Below the pieces are notes generated by a model that was not told the origin of the DNA, made no database searches, and saw only the letters and a program-made list of their open reading frames with translations. DNA of 64,000 bases from Streptomyces sp. NBC_00820 (GTDB lineage: Bacteria > Actinomycetota > Actinomycetes > Streptomycetales > Streptomycetaceae), in NCBI RefSeq assembly GCF_036347055.1, contig NZ_CP108882.1, positions 124,001 to 188,000 on the forward strand, read 5' to 3'. Of this stretch, positions 1 through 64,000 are shown piece after piece. The stretch's first letter is position 1, and the number at the start of each line of letters is the position of its first letter. Made by a program: the position numbers and the translations under genes.

Positions 1-475
1 GCCCCGCCTTGGCACGCCAGTAGTCTGCGTCGCGTGGGTCGACCAGCCATCCCTTCAGGCGTACAGCGCCTGCCCGGAAGGCCTGGGGCAGCAAGGCCAC
101 ATCAGCGACGGCATGGCTGAAGACATCAACGTCGTGGGTGGCGTGATCGGTTTCGCACCAACAGGCCACGTTCACCGCCGCGTCGACCGCGAGCCGACCC
201 AGGTCTGCCCATACGACCTGGAGCAGGAACTCCATCTGGTCGCTCCCGTCAGCATGCTCGACGACGTCCAGGCCGAGGATGATCGGCGTCCCTGGCTGAG
301 GTCCAGGGAAGACCGCGTACGCCAGAGCCCATTCCCATTCCCATTCCGGCCCAGCTTCGTTGGCGCGAGACGCATCGACAGCACCGGCCCCGTCCTTCAG
401 GGATTCCACGCCAGCAGGCGATAGACCGGGAAACAGAGTGGTCAAGGGGACGTCGTCGAAGGCACCTCGTTTCAT
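1..475 (-). CDS. Hypothetical protein, 3' end outside the window
   Basis: An uninterrupted minus-strand frame opens with ATG at 473-475 (MKRGAFDDVPLTT) and runs off the left edge after about 158 codons. The protein is acidic, with an odd WEWEW stretch near residue 50 followed by a hydrophobic PIILGLDVV segment. The body (LLQVVWADLGRLAVDAAVN, then CWCETDHATHDVDVF) has normal Streptomyces codon use, which is why I accept it over the short frames on the other strand. A GGAG lies about 15 nt upstream of the start. I recognise no family and no catalytic motif, and the C-terminus cannot be seen. Confidence 0.6.
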   Translation of the reverse strand, partial: MKRGAFDDVPLTTLFPGLSPAGVESLKDGAGAVDASRANEAGPEWEWEWALAYAVFPGPQPGTPIILGLDVVEHADGSDQMEFLLQVVWADLGRLAVDAAVNVACWCETDHATHDVDVFSHAVADVALLPQAFRAGAVRLKGWLVDPRDADYWRAKAG

Positions 476-1106
476 GCGTCGATCATCGAGGCTCTCCGGC
501 TCACAGGCCAGGAGCTTCTCCCCCGAGGCTCCCTCTCCTCCCCCACAAGACGGCCCTTTGATGGCCGCCAAGCTGAGCACGTTCACCCGTACCCTGCTGA
601 GCACCTCGATGAGTACGCGGACACCGTGTACTGCCTGCGCTGCACGCGGTTCACTCCGTCCCCGAGACCGAGCAGCACCTCGTCGACCGTGCTCACCAGC
701 TCCCCCATCGGCGCACCCTGGAAACCGGCCGTCGCCCGCACAACGGCCTGCCGACGCGGCCGGCGAACTACCTTGCATGCCGCCACTTACGGAGGCGCGG
801 TCTCAAGCCCGAGCAGGTCGCTGGCGAAGGGGCGATCGGGCCGAGCAGCGGCACTCTTCCCGCCGGGGAGCGTTGCGGGCCGGGAGCGCGGTGCAGCAGC
901 CGATCGCCGCCGCCCCGCGCACGGAGGGAGCTCTCCCTCTCAAGCCCGCTCTGAGACCACCGATCCCACCGATGACCCCGGACCTACCAGCGGTGCCGTC
1001 ACCCTCGCGTCACCAGGTCTTTGCTGGCCGAAAGGGAGGTCTTTACACGGCAATTCAACACGTGCGATCATCCGGCGGCCCAAGATCGTCTCGGAATGGA
1101 ACACAT
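476..1106. other. Intergenic stretch without a supported gene
   Basis: About 630 bp between two divergently transcribed genes. Long open frames cross it on both strands, but none has a convincing start, ribosome site or recognisable protein. It may hold the promoters of both flanking genes and decayed coding sequence. I see no clear repeat or RNA. Confidence 0.4.
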
Positions 1107-2651
1107 GTGAACAAGAACCGAATAGGCCGGATCCAGGGTGCCAGATGGATCACGGCTTGCGGCATCGCGGCCCTGTCTCTCACCGGACTCGCACTGCCCG
1201 CCCAGGCGGCGGACGACCCGCCGGCCAAGTCCGACACATGGGTGCAGGAGCCCAAGGCGACCCAGGGGACGCTGAGTACGGCCAGGATGAAGGCCCTGGC
1301 GACCGCGGCCCCCGCTCCGGGCAGCGCTGCCGACCCCTCCGCTTTCAATCTCGCCGCCGGAAGCGACCTGAGCGGCAGGATCAGCGACCTCGATGCCGCG
1401 CTTCCCAAGCAGGGCGTCCAGAACCTGCTCAGCCAGGCCAACCGCGACCTGTTCTCGGACACCCAGTGCCCCGACCCGTTCGGCACGGGAGACAACGGGC
1501 CGCCACTCGCCCCGGTCAAGCGTTACTGCTTCGAGCACGACGACGAGGTCAGCCATGAGTGGATCCCGCAGGCCGTCACTGGAGTGTCGGACGCCCAGGA
1601 CGACGAGTACTGGGGCACCGCCCGCCCTGTACTGACCGGCTGGTACGACAACGAGAACCCGGGGCGCTCCGACGGGTGCACCGCATCGGAGTCGGACGCC
1701 TGCAACGAGAAGGGTGTACGGGTCACCTTCGTCGACCCGTCCACGAACAAGTACCGTCACGTGCTGCTGGTCTGGCCGTACTACAACAGCTACGGCCACA
1801 TCTCCTACGACGCGCTGCACGCCGACGAGTCCTCGTTGCAGAACGGCATCCACGCCGGCGGTATGGCCTGGTACGGCAACTACCTGTACGTCGCGGACAC
1901 GCTGAACGGTCTGCGCGTGTTCGACATGACCAAGATCATGGACCTCAACCCGGACCAGGACGCGTCCACGGACGACACCACGCAGGACGGCCTCACCAGC
2001 AACGTCTCCGACACGAAGCAGATCGGCCGGCAGAACAACGTCTGGTACAGCTTCGGCTATCGCTACGTCATGCCGCAGGTGGCCACCTGGACATTCACCA
2101 GCCTCCAGTACAACTCCCCCGACGCGGACATCTGCTCGACCACCGGCGCCCCGAAGGCCTCGTACGTCTCGATCGACCGCAGCACCACCCCTGACGAACT
2201 GGTCGTCGGCGAGTACTGCAACTCCGACGCGACCTTCCCCAACACCGGCCGCATCGGCGCCTGGCAGCTCAACGGCAGCACAGGCCAGCTGGCGTCCCCC
2301 AGCGGTATCAACAAGGCGTACTACCTCCCCCAGGACCTGAATCAGGGGGCCGCGCGATACAACGGCACCTGGTACTTCGACCAGAGCCATAAGTACAGCA
2401 ACGGCACCCTCATCCGCGCCCGCGTAGGCACCGACGGGAAACTCGCCGCCTTCGGCAACGGGATCCCCACCGCCGTCGGCCCGGAAGACCTCTACTACGA
2501 GCACGGCACTGCCACGGGGAACCCGCCTCTGCTGTGGTCGGTCTCCGAGCACAGCAGCGACACCGACGACCCGTCGTGCTCTACCGGCCCGTCACCGTGT
2601 GCACGGCTGCTCTACGCACACAACGTGAACACCATCCTCGCGCAGCCGTGA
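1107..2651 (+). CDS. Secreted protein with Sec signal peptide, unknown function
   Basis: The GTG at 1107 (VNKNRIGRIQGARW) is chosen because it begins a textbook Sec leader: basic N-region, hydrophobic core ITACGIAALSLTGLAL, and an AQA cleavage site before ADDPP at about residue 34. The frame is open much further upstream, but that part has no protein character. The mature protein of about 480 aa is rich in Tyr, Trp, Asn and Gly, with strand-like repeats such as GMAWYGNYLYVADTLNGLRVF that resemble propeller blades. Several Cys residues could form disulfides. It should act outside the cell, perhaps binding or processing a carbohydrate or surface ligand, but I cannot name a family. A perfect palindrome follows the stop codon. 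Confidence 0.8.
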   Translation: MNKNRIGRIQGARWITACGIAALSLTGLALPAQAADDPPAKSDTWVQEPKATQGTLSTARMKALATAAPAPGSAADPSAFNLAAGSDLSGRISDLDAALPKQGVQNLLSQANRDLFSDTQCPDPFGTGDNGPPLAPVKRYCFEHDDEVSHEWIPQAVTGVSDAQDDEYWGTARPVLTGWYDNENPGRSDGCTASESDACNEKGVRVTFVDPSTNKYRHVLLVWPYYNSYGHISYDALHADESSLQNGIHAGGMAWYGNYLYVADTLNGLRVFDMTKIMDLNPDQDASTDDTTQDGLTSNVSDTKQIGRQNNVWYSFGYRYVMPQVATWTFTSLQYNSPDADICSTTGAPKASYVSIDRSTTPDELVVGEYCNSDATFPNTGRIGAWQLNGSTGQLASPSGINKAYYLPQDLNQGAARYNGTWYFDQSHKYSNGTLIRARVGTDGKLAAFGNGIPTAVGPEDLYYEHGTATGNPPLLWSVSEHSSDTDDPSCSTGPSPCARLLYAHNVNTILAQP

Positions 2652-2687
2652 CCCATCACCGGCAACACTGAACACACCGCCCGACCC

Positions 2688-2717
2688 GTTTCCCCGTGCC
2701 ACGTGGCACGGGGAAAC
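2688..2717. terminator. 30-nt perfect palindrome, bidirectional terminator candidate
   Basis: Bases 2688-2717 form an uninterrupted palindrome (GTTTCCCCGTGCC, ACGT centre, GGCACGGGGAAAC). It starts 37 bp after the secreted-protein stop. Its hairpin has a 13-bp stem and a four-base loop, without a long T tract, as is usual for Streptomyces terminators. Confidence 0.7.
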
Positions 2718-3642
2718 CGAGCGAACGTGCCACAGAGTCAGCAAGCCTTCCCCCTCACTGCCATCATCAGCCGGAAACCCGGCACCAGGTGTGCCCGCCT
2801 CGTCACCGACTTCCCGACGCCGCCGCGATGCGGGCGACACCTTCCCTCGTCCCGCCGGCAGCGTCCCAACGCCGGCCGACGGGACGCTGTGACCCCGGAC
2901 AGCTTCACCCATCCGGTCCGGGGGAACGGCCACACCCACAACCAACCCACAGCAACCTGCTTGAGCCAGGTCTTCCGCGCCTGCACCCCCGACACGCCAC
3001 ATCTACGCGATTTGGCCTCCCGAAGGCTGCATCTGCCCTTCCGTACGGGTCACTCTCACCGCACTGGCCGTGACCGCGAAGCTGCTGGAACGCCCTGGTC
3101 GACGAACAGCGACATCCAGTGCCGAACCGGGTACGACGAGCGGACCGGGACCATCCCCGCACCCGCGGGAGCGACCGGAACGGACCCTGCGAGCGGGGGC
3201 GGGGTACAGGGGCCCCGTCCGGGTGGGTCGTCTCGCGCTTCAGGACGGCGGGTGACGGCGTTGCGGGTCGACTCGCGCGGGGTGCCGGTGTCTTCTCCGT
3301 CGGGCGGGCAGGTCCCGCCGCCGGGAAACATACGGGGCGCCTGCCGCGGGCCGGCTCAGAACGGCGGAACGTGATGACCTGCTGAACGGCCTTGCTGTCC
3401 CTGACGGTTCGGGGACAGGACGGACGAGCGGGCTTGCGAGGACGTCCTCGTACGGGGACGTCAGCGTCGGCGTACACCCAGGGGCAGAAGGGCCCGCAGG
3501 CGGAGAACATCACCGTTGCCTGACCTCGCACGGCTTCAGGTCCCAGAGTAAACCCTGGGGCCACACCACTCTTCAGCCCCCAGAAACCCGGGGAGCGTCG
3601 GACACTCCCCCGCCGGAGGACGCCCACGATCGCACGAGGGCT
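2718..3642. other. Long non-coding or decayed stretch
   Basis: More than 900 bp without a convincing gene. Frames of 90-240 codons exist on both strands, but all are Arg/Pro/Gly-rich shadows without start signals. The part at 3530-3640 contains short inverted C/G runs that could be hairpins. I see no transposase motif, tRNA or CRISPR repeat here. Confidence 0.4.
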
Positions 3643-4683
3643 TCATCGGTCCTGTGGCTCGCCGCGGAGCGGGAGTCCGCACGTGCGGTAGATCTCGTCG
3701 AGGACGCCCATGTTCGCCACGGCGTCGGCAGGCGAGGTAATGACAGGGCTCTTGTCCAGCACCGCTGACGCGAATGCCGACAACTGGCAGGCGTAGCTCG
3801 AGGGGTTGGGCTGGAGGCGCTCCCGCCTCACCACACGCCTTCCCGCGGAACGCGGCATGCGGATGGTGAGCTGGTGGTAGAGCTGCGGCATCACGAAGTT
3901 GGTCACGTTCAGTTCGCCGGCGGATCCGATCGCCCGGGCCCGGATCGACAGCAGGCGGCGCGACCACATGGACGCACGGACACGTCCGGTCGCCCCGCTC
4001 GGAAAGGCGAGGTCGGCGCTCATCGCACGGTCGATGCGCCGGTCCTTGCGCAGGGTCAGCATCTGTGCGGCCGTCACTGCCGGGGTGCCTCCGCCGAGAA
4101 GACGGGCGACGTGGACCGCGTAGCAACCGGCATCCATGGTGGCGCCGCCCGCCAGTCCGTAGTCGTACCGGATGTCACTGAACCGGGGCAGGGGGAAGCA
4201 CACCTGGGCCTCGACGTGGTGCAGTTCGCCGAGTTCGCCGCTTTCCACGATCTGCCGAATTCGCGCGGCAAGTGGATGGTGACGGTAGTGAAAGGCTTCC
4301 ATCACCACCAGGCCGCTGCGCGCGTAAGCCTCGTCGGCGGCTTCCACCACGCGCTCCGCCTCGGCGCGGTTGGCGGTCAAGGGCTTCTCGCACAGCACGT
4401 GCTTGCCGGCGCGCAGAGCCTTCAGCGTCCACTCCGCGTGCAGCCCGTTGGGCAACGGCACGTAGACGGCGTCCACTTCTGGGTCGGCGAGGAGCGCTTC
4501 GTAGCCGGTGTGCACGACGGGGATATCGTGTTTGCGGGCGAACGCCTCGGCACGCCCGCGGTCGCGAGCAGCGACCGCGGCCACCGTGACGCGTGGAGTC
4601 AGGCGTGCGGGTTTGATCAGTGCGCTCGGTGCGATGGCGGCTGCTCCGAGCAGCCCGACCCTGAGGCCTTGAGACATGGGCAT
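3643..4683 (-). CDS. Gfo/Idh/MocA family NAD(P)-dependent oxidoreductase
   Basis: Sugar or inositol dehydrogenase-like oxidoreductase of about 346 aa, normal for the family. The start ATG at 4683 (MPMSQGLRV) places the Rossmann glycine motif GLLGAAAIA at residues 10-18; a second ATG six bases in is equally possible. The family motif EKPL falls at about 99-102 and a DAGCYAVH motif, which carries the catalytic-type Tyr/His, sits near residue 190. It is expected to be cytosolic and to oxidise a polyol or sugar; the substrate cannot be read from sequence. It stands alone, without an obvious operon partner. Confidence 0.88.
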   Translation of the reverse strand: MPMSQGLRVGLLGAAAIAPSALIKPARLTPRVTVAAVAARDRGRAEAFARKHDIPVVHTGYEALLADPEVDAVYVPLPNGLHAEWTLKALRAGKHVLCEKPLTANRAEAERVVEAADEAYARSGLVVMEAFHYRHHPLAARIRQIVESGELGELHHVEAQVCFPLPRFSDIRYDYGLAGGATMDAGCYAVHVARLLGGGTPAVTAAQMLTLRKDRRIDRAMSADLAFPSGATGRVRASMWSRRLLSIRARAIGSAGELNVTNFVMPQLYHQLTIRMPRSAGRRVVRRERLQPNPSSYACQLSAFASAVLDKSPVITSPADAVANMGVLDEIYRTCGLPLRGEPQDR

Positions 4684-5087
4684 CAGTGTGCCAGTCGTGG
4701 CAGGCGGCACGGATCCTCGGCTTCGCCTGCTCGGCTGTGGCCGCGGGTTTCGCGCGCGAGGGGGTGGGAGCCGAGATTCGGGCCCCGACCCGGATGACGC
4801 CCTTCCCTGTTCCTTGCCGAGTACGACCGCAAGGCTGCCGCCGGTCCCACCCTGGAGGAACCGCTCACCGACACAAGTCGGTACCTGCCGCTCCGCCTTC
4901 ACCACGGAAGTTCTGGCGGAGGTCGCCGTACGCGGCTTCCGCCCGCTTGGTCGCCCTCCGGTCGACGCGGCAAAGTCGTCGTAGCGGCGGCGCCGACGGA
5001 AAGCAGCGGCTCGTGTGGCTCCGGCCGGCCGAGCGATTTCGCTGTGAGGTGACGCGTGTTCCGGCTGAGTGGAGGCCGGTCCGCCGG
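4684..5087. other. Intergenic stretch, possible coding relic
   Basis: About 400 bp between two minus-strand genes. Short frames on both strands carry plausible protein-like stretches (for example AEYDRKAAAGPTLEEPLTD on the plus strand around 4816-4875), but no start or family is recognisable. It is most likely decayed sequence plus the oxidoreductase promoter. Confidence 0.35.
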
Positions 5088-5693
5088 TCATACGGTGGTG
5101 GCGTCCAGCAGGAGGTCGAAGGCGTCATTCGCCTCGCGGAGTACCGCCGTCGCGTCGTGGCTGCCGAGGCGCCACGCCGCCTGGTAGCAGGCGAGGGTCA
5201 ACTGGGCGGCGAGGACGGCGGTGGCCGGCGGGGTGCCGTGGTCGATCAGGTGGTTCTCGAGGAGGTCGGCGTAGTGCCGGGTCTTGCGGGTGTGCCGGTC
5301 TTCGAGCTCGGGGTGCTGCTTGACCAGACGGTGGTAAACCGCGTAGTGGCCGGGGTTGCGGGCGGCCTCGGTGCAGATCGCGAGCAGCAGCCGCCGAGAT
5401 GTGGCCAGTGCCTGCGCGAGATCCCGGAGCGGCTCGGCGGGTGCATCGCGCATGGCCGCGGTGAGCGCGTGCAGGAAGTCGTCCTCGGTGGAGAAGACGA
5501 CTTCCTGCTTGTCGCCGAAGTAGCGGAAGAAGGTGGTGCGGCCGATCTCGGCCTGCTGGGCGATCTCGTCCACGGTGACGGCATCGAACCCCCGCTCCAT
5601 GAAGAGCGCGAAGGCCGTCTCGATGATCCGTTCCCGGGTCTGGCGGCGCTTGCGCTCCCGCAATGACTCCACCGGAAACTTGTTCGCGCTCAT
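5088..5693 (-). CDS. TetR family transcriptional regulator
   Basis: 201-aa repressor. The N-terminal helix-turn-helix spans about residues 23-63 (TVDEIAQQAEIGRTTFFRYF), followed by an all-helical ligand domain. The start ATG at 5693 overlaps the stop of the upstream SDR gene as ATGA, so translation of the two genes is probably coupled and the operon runs SDR then TetR. The 19-bp inverted repeat upstream of the SDR gene (6662-6680) is the likely operator, making this an autoregulated unit that responds to a small molecule, perhaps the SDR substrate or product. The ligand is unknown. Confidence 0.9.
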   Translation of the reverse strand: MSANKFPVESLRERKRRQTRERIIETAFALFMERGFDAVTVDEIAQQAEIGRTTFFRYFGDKQEVVFSTEDDFLHALTAAMRDAPAEPLRDLAQALATSRRLLLAICTEAARNPGHYAVYHRLVKQHPELEDRHTRKTRHYADLLENHLIDHGTPPATAVLAAQLTLACYQAAWRLGSHDATAVLREANDAFDLLLDATTV

Positions 5694-6634
5694 TCGGTCA
5701 GGATATCCGCCCGTCCCGCCTGGCGGTCGGCGTCGACGAGGCGGGCGGCCTCGCGCCACAGCTCCTCCTCGCGGGCCTCGTCGTACGACTCCGGCGACGA
5801 GGGGACGTTGCGGCCGCGATCGAGGTAGGACCCTGTCCGGGTGGTCAGCCCGGTCAGGATCGTCTCAGTGAGCCGGGCGCCCGCCTGTCCCGGCGTCATG
5901 CCCCGGCCGAGGAATCGCTGAAGCCGGAAGAATCCGTTGAGCACGCCCCGCACGGGCCCCGGGACGTGGCGGAAGAAATCGGTGCCCGCGACGAGCGCCG
6001 GGTTGTAGGAGTAGACGCCGACGCTCTCGGGCAGGCGGCGGGCCAGCGCGTGGGTCAGGTAGATGACGCCGAGTTTGCTGGTCGCGTACGCCCGCCCGGC
6101 CTCCCGCGCTCCACCGGAACGAGGCGCGGCCAGTCGTTCCGGCGTTTCCCAGCGCGGTGCCGGCGTGGCGCCGAGCGTGTAGCGGAACTGCCCGAAGTGG
6201 CAGTCGCTCGAGGTGAGCACGATCCAGCCCGGACCGGTGAACCGGGGCAGCAGCTCCCTGACGAGCAGGTAGTGGGACAGCACATTGACCCCGAAGGTCA
6301 TCTCGTACCCGTCCGTGGTGCGTTGCTGGGTCGTCGTGACCGTGAGGCCGGCGTTGCCGAGATAGCCACCGAGCGGCGGGAGGTGCCCGGAGTCGAGCCC
6401 GCGCAGAATCTCCTTCACCGCCCGCCTGGTCGCGGCGAGCGAAGCGAGGTCACAGTCCACGTCGGTGATCCCGGAAGCGCCGGTGGCCTCGGCGAGTTCC
6501 GCAGCGAGGCGTTCGCCGCCCCGGCGGGTCAGCACGACGTAGTGGTCCTGCGGCCGTTCCCGGATCAGCAGCTCGACGGACTCGCGGCCGAAGCCGCTGG
6601 TCACTCCGGTTAAGACGATGGTCCGGTTGTCCAT
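5690..6634 (-). CDS. Short-chain dehydrogenase/reductase
   Basis: NAD(P)-dependent SDR of 314 aa, longer than classical 250-aa members because of a C-terminal extension like that of protochlorophyllide-reductase or retinol-dehydrogenase-like SDRs. Visible motifs are the cofactor glycine motif TGVTSGFG (9-16), NAG (94-96), the Ser of LTSSDCHFG near 142, and YATSK (183-187) with catalytic Tyr183 and Lys187. The start ATG is 28 bp from a perfect palindromic operator, and its stop overlaps the TetR start by four bases. The substrate is unknown. Confidence 0.88.
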   Translation of the reverse strand: MDNRTIVLTGVTSGFGRESVELLIRERPQDHYVVLTRRGGERLAAELAEATGASGITDVDCDLASLAATRRAVKEILRGLDSGHLPPLGGYLGNAGLTVTTTQQRTTDGYEMTFGVNVLSHYLLVRELLPRFTGPGWIVLTSSDCHFGQFRYTLGATPAPRWETPERLAAPRSGGAREAGRAYATSKLGVIYLTHALARRLPESVGVYSYNPALVAGTDFFRHVPGPVRGVLNGFFRLQRFLGRGMTPGQAGARLTETILTGLTTRTGSYLDRGRNVPSSPESYDEAREEELWREAARLVDADRQAGRADILTE

Positions 6635-6661
6635 GGCAGACTCCTACGGTATCGAGTTCCA

Positions 6662-6680
6662 TATGGTACTCAGTACCATA
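6662..6680. promoter_or_regulatory. Palindromic operator of the SDR-tetR operon
   Basis: TATGGTACT, one base, AGTACCATA: a perfect 9-bp inverted repeat 28 bp upstream of the SDR start codon. A diverged copy of the half sites (GGTATCGAGTTCCAT) lies at about 6649-6663. Size and symmetry fit a TetR dimer site. Confidence 0.7.
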
Positions 6681-7172
6681 GCGCGTCATGGTTCACTTCG
6701 CATCGAGCGACGAAACCGCGGCCGGCACGTCGGCTGGTCGACACCACGACGATGGCCGAACTGCAATCCCACGCATGATCATCCAGCCGGACGTGTCACC
6801 CAGGTCCTGGGAACGATCCGTCACCCGGGAGATGCGACCCGACCCGCGTCCGGCACAAGAGGCGGTGAACGGGCGCCGGTGCAGGTGCACTTGGGCGAGG
6901 AGAGTGCGCCGCTCCGCGCCGCCGGGCAAGGCAGGCCGCTGTCCGCTCCCGGTGTTCGATGAAGCGGACGTCTGCCCTGCCGACTCCGTCCTCCGTTTCC
7001 CGGCCGGGCTGGAGCCGCGAAACGCCAACGAGCGGCTGCAGCACATGGTGCGGCACCGCAGGACGACGGCGCTCGAGAATGCCGCGCCCGTTGCCGGCCG
7101 GGAAGGCCCGCCTTCCCGGCTCGAACGGGTCTGTTCAGAAGGAAGTCCAGCCGTGTATCCGGGAGTTCCCGC
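6681..7172. other. Intergenic stretch with no gene seen
   Basis: About 490 bp between the SDR promoter and the 3' end of the GlxA-like gene. Open frames exist but have no family resemblance or ribosome sites. I see no terminator, repeat or RNA that I could defend. Confidence 0.4.
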
Positions 7173-8129
7173 TCAAGGAGCCGGAATCGTCCGGTCGGAG
7201 AACGCGGCCCGATACTCGGTCGGCGACACGTCGAGGATTCTCCGAAAATGCAGGCGGAGGTTGGATCCGGTTCCCAGTCCGACGCGCTCGGCGATCTGGT
7301 CGACCGGGAGCTTCGTGGTTTCCAGGAGCGCTCGGGCAGCGTCGACCCGAGCGCGCAGGACCCACTGCAGCGGCGTGTCGCCGGTCTCCTCGGCGAAACG
7401 GCGCATGAAGGTGCGCAGTGACATCCGCGCATGCGTCGCGAGTTCGGTGACTGCGAGCGGTTCGTGGAGGCGCGTCAGCGCCCACTCTCGGGTCGCCGCG
7501 AGCGTATCGCCATGCGGCGCCGAGTTGCTTCGGGGAAGGTACTGAGCCTGGCCGCCGCTCCGATGGGGCGCGGTCACCAGACGGCGGGCGATGTCGTTCG
7601 CCACACTCACGCCGAGGTCACGCCGCACGATGTGAAGGCACAGGTCGATTCCTGCCGCGACGCCGGCTGACGTGAGGACCGAACCCTCGTCGACGAACAG
7701 GACATTGGGCTCCACCAGGATGGCCGGATGGCGCTGCGCCAACATCTCCGCCGCGTCCCAATGCGTTGTCGCGCGTCGCCCTTCCAGCAGACCCGCGTCG
7801 GCCAGGGCGAACGCGCCGTAGCAGATCGATGCGATACGGGCTCCTCTCGCATGTGCCCTGTGAAGCGCTTCGTGCACTGCGGCCGGGATCGGTCGGCCGA
7901 CCGGCGCGTAGCCGGGGACGATGATGGTGTCCGCCGCGTTCAGCGCGTCGAGACCCTGGGGCACCGCGTACCCGAAGCCCTCACTGGACGGCACCGTTCC
8001 CGCACTGACGCCGCACACGGTCAGCTCGTAGGGGAATCCCTCACGCTGGTGGAACACCTGGGTCGGGATGCCGACGTCGAGCGGGAGCGCCCCGTCCAGC
8101 ACGAGCACCATCACTCGGTGCGAACTCAT
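7173..8129 (-). CDS. GlxA-type AraC family regulator with DJ-1/PfpI domain
   Basis: 318-aa regulator. Residues 1-190 form a DJ-1/PfpI-like domain (ASICYGAF with Cys103, then LLEGRRATTHW typical of this group), and residues 215-310 form a two-helix-turn-helix AraC DNA-binding domain ending in VSPTEYRAAF. The start ATG at 8129 is preceded by AGGAG at good spacing. It is divergent from an MFS exporter, with an inverted repeat between them. The family commonly activates or represses the neighbouring transporter or catabolic gene in response to a small ligand. Confidence 0.9.
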   Translation of the reverse strand: MSSHRVMVLVLDGALPLDVGIPTQVFHQREGFPYELTVCGVSAGTVPSSEGFGYAVPQGLDALNAADTIIVPGYAPVGRPIPAAVHEALHRAHARGARIASICYGAFALADAGLLEGRRATTHWDAAEMLAQRHPAILVEPNVLFVDEGSVLTSAGVAAGIDLCLHIVRRDLGVSVANDIARRLVTAPHRSGGQAQYLPRSNSAPHGDTLAATREWALTRLHEPLAVTELATHARMSLRTFMRRFAEETGDTPLQWVLRARVDAARALLETTKLPVDQIAERVGLGTGSNLRLHFRRILDVSPTEYRAAFSDRTIPAP

Positions 8130-8189
8130 CGTCGTCCAGCTCCTCAGCTCGAGGCGATCGATCCCATGTGGCGGAATCCTCGCACGTAT

Positions 8190-8203
8190 TGGCATTCTTG
8201 CCA
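8190..8203. promoter_or_regulatory. Inverted repeat between glxA-like and MFS genes
   Basis: TGGCA-TTCT-TGCCA lies in the 155-bp divergent promoter region, 60 bp from the regulator start and 82 bp from the MFS start. It is the only clear symmetry there and is a candidate binding site for the GlxA-like regulator. Confidence 0.5.
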
Positions 8204-8284
8204 CTGGAGGGTGTCGCCCAACCGCTCGAAACTGAATGGGCCGTCCAGTCGGGTTCGGTCCTCAGTCGAGCGGATAGGGGTTCC

Positions 8285-9550
8285 ATGCCGCGTCCAACGG
8301 TTCCGCCGGTCGTCGCCTTCGTCACGTCGGCCATCGCGTTCATGGCAGTGATGGCCGCCGCGGGAGCACCGAGCGCCCTGCTGGTCGTCTACCAGCAGCA
8401 CTGGCATTTCCCCGACAGCGAGCTGACGGTCGCGTTCGCGATCTACGCCTTCACGCTTCTCCTCGCGCTTGTCGTCATCGGTTCCCTGTCGGATCGAATC
8501 GGCCGCCGTCCGGTACTCGTCGCGGCCCTCGCACTCCAGGCGGTCGCGATGACGGTGTTCCTGTTCGCCCCGGACATCGGCGTCATCATCGTCGGGCGGG
8601 CGCTGCAGGGCTTCGCGACGGGAGCGGCCACGAGCGCGTTCAGCGCCTACATCGCCGAGGTCGCACCAGCGGGGCTGAAGAAGGCCGCATCACTGGTCGT
8701 GAGCATCGCATCCGTCGCCGGTCTCGGTATCGGCGTCGTCCTGACCGGCGTCGCCATCCAGTTCACGGCAGCACCCGCGACGGTCGTGTTCGGCGCCGCA
8801 CTCGCGACCATCGTCATCGCCCTCGTCGTCACAGCGGCATCGCCCGAGACGGTCAGCACGCGTCAAGGGACCGGCGATGCCCTCGTGTCACGCATCGGCA
8901 TTCCGTCCGCCGCCCGGACCGCGTTCGCTCGCACTGCCCCAGGGATGACCGGGATCTGGATGTCGGCCGGGCTGGTCCTCGGCCTCGGGGCGTCGATCGT
9001 CCATCAAGCCCTGCACATCACCAGCGGAGCCGCCCTTGGCCTGGTGGTCGCAGCCCAGCCCTTGGCCGCGGCCGTCTCCGCGCTCGCGCTCGGCCCGCTG
9101 ATGCCGCCCCGGCGGTTCATGCTCGCCGGATACGCAGCGGTTCTCGCCGGTGTGTCGCTGGAGGCGTGCTCGTTCGCGGCGCGCCTCGCATCGCTCATCA
9201 TCAGCGGCGCGATCATCACCGGCCTCGGCTTCGGCGCCGTCTTTTCCAGCACGCTCGGGCTCCTTGTGCCGCTGACGCGAGCGCAGGAGCGTGCGAGGCT
9301 GTTCTCCGCCGTCTACGTCGTCGCTTACCTCGCGTACGGCATCCCTACCATCGCGGCCGGCTTCCTCAGTGACGCCATCGGTTTGGTGCCGGCAGCAATC
9401 ATCTACGCCGCCGCAACACTCGCCACAACAGCCGCTGGACTGACCGTCTCACTCACCCGGAAGGGATCGATGTCGAGGGACGCGCTCTCCGGTGTCAGGC
9501 AAGAAGCACGAGCGCGCGACGTGCCAGCGGCCGCATCAAGCGCGGACTGA
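8285..9550 (+). CDS. MFS transporter, 12 TM drug-efflux type
   Basis: 421-aa major facilitator with about 12 hydrophobic helices. The loop 2-3 motif A is clear at residues 67-76 (GSLSDRIGRR), and a fourth-helix segment GRALQGFATG follows, as in proton-driven drug exporters. I chose the ATG at 8285 because it opens directly into the first helix and has AGGGG upstream; the frame extends 39 codons further upstream without membrane character. It is divergent from the GlxA-like regulator, which probably controls it, and is followed by a strong hairpin terminator. Confidence 0.88.
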   Translation: MPRPTVPPVVAFVTSAIAFMAVMAAAGAPSALLVVYQQHWHFPDSELTVAFAIYAFTLLLALVVIGSLSDRIGRRPVLVAALALQAVAMTVFLFAPDIGVIIVGRALQGFATGAATSAFSAYIAEVAPAGLKKAASLVVSIASVAGLGIGVVLTGVAIQFTAAPATVVFGAALATIVIALVVTAASPETVSTRQGTGDALVSRIGIPSAARTAFARTAPGMTGIWMSAGLVLGLGASIVHQALHITSGAALGLVVAAQPLAAAVSALALGPLMPPRRFMLAGYAAVLAGVSLEACSFAARLASLIISGAIITGLGFGAVFSSTLGLLVPLTRAQERARLFSAVYVVAYLAYGIPTIAAGFLSDAIGLVPAAIIYAAATLATTAAGLTVSLTRKGSMSRDALSGVRQEARARDVPAAASSAD

Positions 9551-9560
9551 GAACTCGGTC

Positions 9561-9593
9561 AAGGCCCCGATCCGTTGGTGCGGTCGGGGCCTT
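9561..9593 (+). terminator. Terminator after the MFS gene
   Basis: AAGGCCCCGA (9561-9570) and TCGGGGCCTT (9584-9593) form a perfect 10-bp stem starting 10 bp after the MFS stop. Confidence 0.8.
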
Positions 9594-9671
9594 GGCACCA
9601 TGGTCACAGGACGCTGCCCGTGTACGGCTCCGGCCCCCGGCGACGAGATGTCACCAAGGGCCGGGCCTTCG

Positions 9672-9746
9672 TAGCGGGGGCGGGATTTGAACCACGCGAC
9701 CTCTGGGTTATGAGCCCAGCGAGCTACCGAGCTGCTCCACCCCGCG
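9672..9746 (-). tRNA. Aberrant tRNA-fMet(CAT) copy, possibly a pseudogene
   Basis: Read on the minus strand, this matches the initiator tRNA at 29710 almost base for base: acceptor CGCGGGG/CCCCGCT with the unpaired 1-72 position of initiators, the three G-C pairs of the anticodon stem, and a CAT anticodon. It differs in the T arm, where an extra T appears to be bulged between GCG and GG while the 3' strand has changed to CCCGC, restoring pairing. The 3' CCA is absent. It could be a variant gene or a decaying duplicate. Confidence 0.65.
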
Positions 9747-10019
9747 TCGGTGCCTCCAGCGTAGGGGACACCGGCCGGGCCCGGCAGGGAATTTCAGCGC
9801 GTTGCGGTGATGTCGTCGGACCGTTGGCGAGAGACACCCCCTGACAGGGCTCTGCCGGTCCGGCGTGTCACCGGCCGCGTGGTGAACGTCCGTCGGTCGC
9901 AGGTCAGCGCGCGGTGACTGCATACGCGGCGAGCGCGCGGCTATTACGTGGCTTGGCGTACTACGTGGCTTGGCGATGGCTCGAAGGACATCGGCCTGAC
10001 TCAGGACGAGCTGTCGCGG

Positions 10020-10385
10020 TCCGTACGGCTGTGGTGGCGCCCCCAAATCGACCCGGCCGGCTGGGAGTCGGATAAGGGATACAACCGCGCTCACCTGCCG
10101 GCAGCCACGACCGGAGGCTCCAACAAGGACCGCCGCGACTTCGTCACCAAGCACAGCTACGCCAACTCACCTGTCATGCACCAAGTCGAACTAACAAGTA
10201 CGCAACGCCGCACGGAACGGCGAGATCATTCAGTACAGCGTCAGAGCCATCTACGTTGACCACCATGCGAAGATTCCCCTCGCCATGACCATCGAGGCTC
10301 ACGGCAACAACGGATTCCAGATGCACCCGCACAGCAGCAAGGGCGGGGGAACCAACATCTCACCATCTGGAACCGCAAGCGGTGA
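10020..10385 (+). pseudogene. Remnant of a secreted nuclease toxin (DNA/RNA non-specific endonuclease domain)
   Basis: Three frames must be joined to read the domain: GWESDKGYNRAHL and GGSNKDRRDFVTKHSYANS, then after a +1 shift near 10193 VRNAARNGEIIQYSV and AMTIEAHGNNGFQMHPH, then after another shift near 10363 TIWNRKR and a stop at 10383-10385. This order and the NRAHL catalytic segment are characteristic of the toxin tips of polymorphic toxins in Streptomyces. The delivery part of the toxin is missing. The intact immunity-type gene follows 17 bp later. Confidence 0.72.
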
Positions 10386-10401
10386 CGAAAGGCCCCCTCA
10401 C

Positions 10402-10938
10402 GTGACTCCCGACCTGGCCCGGCTCACGGACGTACTCGCCCCCGCTCGGGACACTACCCCGGCCCCGGACTGGGCCGCCGCCGAGACCGCTCTGCACACC
10501 GCCCTTCCCGCGGACTACAAAGAGCTCATCGAGACGTACGGAGGCGGCTTCATCGACGGCTACCTCCTGCTGCTGGAGCCGGACCGCCCCGACGACGTCC
10601 ACGACCTCCTCAAGATCACCGCAGAGCGCGACGAAGCCAACGACTCGTTGTGGCAGTACGAGGACAAGCCCGAAGAAATGGAAACCCCGGGCAGCCGCCT
10701 GCTCTGCTGGGCCACCACCGACAACGGTGAATACCTGTACTGGCTCGTGCGGCCCGACGACAACCCGGACACCCGCCCCATCCTGATCAACAGCGCGTCA
10801 GTGGAAGACTGGGAGCGATACGACACGACGGTCACCCGCTTCCTGACCGCCGTCCTCACCGGAGAAGTCCACTCGGAAATCCTCTGGGACCAATTTCCCC
10901 TGCCACGCCACACGTTCCGCTCAGCCCACGACATGTAG
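10402..10938 (+). CDS. SMI1/KNR4 family protein, likely immunity protein
   Basis: 178-aa acidic protein. LPADYKELIETYGGGFIDGY at about 35-54 is the SMI1/KNR4 signature, and the rest (LLCWATTDNGEYLYWL) also fits the family. The GTG at 10402 has a GAAAGG about 10 nt upstream. A longer frame from 10285 would absorb the end of the toxin remnant and is rejected. SMI1/KNR4 proteins commonly neutralise nuclease toxins encoded just upstream, and the remnant of such a toxin lies exactly there. It appears intact, so it may survive as an orphan immunity gene protecting against toxins of relatives. Confidence 0.82.
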   Translation: MTPDLARLTDVLAPARDTTPAPDWAAAETALHTALPADYKELIETYGGGFIDGYLLLLEPDRPDDVHDLLKITAERDEANDSLWQYEDKPEEMETPGSRLLCWATTDNGEYLYWLVRPDDNPDTRPILINSASVEDWERYDTTVTRFLTAVLTGEVHSEILWDQFPLPRHTFRSAHDM

Positions 10939-10987
10939 GCACAGACCCCCTCCGGCTGACCACACGCGAGAACGACGGCTCCAGGCC

Positions 10988-11078
10988 CAGCACGCCCCCG
11001 CCCGAGGGGGTGGTCCCATCGAGGACTCCAGCGACTACGACTCGGGTGGGTGCTCCCCCGTTCGCGCGGGGATGGTTC
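10988..11078. CRISPR. Two degenerate type I-E-like repeats around one spacer
   Basis: The unit at 11050-11078 (GTGCTCCCCC ... GGGGATGGTTC) has the length and ends of actinobacterial type I-E repeats. A weaker relative, ending GGGGGTGGTCC, begins at about 10988, one 62-bp period upstream. The two share about 17 of 29 bases. No third good repeat and no cas gene is visible in the window. It could be a relic array or chance palindromes in GC-rich DNA. Confidence 0.33.
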
Positions 11079-11173
11079 GGTCTGGCCGGTCGCTGCCCGA
11101 CGAACTGTCTGCCCCCTTGCCGCAGGTGCCGGCACGCCGGGGGACGACCGCATGACGGTGCGAGGGCCCGCTG

Positions 11174-11854
11174 TCAGCTCGGGTGCTGTCCGATCAAGTC
11201 CAATACCTCGTTCGTGCTCCGGACGTCGCCGAACGACCGGTAGATCGTGTGCAGTGTGGCGTTGTGGTCCTGGTCGCGTCGAGCCGCGTTCGCGTCGGCC
11301 ACCATCAGCACGCGCAGGCCTGTGGTGGCCGCGTCCCGGGCCGAGGACTCGCAGCAGACGTTCGTGAGCGCGCCCGTGATGAGGACGGTGTCGGTGCCGC
11401 GCTCGGCCAACAGGTCCGGCAGTTGCGAGCGGCCGGGGAAGAAGGCGCTATAGGCCCTCTTCTCCACCACCAGGTCATCCGGTCGGACGTGCAGGGCGTG
11501 CCACAGCCGTGAGCGCATTGGCCCTGCGCCACCTGTCGACGCGAACGTCTCGCTCACCCTGGAGCCGTAGAACTCGCTGCTCACGCGCCCGAGCGGTGTC
11601 TCGTTCGCCGGTAGCACCCATGCGACGAGGCCGCCGGCGGTGCGCAGTGCTCCGGCGATCCGGCCGATGTTGGGCACGATGCCGCGGACATACGGATTCG
11701 CCTCGGCGAAGAAGGGCACCATGTCGATCACGATCAGAGCGGTGCGCACCGGATCGAGGCTCTCGTAGGCGTGCCTCCTGCCACGCCGGTTCTCCTGCCG
11801 CGCGTACTCCTGGGGGTCGATCCACCAGTCGTGGAGCTTGGAATCGGTCCGCAT
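11174..11854 (-). CDS. Isochorismatase family cysteine hydrolase
   Basis: 226-aa isochorismatase-fold protein with the catalytic triad visible: Asp44 (IVIDM), Lys132 (EKRAYSAFF) and Cys167 (TGALTNVCCESSARDA). The expected cis-peptide segment TGALTN precedes the nucleophile. Members hydrolyse isochorismate, nicotinamide or N-carbamoyl compounds, and the substrate cannot be assigned here. The N-terminal 35 residues are polar and family-variable. The gene stands alone, flanked on both sides by CRISPR-like repeat pairs. Confidence 0.87.
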   Translation of the reverse strand: MRTDSKLHDWWIDPQEYARQENRRGRRHAYESLDPVRTALIVIDMVPFFAEANPYVRGIVPNIGRIAGALRTAGGLVAWVLPANETPLGRVSSEFYGSRVSETFASTGGAGPMRSRLWHALHVRPDDLVVEKRAYSAFFPGRSQLPDLLAERGTDTVLITGALTNVCCESSARDAATTGLRVLMVADANAARRDQDHNATLHTIYRSFGDVRSTNEVLDLIGQHPS

Positions 11855-12027
11855 ACGCCCGTGCCCCCTTCAGCCGGCGGCCACATCGTGGATCACGACG
11901 ATGGTGTCCTCCCCCCGAGCCACAGTCCCTGCCTGGCTTGCGTACGATTGCGCGAAACCTGCACCGGCCGCGCCCCGCCCCGGACGAGGCGCGGCGGGAC
12001 GCTGAACAAACACCGTTGCAGTATTAG

Positions 12028-12124
12028 GTCCTCATCACTCCCGGAGGAGTCGCAACAGTGCACGGGGCGCCAGATGCCGGACATCTCCGCAGCTCGTCCT
12101 CATCGCCCCTGAAGGGGTCGCAAC
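12028..12124. CRISPR. Two-repeat CRISPR-like unit with one 39-nt spacer
   Basis: Two 29-nt units, at 12028-12056 and 12096-12124, both begin GTCCTCATC and end GTCGCAAC. They agree at 24 of 29 positions. The central inverted repeat is kept in both, with one compensatory pair change (T-A in the first, C-G in the second). The spacer between them is 39 nt. Conserved ends, a hairpin centre and spacer length fit a CRISPR fragment; no cas genes are near. A weaker match to the first nine bases occurs at 12161. Confidence 0.5.
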
Positions 12125-12239
12125 CCGAGCGTGTTCATGGTGGGCGGCCTGGTGGTCATCGCCCTCATCAACTCCTGGTGGTCCAGCAGGTACGACTCGT
12201 CGATCACGACCGCGGTGCGTCCGCGTTCGTCGACCTCCG

Positions 12240-12370
12240 CGGCCGGCGGCGGACGCCTGAACTGACGGGCATTCACCTCGCGCGGTTCCTACTGGACCCG
12301 TGCGAGGTACCGGTGGAGGTCACGGAGTACCTGGCGGGTCGGCTGGAGATCGCCGACGCCGGAGCATCAC
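12240..12370 (+). pseudogene. Possible Tn3-type transposase N-terminal fragment
   Basis: A short plus-strand frame reads LTGIHLARFLLDPCEVPVEV and then TEYLAGRLEIADA, resembling the N-terminal domain of Tn3-family transposases, where a similar phrase precedes the DNA-binding part. It is broken on both sides. The match is by eye and short, so this is tentative. The remaining bases between 12125 and 12443 show no other gene. Confidence 0.38.
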
Positions 12371-12443
12371 CTGCTGGAACTGGAGCTGGCGGCCGCCGCC
12401 GAAGTCCGGCAGACGGCGGCGCAGCCGCTGACCGGGGAACGGC

Positions 12444-14765
12444 TCACTGGATCAGCTCGATGTGCGGATGGTCCGGGGATACCGGGCAGACGTGCAGCTG
12501 CAGATCGTAGCCTCGGGCGAGGTCGAGCATGGTCGGGTTGTGCGGTTCGGGATGGGAGGTGGATGACAGAGAGCGGGCTCGGTCCTCGTCGGGAATCCAG
12601 TCGGGATAGTTGGAGTTCCATTCGCCCGAGGCGATGGTCAGCAGCGGATCCATCTCGGTGCCGCATGAGGGGCAGAGCCGGGGTAGGGGATCAGTGAGGC
12701 CCCAACGGGTCCATCCACCGACCTTCCAGCCGGGAGCGACGGACATCCTGCCCGTGTAGAGCTCGTTGTAGAAATCCTTCGAGCAGGGCGTGTCAGAGCT
12801 GTCCAGCGGGTACGGCGTGTTGTCAAAGCTGTCCAGAGCGGCGCCGGCCGCCTGCCACCTGCGCCAGTCCTCCAACTGCCGCTGGAGCTCCTTGCTCAGT
12901 TCCATGATGTTGGGGTATTCGGTGATCTGCTCCGGCGCGAGCAGGCACGGCTCCGGCAGGTAGCCGGGGAACTGGATCGCGGGCGGCTCGGGGGGTGTGT
13001 CGAGGATGTCGGTGACTGTGGCGGCGGATCGCCAGAACAGCGCGGTCTCGGGCTGCGCGGGGTGGTCGAAGGGGCACCACAGCACTTGGAGCAGATCTGC
13101 CTCGGCCTGCTTGGGCGGGCGCAGCAAGGGGACGTCGCGTACGTACAACTGGGCCACGGGCAGCATGGCGATCGGGCCCTCGGGCCACGGGCGGCCGGCC
13201 TTGATCCGCTCCTCGATCGCCAGCTCCTCGGGCGTGTACCGGGTCCCCGGGGGATCGCCGCCCGGCCGGTTCGCCACCGCTGCCCGGATGCGTCGCCGCT
13301 GCCGCACGTCCTCCGGCGAAAGGATCGCGTTCCACCCGTCCCACTCGTGCGGTCCCTCGCAGTGCGGCCACGGCTCGTCGGCGGGCCACAGCAGCGGCCC
13401 GCCGACGGAGCTGTCGTACGGCGTGGGCGACCCGGGGCGGGGATGCAGCCGGGTCGCCGTGCGTGCCAGCGGGGCCAGTTGCGGGGCGACCGCGGTGACG
13501 TCGACCAGCCGCGGCGGGGTGGTACGGATACGGAGTGCGGCGGCAATACTCATTGCCCGCTCGGCGCACACCGACCGGATCTCGTCCAGCAGCTCGGGGT
13601 AGTGCTCGCCGTACGTGTTCAGCGCATGCCACACCGCGTCCAGTGCTGCTATGAGCGGGGCGGGCTTGGCGGCGGCAAGCACGGCGGGAAGAGCGAAGTG
13701 CGGCTGTGAGATCCGTCCCGGGGTGCGCGGTGTAACGGCAAGGGGCACCACGACGACCTTGCGCCCTGTGTCCGCGAACGGCGGCGGGACGTACGGCGGC
13801 CACTTCGGAGGTACCGCTTCGAGCACCGTCCTGTCCGGTACACGAGGGTCGGAGCGCAGGGCCTCCCACATCCGGGCCGGGTCGTCGAACGGCGGCAGCA
13901 GAGGGCGTCCCTCTGCCGACTCCGAGAGCGCCTGGGCGACCCACGGCACTTCGGTCAGGCCCGCAGCCTCGCAGGCCCGCCGCGCGGCCAGCAATGCCAC
14001 TGCACGCTGGACCTCGGGACCCACGACATCGAGGGCGTGTACCAGGTCGCTGTCGAAGCGGAGCAGACCGAGGACGTTGCTCTCGCGGGCACCGCGCAGC
14101 CTCTCGCTCGGCAGCCGCCCGCCCCACTCCCACTCCTCGTGGTGCAGGCGGCGCCCCTCGGCGGCTTGTTCGGCCCGCTCCTCGGCGGCCCGTTGGAACA
14201 CCTGGCGAGTCAGGCGTTCGGCCTCGGCGAGCTGCTCGGGCGTACGCGCCGTCCGGCGCACGTTCCAGTGCAGGTCCCCCGCCATCCGCGAGGTGTGGCG
14301 GATCACCTCGTCCGGGCGGGGTGGGGCAGGCCAGAACTGCAGGAGGTAGCTGTCCGCCCGGGACTCCCCGGCCACTCTGGTGGAGAGTTCCCGTCCCTCG
14401 TCCATCCCCCGGGCGCAGTACCGGACCCGGTAGTCGGTTCGGGCGAGAGCCAGGTCCCACGCGGCCTCGCCGTCCCCCTGCACCAAACTTGTGCGTTCCG
14501 ACTCGGGGCGGAAAGACACCTCCATCACGTCATCCCAGACCGGGTCCAGCACAGGGGCTGCGTCGTGGACTTCCACGACAAAGTCGACGTCGCCCGCGTA
14601 CAGCCCGGTGGACAGGACGATCACACCTGGGACCGCAGCCCCGCACAACCCCCCGATCTGGTACGCGAGCGCCTTGGCGAGGTCAGGTCTGGCGCTGTCC
14701 GGATCGCTCTCGACGTAGATCTGACGATCGTGAACACGCACCTCGCCTGCGACCGGCCTACGCAC
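12444..14765 (-). CDS. Large protein with C-terminal YwqG/DUF1963-like region
   Basis: 773-aa cytosolic protein with a GTG start preceded by GGGAG. Residues 1-330 are not recognised. The second half resembles the YwqG/DUF1963 fold: GGPLLWPADEPWPHC near 455, LPVAQLYVRDVPLL near 535, and late Cys/Trp-rich strands (LCPSCGTEMDPLL) that may bind a metal through the CPSC pair. No enzymatic motif is seen. The last residues (LHVCPVSPDHPHIELIQ) recur in a truncated copy at 45723-45840, so the family has at least two members here. YwqG-like domains are often found in immunity or regulatory contexts, which is suggestive only. Confidence 0.72.
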   Translation of the reverse strand: MRRPVAGEVRVHDRQIYVESDPDSARPDLAKALAYQIGGLCGAAVPGVIVLSTGLYAGDVDFVVEVHDAAPVLDPVWDDVMEVSFRPESERTSLVQGDGEAAWDLALARTDYRVRYCARGMDEGRELSTRVAGESRADSYLLQFWPAPPRPDEVIRHTSRMAGDLHWNVRRTARTPEQLAEAERLTRQVFQRAAEERAEQAAEGRRLHHEEWEWGGRLPSERLRGARESNVLGLLRFDSDLVHALDVVGPEVQRAVALLAARRACEAAGLTEVPWVAQALSESAEGRPLLPPFDDPARMWEALRSDPRVPDRTVLEAVPPKWPPYVPPPFADTGRKVVVVPLAVTPRTPGRISQPHFALPAVLAAAKPAPLIAALDAVWHALNTYGEHYPELLDEIRSVCAERAMSIAAALRIRTTPPRLVDVTAVAPQLAPLARTATRLHPRPGSPTPYDSSVGGPLLWPADEPWPHCEGPHEWDGWNAILSPEDVRQRRRIRAAVANRPGGDPPGTRYTPEELAIEERIKAGRPWPEGPIAMLPVAQLYVRDVPLLRPPKQAEADLLQVLWCPFDHPAQPETALFWRSAATVTDILDTPPEPPAIQFPGYLPEPCLLAPEQITEYPNIMELSKELQRQLEDWRRWQAAGAALDSFDNTPYPLDSSDTPCSKDFYNELYTGRMSVAPGWKVGGWTRWGLTDPLPRLCPSCGTEMDPLLTIASGEWNSNYPDWIPDEDRARSLSSTSHPEPHNPTMLDLARGYDLQLHVCPVSPDHPHIELIQ

Positions 14766-14909
14766 AGCACTCCCCTCGTCGAGGACAGCCTCAAAGCCCC
14801 TGTCGGGCAGGCCGTCACGTGCCCCGCATCATGCCGCAGGCCACTGACAACACGGCCGACGACGCCGCGAGGCGACGGTGACATCGATGATGCGGCCACT
14901 GACGCAAGA

Positions 14910-15352
14910 GAATGCCGGTCACGATGTGCCGTTTGCGGCCCGACACCTTCTTGCCGCCGTCGTAACCGCGTGAGGCTGCCGACACCGTCGCGGCGGCCCG
15001 CACCGACTGCGCGTCGATGCCCCCGCCGTGGGCCCTGCCTCGCGGCCCTCCCGTTCACGGACTTCCCGCGCAGCCGGTCGTGGAAGTCTGTGATCAGCCC
15101 GCGCTCGCGCCAGCGGCGGAAGCAGGCGCGGACCCGACCCCAGCCGGGCAACTCCGCGGGCATCGCCCGCCACGAGATCCCGCCCGTGACCAGGTGACGG
15201 ATCACGTCCAGCAGCTGCCGGTGACAGTGACCCTCGGGCGATCCGCCCCTCCCCCAAAGCCAGGCCGGCACCGGCAGCAGAGGCCGGACGGCCGCCCATT
15301 CCGCGTCCGACATGTCGGAGGGATACCGGCGTTCCCGGTCCCGGTGGCCGAC
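14910..15352 (-). pseudogene. IS5-like transposase remnant
   Basis: The N-terminal part reads RRYPSDMSDAEWAAVRPLLP, then VIRHLVTGGISWRAMPAEL and the ACFRRWRERG region, as in IS5 transposases with a DUF4096 head. The frame then breaks. A second frame holds VRAAATVSAASRGYDGGKK and VSGRKRHIVTG, the DDE-region phrase of the same family. The catalytic core is mostly deleted, so it cannot be active. Confidence 0.78.
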
Positions 15353-15707
15353 CGCGTTGCCGTACGCGTGCGCGAGGTGATCACACGATCGTGCAGCCGC
15401 GTTGGACGGGAGGCGTTCGGAGGCGCACAACAACGACATCAGGGCCTCCCGGCACTGCTCGGTTGGATTCGCATCCTCGAGCTACCGAAAGGCCCCGTCT
15501 TCATACGCGTACGGCGGGAAGATCACCCCGGCGGAAAACCTGTTCGACCCGCACGTTCCATGATCGGTTCAGATACGGCTTCTGAGCTTGGCGTTTAACG
15601 TCGCCGGGTCACCTGTCCTGCTGATCTTGGCTTCTTCCTGGGACAGCAGGACGGCCGTTCTTCACGCTTCGAGGTGTCGAGCAACGTCGCGTGAAGGAAC
15701 GGCCGCT
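15353..15707. other. IS debris and leader of the next transposase
   Basis: About 350 bp between two transposase relics on opposite strands. The last 110 bp look like the left end of the IS whose transposase starts at 15708. I see no independent gene. Confidence 0.4.
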
Positions 15708-16210
15708 GTGAAGAGTCTGGCTTCTGCAGGTCCCACCGACGCCGCGCTGAGCGTGCTGTCCCACTTTCGTGTCGAGTTTTACGACTGCCTTTACAGCCGT
15801 GCAGATGCGCTCTTCGAGTTGACCGACGCAGTGCTGTGCGCCGATGGTCCGGTCACCTCGCTGGTCGAGCTGACGCTCACCGCCGAGCACCGGCGCGGGC
15901 ACGGAGCGATGTACGACGCGGTCAACCACGGCTGGCTGGAACCGCGCCGCCTGCGCAGGCTGCTTGCCTCCACACCGCTGCCGCGTGCTGCCGACGGCCG
16001 GATCGTCCTCGCGGTCGATGTGAGCAACTGGCTGCGGCCCGACGCTCCCACCAGCCCGGAGTTGCTGTTCTGCCACGTCTACGGGCGGGGCCGCAGCGCG
16101 GATCAGTTCATCCCCGGCTGGCCCTACTCCTTCGTCGCCGCCCTGGAAACGGGACGCACGTCATGGACCGCCGTGCTGGACGCGATCCGACTGGGCCCGG
16201 CCGACGACGC
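15708..16210 (+). pseudogene. Transposase N-terminal fragment (IS701-like DDE)
   Basis: GTG at 15708 with AAGGAACGG upstream opens a frame beginning VKSLASAGPTDAALSVLSHF. It continues with ADALFELTDAVLCADGP and IVLAVDVSNWLRPDA, the N-terminal region and first catalytic Asp segment of an actinobacterial DDE transposase of the IS701-like type. Homology stops near 16210, where the frame passes into an unrelated DJ-1-like fragment. The remaining catalytic residues are absent. Confidence 0.72.
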
Positions 16211-16216
16211 GAGCGC

Positions 16217-16546
16217 GTACCGATCTCGCTGATCTGCCACGCGCCGATCGCCCTCACCTCTGCGAAGTACCGGGTCGACGGCGACGGCAAGATCACCACC
16301 ACGGCCGACCACGCCTTCAAGGGCGCGCACATCACCACCGTGCCGAAGTGGGGAAAGGACGCCATCCTCACCTTCGGCTACCCGAAGGTGCCCGGGGAGC
16401 GCACCCGCCTGCTCTACTACGTCGACGTGGCACTCAAAGACTCCGGCTACGACGTCGGCCTCACCCTCAACCCCGCTGCGGTCAAGGTCGTCTGGGACGA
16501 CGACCACGCCCTGCCCCGGATGCAGGATGTCCGTGGACCTGCGTGA
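16217..16546 (+). pseudogene. 3' fragment of a DJ-1/PfpI family gene
   Basis: The frame reads VPISLICHAPIALTSAKYRV at its start, the segment around the nucleophilic Cys of DJ-1/PfpI amidotransferase-like proteins, then KVPGERTRLLYYVDVALKDS and GYDVGLTLNPAAVKVVWDDD. The N-terminal half is missing. The fragment is fused to the truncated transposase, which marks a recombination or deletion joint near 16210-16217. Confidence 0.7.
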
Positions 16547-16559
16547 TCATTCCTGTTCT

Positions 16560-16690
16560 CGACGCAGAACGATTACGCTCCTGCGCGAGCGGAAGATCGG
16601 GCAGACGCTGCTGACGGCCTGGACGGCCAAGGAGAACTGCGCACCCTCCTCGCCTTGACCCGCACCGGAGCCGACCTTGGCGTTTTTCGC
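16560..16690 (+). pseudogene. Possible transposase fragment (ISL3-like)
   Basis: A short frame reads LLRERKIGQTLLTAWTAKEN before breaking. A phrase of this type occurs in the helical part of ISL3-like transposases. Nothing else of the element is recognisable between here and 16876, so the family is only a guess. Confidence 0.33.
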
Positions 16691-16876
16691 CCAGGCCCGG
16701 GGTCTGATCGACCATCCCTCGTCAGTAGATCGTCCAGGGAGCAGATCGATCATGGCAGCCACAAGTCTCATCCGCGGAGGCGGGCGGCCTGCTCGTCGAC
16801 GGCCTGGGGGCCGTTGCCCGTCAGCGCCGTGCCCTAATGCGTCACGACAATCGGCCGGGTGTGGTTCGCTGCTGGG

Positions 16877-17452
16877 GTGACTCAGGACTTGGAGATCGTC
16901 GCATTCGAATCCGCCGAGGCATTCCAGGCATGGCTCGGCGAGAACCACGCCGTCTCGTCCGGCATCTGGCTCAAGCTTCGCAAGAAGGGCCCCGGAATCG
17001 TCGCGCTGGACTACGCCCAGGCGCTCGACGTGGCACTTTGCTACGGCTGGATCGACGGCCAGAAGGCCAAGTTCGACGACCAGTGGTGGCTCCAGCGGTT
17101 CACCCCGCGCAAGCCGCGCAGCAAGTGGTCCAAGGCCAACCGGGACAAGGTGGCCACCCTCATCGAGCAGGGCCGGATGCAGCCCCCGGGGCAGTCCGAG
17201 GTCGACCGCGCCAAGGCGGACGGCCGCTGGGAGGCGGCCTACGACGGCGCGAAGACCGCCACGGTGCCGGACGACCTCGCGGCGGCCCTGACCGCCGACC
17301 CGGCCGCGGCGGAGTGCTTCGAGGCACTGGACCGGCAGAACCGCTACGCGATCCTGTACCGGGTCCAAGACGCCAAGAAGCCCGAGACCCGGGCGCGCCG
17401 GATCGAGAAGTACGTAGCGATGCTGGCCAAGGGCGAGAAGTTGCACCCGTAG
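16877..17452 (+). CDS. YdeI/OmpD-associated family protein
   Basis: 191-aa protein. GTG at 16877 (VTQDLEIVAFESAEAFQAWL) is chosen because it starts the conserved N-terminal segment; another GTG lies six codons upstream. The phrases DYAQALDVALCYGWIDGQK, WWLQRFTPRKPRSKWSKAN, and a C-terminal helical region with ETRARRIEKYVAMLAKGEK are all typical of the family. Its role is poorly known; members are linked to stress or peptide resistance in some bacteria. It is intact among broken genes and has no visible operon partner. Confidence 0.87.
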   Translation: MTQDLEIVAFESAEAFQAWLGENHAVSSGIWLKLRKKGPGIVALDYAQALDVALCYGWIDGQKAKFDDQWWLQRFTPRKPRSKWSKANRDKVATLIEQGRMQPPGQSEVDRAKADGRWEAAYDGAKTATVPDDLAAALTADPAAAECFEALDRQNRYAILYRVQDAKKPETRARRIEKYVAMLAKGEKLHP

Positions 17453-17681
17453 TCCCGGAGAGGGACCGCAGCCGTGTAGTGCCCGGGGGGGCCCGGCGCG
17501 CCTGCGGCCCCGGCCGCAGCCACCAAGTGCCCTCACTGAGCGTAACGGACCGTCAAGATCTCTTCTCACCTTGGGCTTCGCCGATAGCTAGCCCACCCTG
17601 CAAGGCTCGCTCCTCGCCTCGGACTGACACCGGTACATCATCGCGCCAACCCTGAGCTTGCCGATCCCTCACGCGTCGCCC

Positions 17682-18092
17682 TCAGCCTCGCCGTTCCGGC
17701 CCGTAGGGGCTCCATCCCCTGAGGTACGACTTGAGCTCCACCGGCGTGGGTTCGCGGGTGTGCGGCATCTTTGGAAGCCCGCTCAAGGAGTCGATCGACC
17801 TCACATACCCGCTTGCCCACTCCAGCCAGCGTCGGACCGAGTCCAGATCCGACACGTCCACAGCACCGTCCAGCTCGCCGACTCGCCAGCGACCGGGCCG
17901 ACCATGGGCAAGCTCTACGCCAAGACGAGCGGAGAGCTCCGGATTGACAGGCTCCGGGAACTCCTGCCTGACAGCGACGGTATACGCGAAACCACCGACA
18001 TCGACGTCCACTCCGCCCTCGCGCGGGAAGAAGGACGACCGCGCCTTGCGCGCCTCGTACCCTCGCCGTACCTCCTCAGCGGCCAAACCCTG
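17682..18092 (-). pseudogene. Hypothetical gene, 5' end lost
   Basis: The minus-strand frame has good coding character (GGVDVDVGGFAYTVAVRQEF, then RWRVGELDGAVDVSDLDSV and WASGYVRSIDSLSGLPKMP) and ends at 17682. At its 5' side it runs into an unrelated oxidoreductase fragment on the other strand near 18095, and no start codon of its own is convincing. I do not recognise the family. Confidence 0.5.
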
Positions 18093-18096
18093 CAGG

Positions 18097-18246
18097 CAGG
18101 CCCCCGAGGCCGACGCCGAGAACATCGGCCGGCTGCGACGCATGTACCGAGACGTGTTCGCCACGACGGGCGGCGTACCGGTGCCGGGGCGGGGCGGCGC
18201 CGACGGCTGCTACATCAACTACCCGGACCTCGACATGGCGGGGCCG
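18097..18246 (+). pseudogene. C-terminal fragment of a berberine-bridge-type FAD oxidase
   Basis: The frame reads ADAENIGRLRRMYRDVFATT and DGCYINYPDLDMA, the substrate-side C-terminal BBE motif of FAD-linked oxidases. Everything before it is absent and the frame breaks within the conserved end. It is a scrap about 50 codons long. Confidence 0.65.
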
Positions 18247-18284
18247 CCCGCCAACTGGGCATCACTCTCTTTCACATCGGCGCA

Positions 18285-18445
18285 CTCATCGCCTGCGGCC
18301 ACCTGGCGCCCGCGGAGCGGTCCTCGGCGTTGCAGATCTTCTGCAACGCCTTCTTCGCACCGGGCTGGGCCGACTTCGGCAGCGCGTTCATGACATTGCG
18401 GACCTTGTGCACCAAGCACCTCTGGTTCCTGGCCTGGACCTGTCG
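18285..18445 (-). pseudogene. IS256-type transposase fragment
   Basis: Minus-strand frame with RCLVHKVRNVMNALPKSAQP followed by GAKKALQKICNAEDRS, a diagnostic phrase of IS256-family transposases. It is unrelated in detail to the larger IS256 element at 19166. Only about 50 codons remain. Confidence 0.72.
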
Positions 18446-18561
18446 ATGTTGAAGCTTCGTGAAAATGAAAATCCCCAGGCTCGCTCTTCGTTGCCCAGTT
18501 CGTTGACCGATCCACCGTGGACCAGGGTCGGCCGCCTCGGGACGGTCAGGGCCCTGCATCG

Positions 18562-19068
18562 TCACGGGCCCTCGGCCAGTGCACCGCCATGCCAGGCGTA
18601 GATGCGCACGGGGTCGAGGTGGAGCTCGTGGGGACCCATGCAGTCGGCGGCCCAGGTGGCCAGACGAGAGCCGCAGTAGCAGGCCAGGTTGGGGCCGTGC
18701 GCACCGGTGGGGCCGCAACACCCGAGCCAGTTGTCCTCGAGCGTAAAGGGTTCGAGGCGCGGCAGGACATCGTCCGGATGGACGACGACGCTGTCACGCC
18801 ATCCGGCGGAAACCGTGGCCCCTGTGCCGGTTCGCAGCAGCTCGCGGCCGGTGCTGCGGGTCAGGCGGCCGGGTGCGGCAGCCGCGACGTACGGGGCACC
18901 CCAGGGGTCCGGGTCGATGGCATAGTGCCCGTGGGGGACGGTGGAACGAGCGTGGCCGGTCTTCTTGTCCCGACCGCGATCTGCGTCATCGACGTTCGGA
19001 ACGGCCCGCAGCGCCACCAGATCACCGGTGAGCGCGGTCCCGCACTTGGCGCAGTAGAAGATGGTCAC
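18562..19068 (-). CDS. Hypothetical protein with Cys pairs
   Basis: 168-aa protein from GTG at 19068 (MTIFYCAKCGTALTGDLVAL). The N-terminal CAKC and later GCCGPTGAHGPNLACYCGSR suggest a small metal-binding protein with two Cys-rich sites. The C-terminal DCMGPHELHLDPVRIYAW is well formed and codon use is normal. I do not recognise the family. It lies between IS256 relics and is the only intact gene between 17.5 and 20.7 kb. Confidence 0.68.
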   Translation of the reverse strand: MTIFYCAKCGTALTGDLVALRAVPNVDDADRGRDKKTGHARSTVPHGHYAIDPDPWGAPYVAAAAPGRLTRSTGRELLRTGTGATVSAGWRDSVVVHPDDVLPRLEPFTLEDNWLGCCGPTGAHGPNLACYCGSRLATWAADCMGPHELHLDPVRIYAWHGGALAEGP

Positions 19069-19165
19069 ACGTCGGGTTCTATCGTGCGGAGGGTCGGACC
19101 GTCACGCGGAAATCTGCTGGCTGACGGGCGCGACTCCATGCTCGGCCGACCTGCCACAGCCGGGT

Positions 19166-20537
19166 GTGTCAATTTAACGGCTGATCTTGGTTGTTGAAGG
19201 TCAGTTGTTGCTCGGGGTCAGACGGCCCTCGAAGGCGATCTGGAACGCGTTCAGGGGTGCCTTCCAGCGCATGGTCCACCGCTTGCGGCCCTTGCCCGTC
19301 GGGTCCAGGCTCATCAGCGCCATGTAGATGCACTTGAGGGCGGCCTCGTTGGGGAAGTGTCCGCGGGCGCGGACGGCCTTGCGAATGCGGGCGTTGACGC
19401 TCTCGATGGCGTTCGTGCTGCAGATGACCTTGCGGATCTCGACGTCGAAGGAGAGGAAGGGCACGAACTCGGCCCAGGCGTTCTCCCACAGCTTCACGAT
19501 CGCCGGATACTTCTTCCCCCCACGCCTCCTGGAACTCCAGGAGCCGCTCCGTCGCCGCATCCTCGCTGGGCGCGGTGTAGACGGGCTTGAGGGCCTTGGC
19601 GACCTTGTCCCAGTCCTGACGGGCGGCGTATCGGAACGAGTTCCGCAGCAGGTGAACCACACACGTCTGGACGATCGTGCGCGGCCAGACGGTCTCCACG
19701 GCCTCGGGTAGACCCTTGAGCCCGTCGCAGACCAGCATGAGCACGTCGTCCAGGCCGCGGTTCTTCAGCTCGGTGAAGACGTGCAGCCAGTACTTGGCGC
19801 CCTCGCCGCCGTCGCCGGCCCAGATGCCGAGGATGTCGCGGGTGCCGTCCACGGTCACCGCCATCACCACGTAGATGGGACGGTTCGCGACCTGCCCGTC
19901 CCTGATCTTGACGTTGATGGCGTCCACGAACAGGACGGGATAGACGCGGTCGAGGGGCCGGTTCTGCCATTCGGCCATGCCCTCCATCACGGTGTCGGTG
20001 ATGGTGGAGATGGTCTGCTTGGACACCTCCGCCCCGTAGACCTCGGCCAGGTGAGCGGCGATCTCGCCGTGCGTGAGCCCCTTTGCGGACAACGACAGCA
20101 CCATCTCGTCAATCCCGGCCGGCCGCCGCTGCCGCTTCTTGACGATCTGCGGCTCGAACGTGCCCGAGGTGTCAGGCGGGACTTTGACCTCGACCGGCCC
20201 GACGTCGGTCAGTACGGTCTTGGCCCGGCCTCCGTTGCGGGAGTTGCCGCTGCCCCGGCCAGCAGCTTCGTGCTTCTCATAGCCGAGGTGATCGGTGATC
20301 TCACCTTCCAGGGCAGATTCCAAGACCCGCTTGGTCAACTGCTGCAGCAGCCCACCCTGCCCGGTCAGCTGCAGCCCCTCCGACCGGGCCCGCTCCACCA
20401 GCCAGCTGCTCGTCGGACACGGGCGCAGGCTGCCCCAACTGGGCACTCTCGACAGGCTCCACGGTCTCCAACTCCACGTCGGGGTCAGTCACTTGACGTC
20501 TCTCCCATGATCGTCGGATCCGCCGTTAGATTTACAC
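19166..20537 (-). mobile_element. IS256-family insertion sequence, inactivated
   Basis: About 1.37 kb bounded by imperfect terminal inverted repeats. The left end begins GTGTCAATTTAACGGCTGATC at 19166, and the right end, read inward from 20537, begins GTGTAAATCTAACGGCGGATC. The transposase fills the inside. The eight bases outside each end do not match, so there is no target duplication; the copy is old, or its flanks have been rearranged. Confidence 0.82.
19201..20492 (-). pseudogene. IS256-family transposase with two frameshifts
   Basis: Reading from MTDPDVELETVEPVESAQLG, the frame breaks after SDEQL near 20400, where CTGG appears duplicated (four extra bases), and continues in another frame with VERARSEGLQLTGQGG. 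The middle has TVDGTRDILGIWAGDGGEGA with catalytic Asp residues and a second break at a run of six C (19516-19521), one base too long. The third part (KKYPAIVKLWENAWAEFVPF to the stop at 19201) holds the last catalytic Glu region. The full family length is present but translation is interrupted twice. Confidence 0.85.
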
Positions 20538-20580
20538 TCCCACCTAGTCGGCCTAGGTCAGGCACAAGCGTCGCGGGCGG

Positions 20581-20734
20581 TCAGCGGCCGGTGTGGTCCA
20601 GAGCCGCGGTGAACTGCTCGTCGGTGACGGGCTCCAGCCCGGTGGTCCCGTCACCGCTGTTGTCGCCGACGACCATTGCGATGTGGGACATGAGGGTGGT
20701 GTCTGTGGCGCCATGCCAGTGCGCAACCGCGTTG
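20581..20734 (-). pseudogene. C-terminal fragment of a cupin protein
   Basis: The minus-strand frame reads AVAHWHGATDTTLMSHIAMV and then GLEPVTDEQFTAALDHTGR with a stop at 20581. WHGAT...MSHIA is the usual end of a small metal-binding cupin. The front half, with the HxH motif, is missing. It lies just downstream of the quinone oxidoreductase gene, in the same direction. Confidence 0.62.
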
Positions 20735-20753
20735 ACAGCGAACCCGGTCGTTT

Positions 20754-21734
20754 CTACGGGATGGTGAGCAGGATGCGGCCGTGGCCACCGCCGGCGTCGA
20801 CGTGGTCGTGGGCCTTGGCGATGTCGTCCAGCGGGTAGCGGTCGCGGATGTCAACGGTGAGGGCGCCGACGGCGGCTGCGGAGGTGAGGTCGCGGGCGGC
20901 CTGACGCTTGGCCTCGGCAGGGAAGTCGTCGCTGCCGAGCAGCCGCAGGGTGACGTTGTTGAACAGCAGAGGCCAGAAGGGGATCTCGGTGCGGTCCGCG
21001 CGGGTGGCGTAGGCGGCGATGACGGCCTCGTTGGCGGCGACGGCGTTGTCGAGGTCGGCGTTCTCGGACAGCGCGACCTCGACGATCCGGTCGACGCCCC
21101 GCGGCGCGTACGAGCGGATGGCCGCGACGGGGTCACCGGTGTCCAGGGCGACGGCGTGGGAGACGACGGCCGGGTCGACGTGGTCGAGGTCCGTGGCTCG
21201 GCGGACGGTGGCGATCACGGTGGCGCCGGCCCAGCGGGCGAGCTGGGCGGCCAGGGAGCCGACGCCGCCGAGAACTCCGTGGACCAGGACCAGTTGGCCG
21301 TCGACCGGGCCGTCGGCGAAGACGGTGCGGTGGGCGGTGATACCGGGGATGCCGAGGCTCGCGCCAAGCTCGTCGCTGAGGTGGTCGGGTAGCGGGACGG
21401 CCAGATCCGCAGGGACGACGGTGTACTGGGCGGCCGTGCCGCAGGGGCGGTAGGACTGGGCCCCGTACACCCAGACTCGTTGCCCGACGCGGCGGGCGTC
21501 GACTCCGGCGCCCACGGCGTCGATGACTCCGGCAGCGTCGCTGTGCGGGATCACTCGCGGGTAGGGCATGGACGAGCCGAGCCAGCCGCGCCGCTTCTTG
21601 GTGTCGCCGGGGTTGACGCCCGAGACGGTGACGCGGACGCGGACCTCGCGGGGGCCGGGGATGGGATCAGGGAGTTCGCCGACGTGCAGGACATCGGCGG
21701 CGGGTCCCTGGTCGTCGTACCAGGAAGCAAGCAT
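20754..21734 (-). CDS. NADPH:quinone reductase / zinc-type alcohol dehydrogenase-like protein
   Basis: 326-aa medium-chain reductase. The N-terminal GroES-like domain includes VSGVNPGDTKKRRGW, and the Rossmann segment VLVHGVLGGVGSLAAQLARW at about 148-167 binds NADPH. No catalytic-zinc Cys ligands are apparent, so a quinone or enone reductase is more likely than a zinc alcohol dehydrogenase. GGAGG lies directly before the ATG. The next gene upstream is a PadR regulator in the same orientation, about 55 bp away, which may be co-transcribed. Confidence 0.87.
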   Translation of the reverse strand: MLASWYDDQGPAADVLHVGELPDPIPGPREVRVRVTVSGVNPGDTKKRRGWLGSSMPYPRVIPHSDAAGVIDAVGAGVDARRVGQRVWVYGAQSYRPCGTAAQYTVVPADLAVPLPDHLSDELGASLGIPGITAHRTVFADGPVDGQLVLVHGVLGGVGSLAAQLARWAGATVIATVRRATDLDHVDPAVVSHAVALDTGDPVAAIRSYAPRGVDRIVEVALSENADLDNAVAANEAVIAAYATRADRTEIPFWPLLFNNVTLRLLGSDDFPAEAKRQAARDLTSAAAVGALTVDIRDRYPLDDIAKAHDHVDAGGGHGRILLTIP

Positions 21735-21791
21735 GGAGATACCTCCGTGGGCGGTCAGCTCGCGGGAGCGGCGGGCGCATGCGGATCGTTG

Positions 21792-22331
21792 TCAGTGACC
21801 GGTGTCGAATGCGGGCGGCTTCTCGCCGAGGGTCTCGCGCAGCCAGGTCCGTTCGGCGCGGCTGGTGGCGCGGGCGGTGAGCAGCATGCCGCGCCGGTAG
21901 GGGTCGGCGATCTCCTCGGCACGCAGGGGCCGGTCGTTGTCGTAGAAGAAGCTCGCCGGTTCTTCCAGGAACTCCAGCCGTCTGCGCAGCACCGCATGCT
22001 GTTCGGCCACGTCGGGCAGGTGGGAGAGGAATGCCAGGACGATGTAGAACCGGGTGAAGTCGGTGATCTCGTGGTCGGCGGGCTTGCGCAGGCGCTGAAG
22101 CATTTCGGCCCGTCCGGCCGGGGTCAGGCTGAGCACGTACCGGGCCGCCCCCGCGGCCGGGTCGGCGCGCCGCTCGATCAAGCCCGCCCTGGTCAGACGA
22201 TTGATCGCCGGATATAGGCTGCCGTCGCTGACCGGCCGCATGTAGCCGGTCAGCTGTGAGACGCGGCGGCGCAGCTCGTGTCCGGGCAAGGGTCCCTCGG
22301 CCAGGAAACCGAGTATCGCGAGTTCGAGCAT
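21792..22331 (-). CDS. PadR family transcriptional regulator
   Basis: 179-aa regulator. The start ATG at 22331 (MLELAILGFLAEGPLPGHEL) begins the classical PadR winged helix: LYPAINRLTRAGLIERR is the recognition helix and wing. The C-terminal helical domain (FYIVLAFLSHLPDVAEQHAV) gives dimerisation. A perfect 14-bp inverted repeat lies 22 bp upstream of its start and also upstream of the divergent SnoaL-like gene, so it probably represses itself, that gene and perhaps the downstream reductase. Confidence 0.9.
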   Translation of the reverse strand: MLELAILGFLAEGPLPGHELRRRVSQLTGYMRPVSDGSLYPAINRLTRAGLIERRADPAAGAARYVLSLTPAGRAEMLQRLRKPADHEITDFTRFYIVLAFLSHLPDVAEQHAVLRRRLEFLEEPASFFYDNDRPLRAEEIADPYRRGMLLTARATSRAERTWLRETLGEKPPAFDTGH

Positions 22332-22352
22332 GGGTCCATCCTCGCACGCCTG

Positions 22353-22382
22353 CATCGAATCGATGTAAACATCGATTCGATG
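22353..22382. promoter_or_regulatory. Perfect PadR operator
   Basis: CATCGAATCGATGT, two A, ACATCGATTCGATG: a perfect 14+14 bp inverted repeat centred in the 98-bp divergent promoter of padR and the SnoaL-like gene. It also has internal ATCGAT symmetry. It should cover or abut the promoters of both genes. Confidence 0.8.
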
Positions 22383-22429
22383 TTACGCTCCCAGGTATCC
22401 ACCCATCGTCTTTGGAGAGGCACAGCAAG

Positions 22430-22849
22430 ATGCCGGCGCAGTCCAGCGAGTCAGTGATGAACCGCTTCGTCGAGTTCATCAACACGGGCGACGAGGGTCT
22501 CGCTCGCGAGGTCATTTCTCCGGACGCGGTGTTCCACGCACCCAGTCACCCGGAACCGCTGCGGGGGCCCGATGGGTACATGGAAGTCCTCGGGATGATG
22601 CACAGCGCCTTCCCTGACGTCCAGTGGACGCTGGAGGAGACGGTCACCGAAGGCGACACGGTCGCCGCGCGGTTCACCATGCGGGGAACCCACGACGGTG
22701 AATTCTTCGGGATCCCGGCGACCGGCAACAAGATCTCGGTGCAGGCCATGAACTTCTACTATCTGGCCGACGGCCGGATCGTCGGCGAACGGGGGCAGCC
22801 CGACCTCCTCGGGGTGATGCAGCAGATCGGTGCCGTACCGGCGCCGTGA
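22430..22849 (+). CDS. SnoaL-like polyketide-cyclase-fold protein
   Basis: 139-aa NTF2-fold protein. ATG at 22430 has GGAGAGG 10 nt upstream. SVMNRFVEFINTGDEGLARE, then FHAPSHPEPLRGPDGYMEVL and WTLEETVTEGDTVAARFTMR with GTHDGEFFGIPATG fit the SnoaL-like/ester cyclase family of predicted hydrolases or isomerases. Typical length for a one-domain member. It is divergent from padR and shares its operator, so it is likely induced by the PadR ligand. Confidence 0.85.
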   Translation: MPAQSSESVMNRFVEFINTGDEGLAREVISPDAVFHAPSHPEPLRGPDGYMEVLGMMHSAFPDVQWTLEETVTEGDTVAARFTMRGTHDGEFFGIPATGNKISVQAMNFYYLADGRIVGERGQPDLLGVMQQIGAVPAP

Positions 22850-23021
22850 GCCCAGTCGTGCTGGGTACCTTTTTCGCGCGGAACTACCGCTCCCAGGGGG
22901 CCCGTACGTCGCCGTGGCGGAGGGCGAAGGCCCACACCGGCGCGGGCGGCCGGCGGGGTTAACCGCAGAGGTCGGCCTTCGAGCGGCTAGCTAGCGGCGG
23001 TGCCCACAGAGGCGTCCTGGA

Positions 23022-23830
23022 GTGCTGCGGATCGGGGATCGCATCCGCTCAGATGGTCTGGTGCTCACGGTGGTGGGCTTGTCCGGCACGATGGTCCACC
23101 TTGCCGACACCCGGGCCGGCCCCGTTCCCAAGCACTGGCGGACCTGCTGACCACGGAAGGCTTTGAGATCCTGGGCGGTGCCGCTCGGCGTCCTGTCCCC
23201 GCCGGATCGCTTCTGGAGGGGCTGCCGCACGCCGCGGTGGAAGCGGTTGTGGTGGGAGGGCCGCATCCTGGAAATCGTGGACGGGCTGGCCCCGGATGCC
23301 CCGGCGGGCAGCGCGTCAAGGCCCGAGTTCGATCCGCTGCAACGCTCGCTGACGGAGCGCGAGCGGGCCAAGGCGGCAGAGTTGGCCGCTGGCGGGCACC
23401 AAGTGACGGCCAGCACCGTCGGCAGCGCTATGAGGCCCGAGGGCTGATCGGGTTGGTGGACCACCGCGTTGACAAACGGATGCCGCGCTTCGGCCGGGTG
23501 GACCCGCGGGTGGTCGAAGCGATGCAGGTGGCGATCGGAGAGGCAGCGCAGGCTTCTTCGCGGACAGCCGGGCACGTTCTGTGGCGGACCGAGCAGATTC
23601 TGGCCGGGTCGGGCGGCGAGACTGTTGCTATGCCCTCGCGTTCGACCCTCGACCGGCCGGTCACCGGTCTCCGCGGTCACCCAGGATGTGTCGCCGATGG
23701 TCGGGAAGACCGGCACCATGGCGTTCGGAAGCCGGGTGGACTCGGCGAACTGGCCGGTGGTCAACAACCAGAACGAGGCGTACGGCCCGACGGCGGAGCA
23801 ACGTCCGCGCCGGGCCGCTGAACAGACGCG
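23022..23830 (+). pseudogene. TnsB/Mu-type transposase N-terminal region, frameshifted
   Basis: Joined frames read VLRIGDRIRSDGLVLTVVGL, ADLLTTEGFEILGGAARRPV, LTERERAKAAELAAGGHQVT, then QRYEARGLIGLVDHRVDKRM and ETVAMPSRSTLDR. This is the N-terminal DNA-binding part of the large Mu/TnsB-like transposases common in Streptomyces. At least three frame changes are needed and the DDE core is missing before 23830. The usual partner ATPase gene is absent. Confidence 0.65.
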
Positions 23831-23849
23831 GACCTGATCGTCCCCCGAC

Positions 23850-25388
23850 TCAGTCTGTGAGGATGTTCGCTGCGGCGAGGCCGGGCTTCTTCCGGCGGGG
23901 CAGCCAGATGGGCTGGTCGGCGCCGCGCGGGGACAGGACGTTCATGTAGTGGTGTGGGGTGCGGGAGAGGGTGACGTTCTCCGTGACGCCCTGGTAGATG
24001 CCCAGTGGGGTCAGGGACGTGAACATCTGGGGGTCGAGCAGTTCGTGTTCGCCGCCGCTGCCCACGGTGTCGCGCACGTAGTCCCAGTCGAAGAAACCGA
24101 GCGTCGTGGCCCACATCGCAGCACGGGTCAGTGAGACGTGCACGCGGTAGCTGCCGCCCTCGACGGCGCGGCGGGCGAGCGCGGCCATGGCACCGGTGGC
24201 GCAGAGCCAGGCGACCAGGTAGTCGTTGATGATTCCCGTCGGCGGGAGCTTGGGATGCTCCAGGCTGCCTTCGGCCGCGACCATGCCGGTGACGGTGCCG
24301 GCGACCTGGTCGAAGCCGACACGCTTGCCCCAGGGTCCCCCTTCGCCGAAGCAGCTGGCCGTGACGTGGATGAGGCCTGGCCGCACCTTGATCGCGGTAG
24401 CCGCGTCGGCGCCGAGTTCCTCGAGCAGGCCGGGGCGGCGGTTGGCGTAGAAGATGTCGGCGCCCTTGAGCAGGTCGTGGAACTGGGCGTGGCCCTCTGC
24501 CCCGCGGACGTCGAGCCGGGTGGAGCGCACACCGACGTTGGCGGTGGCGACCAGGGCGTCCAGCTCCCACTCCATGACGCGCCATATGTTGAGGCAGTCT
24601 GCACCGAGGGAGGCCAGGGAGCGGCCGATGCCGGCACCGGCGATGACGTGTCCCATTCCCAGGGCGCGTACGCCGGACAGCGGATGCGTGCCGTGGTCGG
24701 GGAGCGGTTCCGGGGCCGAGTCTCCGATCTTCTCGATCTCGATCAGGGGCCGGGAGGCCAGGTAGTCGAAGACGGGCTCGCTGGTGAACTCCTCGACGGA
24801 GCGCACCTTGGCGAAGACGATGCCGTGCCTCTCGCCGAGTTCTTCCAGCTCGTCGGCTGTGTGCCGCTTGACGGCGCGGCCGATGGCCTCCGGGTTGTCC
24901 GCACAGTCCAGGACCTCGAGCATCTTGCTCTTGAGGCCCGGGTAGATGTTGACGGGGATGATGTGACGGCCGTCGGCGGTCGGGTAGAAGCTGAAGTTGG
25001 AGCCGAGACCGCGGTCGGAGATGACCGGCGGGTAGCCGTTGAGGAGTTCCCACCTGGCCTCGGTGGACGGCGCGAGTCGCCGGATCGCCTGGCCGAGGTC
25101 GACGGTGATGTCCTGGCCGAGTCCGCCGCGCATCTGCCACAGCTTCGCGGCCACCACCGACTGCTGGACGAGGGCTACCGCGGCGGCGCCTCCGAGTCGG
25201 GTGGCACTGGACATCAGCGGGTCCTTCTTGAGGAAGGTGATGGAGCCGCCGCTGTCTTCGGGGGTGAGGCCGAGGGGAGCGAGTATGTCGCGCAGCTCGG
25301 CGTGGGCGTCGAACTCGTCGTGAGAGAGACGGTCGTTGACGGCCCTGAGCATGGCTTCCCGCATGCGGGCCGGGTCGGTTGTTTCCAT
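23850..25388 (-). CDS. CaiB/BaiF family CoA-transferase, two-part
   Basis: 512 aa, about 100 longer than usual. Residues 60-230 look like the C-terminal half of a CaiB protein (MRGGLGQDITVDLGQAIRRL, then GIVFAKVRSVEEF), while 240-430 have the N-terminal half signatures: GAGIGRSLASLGADCLNIWR, FYANRRPGLLEELG, and GIINDYLVAWLCATGAMAAL with the probable catalytic Asp389. The halves thus appear in swapped order or as a duplicated module. It should transfer CoA between acids. It is co-directional with the AtuA-like gene upstream, 96 bp apart, pointing to a shared catabolic pathway. Confidence 0.85.
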   Translation of the reverse strand: METTDPARMREAMLRAVNDRLSHDEFDAHAELRDILAPLGLTPEDSGGSITFLKKDPLMSSATRLGGAAAVALVQQSVVAAKLWQMRGGLGQDITVDLGQAIRRLAPSTEARWELLNGYPPVISDRGLGSNFSFYPTADGRHIIPVNIYPGLKSKMLEVLDCADNPEAIGRAVKRHTADELEELGERHGIVFAKVRSVEEFTSEPVFDYLASRPLIEIEKIGDSAPEPLPDHGTHPLSGVRALGMGHVIAGAGIGRSLASLGADCLNIWRVMEWELDALVATANVGVRSTRLDVRGAEGHAQFHDLLKGADIFYANRRPGLLEELGADAATAIKVRPGLIHVTASCFGEGGPWGKRVGFDQVAGTVTGMVAAEGSLEHPKLPPTGIINDYLVAWLCATGAMAALARRAVEGGSYRVHVSLTRAAMWATTLGFFDWDYVRDTVGSGGEHELLDPQMFTSLTPLGIYQGVTENVTLSRTPHHYMNVLSPRGADQPIWLPRRKKPGLAAANILTD

Positions 25389-25484
25389 GATGAAGGTGCT
25401 TCCAGGGTGTTGGGGGCTGTGGGTGCGCGTTCCCGCCCCGGTTGCGGGGATCAGCCGTAGAGCCGCAACCGGGGCGTGCGTTGG

Positions 25485-27266
25485 TCAGCTCTGCGCGGGA
25501 AGCACAGATGTGGGGACGTCCACGTGGCGGGCGCGAAGGAACTCGCCCAGCGACTTGCCGATCTGGTCGAGGGCCAGGTTGGCGGAGCCACTCGGGGGGA
25601 AGTAGCCCTTCAGCACGAACGAGATGCCGTGCAGCTTGGGCTGCTCGTAGCGCTCGACAGTTACTTCGGCAGGCGCGTTCAGCAGCTCTGCGAGCCGTTC
25701 GGCGGTCAGGTACGAGGCGAGCCACGGCCAGGCTTCCGCATTCCTCGCCCACACGCCGAGGTTGGCGTTGGCTCCCTTGTCACCCACGCGTGCGAAGGCG
25801 ACGTCGCCCAGTGGACGGCGGACGGTGGGGCCGAACGCCTGGGGTGCGGCAGGGGCGGTGGCCGGCACCTCGGGCTGGCCGGTGAACGGCTCGGTGGCGG
25901 GCGGCTCGATCTCGATGACGCGGCCGCCGTCGAGAACGACACGGTGACGCAGGTCCTCCTGGCGCACCAGGCCGGGCCAGTAGTCGACGCGCGGTACCGC
26001 CCCGTTGGTGAACCAGTTGTTGAAGTCCATGTAGAAGCCGGGGATGCTGCCCAGTCCGTAGGAGAGGAACTGGCTGATGAACTCACCGATCGTGTCCGGG
26101 GCCTGCGCGGCGATGACGATCTGTACCGGCACGGTGGCCTGCCACTGGTCCTTGGGGTCCTCGGCGGGCTGCCCGCAGACGTGGATGCGCAGCTCGTCGA
26201 GGTCGTGGTCCTTGGCGGCACGCTCGGCCTGAGCCTTGAGGACCGAGACCTTCTCGTCGATGTCCAGGCCGGTGGGGTACACCCAGACCGAGCCCCGGTA
26301 GCCGTCCTGGAAGTTGATGCCGACCTTGGTGGTGCTGGAGGGCAGGCTGCCCTTGGCGCCGAAGACACGGACCCGGTCCGGGCCCTCCTGGACCAGCTCG
26401 ACCGAATCGGTGTGCCAGGTGACGTCGGCGTTGAGGTACCGCGGTCCCTGGATCTCGTACATCAACTGTGCGGTGACGGTGTCCACGGTCACCGCGCCGT
26501 CGTCGCCGGGACGCTTGGTGATGACGAAACTGCCGTCGGAGGCGACCTCGGCGATCGGGAATCCGGGCAGGGTGTTGTCCTTGATGCCGGTGAACCCGGC
26601 GAAGTTGCCGCCGACGGCCTGCGGGCCGCACTCGATGATGTGCGCGGCGGCGGTCGCGCCGGCGATCTTGTCGAGTTCGCCCCGGGACCATCCGTGCCAC
26701 CAGGCGGCCGGGCCGGTGACCAGGGAGGCGTCCGCGACGCGTCCGGTGATCACGATGTCGGCGCCCTCGTCCAGTGCGGCCTTGATACCCCAGCCGCCCA
26801 GGTACGCGTTGACCGCGATGAGGTCGTCGGCGTCCTTGGTGAGCCTCGCGCCGGTGTCCATGTTGCTCAGCTGGCCCTGCGCGAGCAGGTCAGCGGTCTG
26901 CTCACGCAGGTCGTCGCCGATGACGTGGGCGACCTTGAGACCGAGACCGTGCTTGGCCACCTCCTCGCGGATGGCGTCCGCCAGGCCGGCCGGGTTGTAG
27001 ACACCGGCGTTGGTGACCACCTTGATCTTCTTCTCCGCGACGGCCTCCAGCTGCGGGAGGAGCTGACGCAGGAAGTACTCCGAGTAGAAGTCGTGCTGCG
27101 CCTCCGGCCGGGAACGGAAGTTCTGGGTGACCGACGACATGGTGATCTCGGCCATGGAGTCGCCGATCACCACGTCCGAGCCACTGTGAACCGCCTCTTC
27201 GAAGGCGGTGAACCTGTCACCGAGTACGCCGGAGAAGTTCGCGATACGGACGGGTCGTGCGGCCAT
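25485..27266 (-). CDS. AtuA-like acyclic terpene utilisation protein (DUF1446)
   Basis: 593 aa from ATG 27266. The N-terminal segment RIANFSGVLGDRFTAFEEAV and later SDVVIGDSMAEITM, TNAGVYNPAGLADAIREEVA and VITGRVADASL define the DUF1446/AtuA domain. The last 110 residues (GDVAFARVGDKGANANLGVW) are the AtuA-like ferredoxin-fold domain, fused here in one chain. AtuA is known from citronellol/geraniol degradation in Pseudomonas, but its exact reaction is unclear. With the CaiB protein and a divergent TetR gene it likely forms a regulated cluster for an acyl-CoA substrate. Confidence 0.87.
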   Translation of the reverse strand: MAARPVRIANFSGVLGDRFTAFEEAVHSGSDVVIGDSMAEITMSSVTQNFRSRPEAQHDFYSEYFLRQLLPQLEAVAEKKIKVVTNAGVYNPAGLADAIREEVAKHGLGLKVAHVIGDDLREQTADLLAQGQLSNMDTGARLTKDADDLIAVNAYLGGWGIKAALDEGADIVITGRVADASLVTGPAAWWHGWSRGELDKIAGATAAAHIIECGPQAVGGNFAGFTGIKDNTLPGFPIAEVASDGSFVITKRPGDDGAVTVDTVTAQLMYEIQGPRYLNADVTWHTDSVELVQEGPDRVRVFGAKGSLPSSTTKVGINFQDGYRGSVWVYPTGLDIDEKVSVLKAQAERAAKDHDLDELRIHVCGQPAEDPKDQWQATVPVQIVIAAQAPDTIGEFISQFLSYGLGSIPGFYMDFNNWFTNGAVPRVDYWPGLVRQEDLRHRVVLDGGRVIEIEPPATEPFTGQPEVPATAPAAPQAFGPTVRRPLGDVAFARVGDKGANANLGVWARNAEAWPWLASYLTAERLAELLNAPAEVTVERYEQPKLHGISFVLKGYFPPSGSANLALDQIGKSLGEFLRARHVDVPTSVLPAQS

Positions 27267-27296
27267 GCTGCCGCCTCCTTCGCTCCCAGGAACGAC

Positions 27297-27374
27297 ATTT
27301 CGCTAACTGTCGTATGCGAAATACCGTACGTCCGCCATGGACACCCGTCAACATTTCGGGAACACTTGTTAGCG
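27297..27374. promoter_or_regulatory. Candidate TetR operators in the atuA-tetR divergent region
   Basis: ATTTCGC (27297-27303) and GCGAAAT (27316-27322) form one inverted repeat. CGCTAAC at 27301-27307 is repeated inverted as GTTAGCG at 27368-27374. The 125-bp region separates the AtuA-like gene from the divergent tetR gene, so these are the obvious candidate sites for that repressor. Confidence 0.5.
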
Positions 27375-27391
27375 ACAGAAGTGAGGTGTCT

Positions 27392-28021
27392 ATGCCGGCG
27401 CGAGCGACGAGTACTGACCCCCGGGCGACCCGCGTCCGGGCGAAACTGAAAGAGGCCGCCTTCGGCCTGATCCTGGAACGTCGCATCGAGTCCATCTCGA
27501 CTGCCGACGTCATGCAGCGGGCCGACATCAGCCGCCCAGCCTTCTACCAGCACTTTCGCGACCGCGACGACGTGGTGGCACAGGCCGTGTCGGACTCGAT
27601 CCGCTCCGCGGTCGATTCCGACGAGGGGGTCACAACCGATCCCGCTGTCGTGATCCACCGGCTGTTCGAGTACTTCACCCGATACGCCATGATCTACCGC
27701 AACATCTATCCGAGCGGCGCCTCACAGCGCATGGCCGACACGATCCGCGAACTGCTCCAGCCGGCCGCCACAGCCCTGGCACATCAGCTCACCGACCGGC
27801 ACGCCCAGCTCCTCACCGAGGACGACCCACAGGCCGAGGAGCTCCTCGAGACACTCTCGACCCTCCTGACCGGCGCCGTGATCGAGGTCAGCCGGCGCTG
27901 GGCAGACACCCAGGCCGACAACGCCTCACCGGACACCGCAGCCACCCTGCGCCGCCACTTCGACGCGAGCCTGCGCCTCCTGGGCCTCGAGCTGAGTGAC
28001 AGCCCCGGCGAGCAGGACTGA
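27392..28021 (+). CDS. TetR family transcriptional regulator
   Basis: 209 aa. ATG 27392 (MPARATSTDPRATRVRAKLK) has GAGGTG upstream; the frame extends 45 codons further through the operator region and is not accepted. The helix-turn-helix spans 36-58 (SISTADVMQRADISRPAFYQ HF), with a helical ligand domain after it. It is divergent from the AtuA-CaiB pair and probably represses it until an acyl-CoA or related inducer is present. Confidence 0.88.
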   Translation: MPARATSTDPRATRVRAKLKEAAFGLILERRIESISTADVMQRADISRPAFYQHFRDRDDVVAQAVSDSIRSAVDSDEGVTTDPAVVIHRLFEYFTRYAMIYRNIYPSGASQRMADTIRELLQPAATALAHQLTDRHAQLLTEDDPQAEELLETLSTLLTGAVIEVSRRWADTQADNASPDTAATLRRHFDASLRLLGLELSDSPGEQD

Positions 28022-28055
28022 CCGCATCGCACACGGCCGGCCACCACTCGGCCCT

Positions 28056-28076
28056 GGCCCAGATCAGTGCTGGGCC
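28056..28076. terminator. Hairpin between tetR and the aldo-keto reductase relic
   Basis: GGCCCAG, seven bases, CTGGGCC: a perfect 7-bp stem between two convergent reading frames, suitable as a bidirectional terminator. Confidence 0.55.
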
Positions 28077-28180
28077 GGTACTCCTTCCAACTGCCCGAGA
28101 TGCCCGGCGGCCTGCGGCCGCTGCTCACACCGGGCCGGAAACGGCCAGGAGTGAGCGGCACCACCTGATGACCCGCGCCG

Positions 28181-29334
<1,154 letters not shown>

Positions 29335-29402
29335 GTCGCCGACGGCAATTGCGGGACGCGCCGCGTTTCCGCGCCCGGACCGGCCGGCGAAGCGGCGAAA
29401 GC

Positions 29403-29522
29403 TCAACGCTGGGCGTCACCAGGGGCGTGCAGGCCGACCACCTCGACGATCGCCTCGGGTGATGGCTTGAAGTAGCGGCGGACGATCGTGGGCATCTTGT
29501 GTCGGGACTGGGACTTGGCCAT
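29403..29522 (-). CDS. Possible 39-aa small protein
   Basis: ATG at 29522 opens MAKSQSRHKMPTIVRRYFKP followed by SPEAIVEVVGLHAPGDAQR and a stop at 29403. Codon use is strongly GC3-biased and the chain is basic then acidic. There is no clear ribosome site and no family, so it may be a fragment of a larger lost gene. Confidence 0.3.
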   Translation of the reverse strand: MAKSQSRHKMPTIVRRYFKPSPEAIVEVVGLHAPGDAQR

Positions 29523-29578
29523 CAGTATCGGCTCGGACGCGCCCTGCTCGCGAGGTGGGGTAAAGAACGCGGTGGCCG

Positions 29579-29604
29579 GTGCTCCGGCGCCGATGCCGGA
29601 GCAC
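29579..29604. terminator. Perfect 10-bp hairpin
   Basis: GTGCTCCGGC, six-base loop, GCCGGAGCAC. It lies 105 bp upstream of the tRNA-fMet gene and may insulate it from upstream transcription. Confidence 0.5.
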
Positions 29605-29709
29605 CGTGCCACGGCGTGGCCCCGGTGGTGCAGCAGACCCTCTCGTCCACCGCACGACGTCACTCGGTGAAACCTTCCTCTGATCGCAAGGTAGGATGGC
29701 AATTGCCGA

Positions 29710-29786
29710 CGCGGGGTGGAGCAGCTCGGTAGCTCGCTGGGCTCATAACCCAGAGGTCGCAGGTTCAAATCCTGTCCCCGCTACCA
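29710..29786 (+). tRNA. tRNA-fMet (CAT), initiator
   Basis: Complete cloverleaf of 77 nt with encoded CCA. The acceptor stem has the mismatched first position (C1/T72) of initiators, the anticodon stem carries the three consecutive G-C pairs before CTCATAA, and the T arm GCAGG-TTCAAAT-CCTGT pairs normally. A strong terminator begins three bases after CCA. An aberrant inverted copy lies at 9672-9746. Confidence 0.96.
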
Positions 29787-29788
29787 AC

Positions 29789-29824
29789 GACAGGGGCCCG
29801 GTCTCATGAGACTGGGCCCCTGTC
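29789..29824 (+). terminator. Terminator of the tRNA-fMet gene
   Basis: A 17-bp stem with one G-T wobble (GACAGGGGCCCGGTCTC against GAGACTGGGCCCCTGTC) directly after the tRNA. Confidence 0.9.
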
Positions 29825-30385
29825 GCATCTCATACACCGAACGTGACGTCCCTCGCACGTTACGAGTGGAACAAGAAGAGCCAGCCGCTCCTGCCCGCCG
29901 ACGAGTCCGGCGAAGCCCTGCATCTCGGTACTCGTCAGGGCAGGGTTGTTGTGGTCATGCGCTCGCTCCAGTGCTGGTGTCGGCCGCCTTCAGGACACGC
30001 GGCAGATGGACGTGAAGGTGATCGACGTCCACCTGGAGGCCACGGGTGCGGAGTTCGCGGGCAAGGAGCTCGATGAGTCCGGATGCCCTTTCCGGACAGG
30101 TGCTCGGCGCGCATGTACGGCAGCCGGCCGCGACCGGTACGGGCAGATGTCGGCGACTACGGGTGTGCGGAGGCCATCTCACCGCGGCAGTTGACCCTGA
30201 CGCAGGGGCAACCTCTCAGCATGGTTGGCATGACTTCGAAAGCCAATGCGATCGAGGACGCCGGACTGCGCGAGTCATACGGCGACCACGAAGTTGTCGC
30301 CGGAACCGACCAGGTATGTCACCAACGAACGCTCTCCGACATGCCGACCGATGACGAGGAGCGGCCTGAGAGAGGCGATTGGACG
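29825..30385. other. Stretch with degenerate coding sequence, no gene called
   Basis: About 560 bp. A minus-strand frame around 29955-30120 reads LIELLARELRTRGLQVDVDH and looks protein-like but lacks a start and a recognisable family. A plus-strand frame leads into the hydrolase gene without a start signal. It may be a decayed gene plus the hydrolase promoter. Confidence 0.35.
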
Positions 30386-31180
30386 ATGCAACACTTCACG
30401 GTCCACCACGACGGCGTCACGATCCCGGTGTCCCGCGGCGGCCGGGGGCGACCACTGGTCCTGTGCCCTGGGTTGAACTCGACACAGGCCGACCTGCACG
30501 AGCTGACCGAACTCCTTCGCCGCGACCACGACGTAGTGACCTTCGACCTCAGGGGCCATGGGCTCGCCCCGGCCGCCGGACGGTACTCCTTCGACGCGTA
30601 TCTCAGTGATCTCATCGCCGTGCTTACGGAGCTCGACCTGCCCTCGGCACCCGTGCTTGTGGGCTACTCGCTGGGCGCGGACCTGGCCGTGCACTACGCC
30701 GCAGAGCATCCCGACACCGTCGCGGAACTTGTCCTGATCGACGGGGCAAACCCCCTGCCCGAACCGTTCATCACCAAGGCCCACCTGGCGGAATTCCGCG
30801 CAATGGCGGACGACCTGGCGACGCGGCAAGAGGCCGATCGGGCCAAGGGCACCGCGCATCAAGTGTTGCTCACCGCACAGGACATCCTCGACCTGAACCT
30901 CGAAATCGATGTGGTTCGGTCCGCGATTCTCGACCGGTACCGGAAGTTCGATCACCCCATCTGCATGATCATGTCGACGTCCATCGCCGGTGACAGCAGT
31001 GAAGGACGTGCGCCACGGCACAACCGGCTCTGGCGTGCCGGCATCGAGCGGCTCGTACGCGAGCGGCCCCACGTCTCCACGTTCTGGCTCGACACCGACC
31101 ACCGGTTGGTCTTCACCCATGCCGCGGAGATCGCAGAGATCATCCGGAGCGGACCACTCAGCCGACAGGCCGACTTCTAG
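30386..31180 (+). CDS. Alpha/beta hydrolase
   Basis: 264-aa alpha/beta-hydrolase fold enzyme. ATG 30386 (MQHFTVHHDGVTIPVSRGG) has GAGAGGCG upstream. FDLRGHGLAP at 53-62 supplies the oxyanion region, GYSLGAD at 93-99 carries the nucleophile Ser95, and a late DTDHRLVF supplies the probable catalytic His. The substrate (ester, lactone or epoxide) is unknown. The stop TAG is part of the ribosome site AGGAG of the merR gene 12 bp downstream, so the two form an operon. Confidence 0.88.
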   Translation: MQHFTVHHDGVTIPVSRGGRGRPLVLCPGLNSTQADLHELTELLRRDHDVVTFDLRGHGLAPAAGRYSFDAYLSDLIAVLTELDLPSAPVLVGYSLGADLAVHYAAEHPDTVAELVLIDGANPLPEPFITKAHLAEFRAMADDLATRQEADRAKGTAHQVLLTAQDILDLNLEIDVVRSAILDRYRKFDHPICMIMSTSIAGDSSEGRAPRHNRLWRAGIERLVRERPHVSTFWLDTDHRLVFTHAAEIAEIIRSGPLSRQADF

Positions 31181-31192
31181 GAGACTGGTCCG

Positions 31193-32026
31193 ATGCTGAC
31201 CATCGGCGAGCTGGCGTCGTATGCCGGAGTAACGGTGCGCGCGGTGCGGCACTATCACGCCAAGGGGCTGCTGCCGGAGCCGGAGCGCGACCACTCCGGC
31301 TATCGGAGGTACGACGCCGGCGCCGTCGTCGAGCTGATCAGGATCCGGACCCTCGCCGAGGCCGGGGTCCCGCTGGGGCGCGTGCGGGAGCTGCTGCAGG
31401 CTGACGAGGAAGAGTTCGCCGCGGCGATCGCGGACATCGACAAGCGGCTGCGGGCGGATATCCGAGAGCGGCAGCGGCACCGGGAGCGGATCGCCCGCCT
31501 CGCCTCCGGGGATCATCTGGCACTGCCACCGGAGGTGGTCGATCATCTCGACCGGCTGCGGGCGCTCGGGGTCGCCGAGCGGATCGTCCAAGTCGAACGC
31601 GACGGCTGGATTCCGCTGGCCGCGCTCTCACCCGAGCGAATCCCGGAGTGGATGGCACGCAAGCGGGAGCAGATCGCAGACCCGCGGTTTGTCGGTTTCT
31701 GTCTCACCCTGGGCCACGCTCTCGACCGCACGGACGACGACCCGCTGCTGGTCGAGCTGGCCGACGAACTGGCCGCCTACCTCACACAGATGGCCAACGA
31801 GCAGGGCGACGACTACGTCGACGACACCGACATCGAACCACCGTTCGCCAAGCTGATGGACACTCTGGCGTTCGACACCGTGCCGCCGGCCCGGCAACTG
31901 ATCGAGCTGCTGAAGAAACGAGGCTGGACCGGCTGGACCAAGCTCGAGCGTGTGGACCCCAGGCGGGGTACGGCCGGAACTCGGCAGGAAGACACCGCGA
32001 CGCAGCACTCCCCCTGTGAGCGATGA
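31193..32026 (+). CDS. MerR family transcriptional regulator
   Basis: 277 aa. The N-terminal winged helix is canonical (LTIGELASYAGVTVRAVRHY, then GYRRYD), followed by a dimerisation coiled coil (residues 75-105) and a long C-terminal sensing domain of about 150 residues. No Cys cluster for metals is present, so a drug or organic ligand is more likely. It is translated from AGGAG overlapping the stop of the hydrolase gene; co-regulation of the hydrolase by its own effector is a reasonable inference. Confidence 0.9.
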   Translation: MLTIGELASYAGVTVRAVRHYHAKGLLPEPERDHSGYRRYDAGAVVELIRIRTLAEAGVPLGRVRELLQADEEEFAAAIADIDKRLRADIRERQRHRERIARLASGDHLALPPEVVDHLDRLRALGVAERIVQVERDGWIPLAALSPERIPEWMARKREQIADPRFVGFCLTLGHALDRTDDDPLLVELADELAAYLTQMANEQGDDYVDDTDIEPPFAKLMDTLAFDTVPPARQLIELLKKRGWTGWTKLERVDPRRGTAGTRQEDTATQHSPCER

Positions 32027-32429
32027 CGGCAGGAGAGGCCACTGAGCGAGGGCCACGGTGGCCCCCTCCTGGGGCAGGGCGGGCAGCAGTACCTGTTTCT
32101 GATCTGGGACCGGTGACGAGCAGGTGGACGACTCGTTGAGCCGACATGATGGGCCCGGCTGTCCGGCACCACCGCGCACCTCGAAGGCGGCCGGCACGCC
32201 TGGTGACGTGCCGCCGCTGGACCGTCACCAGGCGTACGTACGGCCGCGGGCCCTCGGTACGTGGCCCTGGCATCCCGAGCCGGTGCCCGCAGGTCTTCAG
32301 GTGAAGCGGGCTTGGGGCCGGCTGTTCCCCCCGGACCGGCAAGTGGTCCTCGTCGTCGACCCCGGCAACCGGCTTACCGCGCTGCCTGGTGGCACCGTCG
32401 AGGTCACCGATGTCTCAGACGCTGCCTTC
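32027..32429. other. Stretch with broken reading frames
   Basis: A plus-strand frame around 32220-32420 reads GTWPWHPEPVPAGLQVKRAW and VVLVVDPGNRLTALPGG with good coding character, but has no start and no recognised family. It runs into the integrase-like fragment in another frame. It is probably the remains of a lost gene. Confidence 0.35.
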
Positions 32430-32668
32430 GCCTGCCCCAGGAGCGCCCTCGCGAGTGCGACGACCTCTACCTCAGCTGCGCGAAGTTCGCCACAACACCC
32501 CAGTACGCGAGACGCCTTCGTGAACGACACTGCGTCGAGCGGCAGCTGATCACCGACGCAACGGACCGCGGACGGGAGCGGGAGATCGATCGCCACCAGG
32601 GCGTCGCCGACCGCATCACCAGCCTCCTCGACGACCTGGGCGAACCACACGACGAGCCGGCCGACTGA
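32430..32668 (+). pseudogene. Possible integrase/transposon recombinase C-terminal fragment
   Basis: The frame reads RPRECDDLYLSCAKFATTPQ, YARRLRERHCVERQLITDAT, then REREIDRHQGVADRITSLLD. Cys-containing KFxTTPxxxxxLRER followed by a helical tail is typical of the end of actinobacterial tyrosine-recombinase-like transposition proteins. The catalytic domain is absent. Confidence 0.45.
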
Positions 32669-32701
32669 CCGGTGCGACTGACCGGTGCGACTGACCGGTG
32701 C
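32663..32701. repeat. Three tandem 13-bp repeats
   Basis: GACTGACCGGTGC is repeated three times exactly, followed by a partial fourth copy (GACTGA). The array starts at the stop codon of the integrase-like fragment and ends 50 bp before the DUF6000 gene. Confidence 0.9.
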
Positions 32702-32751
32702 GACTGAGAAAGACACTGGTCGAACGGCTTCGCCCAGGACAGGATGCGGCT

Positions 32752-33378
32752 ATGCGTTACGCCAACGAGGACCCCGAGCTGCTTGCTCTTGTCCACCGCT
32801 ACGTCACGCCCGACAGGCGCTACCTCAAACTCGGCGGCCCTCTCACGCGCATGACCGAGTCTGAACGCACCAAGTTCACACGGGAGCTCGGCGAGGCTGC
32901 CGGCGACATCACACCCCGCGAGCTGACCATCCTGCTCGAAGGCACGTGGCGCGAACGCAAAACCGCAGCCTGGCTCATCGCCGTCGCCCGCAGAACCGAG
33001 TTCCGCGAACGCCTCGGCGAAATGCTGCTTGCCAGCGAGGTCTGCTTCGCAGGCTCGGCCTACTGCGTCACCTTCGCCACGTTCGCGACCCCCGCCGACG
33101 CGGACCTGCTGGCTGCCTACCTCGATCGCTACCTGCGACGCCCCGACCTCTACTACGATCAGCCGGCCGCCATGGGCGCGCTCCTGCACCTCGACGCCAA
33201 GCTCCGTGCCGATCAAGCAGCCCGATTCCTGGCCGCGGACGGCCTCTGGCATCAGTGGATCGGCGGACCGCCCCTCAAGAAGCACCACAGCACGCCGGAC
33301 AACTATCGCAAGGCCATCAGCCGGCTCTGCGTCTTCGCCGATGAGAGCGCCGAGCACCACCCGGCAAGGAACCGATGA
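32752..33378 (+). CDS. DUF6000 family protein
   Basis: 208-aa cytosolic protein. ATG 32752 (MRYANEDPELLALVHRYVTP) begins the conserved family N-terminus, with GGACAGG upstream; the frame opens 18 codons earlier within the tandem repeats. Family phrases RRYLKLGGPLTRMTESER, LLEGTWRERKTAAWLIAVAR and DADLLAAYLDRYLRRPDLYY are present. The all-helical, HEAT-like character suggests a protein-protein interaction role. The function is unknown; such genes are often scattered in Streptomyces accessory regions. Confidence 0.8.
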   Translation: MRYANEDPELLALVHRYVTPDRRYLKLGGPLTRMTESERTKFTRELGEAAGDITPRELTILLEGTWRERKTAAWLIAVARRTEFRERLGEMLLASEVCFAGSAYCVTFATFATPADADLLAAYLDRYLRRPDLYYDQPAAMGALLHLDAKLRADQAARFLAADGLWHQWIGGPPLKKHHSTPDNYRKAISRLCVFADESAEHHPARNR

Positions 33379-33658
33379 CGTCGTCCTCAGAGGGGTGACA
33401 CCTGGTCGAAGGAACCCACCACCGCACAACTCGAGGTTGTCCAGACAAACGCTGCACACACGTTTCCGTCACCCTCGCAGCCCTGCTGATGCGGGCGTGA
33501 CATTTGACGACAGCACCCAGCAGCGTTCGTCATCCCTGACGCCTGCGCAAGTCTTCACCTCCTGCCCCACTTCGGTGGTTTATGTGAAACCAACTCGGTG
33601 GGGTTGCGGCTGGCGTTAACCTCCCCGTACAGGGAGCTTGTCGACCCAAGGGGGATCA

Positions 33659-34114
33659 ATGGGCAGATTCGGCACCAGGGCGAGACTGATCATGTCAGCG
33701 GTCGCGGTTGTCGTGGCGGCGGCCGGCATCGTAACGGGCGGGAACGGTGTGGCGTCGGCGACCGACCCCAGCGACGCGCCCCCCGGTTACGCGGGGCCGT
33801 TCTCCTACTGCCAGGGCAGCCGATACGACTCCGTCCCACTCGGAGACGGTCATGCCTACATCGACGTCTACTGGACTTCCGCAGGCAGCGGCCAACTCTG
33901 CGCGATGACCTATGACGTGGCAGACGGACGGCACAACATGGAGGTCCGCATCCGGCGCACGGACTGGCAGACCTCCTGGTACGACAATGGGGTCTACGAC
34001 AGGTACGCCGGATCGATCTACGTCGGGGGCATGGAGGGACGCTGCGCCTACATCTCCGGGTGGGTGGAACACGACGGCCACAGGTACGCCAACGGTGAGA
34101 CTTTCTGCCCCTGA
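33659..34114 (+). CDS. Small secreted protein
   Basis: 151 aa. ATG 33659 follows AAGGGGG at good spacing. A Sec leader (MGRFGTRARLIMS, hydrophobic AVAVVVAAAGIVTGG, site VASA before TDPSD) gives a mature protein of about 117 residues with four Cys (SYCQGS, QLCAM, GRCAY, ETFCP), likely two disulfides. It is Tyr/Trp/Asp-rich with alternating strands. I do not recognise a family; it could be an extracellular inhibitor or binding protein. A hairpin follows 26 bp after the stop. Confidence 0.8.
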   Translation: MGRFGTRARLIMSAVAVVVAAAGIVTGGNGVASATDPSDAPPGYAGPFSYCQGSRYDSVPLGDGHAYIDVYWTSAGSGQLCAMTYDVADGRHNMEVRIRRTDWQTSWYDNGVYDRYAGSIYVGGMEGRCAYISGWVEHDGHRYANGETFCP

Positions 34115-34140
34115 CCCACCTGCCCGTCGCGTTCACCCGG

Positions 34141-34168
34141 GCCGGCCGGACGACCGTGTGCGGCCGGC
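34141..34168 (+). terminator. Hairpin after the small secreted protein gene
   Basis: GCCGGCCG (34141-34148) pairs with CGGCCGGC (34161-34168) across a 12-base loop, 26 bp after the stop codon. Confidence 0.55.
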
Positions 34169-34330
34169 CTCACCCGCGAATCCCCGCCGGTGCACGACGG
34201 TGAAACTCGACGACCTCGACGCCGACGACGTACAGGGGTGTTCGTACAGTGGCGCGCTCCACCGGGACGCCATGAACCACGTCGGCTCCACGGTGCGCGG
34301 GTCGACGGCGGACATGCACCGGCATGGCTG

Positions 34331-34740
34331 CGCCAACTCCCGGCGATGCAGGTCCTGCGCGCGATGTGGATGCAGAACTACCACCGCACCGTGACCGAGA
34401 CCGGGGCAAAGGTGAAGCGGCGGGAGGGCCAAGACCTCCCGCCCGGCAGACTTCGACTGGCCTCTCCGTACGACACCGACGCGCGCTACGGCCTCAAACA
34501 GGGCTCCTGGTGGACCGGCTGCAAGATCCATATCAGTGAGTCCTGCGACGATGCCGATGACCAGGACCCGGCTGCCGACGGCCAGGCGCTGATCCCCGGA
34601 GCCGACGGACCGCCGCCGCGCTTGATCACCGGCATCGCGACCACCGACGCCACAGTGACCGATGCGGAAATGACCGAACCGGTCCATCACATGCTCGCTG
34701 CCCGCGATCTTCTGCCCGCCGAGCACTTCCTCCGCGAACC
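34331..34740 (+). pseudogene. IS1182-family transposase, internal fragment
   Basis: The frame reads LPAMQVLRAMWMQNYHRTVT, then LRLASPYDTDARYGLKQGSW and WTGCKIHISESCDD, LITGIATTDATVTDAEMTEP and ARDLLPAEHFL. This is the central part of an IS1182 transposase, including the first catalytic Asp. Both ends are missing; the fragment breaks where the DHFR-like gene begins on the other strand. Confidence 0.82.
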
Positions 34741-34807
34741 AGCTGAACGGTCAGTCCTCGTCGAGTGCCTGGCCAGCCTTTTCAGCCGCCCCAAGTGGAC
34801 CCTGGTG

Positions 34808-35452
34808 TCATCTTCGCCACAACAGGTGGTGCGTCACGCCGCTCGGGCTGGGCACGATCTCCAGGTGGAACCGGTCGAGCAGTTCCTTGGGGGACTCCCA
34901 AAGGCGTAGTCCGGACCCGAGTTTTACCGGCGAGACCGCCACATGCATGGTGTCGACGAGGTCGGCGTCGAGGAACTGCCGGATGGTGGTGACCCCGCCG
35001 CCGAGCCGGACGTCCTTGCCCCGTGCCGCTTCCCGCGCCCGTTCGAGGACCGTGGCCGGGTCGCCGTCGACGAAGTGGAACGTGGTGTCGCAGAGCGTGA
35101 ACGACGGACGCTTGTGGTGGGTCATGACGAACACCGGCGTGCGGAACGGGGGCTCCTGCCCCCACCAGCCGCGCCACTCATGGTCCTGCCAGGGCCCGCG
35201 CTGGGGCCCGAACTTGTTGCGGCCCATGATCTCGGCACCGATGTTGCGTGCGAAGTCTCGCGTGAAGTAGTCGTCGAGCCCCCGGCTCCCGCCGGGATCC
35301 GTGCGCATGGGCCAGCTCGCCGTGGCTCCGGCCCAGGCGAACATCCTCTCGGGATGGTCGTGGCCGAACGGCCGCTCGAGACTCTGGTGCTCACCGGCAC
35401 CGATGCCGTCACTCGAGACGTTGAAGTTCATGACTCTCAGCAGTTGATCCAC
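34808..35452 (-). CDS. Dihydrofolate-reductase-like (RibD C-terminal) family protein
   Basis: About 214 aa, RibD-C/DHFR fold. FNVSSDGIGAGEHQSLERPF near the N-terminus, AEIMGRNKFGPQRGPW in the middle and KDVRLGGGVTTIRQFLDADL near the C-terminus are the cofactor and substrate segments of the family. The GTG at 35452 is chosen because GAGGA precedes it; an ATG seven codons later and an ATG ten codons earlier are possible. Such proteins are NADPH-dependent reductases of unknown substrate and are frequent single genes in actinobacteria. The C-terminus abuts the IS1182 fragment but looks complete (THHLLWRR). Confidence 0.85.
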   Translation of the reverse strand: MDQLLRVMNFNVSSDGIGAGEHQSLERPFGHDHPERMFAWAGATASWPMRTDPGGSRGLDDYFTRDFARNIGAEIMGRNKFGPQRGPWQDHEWRGWWGQEPPFRTPVFVMTHHKRPSFTLCDTTFHFVDGDPATVLERAREAARGKDVRLGGGVTTIRQFLDADLVDTMHVAVSPVKLGSGLRLWESPKELLDRFHLEIVPSPSGVTHHLLWRR

Positions 35453-35692
35453 GTGTTTCCTCGTCAGGTCCTGTCGCGTCATCGTGCGGCGAGGCGCCGC
35501 ACATCATGGCGTCGAACGGGACGTGGCCAGATCGACAGAGATCCGCAACTTTCCCCAAGGCGCGTCAGGAAGTGGCCCCGCCGGCGGTGTGGCCTTGGCT
35601 GACGCGGACGTTCAGGGGTTCAATGACGGGTTCTGACCGAATGAGCCAGCAGGATCGGTGACCGGCGCAAACCACGCGATTGAGGAAGCTCT

Positions 35693-36208
35693 ATGACCAC
35701 AGACTTGATTTCGCACCACCACATCCACCTCCTGGTGTCCGCCGGGCTGGACCTGCCGGCCCGAACCTCTGACCGGCTGCGTTGGGAGGGCCACCCGTTC
35801 ACGTCTGAGGAGCTCGCCGCGAGCCACGAACCCGGTCAGCCCTGGGGGCCGGGCAGTGAAGAGATCCACCGCAAAGTCATACGCCGGCTCACCCCCGACA
35901 CCGCGGGCCAAGTCGGAGCGATGCTTCTTGCCGAAAACGCCCGTAGCGCAAACCTTCTCTACGAAGCCGACGACTGGGAGACTCCGTACCTCTTCGTAAG
36001 GGCGCAGTGTCCGCGTCCTCTGGCAGTACTCAAGGCGATCGCCTTCTACGAGTACCACTCGAGCGCGCACCCCGAATGGAAGGAGTCGGAGGCGGCGGAC
36101 TTCTGCGCGGCCCTGCGCCAGCATGCCATCCAGTTGCTGCCCGGCTACGCGGACGAACTCTGGGGCATCGACGACGCCGACGACCTCGAGGCGGCCACAG
36201 ACCGTTAG
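35693..36208 (+). CDS. Conserved hypothetical protein
   Basis: 171 aa with ATG 35693 preceded by GAGGAAGC. It is mostly helical and acidic (WGPGSEEIHRKVIRRLTPDT, AFYEYHSSAHPEWKESEA, LLPGYADELWGIDD). There are no membrane segments, signal peptide or metal motif. I do not recognise the family. Coding quality is good, and the following IS5 relic starts immediately after the stop. Confidence 0.7.
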   Translation: MTTDLISHHHIHLLVSAGLDLPARTSDRLRWEGHPFTSEELAASHEPGQPWGPGSEEIHRKVIRRLTPDTAGQVGAMLLAENARSANLLYEADDWETPYLFVRAQCPRPLAVLKAIAFYEYHSSAHPEWKESEAADFCAALRQHAIQLLPGYADELWGIDDADDLEAATDR

Positions 36209-36276
36209 GAGCTGTCTGGGGTTCGGATCTGTGTGAGGCCCGGTGGTGTGTCGGTTGTGGCTGGTGGAACTCGGGT

Positions 36277-36860
36277 GTGGCGCGTTTCGACGTGACGGAT
36301 GACGAGCGGGCGCTCATCGAGCCGCACCTGCCGGTGGCGGTCACCGGGCCGTTGCCACGGCGGGTGCGGGACCAGTTCAACGGGGTGCTTCGGCGGTTCC
36401 GTCCCGGCACTGGCCGGCGTGATGTCCAGGAGCGATACGAGCCCTGGTCCACGGTCTACTCACGGTTGAACAGCTGGGCCAGAGCCGGGGTGTTCCAGAG
36501 CTGATGGATGCGTTGATCGCCGAGGCGTCCTTGCGGCGGCAGCTCGGCATGGTGCTGATCAGCGTGAACTCCACGATCGTGCGGGCCCATCACGAATCGG
36601 CGGGGCTGACGGTGGCCAAAGGACCCTGGACGCCCTTCAGCAGGCCCTGACCGAGGGAAAAGGGGGCTCCGCTTCCAGAGCAGCCGCCAGTTCTGCGGGC
36701 GATCCGGCGCCCGTCGGCGCGCTCGCGGGGCCGGTGCGCACCCGGGGGCCGCCTCGGGTGGCTGCTGCCGCGCGCTCGGCGCTCGCGCCGTCCCGGAAGA
36801 CCGACGTACCGGACGAACAACCGGCCCCGATTGAGGCGGCGTCCACGGGCGCCCGACGGA
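36277..36860 (+). pseudogene. IS5-family transposase remnant
   Basis: GTG 36277 starts VARFDVTDDERALIEPHLPV, with VQERYEPWSTVYSRLNSWAR following, the N-terminal region of IS5 transposases. After a frame change near 36500 comes LMDALIAEASLRRQLGMVLI and VNSTIVRAHHESAGL, the first DDE segment. The rest degenerates into Ala/Pro-rich sequence. The remaining DDE residues are missing. Confidence 0.78.
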
Positions 36861-37017
36861 CGGCAGGGGCAAGCGAGTTGGGGCCCGGCCCCGCCCGTAG
36901 CCGCACGGACCGCATTGGGCATACTGTCAGCCGATCACTTGATCGCCGCGCGGTCGCCGTCCCGGGACCGGTCGGGGAGCGGTGGTCTCCGAAAAACGCG
37001 GGGAGTGGGGGATTGTC

Positions 37018-38160
37018 GTGGGGCTGATGGACCGCATTCGCGGTGAGTTCATCGACATCATCGAGTGGACCGACGACAGCCGGGACACCATCGTGTGGCG
37101 CTTTCCGCGCCACGGCAACGAGATCAAGATGGGCGCCCGGCTCGTGGTGCGCGAGTCGCAGGTGGCCGTCTTCGTCAACGAGGGCCGGCTGGCCGACGTC
37201 TACCAGCCCGGCACGTACACCCTATCGACCCAGAACATGCCCGTCCTGTCCACCCTGAAGGGCTGGAAGCACGGCTTCGAGTCGCCGTTCAAGGCCGAGG
37301 TCTACTTCGTCACCACCCGGCAGTTCACCGACTTCAAGTGGGGCACCCAGAACCCGGTGATCCTGCGGGACGCCGAATTCGGCATGGTCCGGGTCCGCGC
37401 CTTCGGCACCTTCGCCGCCAAGGTGGTGGACGCCGCCGCGCTGCTGCGCGAACTGGTCGGCACCGACCCGCAGTTCCGCACCGAGGAGGTCGGCGAGCAC
37501 CTGCGGCAGCTGATCGTCTCCAAGCTGGGCTCCGCGCTGGGTTCGTCCGGCGTGCCGCTGCTGGACCTCGCCGCGCGTCAGGACGGCATCGGGCAGCAAC
37601 TGGCCGAGGCACTGACCGTGGAGCTGTCCTCCACCGGCATCGCCATCCCCCGGTTCTACATCGAGAACATCAGCGTGCCGCCGGAGGTCGAGGCGGCGAT
37701 CGACACCCGTTCCCGGATGGCGATCACCGGCAACCTGGACGACTACGCCAAGCTCCAGGCGGCCGACGCCATCCCGATCGCCGCCGCCAACCCCGGCACC
37801 GGCGGCGAGGCCCTCGGGCTGGGCGTGGGCATGGCGCTGGGCCAGCGGATCGTGCAGAGCACGTCCGGTGCGGCGACTCCCCCGGTCCCGGCGACGCAGG
37901 CCCCGGCGCAGGCCGCCCCCGCCTCCGCCGACGTCCCGCCGCCGCTGCCCACCGCGCCGCGCTGGTTCCTCGCGGTCGGCGGACAGCAGCAGGGCCCGTA
38001 CGACGAGAGCGCGCTGGCCGGTCAGGTCGCGGCCGGCAACCTGACCCGCACCACGCTGGTCTGGCGCAGCGGGCAGGCCGCCTGGCAGCCCGCCGACCAG
38101 GTCCCGGAGCTGACGCCGCTGCTCGCCGACGTCCCGCCGCCGCTGCCCCCGCAGGGCTGA
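37018..38160 (+). CDS. SPFH-domain protein with C-terminal GYF_2 domain
   Basis: 380 aa. GTG 37018 (VGLMDRIRGEFIDIIEW) has GGGGGA five bases upstream; ATG three codons on is an alternative. Residues 20-260 are an SPFH/band-7-like domain of the YdjI 'virion core protein' type (ARLVVRESQVAVFVNEGRLA, TYTLSTQNMPVLSTLKGW, IPRFYIENISVPPEVEAAID). A Pro/Ala linker leads to a GYF_2 domain (RWFLAVGGQQQGPYDESALA, LVWRSGQAAWQPADQ). It has no transmembrane helix, but its partner gene encodes one. It is followed 48 bp later by that zinc-ribbon membrane protein; the two likely form a membrane-associated scaffold. Confidence 0.87.
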   Translation: MGLMDRIRGEFIDIIEWTDDSRDTIVWRFPRHGNEIKMGARLVVRESQVAVFVNEGRLADVYQPGTYTLSTQNMPVLSTLKGWKHGFESPFKAEVYFVTTRQFTDFKWGTQNPVILRDAEFGMVRVRAFGTFAAKVVDAAALLRELVGTDPQFRTEEVGEHLRQLIVSKLGSALGSSGVPLLDLAARQDGIGQQLAEALTVELSSTGIAIPRFYIENISVPPEVEAAIDTRSRMAITGNLDDYAKLQAADAIPIAAANPGTGGEALGLGVGMALGQRIVQSTSGAATPPVPATQAPAQAAPASADVPPPLPTAPRWFLAVGGQQQGPYDESALAGQVAAGNLTRTTLVWRSGQAAWQPADQVPELTPLLADVPPPLPPQG

Positions 38161-38208
38161 GATCCGCCGCCCGGAATCTCCCGGCGACAGGGCACAAGGA
38201 GAGTTGAG

Positions 38209-39291
38209 TTGACGGATCAGGATGTCGCGCCGGCGCCCGACCGGGCGTTCCAGTGCGAGGCGTGCGGCGGGGTCTGCGAGTACGCGCCCGGGACGTACGC
38301 GCTGCGCTGCCCGTACTGCAAGCACGAGCAGGACATCACGCCGGTACCGCGGCAGGTGACCGAGCACCCGATCGAGGAACTGGCCGCGCTCCCCCACCGG
38401 GCGGCCGCCCCGGGCCAGGTGAAGGTGTACACCTGCCCCGGCTGTCACGCGGTGACGGAGAGCGACACGCTCAGCGACAAGTGCCCGTTCTGCGCCACCC
38501 CGCTGGTCGCGGACGCCTCCGGCACCGAGCGGGTGGTACCCGAGGCCGTACTGCCCTTCGGAGTGGGCCGCGAGCAGGCCCGTGACGCGCTGGCGAAGTG
38601 GACCAGATCCCGCTGGTTCGCGCCCGACGAGCTGAAGAAGGTCACCGAGGCGGAGACCTTCCGGGGCAGCTACCTGCCGCACTGGACGTACGACGCGCAG
38701 ACCACCACCGAGTACACCGGCGCACGCGGCGAGTACTACTGGGTGGAGGAGGAGGACTCCGAGGGCAACACCCGGCGGGTGCGGCACACCAGTTGGCACC
38801 ACAGGTCCGGTACGGTCGACCGGTTCTTCGACGACGTCCTGGTGCCCGGCAGCGGCCAGGTGCCGGAGAAGGAACTGGACAAGCTGGCCCCCTGGCCGCT
38901 GGAGGAGACGGTTCCCTACCAGGAGGAGTACCTGGCGGGCTTCCGTACCGTCCGCTACGACGTCGAGCCGGAGGCCGGCCTGGAGTCGGCGAAGGCGCGG
39001 ATGGCACCGGTGATCCGCGCCGACTGCAAGCGGGACATCGGCGGCGACGAACAGCGGGTGCACTCGATGTCCACCCACTACAGCGACCTCACCTACAAGC
39101 TGGTGCTGCTGCCCGTCTGGTTCCTGACCTACCTCCACGCGGGCAAGGCGTGGCCGGTGATGGTCAACGCCCGTACCGGCGAGGTCATCGGCGAGCGGCC
39201 GTACAGCGCGATGAAGATCACCCTGGCATCGGTGGGCGGCGCCCTGCTGATCGCCCTGGTGGTGCTGCTCGTGATGATGCTGCGCAACTGA
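38209..39291 (+). CDS. Zinc-ribbon protein with C-terminal membrane anchor
   Basis: 360 aa from a TTG start at 38209 preceded by AAGGAG. Two zinc ribbons are visible: CEAC...CPYC at about 16-43 and CPGC...CPFC at about 78-101. The middle is Trp/Tyr-rich and soluble (GSYLPHWTYDAQTTTEYTG), VLLPVWFLTYLHAGK is semi-hydrophobic, and residues 335-358 form one strong transmembrane helix at the very C-terminus. With the SPFH protein upstream it forms a two-gene operon that is conserved in style among actinobacteria. The molecular role is unknown. Confidence 0.82.
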   Translation: MTDQDVAPAPDRAFQCEACGGVCEYAPGTYALRCPYCKHEQDITPVPRQVTEHPIEELAALPHRAAAPGQVKVYTCPGCHAVTESDTLSDKCPFCATPLVADASGTERVVPEAVLPFGVGREQARDALAKWTRSRWFAPDELKKVTEAETFRGSYLPHWTYDAQTTTEYTGARGEYYWVEEEDSEGNTRRVRHTSWHHRSGTVDRFFDDVLVPGSGQVPEKELDKLAPWPLEETVPYQEEYLAGFRTVRYDVEPEAGLESAKARMAPVIRADCKRDIGGDEQRVHSMSTHYSDLTYKLVLLPVWFLTYLHAGKAWPVMVNARTGEVIGERPYSAMKITLASVGGALLIALVVLLVMMLRN

Positions 39292-39424
39292 CGACGACAC
39301 CGGCGGCCGGGGCTCCGGACGAGCCCGGCCATAGCCACACCATCGGCTCCTGCAGCTGACGCACACGCGAAGGTCGCACGGGAGAAGGTTGCCGGAGGAG
39401 AGACCCGAGAAGCAGCAGGTGGGG

Positions 39425-40375
39425 TCAGTCCCAGACCAGGTTGAGGGAGCGTTCGAAGTTGGCGTATCCGGCACGGGCGAAGGCTTTTGCCATGGGTACG
39501 TTGCCGAGGTCCGTCGATGCCCTGATCCGGTCGACGCCCTCGGCGGCCAGGATACGGGTGCCCTCGGCGAGAATTTCGTCGATGTAGCCGTTGCCGCGGT
39601 GCGCGGGCAGGACACCGATGTACGCGATGATCGGGTGGTAGTTGTTGCGGGCCGGGATCACGAAGCCCACCGGGCCGCCACCGTCGGGCAGTTCGGCGAT
39701 GCGCCACCATTCATGCGGGCTCTTGAATCCGGCGAACTCCCCGTCGTAGTGCCGCTCGGCTGCCTCGCGAGGGCTCAGTCCGGATGCCAGGTCCGCCTGT
39801 CCGTGGGCGTCGAGGGTGCCTTCCATGACCGGGGTCATCAGGGCGAGGAGGTCCTCGCGGCCGGCCACCGGGCGGAAGACGAGACGCTCCTTGGGTTCCG
39901 GGAGTGGGGACAAGGGGGTCCACTGCAGTCGCAGCCGCTCGACCAGCAGCCGTGCACCGGTGCTCTCCAGCACGCGCGTGCGGGATTCGACCACCTCGCG
40001 GGCTGCGGGGTCCTCATGCCAGTCGGGCGGGACGAAGCGGCCGTACTCCGGCAGCTTGGCACCCGCCGGGAAGACGGTCGCCGCCGCTGTCCTGAACAGT
40101 CGCCGGCCGATCTCGTCGCGGTCGGCCTCGGGCAGCGTGTCGTCGATGTCGAAGAAGTCGAACTGCAGCGGGATGTCACCGCCTGGGGGCGCCCACCAGG
40201 CGAGCCGGGCGAGGAGGCGGTCGCCGTCCAGGGCCACCCAGGTCCACTCAGGGCGGCGGCATCCGTTCGCGAAGTCATCGGTCAGCTCGTGGTCCAGGAC
40301 GTAGTGGAGCCGGCAGAAGAGTTCGATCTCCTCGGGGCCGGTCAGAGGTCGGTAGCTCACCGATGTCGGTATCAA
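39425..40375 (-). CDS. GNAT family N-acetyltransferase
   Basis: 316 aa, a tandem-GNAT-like protein. The TTG at 40375 is selected because AAGGAG lies five bases before it and no ATG is near. The C-terminal GNAT domain has the acetyl-CoA motif IGVLPAHRGNGYIDEILAEG near 255-274, followed by RASTDLGNVPMAKAFARAGY. The N-terminal domain is a degenerate GNAT fold. The acceptor substrate is unknown. It reads toward the SPFH operon and away from the streptogramin-type cluster and shares no promoter with either. Confidence 0.82.
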   Translation of the reverse strand: MIPTSVSYRPLTGPEEIELFCRLHYVLDHELTDDFANGCRRPEWTWVALDGDRLLARLAWWAPPGGDIPLQFDFFDIDDTLPEADRDEIGRRLFRTAAATVFPAGAKLPEYGRFVPPDWHEDPAAREVVESRTRVLESTGARLLVERLRLQWTPLSPLPEPKERLVFRPVAGREDLLALMTPVMEGTLDAHGQADLASGLSPREAAERHYDGEFAGFKSPHEWWRIAELPDGGGPVGFVIPARNNYHPIIAYIGVLPAHRGNGYIDEILAEGTRILAAEGVDRIRASTDLGNVPMAKAFARAGYANFERSLNLVWD

Positions 40376-40470
40376 GTCAACTCCTTGAAGGGGTACAGCG
40401 CTTGGGACCCATCCGGCGTGCTGGTCAGGCACGCCGGATGTCCGGGCGGAGGGCGGCGAGGGCCACCTGC

Positions 40471-40818
40471 TCAGGCCGATTCCAGGACGGGGCGGATTTC
40501 GAGCGCCTCCGGGGTGGGGAAGCCGCGGGCCAGCTCGACGGCCTCGGCGTGGTCGGCCACCTCCAGGACGAACCAGCCGCCGAGGGTCTCCTCGCCGCTG
40601 TGTACGGGTCCCTCGGTCACGGCCACGGACCCGTCCGCCGTTTTGCGCACGGTGACGGGGCCTTGGTGCTCGGTGTCAAGGGCGTCGCCGCCCGCCAGTT
40701 TGCCCGCTGCCGCGAGCTCGCCGATCCACTTCTCGTACGCATTGCGGTAGGCGTCGCGGTCGGCCTGGATCCGGGCGCGTGACGCGTGCGTCTCGAAGAT
40801 CACGAGTGCGTATTTCAT
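40471..40818 (-). CDS. YCII-related protein (DGPF-type)
   Basis: 115 aa. The ATG at 40818 overlaps the stop of the Vgb-like gene as ATGA, with GAGGA upstream. [40 protein letters not shown] and [20 protein letters not shown] are the usual YCII/YciI family pattern (small ferredoxin-like fold with a His/Asp pair). The function is unknown; such proteins are often encoded with sigma factors or detoxifying enzymes. As third gene of the vat-vgb operon it may help handle a degradation product. Confidence 0.85.
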
Positions 40819-41765
40819 GGGGTGTTCCTCTGTTCGGTGTTCCTGGTGGTGGTGTGGGTTCCAGTGGTGGTGTGGGTTCTGGTGGTGGGTGAGATGCGGG
40901 CCAGTGCGCCTGTCTCCAGGGCCGTCCACAGGGCGCCGTCCGGGCCCACCGTGATCCCGTGCGGTTCGGAGCCCGGCGTGGGCAGGTCGTGGACGGTGAC
41001 CGTGCCGTCGGCAGTGATCGAGCCGACGCGGTTGCCGGCCCACTCGGTGAACCACGCGGTGCCGTCGGCGTCGGTGGTGACGGCATGCGGCCGGGCCGAG
41101 CGGTCGGGCAGCGGATACTCGGTGATCTGGCCGTCGGGCGCGCGGTGACCGATCTGACCGGCGGCGATCTCGGTGAACCAGACGCCACCGTCATGGCTCG
41201 CGGCGATACCCACCGGGGCGGCGGCCTCGGTGGGCAGATCGTGAATCGTGATGCGGCCGTCCATGCCGATGCGGCCGATGGCGTTGGCCTGGTTCATCGT
41301 GAACCACATCGCGTCCCCGGCCGCTGTGATCGCGGAGGGGAACGCGCCGGTGCACGGCAGCGGATACTCCGTGACCGATCCGTCGGTGGTGAGGCGGCCG
41401 ATGCGGTCGGCGGCGGTTTCGGTGAACCACAGCGCGCCGTCCGGGCCCGCGGCGATACCGAAGGGACCGCACCGCGCGGTCGGCAGCGCGAACTCCGTCA
41501 TGTGGCCGGCCGTCGTGATCCTGCCGATCCGGTGCGCCCGGTACTGGGTGAACCACAGGGCGCCGTCCGGCCCGTTGCTGATCACCGTCGGACCGCTGTC
41601 CGGGGCGACCTGATGGCTGGTCGGCTTCTGTCCCGGGACGAGTCGGCCGATCTGGCCGCTGTGCACCATGGTGAACCACAGTGCGCCGTCCGGGCCGGTG
41701 GTGATCGCGTACGGGCCGCTGTCGCGACCGGACACCACGTACTCTTCGACGGTCCGCGTCGTCAC
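40815..41765 (-). CDS. Vgb-like streptogramin B lyase, seven-bladed propeller
   Basis: 316 aa from GTG 41765, which overlaps the upstream stop as GTGA. Seven repeats of the DGALWFT type are countable ([55 protein letters not shown]), giving the seven blades of virginiamycin B lyase. Known Vgb enzymes open the depsipeptide ring of type B streptogramins by elimination, needing Mg and His/Glu residues at the blade centre; [11 protein letters not shown] and PHGIT segments are present, but I did not verify each catalytic residue. Many actinobacterial relatives have no tested activity. Its neighbour, the Vat-like gene, makes the assignment more credible. Confidence 0.82.
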
Positions 41766-42439
41766 TGCTGCTCCAGACCTTCGGCGGCGGCGATGCGCTC
41801 GATGTCCTGCGGGGAACCGGCCATGATGGTGCGCGCGTGCGCGGTGACCAGCTCGACGGGCCAGTCCCACCAGGCGGCGCGCACGAGCCGTTCGATGTCG
41901 CTGTCGTCGAAGCGCTGTCTGATCGTTCGGGCGGGGTTCCCGCCCACTACGGTGTACGGCGGCACGTCGGCGGTGACCATCGCACCGGCCGCGATCACGG
42001 CACCGTCACCGATCCGTACTCCCGGCATCACGGTGGCTCCGTATCCGAACCACACGTCGTTGCCGACCGCCGTGTCCCCGCGGCTGGGCATGCCGGTGAC
42101 GATGTCGAGGGTCTGCTCGGCCCACTCCCCACCAAACATGGTGAAGGGGAAGGTGGACACCCCCATCGACGGGTGGTCGGCGCCCGCCATCAGGAATCGA
42201 GTGCCCGTGGCGATCGCGCAGTACTTGCCGATGATCAGCCGTTCAGGACCGTAGGCGTAGAGCACATTGCGCTGGACGAAGTCGGTCGCGCCGTCGGGGT
42301 CGTCGTAGTAGGTGAAGTCACCTGCCACGACGTTGGTTCCGGCGACCAGTGGTTTGAGGAAGACGACCCGCTCGTGGGCAGGCAGCGGGTGGAGCGTGGC
42401 CGGGTCAGGTGTCCGGGCAGCGCTCGGGTCGAATGGCAC
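41762..42439 (-). CDS. V at-like (CatB-related) streptogramin A O-acetyltransferase
   Basis: 225 aa, hexapeptide left-handed beta-helix xenobiotic acetyltransferase (Vat type). GTG 42439 has AAGGAGG ten bases upstream; the frame is open 73 codons earlier without a ribosome site. [40 protein letters not shown] with the probable catalytic His89, [20 protein letters not shown] and [14 protein letters not shown] match Vat and related CatB proteins along their length. Vat acetylates the hydroxyl of type A streptogramins using acetyl-CoA. It is the first gene of a coupled vat-vgb-YCII operon, divergent from a LysR gene. Confidence 0.85.
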
Positions 42440-42690
42440 GTGGGAATCCCTCCTTGGGGGTTCGTGCGCGGCGGTCGGGGCCCGGGGCGTGAGGCCCAGG
42501 GCCGGTAAGGTACGCGACTTCCGCGCGGTCCGGGTCTTGCGGGCCGTCGGCTGGATCGAGCGAGCCGATCCTGCTGTCTCGTGCCGGTTCATGCCGCCAC
42601 CTGAGCGGGGGCCGACCGGCTCGGCACCCAGCATGCGGAGCGAGCAGCCCGGGAGCAACGGGCGATCTTGTTATCGTCGTTAACCCAGAG

Positions 42691-42700
42691 GTTCATGAAC
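42691..42700. promoter_or_regulatory. Palindrome in the vat-lysR divergent region
   Basis: GTTCATGAAC is a perfect 10-bp palindrome 31 bp upstream of the LysR start and about 250 bp from the Vat start. It may be part of the LysR site; the distance to the vat promoter makes regulation of the operon uncertain. Confidence 0.35.
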
Positions 42701-42730
42701 TCGGGGGCCGTGAGGGAACCGGGGGGCGGA

Positions 42731-43624
42731 ATGGAACTGCGGGACATAGAGATCTTCCTGATGCTCGCGGAGGAACTCCACTTCGGCCGCAGCGCCGAAC
42801 GCCTTCATGTCTCCCCAGCCCGTGTCAGTCAGGCGATCAAGAAGCAGGAACGCGTCATCGGCGCTCAGCTCTTCGAGCGGACCAGCCGCCACGTGCGGTT
42901 GACCCCGGTCGGAGAGGTGCTGCTCCAGCGGCTGAAGCCGGCATACGAGGGCATCCAGGATGCTATAGCCGAGGTGACCACCATCGCCCGCCATCCGTCC
43001 GGCACGCTGACGCTGGGGGTCATGGGTGCGCAGATGCATGACATGCGCCCGGTCCTGGCCCATTTCCGGGCCGGGCACCCGTCCGTCGAACTCCGGTTCA
43101 AAGAGGTGTTCTTCAGCGATCCGTTCGGAGCCTTGCGGGCCGGTGAGGTCGACGCGGTGACCACCTGGCTGCCCGTTCGCGAGCCGGACCTGACCGTCGG
43201 GGTGGTGCTGCGCGAGGAACCGCTCCACTTGATGGTGGCCACCCACCACCCGCTCGCCCGGCAGGAGTCGGTGAGCGTGGAGGTACTCGGTGACCACATC
43301 GTGCCGCGCCTGAACGGACCTCTTCCCGCCTACTGGGAGAGCGCGGTCCTGCCGGCCCGCACACCGGCCGGACGCCCTGTCCGCCGCGGCCCGGCCGTCT
43401 CGACCTTCAACGAGATCCTTGCCCTCGTCGCGACAGACGACGTGGTGTGTACGGTCCCCGACGAGGGACGGCGCTACAACGCGCAGCCCGACGTCACCTT
43501 CCTGCCCCTCCACGATGCCCCGCCCGTCCAGTGGGCCCTGATCTGGCGCACCGACAGCGCGACCCCACTGGTACGCGCACTCGCCGAGGCTGCGACGGAC
43601 TACGGGCACGCAACGGAGCGATAG
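42731..43624 (+). CDS. LysR family transcriptional regulator
   Basis: 297 aa. ATG 42731 follows a GGGGGG(C)GGA ribosome site. The N-terminal helix-turn-helix is clear (LRDIEIFLMLAEELHFGRSA, ERLHVSPARVSQAIKKQE, LFERTSRHVRLTPVG). The periplasmic-binding-type effector domain follows, with GTLTLGVMGAQMHDMRPVLA and EVDAVTTWLPV. It is divergent from the vat-like operon and is the natural candidate regulator, although no T-N11-A site could be fixed with confidence. Confidence 0.9.
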   Translation: MELRDIEIFLMLAEELHFGRSAERLHVSPARVSQAIKKQERVIGAQLFERTSRHVRLTPVGEVLLQRLKPAYEGIQDAIAEVTTIARHPSGTLTLGVMGAQMHDMRPVLAHFRAGHPSVELRFKEVFFSDPFGALRAGEVDAVTTWLPVREPDLTVGVVLREEPLHLMVATHHPLARQESVSVEVLGDHIVPRLNGPLPAYWESAVLPARTPAGRPVRRGPAVSTFNEILALVATDDVVCTVPDEGRRYNAQPDVTFLPLHDAPPVQWALIWRTDSATPLVRALAEAATDYGHATER

Positions 43625-43959
43625 GTACGGGATGCGACGGCGTCGGTGCTGTCGTCCGTGACACCACCCCGCCACCACCCGCCACCACCCACAAGCCACG
43701 GCAAGCGCGACCAGCCACCCTGCGGCGTCATCGCCTTCTGCACGTCCACCAGGCAGGCAGTCAACCCGAACAGCACCGTTTCCCAAGCCAAGGACGCCTC
43801 CGGCTGAAACTGCAGCTGATGGCACTCCGATTCGGTCCGTCACCCCGAAGGGTGAAGCCCGGCAACCTTGCCAGAGGGACACGAACGCCCCCGCAGCGCG
43901 CCCGGCGCACGGATTCGGCCCCGGCGGGCTCGGTCCAGCGATGACAGCAACCGTTTCGG
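43625..43959. other. Stretch without a gene, short CCACC tandem repeats
   Basis: About 335 bp. At 43664-43692 CACCCCGCCACCAC and CCGCCACCACCC repeat imperfectly. Otherwise only broken frames, probably decayed IS110 sequence continuing from 43960. Confidence 0.4.
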
Positions 43960-44210
43960 CGCCGCGGACACCGCGGTTGGCGAGCCAGGCCGTCAGCCTG
44001 GCCCGACCGGCCTGTGAGCACGTCACGCAGACGATTGACCATCCGCACGCGGTCGGCCACCATGCCCGACCGAGGTGCGGTCGATAGCGCGAGGTCGGCG
44101 GCCGGCTGGGCAGGCCCCTTGACAACTGCGAAGTCCTGTCGCCGGCGGACGGTTTCAGCGATGACATAGGCGTCACGAGCATCGGACTCGACCTCACCCC
44201 GCCAGTGCCG
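43960..44210 (-). pseudogene. IS110-family transposase fragment
   Basis: Minus-strand frame with WRGEVESDARDAYVIAETVR, then ADLALSTAPRSGMVADRVRM and VNRLRDVLTG. In IS110 transposases the DARDA segment carries a catalytic Asp of the DEDD domain and VADRxRxxNRLR follows it. The frame then breaks near RAGAETVAVIA-like sequence. Only about a quarter of the protein remains. Confidence 0.75.
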
Positions 44211-44472
44211 TGACCGGAAAGGTTCACCGTGTCGCGGCGGCCGGCATGGCGCCTCGCCGCGTTGTCGGACCACCGAGGTACGTCCGGTAGGAGCCGTGGC
44301 CCTCCGCCTTGCGATGCACCGCACGGGTCGCCGGCTGGGCGGCCTCCTTGCGGCTGGTGTCCTTCGCGCCCCGGTCCGGGCTCACACTCGCCGCCCCGCC
44401 CTCTCGGCCGGAAGGGACGGGGCAGGCGTTTAATCGGATGTGCGTGCGGCGCGGGGTTGTTAGGTTCGCCGT

Positions 44473-45204
44473 GTGCCGAAGCTGAATCAGATCATCGCAG
44501 TCGAAAAGGGCGTCAAGTCCAAGGCCCTCCAAGAGCTCACCCAGGCTCACCAGGACGTGCAGAAGCCCGCCCTGCTGGCCGGCATCTCCCGGACCTACCA
44601 GCCCAAGGACGAGGAGGGCGAGCAGCTGCCGCCCGAGTCCACGCGGGTGCAGATCAAGGCCGAGGACGCTCTGCGGGCGACTGCCGGGACGCTGACGCGG
44701 CTCTTCGACGTGACCGCGACGAAGGACTGGGCGAACCGGTCCGCGGTCGCGGACGTGGTGGTCGACGGTACTGTGCTGTTGCCCCAGGTGCCCGTCCCGT
44801 ACCTGTTGTTCCTGGAGAAGCAACTCACCGACCTGCACACCTTCGTGCGCAAGCTGCCGGTGCTCGACGCCTCCGAGTCGTGGAACCTGGACCCCTCGAC
44901 GGACTCGTGGAAGACGGACCCGGTGCGGACCATCCGCACGAAGAAGGTTCCGCGCAACCACGTGAAGGCCGAGGCCACGGAGAAGCACCCGGCGCAGGTC
45001 GAGGTGTACTACGAGGACGTCCCAGTCGGTTACTGGACCACGGTGAAGTTCTCCGGCGCGCTGCCCGCCCGTCGGGTCAACGAGCTCCTCGACCGCGTCG
45101 AGAAGCTCCAGCAGTCCGTCAAGTTCGCCCGCGAGGAGGCGAACAACACCGAGGTCACCGACCAACGGGTCGGCGAAGCGGTATTCGGCTACCTCTTCCG
45201 GTAG
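44473..45204 (+). CDS. Conserved hypothetical protein next to permuted tRNA genes
   Basis: 243 aa from GTG 44473 (MPKLNQIIAVEKGVKSKALQ). The protein is soluble, Lys/Glu-rich, with helical ends and a beta-rich centre (AVADVVVDGTVLLPQVPVPY, KHPAQVEVYYEDVPVGYWTT). The C-terminal part (VNELLDRVEKLQQSVKFARE) is a likely coiled coil. I believe it belongs to a conserved phage/plasmid-like family of unknown function (perhaps DUF7873), but have no domain evidence. A 7-bp hairpin starts 12 bp after its stop and the first permuted tRNA begins about 45 bp later, so the gene and RNAs may form one cassette. Confidence 0.78.
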   Translation: MPKLNQIIAVEKGVKSKALQELTQAHQDVQKPALLAGISRTYQPKDEEGEQLPPESTRVQIKAEDALRATAGTLTRLFDVTATKDWANRSAVADVVVDGTVLLPQVPVPYLLFLEKQLTDLHTFVRKLPVLDASESWNLDPSTDSWKTDPVRTIRTKKVPRNHVKAEATEKHPAQVEVYYEDVPVGYWTTVKFSGALPARRVNELLDRVEKLQQSVKFAREEANNTEVTDQRVGEAVFGYLFR

Positions 45205-45216
45205 CCCCCACATACG

Positions 45217-45237
45217 CCCTCCGTCGCGAGCGGAGGG
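45217..45237 (+). terminator. Hairpin between the conserved gene and the permuted tRNAs
   Basis: CCCTCCG, TCGCGAG loop, CGGAGGG: a perfect 7-bp stem. It could terminate the upstream gene or act as a processing site in a joint transcript. Confidence 0.55.
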
Positions 45238-45278
45238 TGCGCGATGAGCGCAAGCTGAAACTGATGTTGAAGCTGATG

Positions 45279-45363
45279 AAGGGGTGTCAGTTGGGGGTTC
45301 GAATCCCTCTCCCCGCACCACGTGCGGGGGTGGCCCAAGCCTGGCAGAGGCGGCCCCGTGAAA
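45279..45363 (+). tRNA. Circularly permuted tRNA, anticodon GAA (Phe)
   Basis: The 3' half comes first: GGGGT (45281-45285), variable GTCAGTT, T arm GGGGG-TTCGAAT-CCCTC, acceptor TCCCCGC, A73 and CCA ending at 45320. Three bases later the 5' half starts: acceptor GCGGGGG (45324-45330), D arm GCC/GGC with a GG-containing loop, anticodon strand GCCCC (45353-45357), then G, T33, GAA (45360-45362) and A37. Acceptor pairing between the halves is 7/7 (one wobble) and anticodon-stem pairing 5/5 (one wobble). The flanks GAAGCTGA (45269-45276) and TCAGATTC (45365-45372) also pair at seven of eight positions, holding the anticodon ends together. Confidence 0.75.
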
Positions 45364-45429
45364 CTCAGATTCTCGCTCCAGTCTCAGTATTCGCCGCCGA
45401 ACACCGGATCGACCGAGCGTGGGCGAACA

Positions 45430-45506
45430 TCGACGGATGGGGGTTCAAGTCCCCTCGGCGCCTCTCTCGTGGCGCTGTAGTTCAAAGGCAGAACACGTCG
45501 ATCTCA
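45430..45506 (+). tRNA. Circularly permuted tRNA, anticodon CTC (Glu)
   Basis: The 3' half comes first: anticodon strand CGACG (45431-45435), a three-base variable region, T arm GGGGG-TTCAAGT-CCCCT, acceptor CGGCGCC (45456-45462), with no CCA encoded. Eight bases later the 5' half begins: acceptor GGCGCTG (45471-45477), T8, A9, D stem GTTC/GAAC with loop AAAGGCA, A26, anticodon strand CGTCG (45496-45500), A, T33, CTC (45503-45505), A37. Pairing between halves is 7/7 with one wobble in the acceptor stem and a perfect 5/5 in the anticodon stem. The flanks 45418-45423 and 45513-45518 can form six more pairs. Confidence 0.75.
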
Positions 45507-45559
45507 ACATGACCCGCGGTTCTTAAACGCCGCCGGTGTGCGCAAATGGGTGGCAAGCT

Positions 45560-45592
45560 GGAGCCCGGGAGCTGGACATGCTCCCGGGCTCC
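45560..45592 (+). terminator. Strong terminator closing the permuted tRNA cluster
   Basis: A 13-bp perfect stem (GGAGCCCGGGAGC against GCTCCCGGGCTCC) with loop TGGACAT, 54 bp downstream of the second permuted tRNA. Confidence 0.85.
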
Positions 45593-45722
45593 GTCACGTT
45601 CCTGGCCGCCGCTGACGCCCGTCGTTCGGATCATCTGGTAGTTGGCCAAGGCTGCTGACTGAAGAGTCGATCCCAGTTCCGATTGTGGCGTACGCGTCGG
45701 CACAAAGGACTTCCGCGAGGGC

Positions 45723-45840
45723 TCACTGGACCAGTGCGATGTGGGGATGGTCCGGGGACTTCGGGCACACGTGGAGCTGGCCAGGCGGCCAGTGGCGCCT
45801 GCGTCCACCAGGGCACCGTCGCCCAGCCACCGTCTCCGGC
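45723..45840 (-). pseudogene. 3' end of a YwqG-like gene
   Basis: The last codons read WPPGQLHVCPKSPDHPHIAL then VQ and stop. This matches the extreme C-terminus of the 773-aa protein at 12444-14765 (VCPVSPDHPHIELIQ), and the DNA is also similar. Only about 30 codons are recognisable. Confidence 0.6.
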
Positions 45841-45841
45841 G

Positions 45842-46047
45842 TCAGGAGGCCCGCAGGACGATCTTCCCGGTCGTATGCCCCTTCTGGCTGAGCCGCCATG
45901 CCTCGGCGACGTCCGCCAGCGGTAGTTCCCGCTCGACATGGACCGTGAGCTTCCCGGCGTCCGCGAGGCTGCCCAGCTCCGTCAGGCCGGCGTGGTCCGG
46001 ACGGACGAAGACGTAGCGGCCGCCGCGCTCCCGGATGGCGGGGTCGA
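45842..46047 (-). pseudogene. C-terminal fragment of a quinone oxidoreductase
   Basis: Minus-strand frame with RERGGRYVFVRPDHAGLTEL, GKLTVHVERELPLADVAEAW and RLSQKGHTTGKIVLRAS, the standard end of zinc-type medium-chain reductases. The rest of the gene is replaced by the IS5 transposase. It shows that an insertion or deletion removed the front of this gene. Confidence 0.78.
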
Positions 46048-46867
46048 CGCGGATCGAGCCGTTGCTCCCGGACCGGACGCCGAAGCGGGGTGGCCGCTGG
46101 CGTGACCACCGGGAGGTGATCGACGCGATCGCCTTCAAGTTCCAGACCGGAACGCAGTGGGTCCACCTGCCGGAGAAGTATGGCAACTGGCGGGGCGTCT
46201 ACAACCGGCTGCGGATGTGGGCCGTCGACGGCACCTGGGAGCGGGTATTCACCGCGCTGATGGCCCAGGCCGACGCCGACGAGGACCTCAACTGGGCGGT
46301 CTCGGTGGACTCCACGATCGTGCGTGCTCACCAGCACGCGGCCGGGGCCCGCCAAAAGGGGCCCCGGCCGGCGAGCCGGACGACCACGCCATCGGCCGGT
46401 CCCGCGGCGGACTGACCACAAAGATCCACCTCGCCGCCGACGGCCGCTGCCGTCCGCTGACCTTCGTCCTTACCGCCGGGCAGGCCGGCAACGCGCCCGC
46501 ATTCACGGACGTCGTGGACCGCCTGCGCGTTCCCCGACCGCGAGGACGGCCCCGGACCCGGCCGGACGTGGTCCTGGCCGACAAGGCGTACTCCTCCCGC
46601 GCGATCCGCGACCACCTGCGCAAACGCAGCATCCGCGCGGTGATCCCCGTCCCGGCGGACCAGCGCGGCCATCGACCACGTCGCGGGAGCCGAGGCGGCA
46701 GGCCGCCCGCCTTCGACCGCGAGGCATACAAGCAGCGCAACACCGTCGAGCGGTGCATCAACCGCCTCAAGCAGTGGCACGGCATCGCCACCCGCTACGA
46801 GAAGACAGCCACGATCTACCTGGCCGGACTCCACGTCGCGGGCATCTTCCTCTGGTCCGCCCGATGA
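46035..46867 (+). CDS. IS5-family transposase in two frames
   Basis: The first frame (RIEPLLPDRTPKRGGRWRDH, HLPEKYGNWRGVYNRLRMWA, VDSTIVRAHQHAAGARQKG) and the second (GGLTTKIHLAADGRCRPLTF, PDVVLADKAYSSRAIRDHLR, YKQRNTVERCINRLKQW) together hold the DDE residues. The switch falls at CCAAAAGGGG near 46352-46361, a plausible -1 slippery site, as used by IS427-group elements for programmed frameshifting. The first 10-15 residues are missing or replaced. Whether it is still active is doubtful because of this N-terminal loss. Confidence 0.78.
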
Positions 46868-46882
46868 TCCGAACGAAACCCC

Positions 46883-47770
46883 CTAGCCCTGTCTCCGGGA
46901 GGGTGAGACGGGCGCCGTCTCGCCGGAACCGACGGACGGGCCGGAGGCGGCGAGGTCGAGGAGCGTCATCTTGTCGTGGTCCGGGCTGCCGGGCGGCGCC
47001 ATGTAGATGACGAGGCGCTGGCCTTGTGCGCGGTTGAGGGACAGCCCCTCGTGCGAGAGCGTCATCGTGCCGACCTCCGGGTGTCGGAGCGTCTTCTCGC
47101 CGTTGCCGATCGTGTGCACCTCGTACCGCTCCCAGAGCCGGTTGAAGTCGGGGCTCTTGACGATTAGCTCACCTACGAGTGCGGCGAGATCCGGGGCGTC
47201 CGGATCGGTGCCCGCGATCGCCCGCAACTGGGCGACGCACCCCTTGGCCTTCTGTTCCCAGTCCGCCCACAGCTCGCGGGCAGCTGGGTGCAGGAAGGTG
47301 TACCGGACGGTGTTCCGCTGCCGCTCCGGCCAGTCGGCGATGCCGTGGAGCAGCCGCAGCCCGCCGGGATTGGCCGCCAGCAGGTCGTTGGTGCGGCTCA
47401 CGACGTACGCCGGGTTGGGCCGGAGCGTCTCCAGAAGCTGCGTGACGGTCGGACGGACCCGCCGTGACGGCAGGGGACGGGGCTCGGGCGCACGCCGCGC
47501 CGCCCGCGCCGCCAGTTCGTGCAGGAAGCCGCTCTCCTCCTGGTTGAGGCGGAGCGCGTCGGCCAGCGCCTCGACCACGGAGGGACTCGGACGGGTCTCC
47601 TTGCCGCGTTCCAGACGTATGTAGTAGTCGATGCTCACACCGGCCAGCGCCGCCAGCTCCTCCCGGCGCAGACCCGGCGTACGGCGCGTGCCGGTTCCGG
47701 CGGGCAGTCCTACGTCTGCCGGGCGTACGTCGCCACGGCGAGCGCGCAGAAACTTCCCGAACTCGGTCAT
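46883..47770 (-). CDS. XRE-type regulator with MmyB-like ligand domain
   Basis: 295 aa from ATG 47770 (MTEFGKFLRARRGDVRPADV). RRTPGLRREELAALAGVSID, YYIRLERGKETRPSPSVVEA is the characteristic helix-turn-helix of this large actinobacterial family. The remainder (RPNPAYVVSRTNDLLAANPG, VGTMTLSHEGLSLNRAQGQR) is the MmyB-like PAS-type domain that binds a fatty-acid-like ligand. It is divergent from a DHA2 exporter, 125 bp apart, and probably controls it. Confidence 0.9.
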   Translation of the reverse strand: MTEFGKFLRARRGDVRPADVGLPAGTGTRRTPGLRREELAALAGVSIDYYIRLERGKETRPSPSVVEALADALRLNQEESGFLHELAARAARRAPEPRPLPSRRVRPTVTQLLETLRPNPAYVVSRTNDLLAANPGGLRLLHGIADWPERQRNTVRYTFLHPAARELWADWEQKAKGCVAQLRAIAGTDPDAPDLAALVGELIVKSPDFNRLWERYEVHTIGNGEKTLRHPEVGTMTLSHEGLSLNRAQGQRLVIYMAPPGSPDHDKMTLLDLAASGPSVGSGETAPVSPSRRQG

Positions 47771-47895
47771 GCCGTCATTCTGCCAGCGTGTGATCAGGGG
47801 TCCAGACCGGAGCCTGGCCCTGTTACACCCACCTATGGCGCACCCCGGAAGATCACGGTCTGCCTCGTCCTCGCGAGCCTCACCAGTCTGGACGG

Positions 47896-49281
47896 ATGAC
47901 CACTCTTGAACGAGCCCGCGCGTCACAGGATGCCCGGCAACGCGCGGCCGCACCGAAGCTGATCCTGGCGACCACGTTCATGGGCATCTTTCTGCTCAAC
48001 CTCAACACCATGGCGATGAACGTGGCGCTGCCCGGGATCGGGCGGACCTTCGGCGGCAGCACGGCGGGACTGCAATGGATCGTGGACGCCTACACGCTGA
48101 TGTTCGCCGCACTCCTGCTTTCCGCGGGCACGCTCTCCGACCGCATCGGGGCGAGCCGCGCGTTCGGCGCCGGCGTCGCGGTCTTCACGGTCGCCTCGGT
48201 GGCCTGCGGACTGGCGCCGGGGCTGGGCGAGCTGATCGCCGCCCGCCTGATCCAGGGGAGCGCGGCGGCAATCATGCTGCCCTCCTCGCTGGCCCTCGTC
48301 CGGCAGGCCTTCCCGGACGCGGCCGAACGGGCACGGGCCATCGCGCTGTGGACCGTTGGCGGAGCCGTCGCGGTTGCCGCCGGCCCGGTGGCCGGCGGGG
48401 TGCTGTCCAGCACTCTGAGCTGGCGGGCGATTTTCGTCGTCAACCTGCCCGTCGGCATCGCCACCCTCGCGGTGTTGACTCGCGCGGAGCGCTCGCCGCG
48501 CCGTGCTACGCCGCTCGATCCGTACGGCCAGCTCACGGCGATCGTCGCGCTCGCGGCGCTCACCTTCGCGGTGATCGACGGAGGGGAGAACGGCTTCGGC
48601 GAGCCCGTGGTGCTGGGCTGCCTGGGGCTCGCCGCAGTGGCGACGGCCGCGTTCATCATGATCGAGGCACGTACCGCCGCGCCGTTGGTCCCGCTCGACC
48701 TCTTCCGTTCGCGCACAGTGACGGTTTCGGTCGCGATCGGCTTCGTCGCCAATGCCGCGTTCTACGGGCTGGTGTTCGTGCTGAGCCTGTTCTTTCAGGA
48801 CGTTCTGAACCTGTCCGTCATGGCCGCGGGGCTGATGTTCCTACCGATGATGGCCGTGATCGCCGGAGCCAACCTGGCCTCGGCCAGGGCTGCGGCACGC
48901 TTTGGGCCGCGAATGCCGATCGCCGTGGGACAAGCGATCTTCGCGCTGACGATGTTCAGCCTGCTCTGGGTCGACGAGGGCACCAGCAGACCAGTGATCG
49001 CGGCGATGCTCATCCCGGTCGGCCTCGGCCTGGGTTTCTTCGTACCTTCCCTGACCGCCATCCTGCTGAACGACATCGCCGCAGATCGGGCCGGAATGGC
49101 CGCCGGGATCCTGAACTCCTTCCGGCAGACGGGCGGCGCGCTCGCCGTGGCCGTCTTCGGAGCCTTGGTCGCGGACCGGGGTGAGTTCATTGTGGGTCTG
49201 CGGGTCGCCTTGTGCGTCGCGGCTGTGATGCTGACAGCCAGCACGGCCGCGGCCCTCATGCTGCCGCGCGGCCGTCGCTGA
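47896..49281 (+). CDS. DHA2-type MFS multidrug exporter
   Basis: 461 aa with about 14 hydrophobic helices. NVALPGIGRTFGGSTAGLQW in helix 1, LLSAGTLSDRIGASRAFGAG (motif A) between helices 2 and 3, LIQGSAAAIMLPSSLALV in helix 4, and motif C GGAVAVAAGPVAGGVL in helix 5 mark a proton-coupled drug antiporter. ATG 47896 lies ahead of a short basic cytosolic tail (TTLERARASQDARQR). It is divergent from the XRE regulator. The substrate is unknown. Confidence 0.9.
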   Translation: MTTLERARASQDARQRAAAPKLILATTFMGIFLLNLNTMAMNVALPGIGRTFGGSTAGLQWIVDAYTLMFAALLLSAGTLSDRIGASRAFGAGVAVFTVASVACGLAPGLGELIAARLIQGSAAAIMLPSSLALVRQAFPDAAERARAIALWTVGGAVAVAAGPVAGGVLSSTLSWRAIFVVNLPVGIATLAVLTRAERSPRRATPLDPYGQLTAIVALAALTFAVIDGGENGFGEPVVLGCLGLAAVATAAFIMIEARTAAPLVPLDLFRSRTVTVSVAIGFVANAAFYGLVFVLSLFFQDVLNLSVMAAGLMFLPMMAVIAGANLASARAAARFGPRMPIAVGQAIFALTMFSLLWVDEGTSRPVIAAMLIPVGLGLGFFVPSLTAILLNDIAADRAGMAAGILNSFRQTGGALAVAVFGALVADRGEFIVGLRVALCVAAVMLTASTAAALMLPRGRR

Positions 49282-49463
49282 CGGGACGGTGACAGGGATG
49301 TCTGGCGCGGGGCCCGGTATGACTCAACCTGCGGAAGCCGGGCGGCGCACGTCGTGAGGGCGCTCCTCACCTCGCCTCGGCCGGGTGAGGGGCACCCCGA
49401 CCTTCAGATCGGCCAACGACCTCGTGCACGGGTGGCCGTGGCTCGGTAATCAGGTGGCTCGTT

Positions 49464-49880
49464 GTGCTGTGCATGATGGGGGCTGGCGCGCGTGAGTTGA
49501 TCGTGGCGGAGTACCGGGTCACTGGGCTGTCGCCGGATGTGATCGCTGAACTCATCGCAGAGGTAGGGCCGTTGTGGCACGAGCGGCATCAGGCGCGGCT
49601 CGCGGCTCGGCCGCGGCGGCGGGCTGTAGGAGCCGGGGCGAAGCACAAGTTCGTTTTCGTCGACCGGCTGGCCACGCTGGTGAATCTGCGTCATGGCACC
49701 ACTCATGACGTGTTGGGCTGCTGGTTCGGCGTGGATCGCTCCACCATCACGCGTGCCATCGGCGAGGTGCGGCCTCTGCTGGCGCAACGGGGTTGCACCG
49801 TCGCGCCGGGCATGCGGCTGTGCACTCTCGCCGAGGTCATCGAGCACACGGGCGTCAACGGCCGGACCGGGATTGTCGAC
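49464..49880 (+). pseudogene. Transposase N-terminal part (DDE_Tnp_4 type)
   Basis: RRAVGAGAKHKFVFVDRLAT, LVNLRHGTTHDVLGCWFGVD, RSTITRAIGEVRPLLAQRG and the start of VIEHTGVNGRTGIVD are the helix-turn-helix and first catalytic Asp region of an IS5-related transposase. At about 49880 the frame passes into an unrelated minus-strand gene fragment, so two thirds of the protein are missing. Confidence 0.78.
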
Positions 49881-50325
49881 GTGCCGTCAGCGGCCAAGGC
49901 GCCGGTGCGGGCGAGCGCGGCGAGCAGGGCGGCGTGGGCCCGCACCCGAACGGGTAGCGAGCCGACGGCGGCGGCCGTGCGTGCGGCCAGGTCGGCGTAG
50001 TGGCCGGAGCGGTCGGCAAGGGCCTGCGCCAGCCAGCCGTCGACCGCTGTGGCGCGGTAGTCGCCGCGCTGGACCAGGACGTCGCGGGCGGCCTCGTCTC
50101 CCGGCCGGCTCTCCACGGTCCGGTCGAGTCGGCCGGCTCCGGCGAGGTGCCCGAGTTCGTCGGCGCGGGCGGCGAGCTGCTGCTCCTGGAGGCGCTGCTG
50201 CTCGGCTTCGGCTGCTCGCCGGTCGGCGGCGAGTTCGTCCTGGACGACGACGTCGGACTTGGGGTCGTAGACGCCGCCGGTGGTGGCGAGCAGTTGCACG
50301 AGGGTCCCACGCCACTTTTCCGACC
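49880..50325 (-). pseudogene. Unrecognised gene fragment, truncated at both ends
   Basis: The frame reads GTLVQLLATTGGVYDPKSDV, then VVQDELAADRRAAEAEQQRL, ARDVLVQRGDYRATAVDGWL and ADLAARTAAAVGSLPVRVRA. It is helical and Ala/Arg/Glu-rich with excellent codon use, but its 5' side is joined to a reductase fragment and its 3' side to an IS. I do not recognise the family. Confidence 0.45.
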
Positions 50326-50339
50326 GTGCGCCGGGCGCG

Positions 50340-51090
50340 GTGACGGGTGAAACGCGGACGTCTCCGGACCGAACCGCCGCGAAAGATCGTTCGCTGCTTC
50401 GGTCAGGGCATCACGCTGCCCGTATAGGAGCGGGAGCCGGCATCCCTGGGCAGCCTTCCCGGACGCCATGAGTTCCCGGGTATTGATGGACGTTTGCATG
50501 GTGCTGGCACCGCCGTACACGGCCATACGCCCCAGGGGAACAAGAGCCTCCATCGTCGTTCGAAGAGTGTCTCCGCCGTTCATCTCCAGCGCGGCATTCG
50601 CGACGCCGCCTGCAGCCTCTGCGAGATCTTCAGCGAGAGTGTCGGAGGTGCTGTCCACTACCGCGTCGGCGCCCAGCCGGTACGCGAAGGACCGCCTGCC
50701 CGGCACACTGGCCATGGCTACCACACGCGCCCCCGCGCGCTCGACGAGCTGGACGGCGAGGGAGCCGCCGCCACCCGCCGCGTCGGGGACGATCACCGTC
50801 TCTCCGGACTCCACGCGCAGAACCCTGTACGGCAGGTGCCAGGCGCTGTGCTCCTGGAGGGTGAGCGTCAACGCGGTGTCGTCGTCGATGTCGTGCGGGA
50901 TGGAGAACGTGGTGAGGAGTTGGGCCTGGGAGACCCGCGCGTAGCCGCCGCCTCGCATTAGTGCGACCACGAATCCTGCGCAGGTTGCCTCGATGCGCCG
51001 GCCAGCTCGGTCCTCGGTTCCGGGAGGTCCTTCACCTCCGGGACCTCAGGGCCTCCGCAGCTCTCCATCACGACCCCTCGCACTGGACAC
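50340..51090 (-). pseudogene. NADPH:quinone reductase with internal deletion and frameshift
   Basis: The start region (VRGVVMESCGGPEVPEVKDL, PEPRTELAG) is followed after a frame change by VVALMRGGGYARVSQAQLLT, so about 60 residues of the GroES-like domain are gone. VIVPDAAGGGGSLAVQLVER is the Rossmann motif, with Pro-Asp replacing the usual His-Gly. The end breaks near 50345 against the fragment at 49880-50325. It is not functional. Confidence 0.78.
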
Positions 51091-51330
51091 CTCCGCGTCT
51101 GCTTACAGGTTCCGGGATCAAAATAAAGCCATGCGAAAGTGCTGCTCATTTTATCTGCGCGATACAGAAAGGCCGACATGCCTTGTCGGGGTTGAAGATG
51201 TAAAATAGTGCTGGTTTCGCGCCGTAATCCGACTGAGATTCACATGACTTCGACAGCGGTTAATCGGTCGTTGTTCTCTGAATTTATACGCAGAGCGTGA
51301 ATCGAAAGAGCCGAGAAGGATCCAGCCGAT
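51091..51330 (+). promoter_or_regulatory. AT-rich leader upstream of the LLM oxidoreductase gene
   Basis: This 240-bp region has T/A-rich tracts (AAAATAAAG, TCATTTTATC, GTAAAATAG, GAATTTATAC) that are rare elsewhere in the window. CCGACA-TGCCT-TGTCGG at about 51172-51188 is a short hairpin. It probably contains the promoter of the gene at 51331, and its composition suggests foreign origin. Confidence 0.45.
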
Positions 51331-52353
51331 ATGTCGCTATCGCAAGTTCCGCTGTCGATCCTCGACCTCGTACCCGTCGCCTCCGGCACCGACACGAACA
51401 CGGCGCTCAACCAGTCCTTGGAGCTGGCGCAGCTCGCCGACTCGCTCGGCTATCACCGGTATTGGTACGCCGAGCACCACAATGTCGTCACGTTCGCCTC
51501 CTCGGCGACGTCACTGCTCATCGGCCGGGCGGCCGAGCACACAAAGCGCATCCGGCTCGGATCGGGCGGCGTGATGCTGCCCAACCACAGCCCGCTGATG
51601 GTGGCGGAGTACTACGGCACACTCGCCGAGATGTTCGGTGACCGCATCGACCTCGGGCTCGGCCGCGCCCCGGGAACGGACCCGGTGACGGCGGCCGCCC
51701 TGCGCCGTGGCGCCGCGGCCACCGACACGTTCGTCCAGGACGTCGTCGAGCTGCATCGCTACCTCAGTTCCCATGACGCGGAAGGGGCATCGGTGAATGC
51801 GCTGCCGGGCCGAGGTACCGAGGTCCCGCTCTGGATGCTCGGGTCGAGCCTCGACGGTGCGGCGGTCGCCGCCTACCTGGGGTTGCCGTACGCCTTCGCC
51901 TCGCATTTCGCCCCTCAGATGCGGCACGAGGCGCTGGCGCTGTACCGCTCACGCTTCTCTGCGGAGTTCGGCATCGCCGAGATCAAGCGGCCCTACGCCA
52001 TGGCGGGTGTCAACGTGCTCGTGGCGCCCACCGACGACGAGGCGCGTTTCCTGTTCACCACGGCCCAGCAGATGGCCGCAGGCATCTACACGGGCCGGCG
52101 CGGCCCGCTGCAACCGCCGGTCAAGGATCTGGCGGCCTTGATCAGTCCCGATGTCGCGCGCTTCGTGGACGATTTCCAGCAGGTGCGTGCGGTCGGGTCT
52201 CCGGAAACGGTCGTTGCCGAGCTGGAGGCGATCGTCGCGGACCTGGAGGTCGAGGAACTCATCATCACGACCTACACCCATGACCCCGCGCACCGGTCGC
52301 GTTCGTTCGCGCTGCTGGCCGAGGCGTGGGGTCTCCCCGGCCCCGCCGGTTGA
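51331..52353 (+). CDS. LLM class flavin-dependent oxidoreductase
   Basis: 340-aa luciferase-like monooxygenase. ATG 51331 has GAGAAGGA upstream. LSILDLVPVASGTDTNTALN, RYWYAEHHNVVTFASSATSL, IRLGSGGVMLPNHSPLMVAE and RIDLGLGRAPGTDP are the family signature of FMN-type LLM proteins (MsnO8/YhbW-like). It would use reduced FMN supplied by a reductase to oxidise an unknown substrate. It stands as a single gene with its own AT-rich promoter region. Confidence 0.9.
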   Translation: MSLSQVPLSILDLVPVASGTDTNTALNQSLELAQLADSLGYHRYWYAEHHNVVTFASSATSLLIGRAAEHTKRIRLGSGGVMLPNHSPLMVAEYYGTLAEMFGDRIDLGLGRAPGTDPVTAAALRRGAAATDTFVQDVVELHRYLSSHDAEGASVNALPGRGTEVPLWMLGSSLDGAAVAAYLGLPYAFASHFAPQMRHEALALYRSRFSAEFGIAEIKRPYAMAGVNVLVAPTDDEARFLFTTAQQMAAGIYTGRRGPLQPPVKDLAALISPDVARFVDDFQQVRAVGSPETVVAELEAIVADLEVEELIITTYTHDPAHRSRSFALLAEAWGLPGPAG

Positions 52354-52634
52354 GTCGACCGCCGGGGGTCGTCCAGAACACGCTGATCCGCCGGGGCGGC
52401 GATGGTCGTGACACGGACACCGACAGGCGATTGGTCATGGAGCCATCGACGCGCTGCCGACCGGATACATGTGTGATGTCCTGGACGAGTCGGACATCCG
52501 TGAGGGTGCCGTGGTCCGGCAATGCCACATATCTGACACCTGAGAGACATCCTCATAGACACGCGTGAGCAGGGGCCGGCCTCCCGGCGACCTGACGGCA
52601 TCCCGGTCCTGAGGAAGGGGAGTGGGCAGTAGCG

Positions 52635-53336
52635 ATGGCAAGGATCTTGATGGTGCTGTCGGGCGTCGACTACTGGACGCTCGCCAACGGCACCAAGCAC
52701 CCGAGCGGATATTGGGCCGAAGAGTTCGTGGTTCCGCACCGCATCCTCAGCGAGGCGGGGTTCACCGTGGACATCGCGGCCCCCGACGGCGGCAAGCCCA
52801 CCCCCGACCCGGTGAGCCTCAAGCCCGAGGTCGCGGGCCCCGAGGCACCCGAGTACGCCGCCTACATCGAGCAGCACGCCGCGGAACTGGCCGGCCCGCT
52901 GCCGCTGTCCGAGGTCGACGTGGACGTGTACGACGCGATCTTCATCCCCGGTGGACACGCCCCGATGGAGGACCTGGCCCACGACCCCGACCTCGGCCGG
53001 GTCCTGCGGGAGGCCGAAGCCGTCAAGAAGATCATCGCGCCGGTGTGCCACGGCCCGGCCGCACTGCTGTCGGCGAACCTGCCGGGTGGCCGCTGGCTCT
53101 TCGAGGGCCGGACGCTGGCCGCGTTCAGCAATGAGGAGGAGCGGCTAAACGGCACTGCGGACGTCGCCCCCTGGCTGTTGGAGAACGTGCTGAGGTCGCG
53201 GGGCGGCACGGTCGAGGACGTCAAGGCGTGGGCTCCGCACGTCATCGTCGACGGCAACCTGCTCTCCGGGCAGAACCCGGCCTCGGCCGGCCCGCTGGCC
53301 GAGAAGGTCGTCGCCGTACTCAAGGACGGCCGCTGA
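52635..53336 (+). CDS. DJ-1/PfpI family (type 1 glutamine amidotransferase-like) protein
   Basis: 233 aa. ATG 52635 follows AGGGGAGT. ILMVLSGVDYWTLANGTKHP and SGYWAEEFVVPHRIL mark the Hsp31/class I GATase-like branch. AIFIPGGHAPMEDLAHDPDL and KKIIAPVCHGPAALLSANLP carry the nucleophilic Cys138 and the adjacent His. Relatives act as glyoxalases/deglycases or chaperones. A 3' fragment of a related protein is found at 16217-16546. Confidence 0.88.
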   Translation: MARILMVLSGVDYWTLANGTKHPSGYWAEEFVVPHRILSEAGFTVDIAAPDGGKPTPDPVSLKPEVAGPEAPEYAAYIEQHAAELAGPLPLSEVDVDVYDAIFIPGGHAPMEDLAHDPDLGRVLREAEAVKKIIAPVCHGPAALLSANLPGGRWLFEGRTLAAFSNEEERLNGTADVAPWLLENVLRSRGGTVEDVKAWAPHVIVDGNLLSGQNPASAGPLAEKVVAVLKDGR

Positions 53337-53524
53337 TCCCACACATCAGCCCGACGCTCTTCGCTCATGTCCGCTGGGGCACACGCCTAGGGGGTGTCTC
53401 GGACGGACGACGCACGGAAAGCAGGATCAGTAGGCCAGATGACGCCGGAAAGTTCAGACACCAAACCAGAGCACTCAGGTAGGGCCGGTCGGATTGACGC
53501 CGAGCAGAGACGAGGAGTCCAGTC

Positions 53525-54493
53525 GTGAGCGACGTCCGTGACGTGATCATCATCGGCTCCGGGCCCGCCGGCTATACGGCGGCGCTCTACACCGCGCGCG
53601 CGTCGCTGAAGCCCTTGGTGTTCGAGGGCGCCGTCACGGCGGGCGGTGCGCTGGTGAACACCACCGAGGTGGAGAACTACCCGGGCTTTCCCGACGGCAT
53701 CATGGGCCCGGAGCTCATGGAGAAGATGCGCGCCCAGGCCGAGCGTTTCGGTGCCGAGCTCATTCCGGACGATGTCGTCTCTGTCGACCTGGCGGGCGAC
53801 ATCAAGACCGTCACGGACTCCGCGGGCGACGTCTACAGGGCGAAGTCCGTCATCGTGGCCACCGGCTCGCAGCACCGCAAGCTGGGTCTGCCGAACGAGG
53901 ACGCTCTCTCCGGCCGCGGTGTCTCCTACTGCGCCACCTGTGACGGGTTCTTCTTCAAGGACCAGGACATCGCCGTGATCGGTGGCGGTGACACCGCCTT
54001 GGAGGAGGCGACCTTCCTTACCCGGTTCGCCAGGTCCGTGACCGTCATCCACCGCCGGAACACCCTGCGCGCCTCCAAGGCGATGCAGGAGCGTGCCTTC
54101 GCCGACCCGAAGATCAAGTTCATCTGGGACACCGAGGTGGTCGAGATCCTGGGCGACCCGAAGCTGACCGGTCTGAAGCTGCGCAACCTCAAGACCGGCG
54201 AGATCTCGGACCTGCCGGTGACGGGTCTGTTCATCGCGATCGGCCACGACCCGCGCAGCGAGCTGTTCAAGGGCCAGCTGGACCTCGACCCCGAGGGCTA
54301 CCTGATGGTCGACGCGCCCTCCACCCGGACCAACGTGCCAGGTGTCTTCGGCGCCGGCGACGTCGTCGACCACACCTACCGCCAGGCGATCACCGCCGCC
54401 GGAACCGGCAGCGCCTCCGCTCTCGATGCCGAGCGTTTCCTCGCCGCACGAGCGGACGAGCCGGAGCTGGAGCCGGAGAAGACCTCCGTCTGA
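53525..54493 (+). CDS. trxB: Thioredoxin reductase
   Basis: 322 aa from GTG 53525 with AGGAG upstream. The FAD motif GSGPAG is at 11-16, the redox pair CATC at 136-139, the NADPH motif [10 protein letters not shown] near 153-162, and the C-terminal FAD site [16 protein letters not shown] is intact. The length is normal. It reduces thioredoxin using NADPH. The gene immediately downstream is a thioredoxin truncated by a stop codon, so this is probably a secondary trx locus, and the enzyme would have to use thioredoxins encoded elsewhere. Confidence 0.95.
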
Positions 54494-54535
54494 CCTCCCG
54501 CCCCACTACTGCTAGATCAAGTCAAGGAGCCTGCC

Positions 54536-54685
54536 GTGGCCGGCACCCTGCAGAACGTGACTGACGCCTCCTTCGACGAGGACGTCCTCAAGAGCGACAA
54601 GCCCGTCCTGGTGGACTTCTGGGCCGACTGGTGCGACCCGTGCCGCCACATCGCACCGTCCCTCGAAGCGATCGCGGCCGAGTAA
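54536..54685 (+). pseudogene. trxA: Thioredoxin truncated after 49 codons
   Basis: GTG 54536 has AAGGAG before it and reads [47 protein letters not shown] and then TAA where a Tyr codon is usual. The active site is CDPC in place of the canonical CGPC. The sequence after the stop does not continue the thioredoxin, so about 55 residues are missing. It lies 42 bp after trxB, in the usual trxB-trxA order. Confidence 0.82.
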
Positions 54686-54771
54686 GCCGACCCGCACCAG
54701 GCCATCGTGGCGTTCGGTGACGCCGTGTACGACGCCGCCTTCGACCTGGCGGGATGTCGGTGCGGCGGTGC

Positions 54772-55512
54772 TTACGGTTTGTGGGTTACCCAGAGCATTT
54801 CCGCCGGCCAGCGATGTGCCCAGTCAGGCGGGTCGGTTTGGTTGTAGCCGTTGGCTGTTCCGGGTTCGGGTCGCGGCTCGATGAGGTCGTCGATGACGAG
54901 ACCTGCGCCGCGCAGGACCTTGATCCAGTCGCCGTAGGTGCGCTGATAGCTGACGGCGCCCTGGTCTTCGGCGATGGTGTCCAGCCCGAAGTAGTCCTGG
55001 TGCAGCGTCGTGGTCGCGCGGCTGGCGGCTTCGTCGTAGCAGGCTTCGAACCATGGGCTGGCGACGTTGAACACCAGGCGCCCACCGCGACGCAGGACGC
55101 GTGCGGCCTGCGGGACGGCCAGGTGCGGGGGCGCCCAGCTGAGCCCGCCGTAGTCACAGAACACCAGGTCGAAGCTGTCGGCGGCGAACGGGAGGTGTTC
55201 GGCGGCGCCTTGCACCAGCGGGTAGCGGGCCGCTCCCATCGCGCGAGCCGCCGCGGCGAGCTGGGCTTCGGACAGGTCGAGCCCGACCACGGTGGCGCCC
55301 TCAGCGGCGAGCACCCTGGACCACTGGCCGGCGCCGCAGCCGAGTTCGAGGACGCGCTTGCCGGTGACGTCGCCCAGGGCGTGCAGGTGCGCGTCGGGTA
55401 TGGCGTACGTGCCCCACAGCCGTGGCGTCGCGCCGATCTGCGGGTCGTGCTTGTGCTGGTAGGCGCCGCTGATCTGATTCCAGAACCGCCGGTTGGCAGA
55501 GATGCTGTCCAC
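54772..55512 (-). CDS. Class I SAM-dependent methyltransferase
   Basis: 246 aa. GTG 55512 (VDSISANRRFWNQISGAYQH) is chosen because it begins the conserved head; the frame is open 51 codons earlier. Motif I, VLELGCGAGQWSRVLAAEG, is at about 54-72, VVGLDLSEAQLAAAARAM follows, and DSFDLVFCDYGGLSW is motif IV/post-II. The C-terminal part (GDWIKVLRGAGLVIDDLIEP) is typical of small-molecule methyltransferases. The acceptor is unknown. Confidence 0.9.
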   Translation of the reverse strand: MDSISANRRFWNQISGAYQHKHDPQIGATPRLWGTYAIPDAHLHALGDVTGKRVLELGCGAGQWSRVLAAEGATVVGLDLSEAQLAAAARAMGAARYPLVQGAAEHLPFAADSFDLVFCDYGGLSWAPPHLAVPQAARVLRRGGRLVFNVASPWFEACYDEAASRATTTLHQDYFGLDTIAEDQGAVSYQRTYGDWIKVLRGAGLVIDDLIEPRPEPGTANGYNQTDPPDWAHRWPAEMLWVTHKP

Positions 55513-55655
55513 GCGCCGACTCAAGCACTGCCTGCCGAGGGCGGTCAACACAATTGTGCTGCGACCGGGAAGGTTCACCGGTTCACGGGTTTCCTGTCTG
55601 GCTGCCGATGCGATCGGGTGGGATCGGTCGACCCGATCCAGCGTCAGGAGGCGTG

Positions 55656-56085
55656 GTGACACCACGGGTTCACGTCCGCAGGATCGCCGACTACGAGGGG
55701 CAGAAGCTGCAGCAGATCGCCTGGCGGGGCAGCACGAACAGCGTGCGCCACCGGCGGGCGATGATCCTGCTGGCTTCTGCGGGCGGCAACACCGCCCCGG
55801 TCATCGCCCGTCTCGTGGCCGCCGACGAGGACACCGTCCGCGATGTCATCCACCGCTGCAACGAGAACGGCCCGGCCTGCCTGGACCCTCGGTGGGCGGG
55901 AGGCCGTCCCCGCCTACTCAGCGATGACGACGCCGCCCCACCGCCGGCTCCTGCCGGGCCAAGCAGGGAAGACCGGCCCGGATACCGGCCACCTACCACC
56001 GCGAGCACGGCGTGACCTACTTCCACGGCTGTTACTCGCTCGGCGACGAACAACTGTGGGGCGTCAACCGCCGCTGCGAGGGCAT
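55656..56085 (+). pseudogene. IS630-family transposase remnant
   Basis: GTG 55656 with CAGGAGG upstream reads VTPRVHVRRIADYEGQKLQQ, RHRRAMILLASAGGNTAPVI and DEDTVRDVIHRCNENGPACL, the helix-turn-helix head of IS630 transposases. After two frame changes a scrap of the catalytic region appears (TYHREHGVTYFHGCYSLGDE). The rest is missing and the element runs into a reductase pseudogene on the other strand. Confidence 0.75.
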
Positions 56086-56109
56086 CGGCGTCCGCCTGGA
56101 CGGCACGCG

Positions 56110-57015
56110 GAATCCATTCGCGGTCGATGACGGGGCGGACTTTCCCTGAGGCGATCAGCGGCCAGACGTGCTCGCGTACGCCGGCGACGATGGCGGCCTT
56201 CTCCTCGAGTGGCCGGGCCCGCAGCGAGGTTGCGGTGACGGCCCCCTCCTTCATCAGCAGGGCGGCGATGTTCAGCTCGCCCTTGGTGCCGCCCTGGAGC
56301 CCGATGATCGCGAGACGGCCGTTGACGGCGAGGGCTGCGACGTTGCGGTCCAGGTACTCGCCGCCGCCCATGTTGTCGAGGATGACGTCGGCTCCCGCAC
56401 CGTCGGTGGCCCGCTTGATCTCGATGACGCAGTCCTTCTCGTGGCAATTGATCAGGATGTCGGCGCCCAGCTCGGCGCAGAACTCCAGTTTCGCCTTCGA
56501 CCCGGCGGTCACCGCGACGCGGGCGCCGATGGCCTTGGCCAGTTGGATCGCCATCGTGCCGATGCCGCCGGCGCCGTCTGCACCAGGAGCAGCTCGCCGG
56601 GGCGCAGGTGGGCGACCATGAAGACGTTCGACCAGACCGTGCAGACCACCTCGGGGAGCCCGGCCGCCTGGATGAGGGTGACGCCCTTGGGTACGGGCAG
56701 CAGCTGGCCGGCCGGGACGGCGACCTTCTCGGCATAGCCGCCGCCCGAGAGCAGTGCGCACACCTCTTCGCCGACGGACCAGCCGGAGACGCCGGGGCCG
56801 AGCGCGGCGATCGTGCCGGAGCACTCCAGACCGAGGTAGGGAGAGGCCCCGGGCGGCGGGTCGTAGACGCCCTGTCGCTGCATGATGTCGGCACGGTTGA
56901 CGGCGGCAGCCACCACGTCGACCAGCACCTCGCCCTCGCCAGGCACCGGATCGGGCACCTCGCTCCAGGTCAGCTTCTCAGGCCCACCGGGTTCGGAAAT
57001 CGTGATCGCGTGCAT
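56110..57015 (-). pseudogene. PIG3-type NADPH:quinone oxidoreductase, frameshifted
   Basis: ATG 57015 (MHAITISEPGGPEKLTWSEV) begins a well-conserved zeta-crystallin-like enzyme (AAAVNRADIMQRQGVYDPPP, YLGLECSGTIAALGPGVSGW). Within the Rossmann motif near 56578, one base is missing after LLLVQ; the next frame resumes DGAGGIGTMAIQLAKAIGAR. The C-terminus is cut near 56110, where IS630 sequence begins. Otherwise it looks recent, since most codons are intact. Confidence 0.82.
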
Positions 57016-57189
57016 GTCTGCGACGCTACTCCCGCGAGCGAAAGCCGTCTCCCCGGCAGGTTCGACTGCGAGGTCGATCGTTGCGGCCATCCCGTCCGCC
57101 CCGCAGCATCCCGACGGCTGCACGGGCATCAGACGCGAGCAGTCCGATGCCCATCCACCCAGGCGACGGCCAACCGGCCCGCGGTGATG

Positions 57190-57440
57190 ATGACGGGCAT
57201 GTTCCGCAAGCCGTCGGTCGACCTCGGCCCTCCCGACGGGCTGGTGCGGAACCTTCGCCCCCCACCCCGCGCCGCCCGTCAACTGGGCGGCGGCCGCACG
57301 GGCCGCCATCGCCGTGGCGCTGCCCCTGGCGATCGGACTCGGCACCGGGCACTCGGCCAGCCGCTCTGCTGTCCGGGATGATCTCCACGATCGGCGCGGT
57401 CGCCTCGGTCTCGGCCCTGGTTGCACGCATCACGCCACGG
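57190..57440 (+). pseudogene. Possible FUSC-type membrane protein N-terminal fragment
   Basis: Joined frames read MFRKPSVDLGPPDGLVRNLR and then RAAIAVALPLAIGLGTGHSA, LLSGMISTIGAVASVSALV. An N-terminal amphipathic segment followed by two hydrophobic helices fits the start of FUSC-family aromatic acid exporters. Frame changes and the missing remainder show it is broken. Confidence 0.42.
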
Positions 57441-57629
57441 AAAGTGACCCGCAATCGAGATCAAGAGCGAGAAGACTGACCACATCGCCATGCACAAGGG
57501 AAGCGCGCTGACGAAACTGTAGCCAGTCAGCGGTTGCACCTCAGGGGCAGAGCGTTCCGCCCCGGCTCCGCGCGGGATGATGTACGGACGACGCAGCGAA
57601 ATGGGCGAACGAGTGGGCGAGGCGGCAGG

Positions 57630-58157
57630 ATGGTGAACCGTATCTGCACGGTGGGACATTCGACACGTGATTTCGGCGAAGTGCTGGCGATGTTGCGGAA
57701 CAACGAGATCACCTGCTTGGTGGATGTCCGTTCGTTCCCGTCGTCGAGGAAGTTTCCGCAATGGAACCAGGCGGAGATCATCCATGCCTTGCCTGACGAC
57801 ATCGAATACCGGTGGATCCCGAAACTGGGCGGCCGCCGGCACACCCCCGCGGGGGTGGCAAGCGCGAATGGCGCCTGGCAGGTGAAAGCGTTCCGTGACT
57901 ACGCCGACTACATGGGCAGCGACGAATTCAAAGCGGGTCTGGACGAACTGCTCGAGCTGGCGGAACACGAGCGGCCGGCGATCATGTGCAGCGAGGCGGT
58001 GCCGTGGCGCTGCCATCGCAGGCTGATCACCGATGCGTTGATCGTGGCGGGCGCGGAGGTGGTGGACATCATGTCACCCACGGCGACGAAGCCGGCGGTC
58101 CTGCACAAGAACGCGCAGGTTCACGACGGACACCTGACCTACCCTCCACCCTGCTGA
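57630..58157 (+). CDS. DUF488 family protein
   Basis: 175 aa. ATG 57630 (MVNRICTVGHSTRDFGEVLA) is the conserved start, with GGCGAGG upstream. CLVDVRSFPSSRKFPQWNQA, YRWIPKLGGRRHTP, and the C-terminal RPAIMCSEAVPWRCHRRLIT with two Cys are the diagnostic DUF488 motifs. The conserved Arg, Cys and His residues suggest an enzyme or nucleic-acid-related role, but none is established. The next reading frame, a fragment of an alkyltransferase-like gene, starts seven bases after its stop. Confidence 0.9.
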   Translation: MVNRICTVGHSTRDFGEVLAMLRNNEITCLVDVRSFPSSRKFPQWNQAEIIHALPDDIEYRWIPKLGGRRHTPAGVASANGAWQVKAFRDYADYMGSDEFKAGLDELLELAEHERPAIMCSEAVPWRCHRRLITDALIVAGAEVVDIMSPTATKPAVLHKNAQVHDGHLTYPPPC

Positions 58158-58164
58158 GGGCGAC

Positions 58165-58252
58165 GTGAGCATCATTGAGGACGTCCGCGAAGCCGTCATC
58201 GCCATCCCGCCCGGGCTTGTCGCCTCCTACGGCGACATCGGCAAGCGGATCG
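58165..58252 (+). pseudogene. 5' fragment of an MGMT-type (alkyltransferase-like) gene
   Basis: GTG 58165 reads VSIIEDVREAVIAIPPGLVA, SYGDIGKRIGAG, the start of the DNA-binding domain of O6-alkylguanine transferase-like proteins. Homology stops at about 58252. The fragment is directly downstream of the DUF488 gene and would have been its operon partner. Confidence 0.62.
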
Positions 58253-58399
58253 GCGCGGGTCGGCGCCGCGCGTGCGGAGGTCGAAACGGCACGGCGCGCA
58301 CAGCGGACCCATCGCCTCGGCCCGCTTGACCGTCCAGGCAGGCCAGTCCGCCGCGAAGCAGGACAGGCCCAGCATCACCATCCCGGCCGGCCTCGGCTC

Positions 58400-58830
58400 T
58401 CAGTACGTGAAGGCGAAGTCCGGCGATCCGGCCGGGAGTTCGCCGATCGGCTGCTGGAACGAGACCATCCAGCGCACCAGCCTCGGCAGTTCGGCGCCGG
58501 GGACGCGGACCTCCAGGCCCTTGCGGCGGCGCACCTCGCGCGCCACCGGCGGGCGGAGGGCGACGACGATCTCGTGGTACGCGTTCAAGGTGTCCGGATC
58601 CCGCGACAACTCCGCGGCGAACGCCGTCCACTCCCCAGTGTTTCTGGGTCACGGCCGGTCACGCCCCAGCACTTGGCATAGAAGTCGGTGTTCATCGGCA
58701 GGTCGAACAGGACGCGGTGCCCTGTGCCTTTCCCGTCGCGTACGTGCACGGCGTGGGCCGTGGTGTGCAGTTGCGGCCCGGCCGCCTTGGCGTTGCAGGC
58801 GTGGGGGTTGGTCGGCCATGGCTTGAGTGA
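58400..58830 (-). pseudogene. Unrecognised gene with a frameshift
   Basis: A minus-strand frame reads ACNAKAAGPQLHTTAHAVHV, RVLFDLPMNTDFYAKCWGVT and RDPETLG, then needs one extra base near 58635 to continue as EWTAFAAELSRDPDTLNAYH, VALRPPVAREVRRRKGLEVR and MVSFQQPIGELPAGSPDFAF. Codon use is good in both parts. No family is recognised. It lies beside the alkyltransferase fragment. Confidence 0.45.
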
Positions 58831-58926
58831 GGGCAGGGCGGCCGTGGCCGTGGGGCGGATACGGCAGTGGCCCCCCGGCCGGATTCGGTCGGGGGGCCAC
58901 TGGCGCTGCGCGGGTGAAGCGGCAGG

Positions 58927-59445
58927 TCAGTATGCGGAGTTGACGTTGTCGATCGAGCCGTAGCGGTGTGCGGCGTAGTTGGCGGCCGCGGTGATGTTCG
59001 CCACCGGGTCGGTCACGCTGTGCGCGGTGCCGGCCACGTGGTAGGTGTTGAACGTCGGGTCGATCACCTGCAGGAGGCCCTTGGAGGGGATGCCCTTCTG
59101 CGCGTTGACGTCCCAGTTGTTCTGGGCGTTGGGGTTGCCGCTGGACTCGCGCATGATGTTGCGGTGCAGGCCCTCGTAGCTGCCGGGGATGCCCTTGGCC
59201 TTCATGATGGCGAGGGACTGCTTGATCCAGCTGTCCAGGTTCCCCGAGGCACCCGCGCTCTTGGCGGCGGTGTGCGTGTGGTGGGAGACGGCCGTGACCG
59301 GGTGGGTGGTCTGCGGCGCCGGGGCGGCGAACGCGGACGTCGGCATCAGCGTCACAGCGGCAGCCGCGGCACCGGTGGCCACAAGGCCGGTCAGGGTGAG
59401 GTTACGCAGGCGGGCAGTACGGCGGGTAGCAAAGATCGCAGTCAA
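58927..59445 (-). CDS. Secreted lytic transglycosylase-like protein
   Basis: 172 aa. TTG 59445 is selected because GGAGAG lies 12 bases upstream and the next residues form a leader: basic TAIFATRRTARLRNLTL, then LTGLVATGAAAAAVTLMP and a cleavage site after AFA. The mature part, after a Thr/His-rich linker, holds an SLT/lysozyme-like domain (IPGSYEGLHRNIMRESSGNP with the catalytic-type Glu, GIPSKGLLQVIDPTFNTYHV, NITAAANYAAHRYGSI). It should act on peptidoglycan outside the cell, for example in growth or germination. The leader contains a probable riboswitch. Confidence 0.85.
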   Translation of the reverse strand: MTAIFATRRTARLRNLTLTGLVATGAAAAAVTLMPTSAFAAPAPQTTHPVTAVSHHTHTAAKSAGASGNLDSWIKQSLAIMKAKGIPGSYEGLHRNIMRESSGNPNAQNNWDVNAQKGIPSKGLLQVIDPTFNTYHVAGTAHSVTDPVANITAAANYAAHRYGSIDNVNSAY

Positions 59446-59454
59446 AAGGGGGTC

Positions 59455-59640
59455 TCTCCAGAGGACGTCGTTGAGGCACCGGCCCGAAATCGGTCGCGGC
59501 CTGTAGGGCGTCGGGGCGAGGCCCCGCAGCTGCCGGGCAGATAAGAAGCGGACCCACCCGGTGATCAACACCCGGTCCCGGTCCGCTGCTCCCGGCAACG
59601 ACCTCCATGATTAACGGCGGACAATTCCCCACGCAACCAT
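59455..59640 (-). ncRNA. Probable cyclic-di-AMP (ydaO-type) riboswitch leader
   Basis: Read toward the transglycosylase gene, the leader has GGTCGTTGCCGGGAGCAG, then GGACCGGG, GGGTGTTGATCACCGGGTGG and a complementary CCCGGCAGCTG block before a GGGGCCTCGCCCC hairpin. This layout resembles the ydaO-type leaders that precede resuscitation and peptidoglycan hydrolase genes in Streptomyces. I matched it by eye and could not test it against a covariance model. Confidence 0.45.
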
Positions 59641-60129
59641 GTGACCTACTACCCCACTACGCAGAAATGTCTCGAATGTCCCGTTTTGACGTTTGCGGTG
59701 CTGCTCAGAGGGAAGCCCCGCTACGACCCTCGATAGGACGTGACCCACCCCCTATGAGCACCATCACCCCCCCACCCTCCAAACGACCAAGCCGGACCCA
59801 AAGACCCGACCACTCCACACCACCCACCAGGAGCGGACGACGGCCCGTCCCGCCGGGACGGCTCGCGGAGGTCCGGGGGACGCCGGCATCCCGCCCGTGA
59901 CGGCGCACCAACCGCGGCCCGGCCGGTGGACAGCGACCTCCACGTCGAGGAATCCACCAAGCGGATGCCCCGCAACCAGCAAGATCCCGCTCCTGCCGCC
60001 CGGACGCTTCAAGAGCGGACCGGGGTCCAGGGAAAGCTGAGCGTCGGCCCGGCCGTTCCCGATACCCGCGCTGTTCGACGCGTTACTGAACTTGAACTCG
60101 TGATGTCGGGCGCGCAGGGCTGATGTGCG
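59641..60129. other. Intergenic stretch with no gene seen
   Basis: About 490 bp. The part at 59760-59900 is C-rich with CCCACC runs and carries open frames on both strands that are low-complexity Pro/Arg sequence. The promoter of the transglycosylase leader should lie near 59650-59720. I see no RNA or repeat. Confidence 0.4.
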
Positions 60130-60430
60130 TCAGATGTGGGCCCTGACTTGCTGCACTGGATGTCCGAGCGCGTCCCCGATGGCAGTCAGTTCCTCGTCAC
60201 TGAACCAGGCGCGCTCGGGGTTCCAGATGGCGATCTCGAATCGGGCAAAGCCACAGGGCCAGTCGTAGGCCAGTGCGTCCAGCGAGGTCGCGGTGCCACA
60301 GCAGGGAACCACCACGGCGAGGGTTGCGAAGCCGTCGTCGCAGTGCGCTTCGAGTAGATCGGCCCACCACTCGGTTTCGATCGACGCCCGCAGTGGGGAC
60401 AACCGATCTTCTGCACTCGATTCGTCAGGC
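60130..60430 (-). pseudogene. Hypothetical protein, probably a C-terminal fragment
   Basis: About 90-100 codons ending at 60130: ETEWWADLLEAHCDDGFATL, VVPCCGTATSLDALAYDWPC, FEIAIWNPERAWFSDEELTA. This resembles the end of a roughly 200-aa Streptomyces hypothetical protein. A TTG at 60402 could start a short version, but the frame continues upstream into IS21 debris without a good start. Confidence 0.5.
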
Positions 60431-60509
60431 GGGAACCTCCTCCAGGCGACGCGATGCTACTGAACGCGCGTTCGGGTGCCAGGTTCCCGAGCCGGTCACT
60501 CCTCGAGAG

Positions 60510-60690
60510 CCAGGCCGGCGCCGACGAGAGGAGCTCGACGCCCCACCGGTCGAGCTCCATACAGCCGAGCTCGTTGATGCACAGGCTCTTCTTGATCCGT
60601 TCGCACTTGGCGAGGCTGTGGACCAATACCGCGTCGATGTTCGGGCGGACGTCGAAGTCGAACCTGCGAAGTGACTTGTGGCGACGCAAC
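60510..60690 (-). pseudogene. IstB-like (IS21) ATPase remnant
   Basis: The frame reads LRRFDFDVRPNIDAVLVHSL, AKCERIKK and then directly CINELGCMELDRWGVELL. In intact IstB proteins about 70 residues with the Walker A motif separate these two segments, so an internal in-frame deletion has removed the ATP site. No IstA is present. Confidence 0.7.
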
Positions 60691-60749
60691 CGGGCAGCCC
60701 TGATCCGTCGCCTCGGACGTGGCGCCGGATCCTGCTCAGGGTTGGTGCT

Positions 60750-61310
60750 CTACGGGCCGTACGTGCCGACCAGTCGTAGTGCGGTGGACCGAGCGAGGGC
60801 GACGGGGTCCGGCGTGCCGAGTGCCTCGGCGAGGGTGAGTGCCGCGATTCCGTGGACGAGGGACCACACCGCCTCGCTGGTTGCGGCGCGGCCGGCCTCG
60901 CGCGTCGGGGGGATGCCCGCGTCGATCCTGGCTGCGAGCAGGTCGAATACGTGTCGGCGTGCGGCGCGGAAGGCGGCGTCGGTGTCGTGGACCAGATCCA
61001 GGCGGAACATCACGGCGTAGTAGCCGGGGTGCGTGATCGCGAATCCGACGTAGGTTCCGGCGGCCGCGTCCAGGCGGCCGCCTGCCTCTCCGGCGCTGAG
61101 GGCGGCGGCGAGCAGGTCGAAGCCCTGTGTCGCCAGAGCGGTGAAAAGCCCTCTCCGGTCCTTGAAGTGGTACGTCGGCGCGGCATGCGAGACGCCGGCC
61201 CGGCGTGCCAGGTCCCGTAGCGAGAGCGCGTCCGGGCCGGCGGCGGCGACGAGCTCGGCGGCGGTCGCCAAGACCTGGTTGCGCAGGTTTCCGTGATGGT
61301 ACGGCGTCAC
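60750..61310 (-). CDS. TetR family transcriptional regulator
   Basis: 186 aa from GTG 61310 (MTPYHHGNLRNQVLATAAEL). The helix-turn-helix is LSLRDLARRAGVSHAAPTYH at about 30-49, followed by FKDRRGLFTAL; the C-terminal domain (YYAVMFRLDLVHDTDAAFRA, AVWSLVHGIAALTLAEALG with WSLVHG) is of the WHG type. It is divergent from the uvrB-like gene, with an inverted repeat between them, so it probably represses that gene as well as itself. Confidence 0.9.
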   Translation of the reverse strand: MTPYHHGNLRNQVLATAAELVAAAGPDALSLRDLARRAGVSHAAPTYHFKDRRGLFTALATQGFDLLAAALSAGEAGGRLDAAAGTYVGFAITHPGYYAVMFRLDLVHDTDAAFRAARRHVFDLLAARIDAGIPPTREAGRAATSEAVWSLVHGIAALTLAEALGTPDPVALARSTALRLVGTYGP

Positions 61311-61349
61311 GGCGGCACCGTACCGCCTGGACTAGTCATTGGCAAGATA

Positions 61350-61364
61350 CTTGTCGTTGACAAG
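61350..61364. promoter_or_regulatory. Inverted repeat between tetR and the uvrB paralogue
   Basis: CTTGTC-GTT-GACAAG is a perfect inverted repeat in the 136-bp divergent region; an overlapping CAAG-ATA-CTTG adds symmetry on the left. It is a good candidate operator for the adjacent TetR protein. Confidence 0.6.
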
Positions 61365-61446
61365 ATTATGGCGAACGCGCAAACTAGACGGTGACTAGTT
61401 CTGTTTGTCCGCTTCTGTGCGGTTACATCGAGTCCAGGAGCGACCC

Positions 61447-63384
61447 GTGGCATTTCCTTCCGAGAATCGGCGCATCACGCTCGCCGACCACACCGCCGAC
61501 GAGGTCATCCGCGCCGGCCGACCGTTCCAGGTGGTCTCCCGCCACTCCCCGTCCGGCGACCAGCCGCAGGCGATCGCCGAGCTGGAAGCCCACGTGCGGG
61601 CCGGGGAGAGCGACGTGGTGCTCCTCGGTGCCACGGGCACCGGAAAGTCCGCGACGACCGCCTGGCTCATCGAGAAGCTGCAGCGGCCCACGCTCGTGCT
61701 CGCGCCGAACAAGACGCTCGCCAGCCAGCTCGCGAACGAGTTGCGTGAACTGTTCCCGCACAACGCGGTGGAGTACTTCGTCTCCTTCTACGACCATTAC
61801 CGGCCCGAGTCGTACGCCCCGAGCACCGACACGTACTTCGCGAAGGAGTCGATCTCCAACAAGGAGGTCGACCGGCTGCGGCACTCGGCGACCTGGTCGC
61901 TGCTCAGCCGCCGCGACGTGATCGTCGTGGCGTCCGTCTCGTGCATCTACGGCCTCGGCACGCCTCAGTCCTACCTCGACCGTTCGATCCGGCTGGCGGT
62001 GGGCGACACCATCGATCGCGAGGATCTGCTCGCGGCGCTGGTCGACATCCAGTACACGCGCACCGACTCGGAGCTGACCGGGGGCGGCTTCCGCGTCCGC
62101 GGCGACACCATCGACATCCACCCCGCCTACGAGCGCACGATGCTGCGGGTGGAGCTGTTCGGCGACACGGTCGAACGGCTGACCGTCGCCGATCCGGACA
62201 CCGGCGAGCTGCGCGAGGTCGTCGACAAGACGCGCGTCTTCCCCGCCACCCACTACTTCGCCGGCCCCGAGCGGATGCGCGCGGCGGCCGACTCGATCCA
62301 GGCCGAGCTCGCGCAGCGGGTCTCGGAGCTGCGTCGCGGCGGCAAGCTGCTCGAGGCCGAGCGGCTGCGGGAACGGACGGAATACGACATCGAACTGATC
62401 CGGCACACGAAAGTCGCCTCCGGGATGGAGAACTACTCCCGGCACCTGGACGGGCGCGCCCCGGGCACTCCTCCGTCCACGCTCCTGGACTACTTCCCCG
62501 AGGACATGCTCGTCGTCATCGACGAGTCACACGTGACGGTGCCGCAGCTGTCCGGTATGAGCCACGGCGACGCCGCGCGCAAGAACACCCTGGTCGACCA
62601 CGGATTCCGGCTGCCTTCCGCGCTGGACAACCGTCCGCTGACGTGGACGGAGTTCGCCGCGCGATGCCCGCAGCGGGTCTACCTGTCCGCGACACCGGGC
62701 AGGTTCGAGCTGACCGCCGCGCGGGGCGCGGTCGTCGAGCAGATCATCCGGCCGACCGGACTGCTCGATCCGCAGGTGATGGTCAAGCCGACCGCCGGCC
62801 AGATGGAGGACCTGGTCGCGCAGATCCGCGAACGGTCCACCCGCGGCGAGCGGACCTTGGTGACGACGTTGACCAAGCGGATGTCGGAGGAGCTGACCGA
62901 CTACTTCGACTCTCATGGAGTCCGCGTCCGCTACCTGCACTCCGGCGTCAGCACCCTGCGCCGCGTCGAACTGCTCGCCGAGCTGCGCCGCGGCGACTAC
63001 GACGTGCTGGTCGGCATCAACCTCCTGCGTGAGGGACTCGACCTGCCGGAGGTCTCGCTGGTCGCGATCCTCGATGCCGACCAGGACGGAATCTTCCGCT
63101 CGGACACGGCGCTGGTCCAGATGATCGGCCGCGCGGCGCGCAACGTCAACGGCGAAGTGCACATGTACGCGGATCGGATGACGCCCTCGATGCAGCGCGC
63201 CATCGACGAGACCGACCGGCGCCGGACGCTGCAGGCAGCCCACAACCGGACACACGGGATACGTCCGACCGCCCTGCGCAAGAAGATCGAGAACACGGTG
63301 GCCGCCCAATACCCGCAGGCACAGCACCCGACCACCGGCACGTCCTACAACCGCAGGATGGCGACAGGCAAACGGGCCGCTTGA
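61447..63384 (+). CDS. UvrB paralogue without UVR domain
   Basis: 645 aa from GTG 61447 with AGGAG upstream. Walker [11 protein letters not shown] is at 61-70, the beta-hairpin region [20 protein letters not shown] at about 114-133, the Walker B-type motif [12 protein letters not shown] lies mid-protein, and helicase motifs [36 protein letters not shown] and MIGRAARN are intact. The protein ends soon after [16 protein letters not shown], where standard UvrB continues into the UVR domain that contacts UvrC. It should still bind DNA and UvrA and hydrolyse ATP. It may be an inducible, specialised repair or helicase protein under the divergent TetR regulator. Confidence 0.9.
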
Positions 63385-63705
63385 GCGCCGACGGCAGTCG
63401 TGCGGGGGGGCTTCGGCGAGACCTCTGGGGTAGACCGGAATACGTTTCGCCGGCTCTGGCCTCCGCGTCACGTCGATCGGTGCGGTTGCACCACAACCTG
63501 GGCACCTTGATCGGCGTGATGCCGGGCGTGAACTGCTTCTGCGCCTACGCGAGGACACCCAGCGCATCACCCGCCGCGTCCACTACAAGCGCGTCGCCGG
63601 CACTCCCCTATCAATGGCCGCGATCCGTCCGGCGAGGGAGACAGGGACCCGGAACGGCACCCACAGCCCGACTGAGCGGCGTGACGGGCCCTTCGGATTC
63701 CGGCA
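63385..63705. other. Stretch after the uvrB paralogue with decayed coding sequence
   Basis: About 320 bp between converging genes. Short frames such as LRLREDTQRITRRVHYKRVA on the plus strand look protein-like but have no start or family. I see no convincing terminator hairpin or repeat. Confidence 0.35.
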
Positions 63706-63987
63706 TCACTGCTTTGCCGACGTCTCCTCGTCGTCCGGCTCCTGGTGTTCCTCAACCAACTGCTCGATCTCCCGGGGGACCTCGTACAGCGCCTTCAGGA
63801 CCAGACCCCACGCCCGGTCCCGCAGCTCCTCGGGTACCTCGTCTTCGATCTTCTCCGCGAGCCTGCCGATCTCGTCCCTGGCGTCATCCTCTGTGCCCGT
63901 GGTCGGCGCGGTCATCACCTCCCAGAGGAGCCGGCCCACCCCGGCCGCAACCCGGCCTATGTTGCCGAGCACCGAGCCCACATCCAT
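63706..63987 (-). CDS. Small acidic hypothetical protein
   Basis: 93 aa from ATG 63987 with GGAGGA upstream. MDVGSVLGNIGRVAAGVGRL is an amphipathic N-terminal helix, followed by a strongly charged helical region (DDARDEIGRLAEKIEDEVPE, VPREIEQLVEEHQEPDDEET). There is no signal peptide or Cys. It resembles a small gas-vesicle- or stress-associated accessory protein (GvpG-like in size and charge), but I cannot assign it. Confidence 0.72.
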   Translation of the reverse strand: MDVGSVLGNIGRVAAGVGRLLWEVMTAPTTGTEDDARDEIGRLAEKIEDEVPEELRDRAWGLVLKALYEVPREIEQLVEEHQEPDDEETSAKQ

Positions 63988-64000
63988 CTGCGCTTCCTCC

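What the first reader, a model, noticed from the sequence alone, without database searches (positions are those of the whole stretch)
45264..45520. Two circularly permuted tRNA genes in tandem (Phe GAA and Glu CTC)
In both units a complete 3' tRNA half precedes a complete 5' half, separated by 3 and 8 bases. Within each unit the acceptor strands pair 7/7 and the anticodon strands 5/5 across the permutation, with T33, conserved T loops, D stems and plausible anticodon loops. Halves of different units do not pair. The outer flanks also pair (45269-45276 with 45365-45372; 45418-45423 with 45513-45518), so each precursor would hold its anticodon ends together, like the flanking helix of permuted pre-tRNAs. 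To my knowledge permuted tRNA genes are described mainly from some algae and an archaeon. In bacteria, permutation is known for tmRNA, but I am not aware of tRNA examples.
Basis: partly seen in the sequence, partly recalled or inferred. Interest (0 to 1): 0.96.

Follow-up and report, generated by a model that had tools for sequence, protein, structure and literature searches.

The report
Phage-borne RNA with back-to-front tRNA mimics
Next to a widespread gene of unknown function lies a conserved stretch predicted to make one structured RNA with two tRNA-shaped modules written back to front; the pair recurs in Streptomyces and in phages of several bacteria, and it likely works as an RNA-protein particle that imitates tRNA rather than making working tRNAs.

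Summary
In detail: both units run T arm, acceptor 3' strand, linker, acceptor 5' strand, D arm. ARAGORN calls them Phe(GAA) and Glu(CTC) once rejoined, and the outer flanks pair. The tRNA-gene reading is not supported. The units cap one predicted ~300-nt structured RNA directly after a DUF7873 gene (44473-45204). In 61 genomes (own plus 60 relatives) each of 33 DUF7873 genes has the RNA just downstream; the 29 genomes without the gene have no strong match. Phage homologues (Gordonia, Arthrobacter, Rhodococcus, Klebsiella, Rhizobium, Vibrio) keep permuted units, often near tRNA genes. Helices outside the tRNA-like parts covary. The 'anticodon' and U33 are not constant, and in 14 distinct loci unit 1 is reduced to a smaller hairpin or lost. 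The genome has normal Phe(GAA) and Glu(CTC) tRNA genes and no splicing-endonuclease match. The layout resembles bacterial Y RNAs (YrlA), but Rfam's cut-off is not reached and no Ro protein matches. Best reading, inferred: a DUF7873-partnered tRNA-mimic RNP on a small mobile cassette. Against it: the window's own minimum-energy fold lacks the outer helices. Transcription and binding are untested; no paper found names DUF7873.

The parts
44461..44466 (+). TAGGTT, a -10-like hexamer 6 nt before the GTG start of the DUF7873 gene (mRNA predicted leaderless)
   Evidence: read from sequence; similar in L051-L062; promoter function untested
44473..45204 (+). DUF7873 gene (243 aa, GTG start): predicted protein partner
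   Evidence: Pfam PF25283, 402.5 bits; AlphaFold2 mean pLDDT 91.3
45215..45251 (+). GC-rich hairpin and GCGC hairpin at the 5' side of the RNA region
   Evidence: read from sequence; similar hairpins in relatives
45255..45263 (+). helix H1 5' strand (pairs with 45379-45387, one A-C mismatch), base of domain 1
   Evidence: 79.5% of cells paired in 39 sequences; absent from the window's minimum-energy fold
45269..45276 (+). helix H2 5' strand (pairs with 45365-45372, one G-A mismatch)
   Evidence: 71.5% of cells paired; absent from the minimum-energy fold
45281..45357 (+). tRNA-like unit 1, permuted (T arm, acceptor, linker ACCACGT, acceptor, D arm, closed by an anticodon-type stem)
45365..45387 (+). 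H2 and H1 3' strands with the conserved segment TCTCGCTCC (45371-45379), candidate protein-binding site
   Evidence: invariant columns in A2; function inferred
45393..45398 (+). helix P0 5' strand (pairs with 45549-45554), closes domain 2
   Evidence: 97.0% paired, 4 of 6 pairs changed on both sides
45402..45407 (+). helix Pa 5' strand (pairs with 45533-45538)
   Evidence: 100% paired, 5 of 6 pairs changed on both sides
45408..45414 (+). conserved ATCGACC, faces 45523-45529 (TTAAACG) in an internal loop
   Evidence: conserved columns in A3
45415..45423 (+). helix Pb 5' strand (pairs with 45513-45522, one bulge in the window)
   Evidence: 93.4% paired, 8 of 9 pairs changed on both sides
45429..45435 (+). 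helix Pc 5' strand (pairs with 45496-45502, 7 bp; inner 5 bp are the anticodon-type stem)
   Evidence: in the minimum-energy fold; not aligned well enough to count across sequences
45431..45500 (+). tRNA-like unit 2, permuted
   Evidence: wholly present in the minimum-energy fold
45560..45592 (+). 3' hairpin, terminator-like; its loop fits YGGMYAY
   Evidence: YGGMYAY occurs within a 110-nt stretch after unit 2 in 77 of 104 loci against 10.9% of shuffles, position in a loop not checked elsewhere

Best explanation
Shown: permuted tRNA-like order, covarying helices, strict genetic linkage to DUF7873, presence in bacteria, on a plasmid (L084) and in phages, and natural absence of cap 1 in some loci. 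Inferred: that the region is transcribed as a stable RNA, that DUF7873 binds it (perhaps at the conserved segments 45371-45379 and 45408-45414/45523-45529), and that the caps recruit or occupy a tRNA-binding factor (RNase P, tRNase Z, CCA-adding enzyme, a modification enzyme, PNPase or a tRNA-attacking toxin). Its placement near phage tRNA genes suggests it serves phage control of, or protection from, tRNA-targeting host factors; this is a guess.
For: Linkage: of 61 genomes (own plus 60), 32 have DUF7873 (33 genes) and the same 32 have the 33 R1 matches of at least 60 bits, each just downstream on the same strand; the best match in the 29 genomes without DUF7873 is 49.4 bits and partial, of the kind that two tandem normal tRNA genes give. 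17 of the 33 were not in the model's training set. Scanner: units in 135 of 138 loci (128 of 131 distinct), two units in 102 (98); of the 3 misses, R1 finds full-length domain 2 in L038 (95.8 bits), a weak full-length match in L136, 2 kb downstream (37.0), and a partial one in L041 (26.2). Covariation in helices that the scanner did not select: P0, Pa and Pb have 17 of 21 pairs with two-sided changes; the whole counted structure is 97.9% paired against 82.4% in shuffles (0 of 500 reach it), slid versions at most 46.8%. Cap 1 reduced or lost in 15 loci, 14 distinct. Phage homologues at about 30% protein identity keep permuted units. 14 of 26 viral loci have ARAGORN tRNAs in the 4-5 kb on either side, leaving out one that overlaps the RNA itself. 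YrlA is the only Rfam family to hit both units, full length, E 0.0053 and 0.01 on this stretch. Bacterial Y RNAs with a tRNA-like domain, a protein-bound stem and PNPase are described in PMC8394870 (passages).
Against: No transcript, binding or function data. The minimum-energy fold of the window RNA contains unit 2 with its stem (23 of 23 pairs) but none of the pairs of H1, H2, P0, Pa or Pb; the proposed structure is at -103.7 kcal/mol (-117.9 with compatible pairs added) against -123.9 for the minimum, and the z-score is -1.32. The counted structures were read from one of the aligned sequences and the RNAalifold fold, which by itself favours them over the slid versions. H1 and H2 are only 79.5% and 71.5% paired, and for domain 1 one of five measures is reached by 17 of 500 shuffles. 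By E-value alone R1 rings in 49 of 61 genomes; the split rests on bit score and match length, and only 45 candidates per genome were scored with stricter filters. The partner role of DUF7873 rests on linkage; its predicted fold has no clear match. An encoded NCCA follows the unit 1 acceptor in 50 of 112 loci against 4.9% in shuffled linkers, which hints at 3'-end maturation that a pure scaffold would not need. Klebsiella and Vibrio phage loci (L137, L139) are not matched by R1, and unit 1 is unresolved in 9 divergent loci.
Confidence: 0.62

Rival explanations
1. True circularly permuted tRNA genes: the transcript is cut at the anticodon ends, ligated (for example by RtcB), and the linker removed by RNase P and tRNase Z to give working tRNA-Phe and tRNA-Glu.
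For: Near-perfect cloverleaf parts; rejoined halves called tRNA 237 of 237; encoded ACCA after the unit 1 acceptor; RtcB gene in the genome; the 34-36 triplet CTC of unit 2 kept in all 12 closest relatives and GAA of unit 1 in 9 of 12.
Against: 34-36 triplets of 27 and 25 kinds over all loci, and CAA instead of GAA in 3 of 12 close relatives; U33 in 28 of 101 and 38 of 108 distinct units; cap 1 lost or reduced in 14 distinct loci; outer helices conserved; no splicing endonuclease PF01974; normal Phe(GAA) and Glu(CTC) genes present.
Confidence: 0.06
2. A two-piece-tmRNA-like RNA: RNase P and tRNase Z cut out each linker, giving a multi-piece RNA with free CCA ends that could be charged with amino acids.
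For: Encoded NCCA after the unit 1 acceptor in 50 of 112 loci against 4.9% in shuffled linkers; acceptor, T and D arms intact; two-piece tmRNA is the precedent in bacteria (PMC3978253, passages).
Against: Unit 2 has NCCA in only 9 of 125; unit 1 linkers as short as 4 nt; no tmRNA match above 7.7 bits. Aminoacylation identity elements were not tested.
Confidence: 0.17
3. A diverged branch of the Y RNA (YrlA) family by descent, with DUF7873 in place of Ro.
For: Same order and stem placement; both units match RF02553 over its full length.
Against: 24.3 and 23.3 bits against a cut-off of 69; no TROVE match in the genome or in 8 of 9 phage records; much of the shared part is generic tRNA sequence, so convergence fits as well.
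Confidence: 0.12
4. Remnants of tandem tRNA genes rearranged by duplication and deletion, without function.
For: Tandem normal tRNA genes do produce false permuted hits (L001).
Against: Conserved in phages of distant hosts, with covariation outside the tRNA parts and strict linkage to DUF7873.
Confidence: 0.02

Closest known systems
YrlA / bacterial Y RNA (RF02553)
   Same: T arm, acceptor hairpin and D arm in permuted order as a cap on a long stem (Rfam model); known tRNA mimic and substrate of tRNA-modifying enzymes (PMC8394870, passages); more than one Y RNA in the Salmonella rsr-yrlBA operon (PMC7790460, passages)
   Different: Below Rfam's cut-off; no Ro/Rsr match in the genome; linked to DUF7873; both caps lie in one conserved array with its own outer helices and 3' hairpin
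Circularly permuted tRNA genes of algae and Thermofilum
   Same: 3' half before 5' half with pairing flanks
   Different: No bulge-helix-bulge motif, no splicing endonuclease match, no constant anticodon; 34 genes from six algae and one archaeon reported in PMC3978253 (passages)
Two-piece (permuted) tmRNA
   Same: Acceptor ends lie inside the gene around a short linker
   Different: No tmRNA match; two tRNA-like modules; maturation not shown
GOLLD and ROOL RNAs
   Same: Phage-borne structured RNAs often near tRNA islands (PMC12286853, passages)
   Different: Much smaller, no match to these Rfam families, tied to a protein gene

Membership tests
circularly permuted tRNA genes | 3' half precedes 5' half with pairing acceptor and anticodon stems | tested here: met
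circularly permuted tRNA genes | bulge-helix-bulge at the junction and a splicing endonuclease | tested here: not met
   in the proposed fold, internal loops of 4/7 and 5/10 nt without a central 4-bp helix (coordinates); no PF01974 match in the genome
circularly permuted tRNA genes | constant anticodon and U33 | tested here: not met
circularly permuted tRNA genes | circular intermediate and charged mature tRNA | not testable with these tools
   needs RNA data
YrlA Y RNA | Rfam RF02553 gathering score | tested here: not met
   24.3 and 23.3 bits against 69; no YrlA at cut-off in 12 loci
YrlA Y RNA | permuted T/acceptor/D module on a stem | tested here: met
YrlA Y RNA | Ro/Rsr (TROVE) protein in the genome | tested here: not met
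   0 matches to PF05731 in the 8.1-Mb genome; 1 of 9 phage records has one, about 6 kb from the RNA
YrlA Y RNA | binds Rsr and PNPase | not testable with these tools
   needs biochemistry
tmRNA | Rfam RF00023 gathering score | tested here: not met
   7.7 bits against 47
tmRNA | tag reading frame and SmpB-dependent function | not tested
   not examined
GOLLD/ROOL | Rfam match | tested here: not met
   no match to either at the gathering threshold in 12 loci, nor at E<=1 in the window stretch

The most novel reading that the evidence does not exclude
A new class of mobile ribonucleoprotein: DUF7873 with a multi-domain RNA whose permuted tRNA-like caps are cut by RNase P and tRNase Z into free CCA ends, so that a multi-piece RNA with two tRNA-like arms is made and used by phages and bacteria to capture, charge or poison the tRNA machinery.
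Probability: 0.17. Interest if true: 0.92.

Novelty: new variant of a known kind. Interest (0 to 1): 0.74.

Why it matters
It gives a large protein family without known function (7957 of 7999 scored candidates matched in a capped search) a concrete RNA partner to test, suggests that permuted tRNA mimicry in bacteria and phages is not confined to Ro-linked Y RNAs, and marks an unannotated RNA gene in phages of several hosts, often close to the tRNA genes whose purpose in phages is debated. The naturally cap-less loci offer ready-made controls.

Tried and rejected
YrlA search of the own genome gave one hit, L001; rejected because ARAGORN shows two tandem normal tRNA-Asn genes. I take the weaker partial R1 hits in genomes without DUF7873 for the same artefact, from their model range and from L001; they were not checked one by one.

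A promoter of its own for the RNA: TANNNT within 45 nt after the stop in 38 of 138 loci against 14.5% in shuffles; too weak to claim. RNAalifold on 53 sequences aligned without structure found only part of the structure. Helix Pc could not be counted across A3 because V loops differ in length. Single-sequence folding of the window does not give the outer helices.

Dropped rows: of 52 domain 2 references I aligned 44 and of 47 domain 1 references 39, leaving out doubtful scanner calls, long linkers or very divergent phages. L049 was left out as a copy of L037. Seven of the 138 loci are copies of others. R1's training set includes 16 of its 33 strong hits. Of 26 loci without a scanner unit 1, 15 are the reduced ones, L037 and its copy L049 hold a unit that the scanner missed, and 9 are unresolved. 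One search asked for one phage name and found no paper.

Papers: Chen et al. 2014 is not held and is known here only through passages of others. Passages, not whole texts, were seen in PMC7790460, PMC9569102, PMC8394870, PMC12282133, PMC4726728, PMC3978253, PMC10085705 and PMC12286853. Paper searches in which I saw no description of this RNA or of DUF7873, judged from the listings: (open-licence PMC papers only). These do not prove that it is unpublished.

Full report
What is there. Window 45264-45520 holds two units in which the 3' part of a tRNA precedes the 5' part. T arms, D arms, 7-bp acceptor stems across linkers of 7 and 8 nt, and 5-bp anticodon-type stems are all present. ARAGORN sees nothing there in genomic order, but calls tRNA-Phe(gaa) and tRNA-Glu(ctc) when the halves are rejoined.

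It is not an isolated curiosity. The gene just upstream (44473-45204) is DUF7873 (402.5 bits). I collected 138 DUF7873 loci, 131 of them distinct: the window, relatives' genomes, named genomes, viral contigs and annotated phages. A scanner for permuted units finds 237 units in 135 of 138 downstream regions, and 3 in 2760 shuffled copies. A covariance model of domain 2 (R1) has a match at each of the three missed loci, weak in two of them. In 61 genomes (own plus 60 relatives) the 33 R1 matches of at least 60 bits coincide one for one with the 33 DUF7873 genes, and the 29 genomes without the gene have no match above 49.4 bits. By E-value alone R1 rings in 49 of 61, because tandem normal tRNA genes resemble part of the model. 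In a sample of 296 genomes of the phylum, 6 have DUF7873, the window's own included, all in the window's genus.

It looks like one RNA, not two tRNA genes. Domain 1 is a long stem (H1, H2) capped by unit 1. Domain 2 is a stem (P0, Pa, Pb, Pc) capped by unit 2. A terminator-like 3' hairpin follows. On 44 sequences the counted domain 2 structure is 97.9% paired against 82.4% in shuffles and at most 46.8% when slid. P0, Pa and Pb, which the scanner did not select for, have two-sided changes in 17 of 21 pairs. The structure was read from one of these sequences and from the RNAalifold result, which favours it over the slid versions. Domain 1 is less clear: 85.9% paired overall against 78.4% in shuffles, H1 79.5%, H2 71.5%, and one of five measures is reached by 17 of 500 shuffles. 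The window's own minimum-energy fold contains unit 2 and its stem but no pair of H1, H2, P0, Pa or Pb, and lies 6 kcal/mol below the best fold that keeps the proposed pairs. Among the most constant letters are ones outside the tRNA-like parts (45371-45379; 45408-45414 facing 45523-45529).

Why not tRNA genes. The would-be anticodon takes 27 forms among 112 units 1 and 25 among 125 units 2, and U33 is present in 28 of 101 and 38 of 108 distinct units. In 15 loci, 14 distinct, the space of unit 1 shrinks from a median of 114 nt (least 110) to 37-92 nt and holds a smaller hairpin or nothing. The genome has normal tRNA-Phe(GAA) and three tRNA-Glu(CTC) genes and no splicing endonuclease match. Against this, it does have RtcB, and CTC is kept in all 12 closest relatives, GAA in 9 of 12.

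What it works like. Bacterial Y RNAs of the YrlA type have this layout: a protein-bound stem and a tRNA-like cap, modified by tRNA enzymes and linked to PNPase (PMC8394870, passages; operon in PMC7790460, passages); the permuted order shows in the Rfam model. Both units match RF02553 over its full length, but at 24.3 and 23.3 bits against a cut-off of 69, and the genome has no TROVE match. So it works like YrlA, but I do not file it as YrlA. DUF7873, whose model is confident (mean pLDDT 91.3) and without a recognisable fold, is the obvious candidate for the role that Ro plays; this is inference from linkage.

An open point is maturation. NCCA follows the unit 1 acceptor in 50 of 112 loci (4.9% expected from shuffled linkers) but in 9 of 125 at unit 2. 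This may be a trace of tRNA origin or a sign that RNase P and tRNase Z open the cap, as in two-piece tmRNA (precedent in PMC3978253, passages).

Where it lives. tblastn finds the protein in 73 phage records; in the 9 that I opened it is annotated 'hypothetical protein'. 14 of 26 viral loci carry tRNA genes within the 4-5 kb fetched on either side, 20 of them in Gordonia phage GodonK. GOLLD and ROOL RNAs share this habit (PMC12286853, passages). In Streptomyces the promoter-gene-RNA-terminator block is 93.9-97.7% identical in 12 named genomes (L051-L062), while apart from one trio the flanks are unrelated but for one weak 75.8% match between L051 and L054: it appears to move as a unit of about 1.2-1.4 kb.

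Verdict. I saw no description of it in the listings of ten paper searches limited to open-licence PMC.

Noticed in passing
window 44205-45613: The promoter-DUF7873-RNA-terminator block is 93.9-97.7% identical in 12 named Streptomyces genomes (L051-L062). Apart from the trio L057/L059/L062, flanks are unrelated but for one weak 75.8% match (L051/L054). A short shared word (AAGGTTCACCG) at both ends was found in L053 and L054 only.
   Followed up: partly
window 45560-45592 and relatives: The terminator-like 3' hairpin has the loop TGGACAT; the motif YGGMYAY occurs within a 110-nt stretch after unit 2 in 77 of 104 loci against 10.9% of shuffles, so this hairpin may be part of the working RNA.
   Followed up: partly
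window 29710-29786: A tRNA-Met(CAT) with the same tRNA score (61.7 bits) as seven other matches in the genome, several near the chromosome ends (56839, 192444, 7859582, 8049477); possible repeated copies on a mobile or terminal element.
   Followed up: no
record NC_070966.1 (L138), 140589-141332: Rhizobium phage RHph_TM30 has a TROVE (Ro-like) match about 6 kb from its DUF7873 gene.
   Followed up: no
L136, 6800-6952 and just after 4747: In Microcoleus phage My-WqHQDG an R1-like match (37 bits) lies 2 kb downstream, and right after the DUF7873 gene the sequence reads like a small acceptor-T-arm element in normal order.
   Followed up: partly
L132, 1384-1912: Gordonia phage GodonK has a tmRNA match (90.3 bits) where the record annotates a tRNA-His.
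   Followed up: no
G012:C1:4372584-4372751 and G005:C1:1412444-1412602: Weak full-length R1 matches (34.0 and 29.7 bits) away from the DUF7873 genes of those genomes; could be tandem tRNAs or a second, decayed copy.
   Followed up: no
control genome Deinobacterium chartae: The only one of 14 named control genomes with a DUF7873 match; it also has a TROVE match. Whether the RNA is there was not looked at.
   Followed up: no
window 46157-46867 and 49464-50000: Transposase-related genes (DDE_Tnp_1, HTH_Tnp_4) downstream of the cassette.
   Followed up: no
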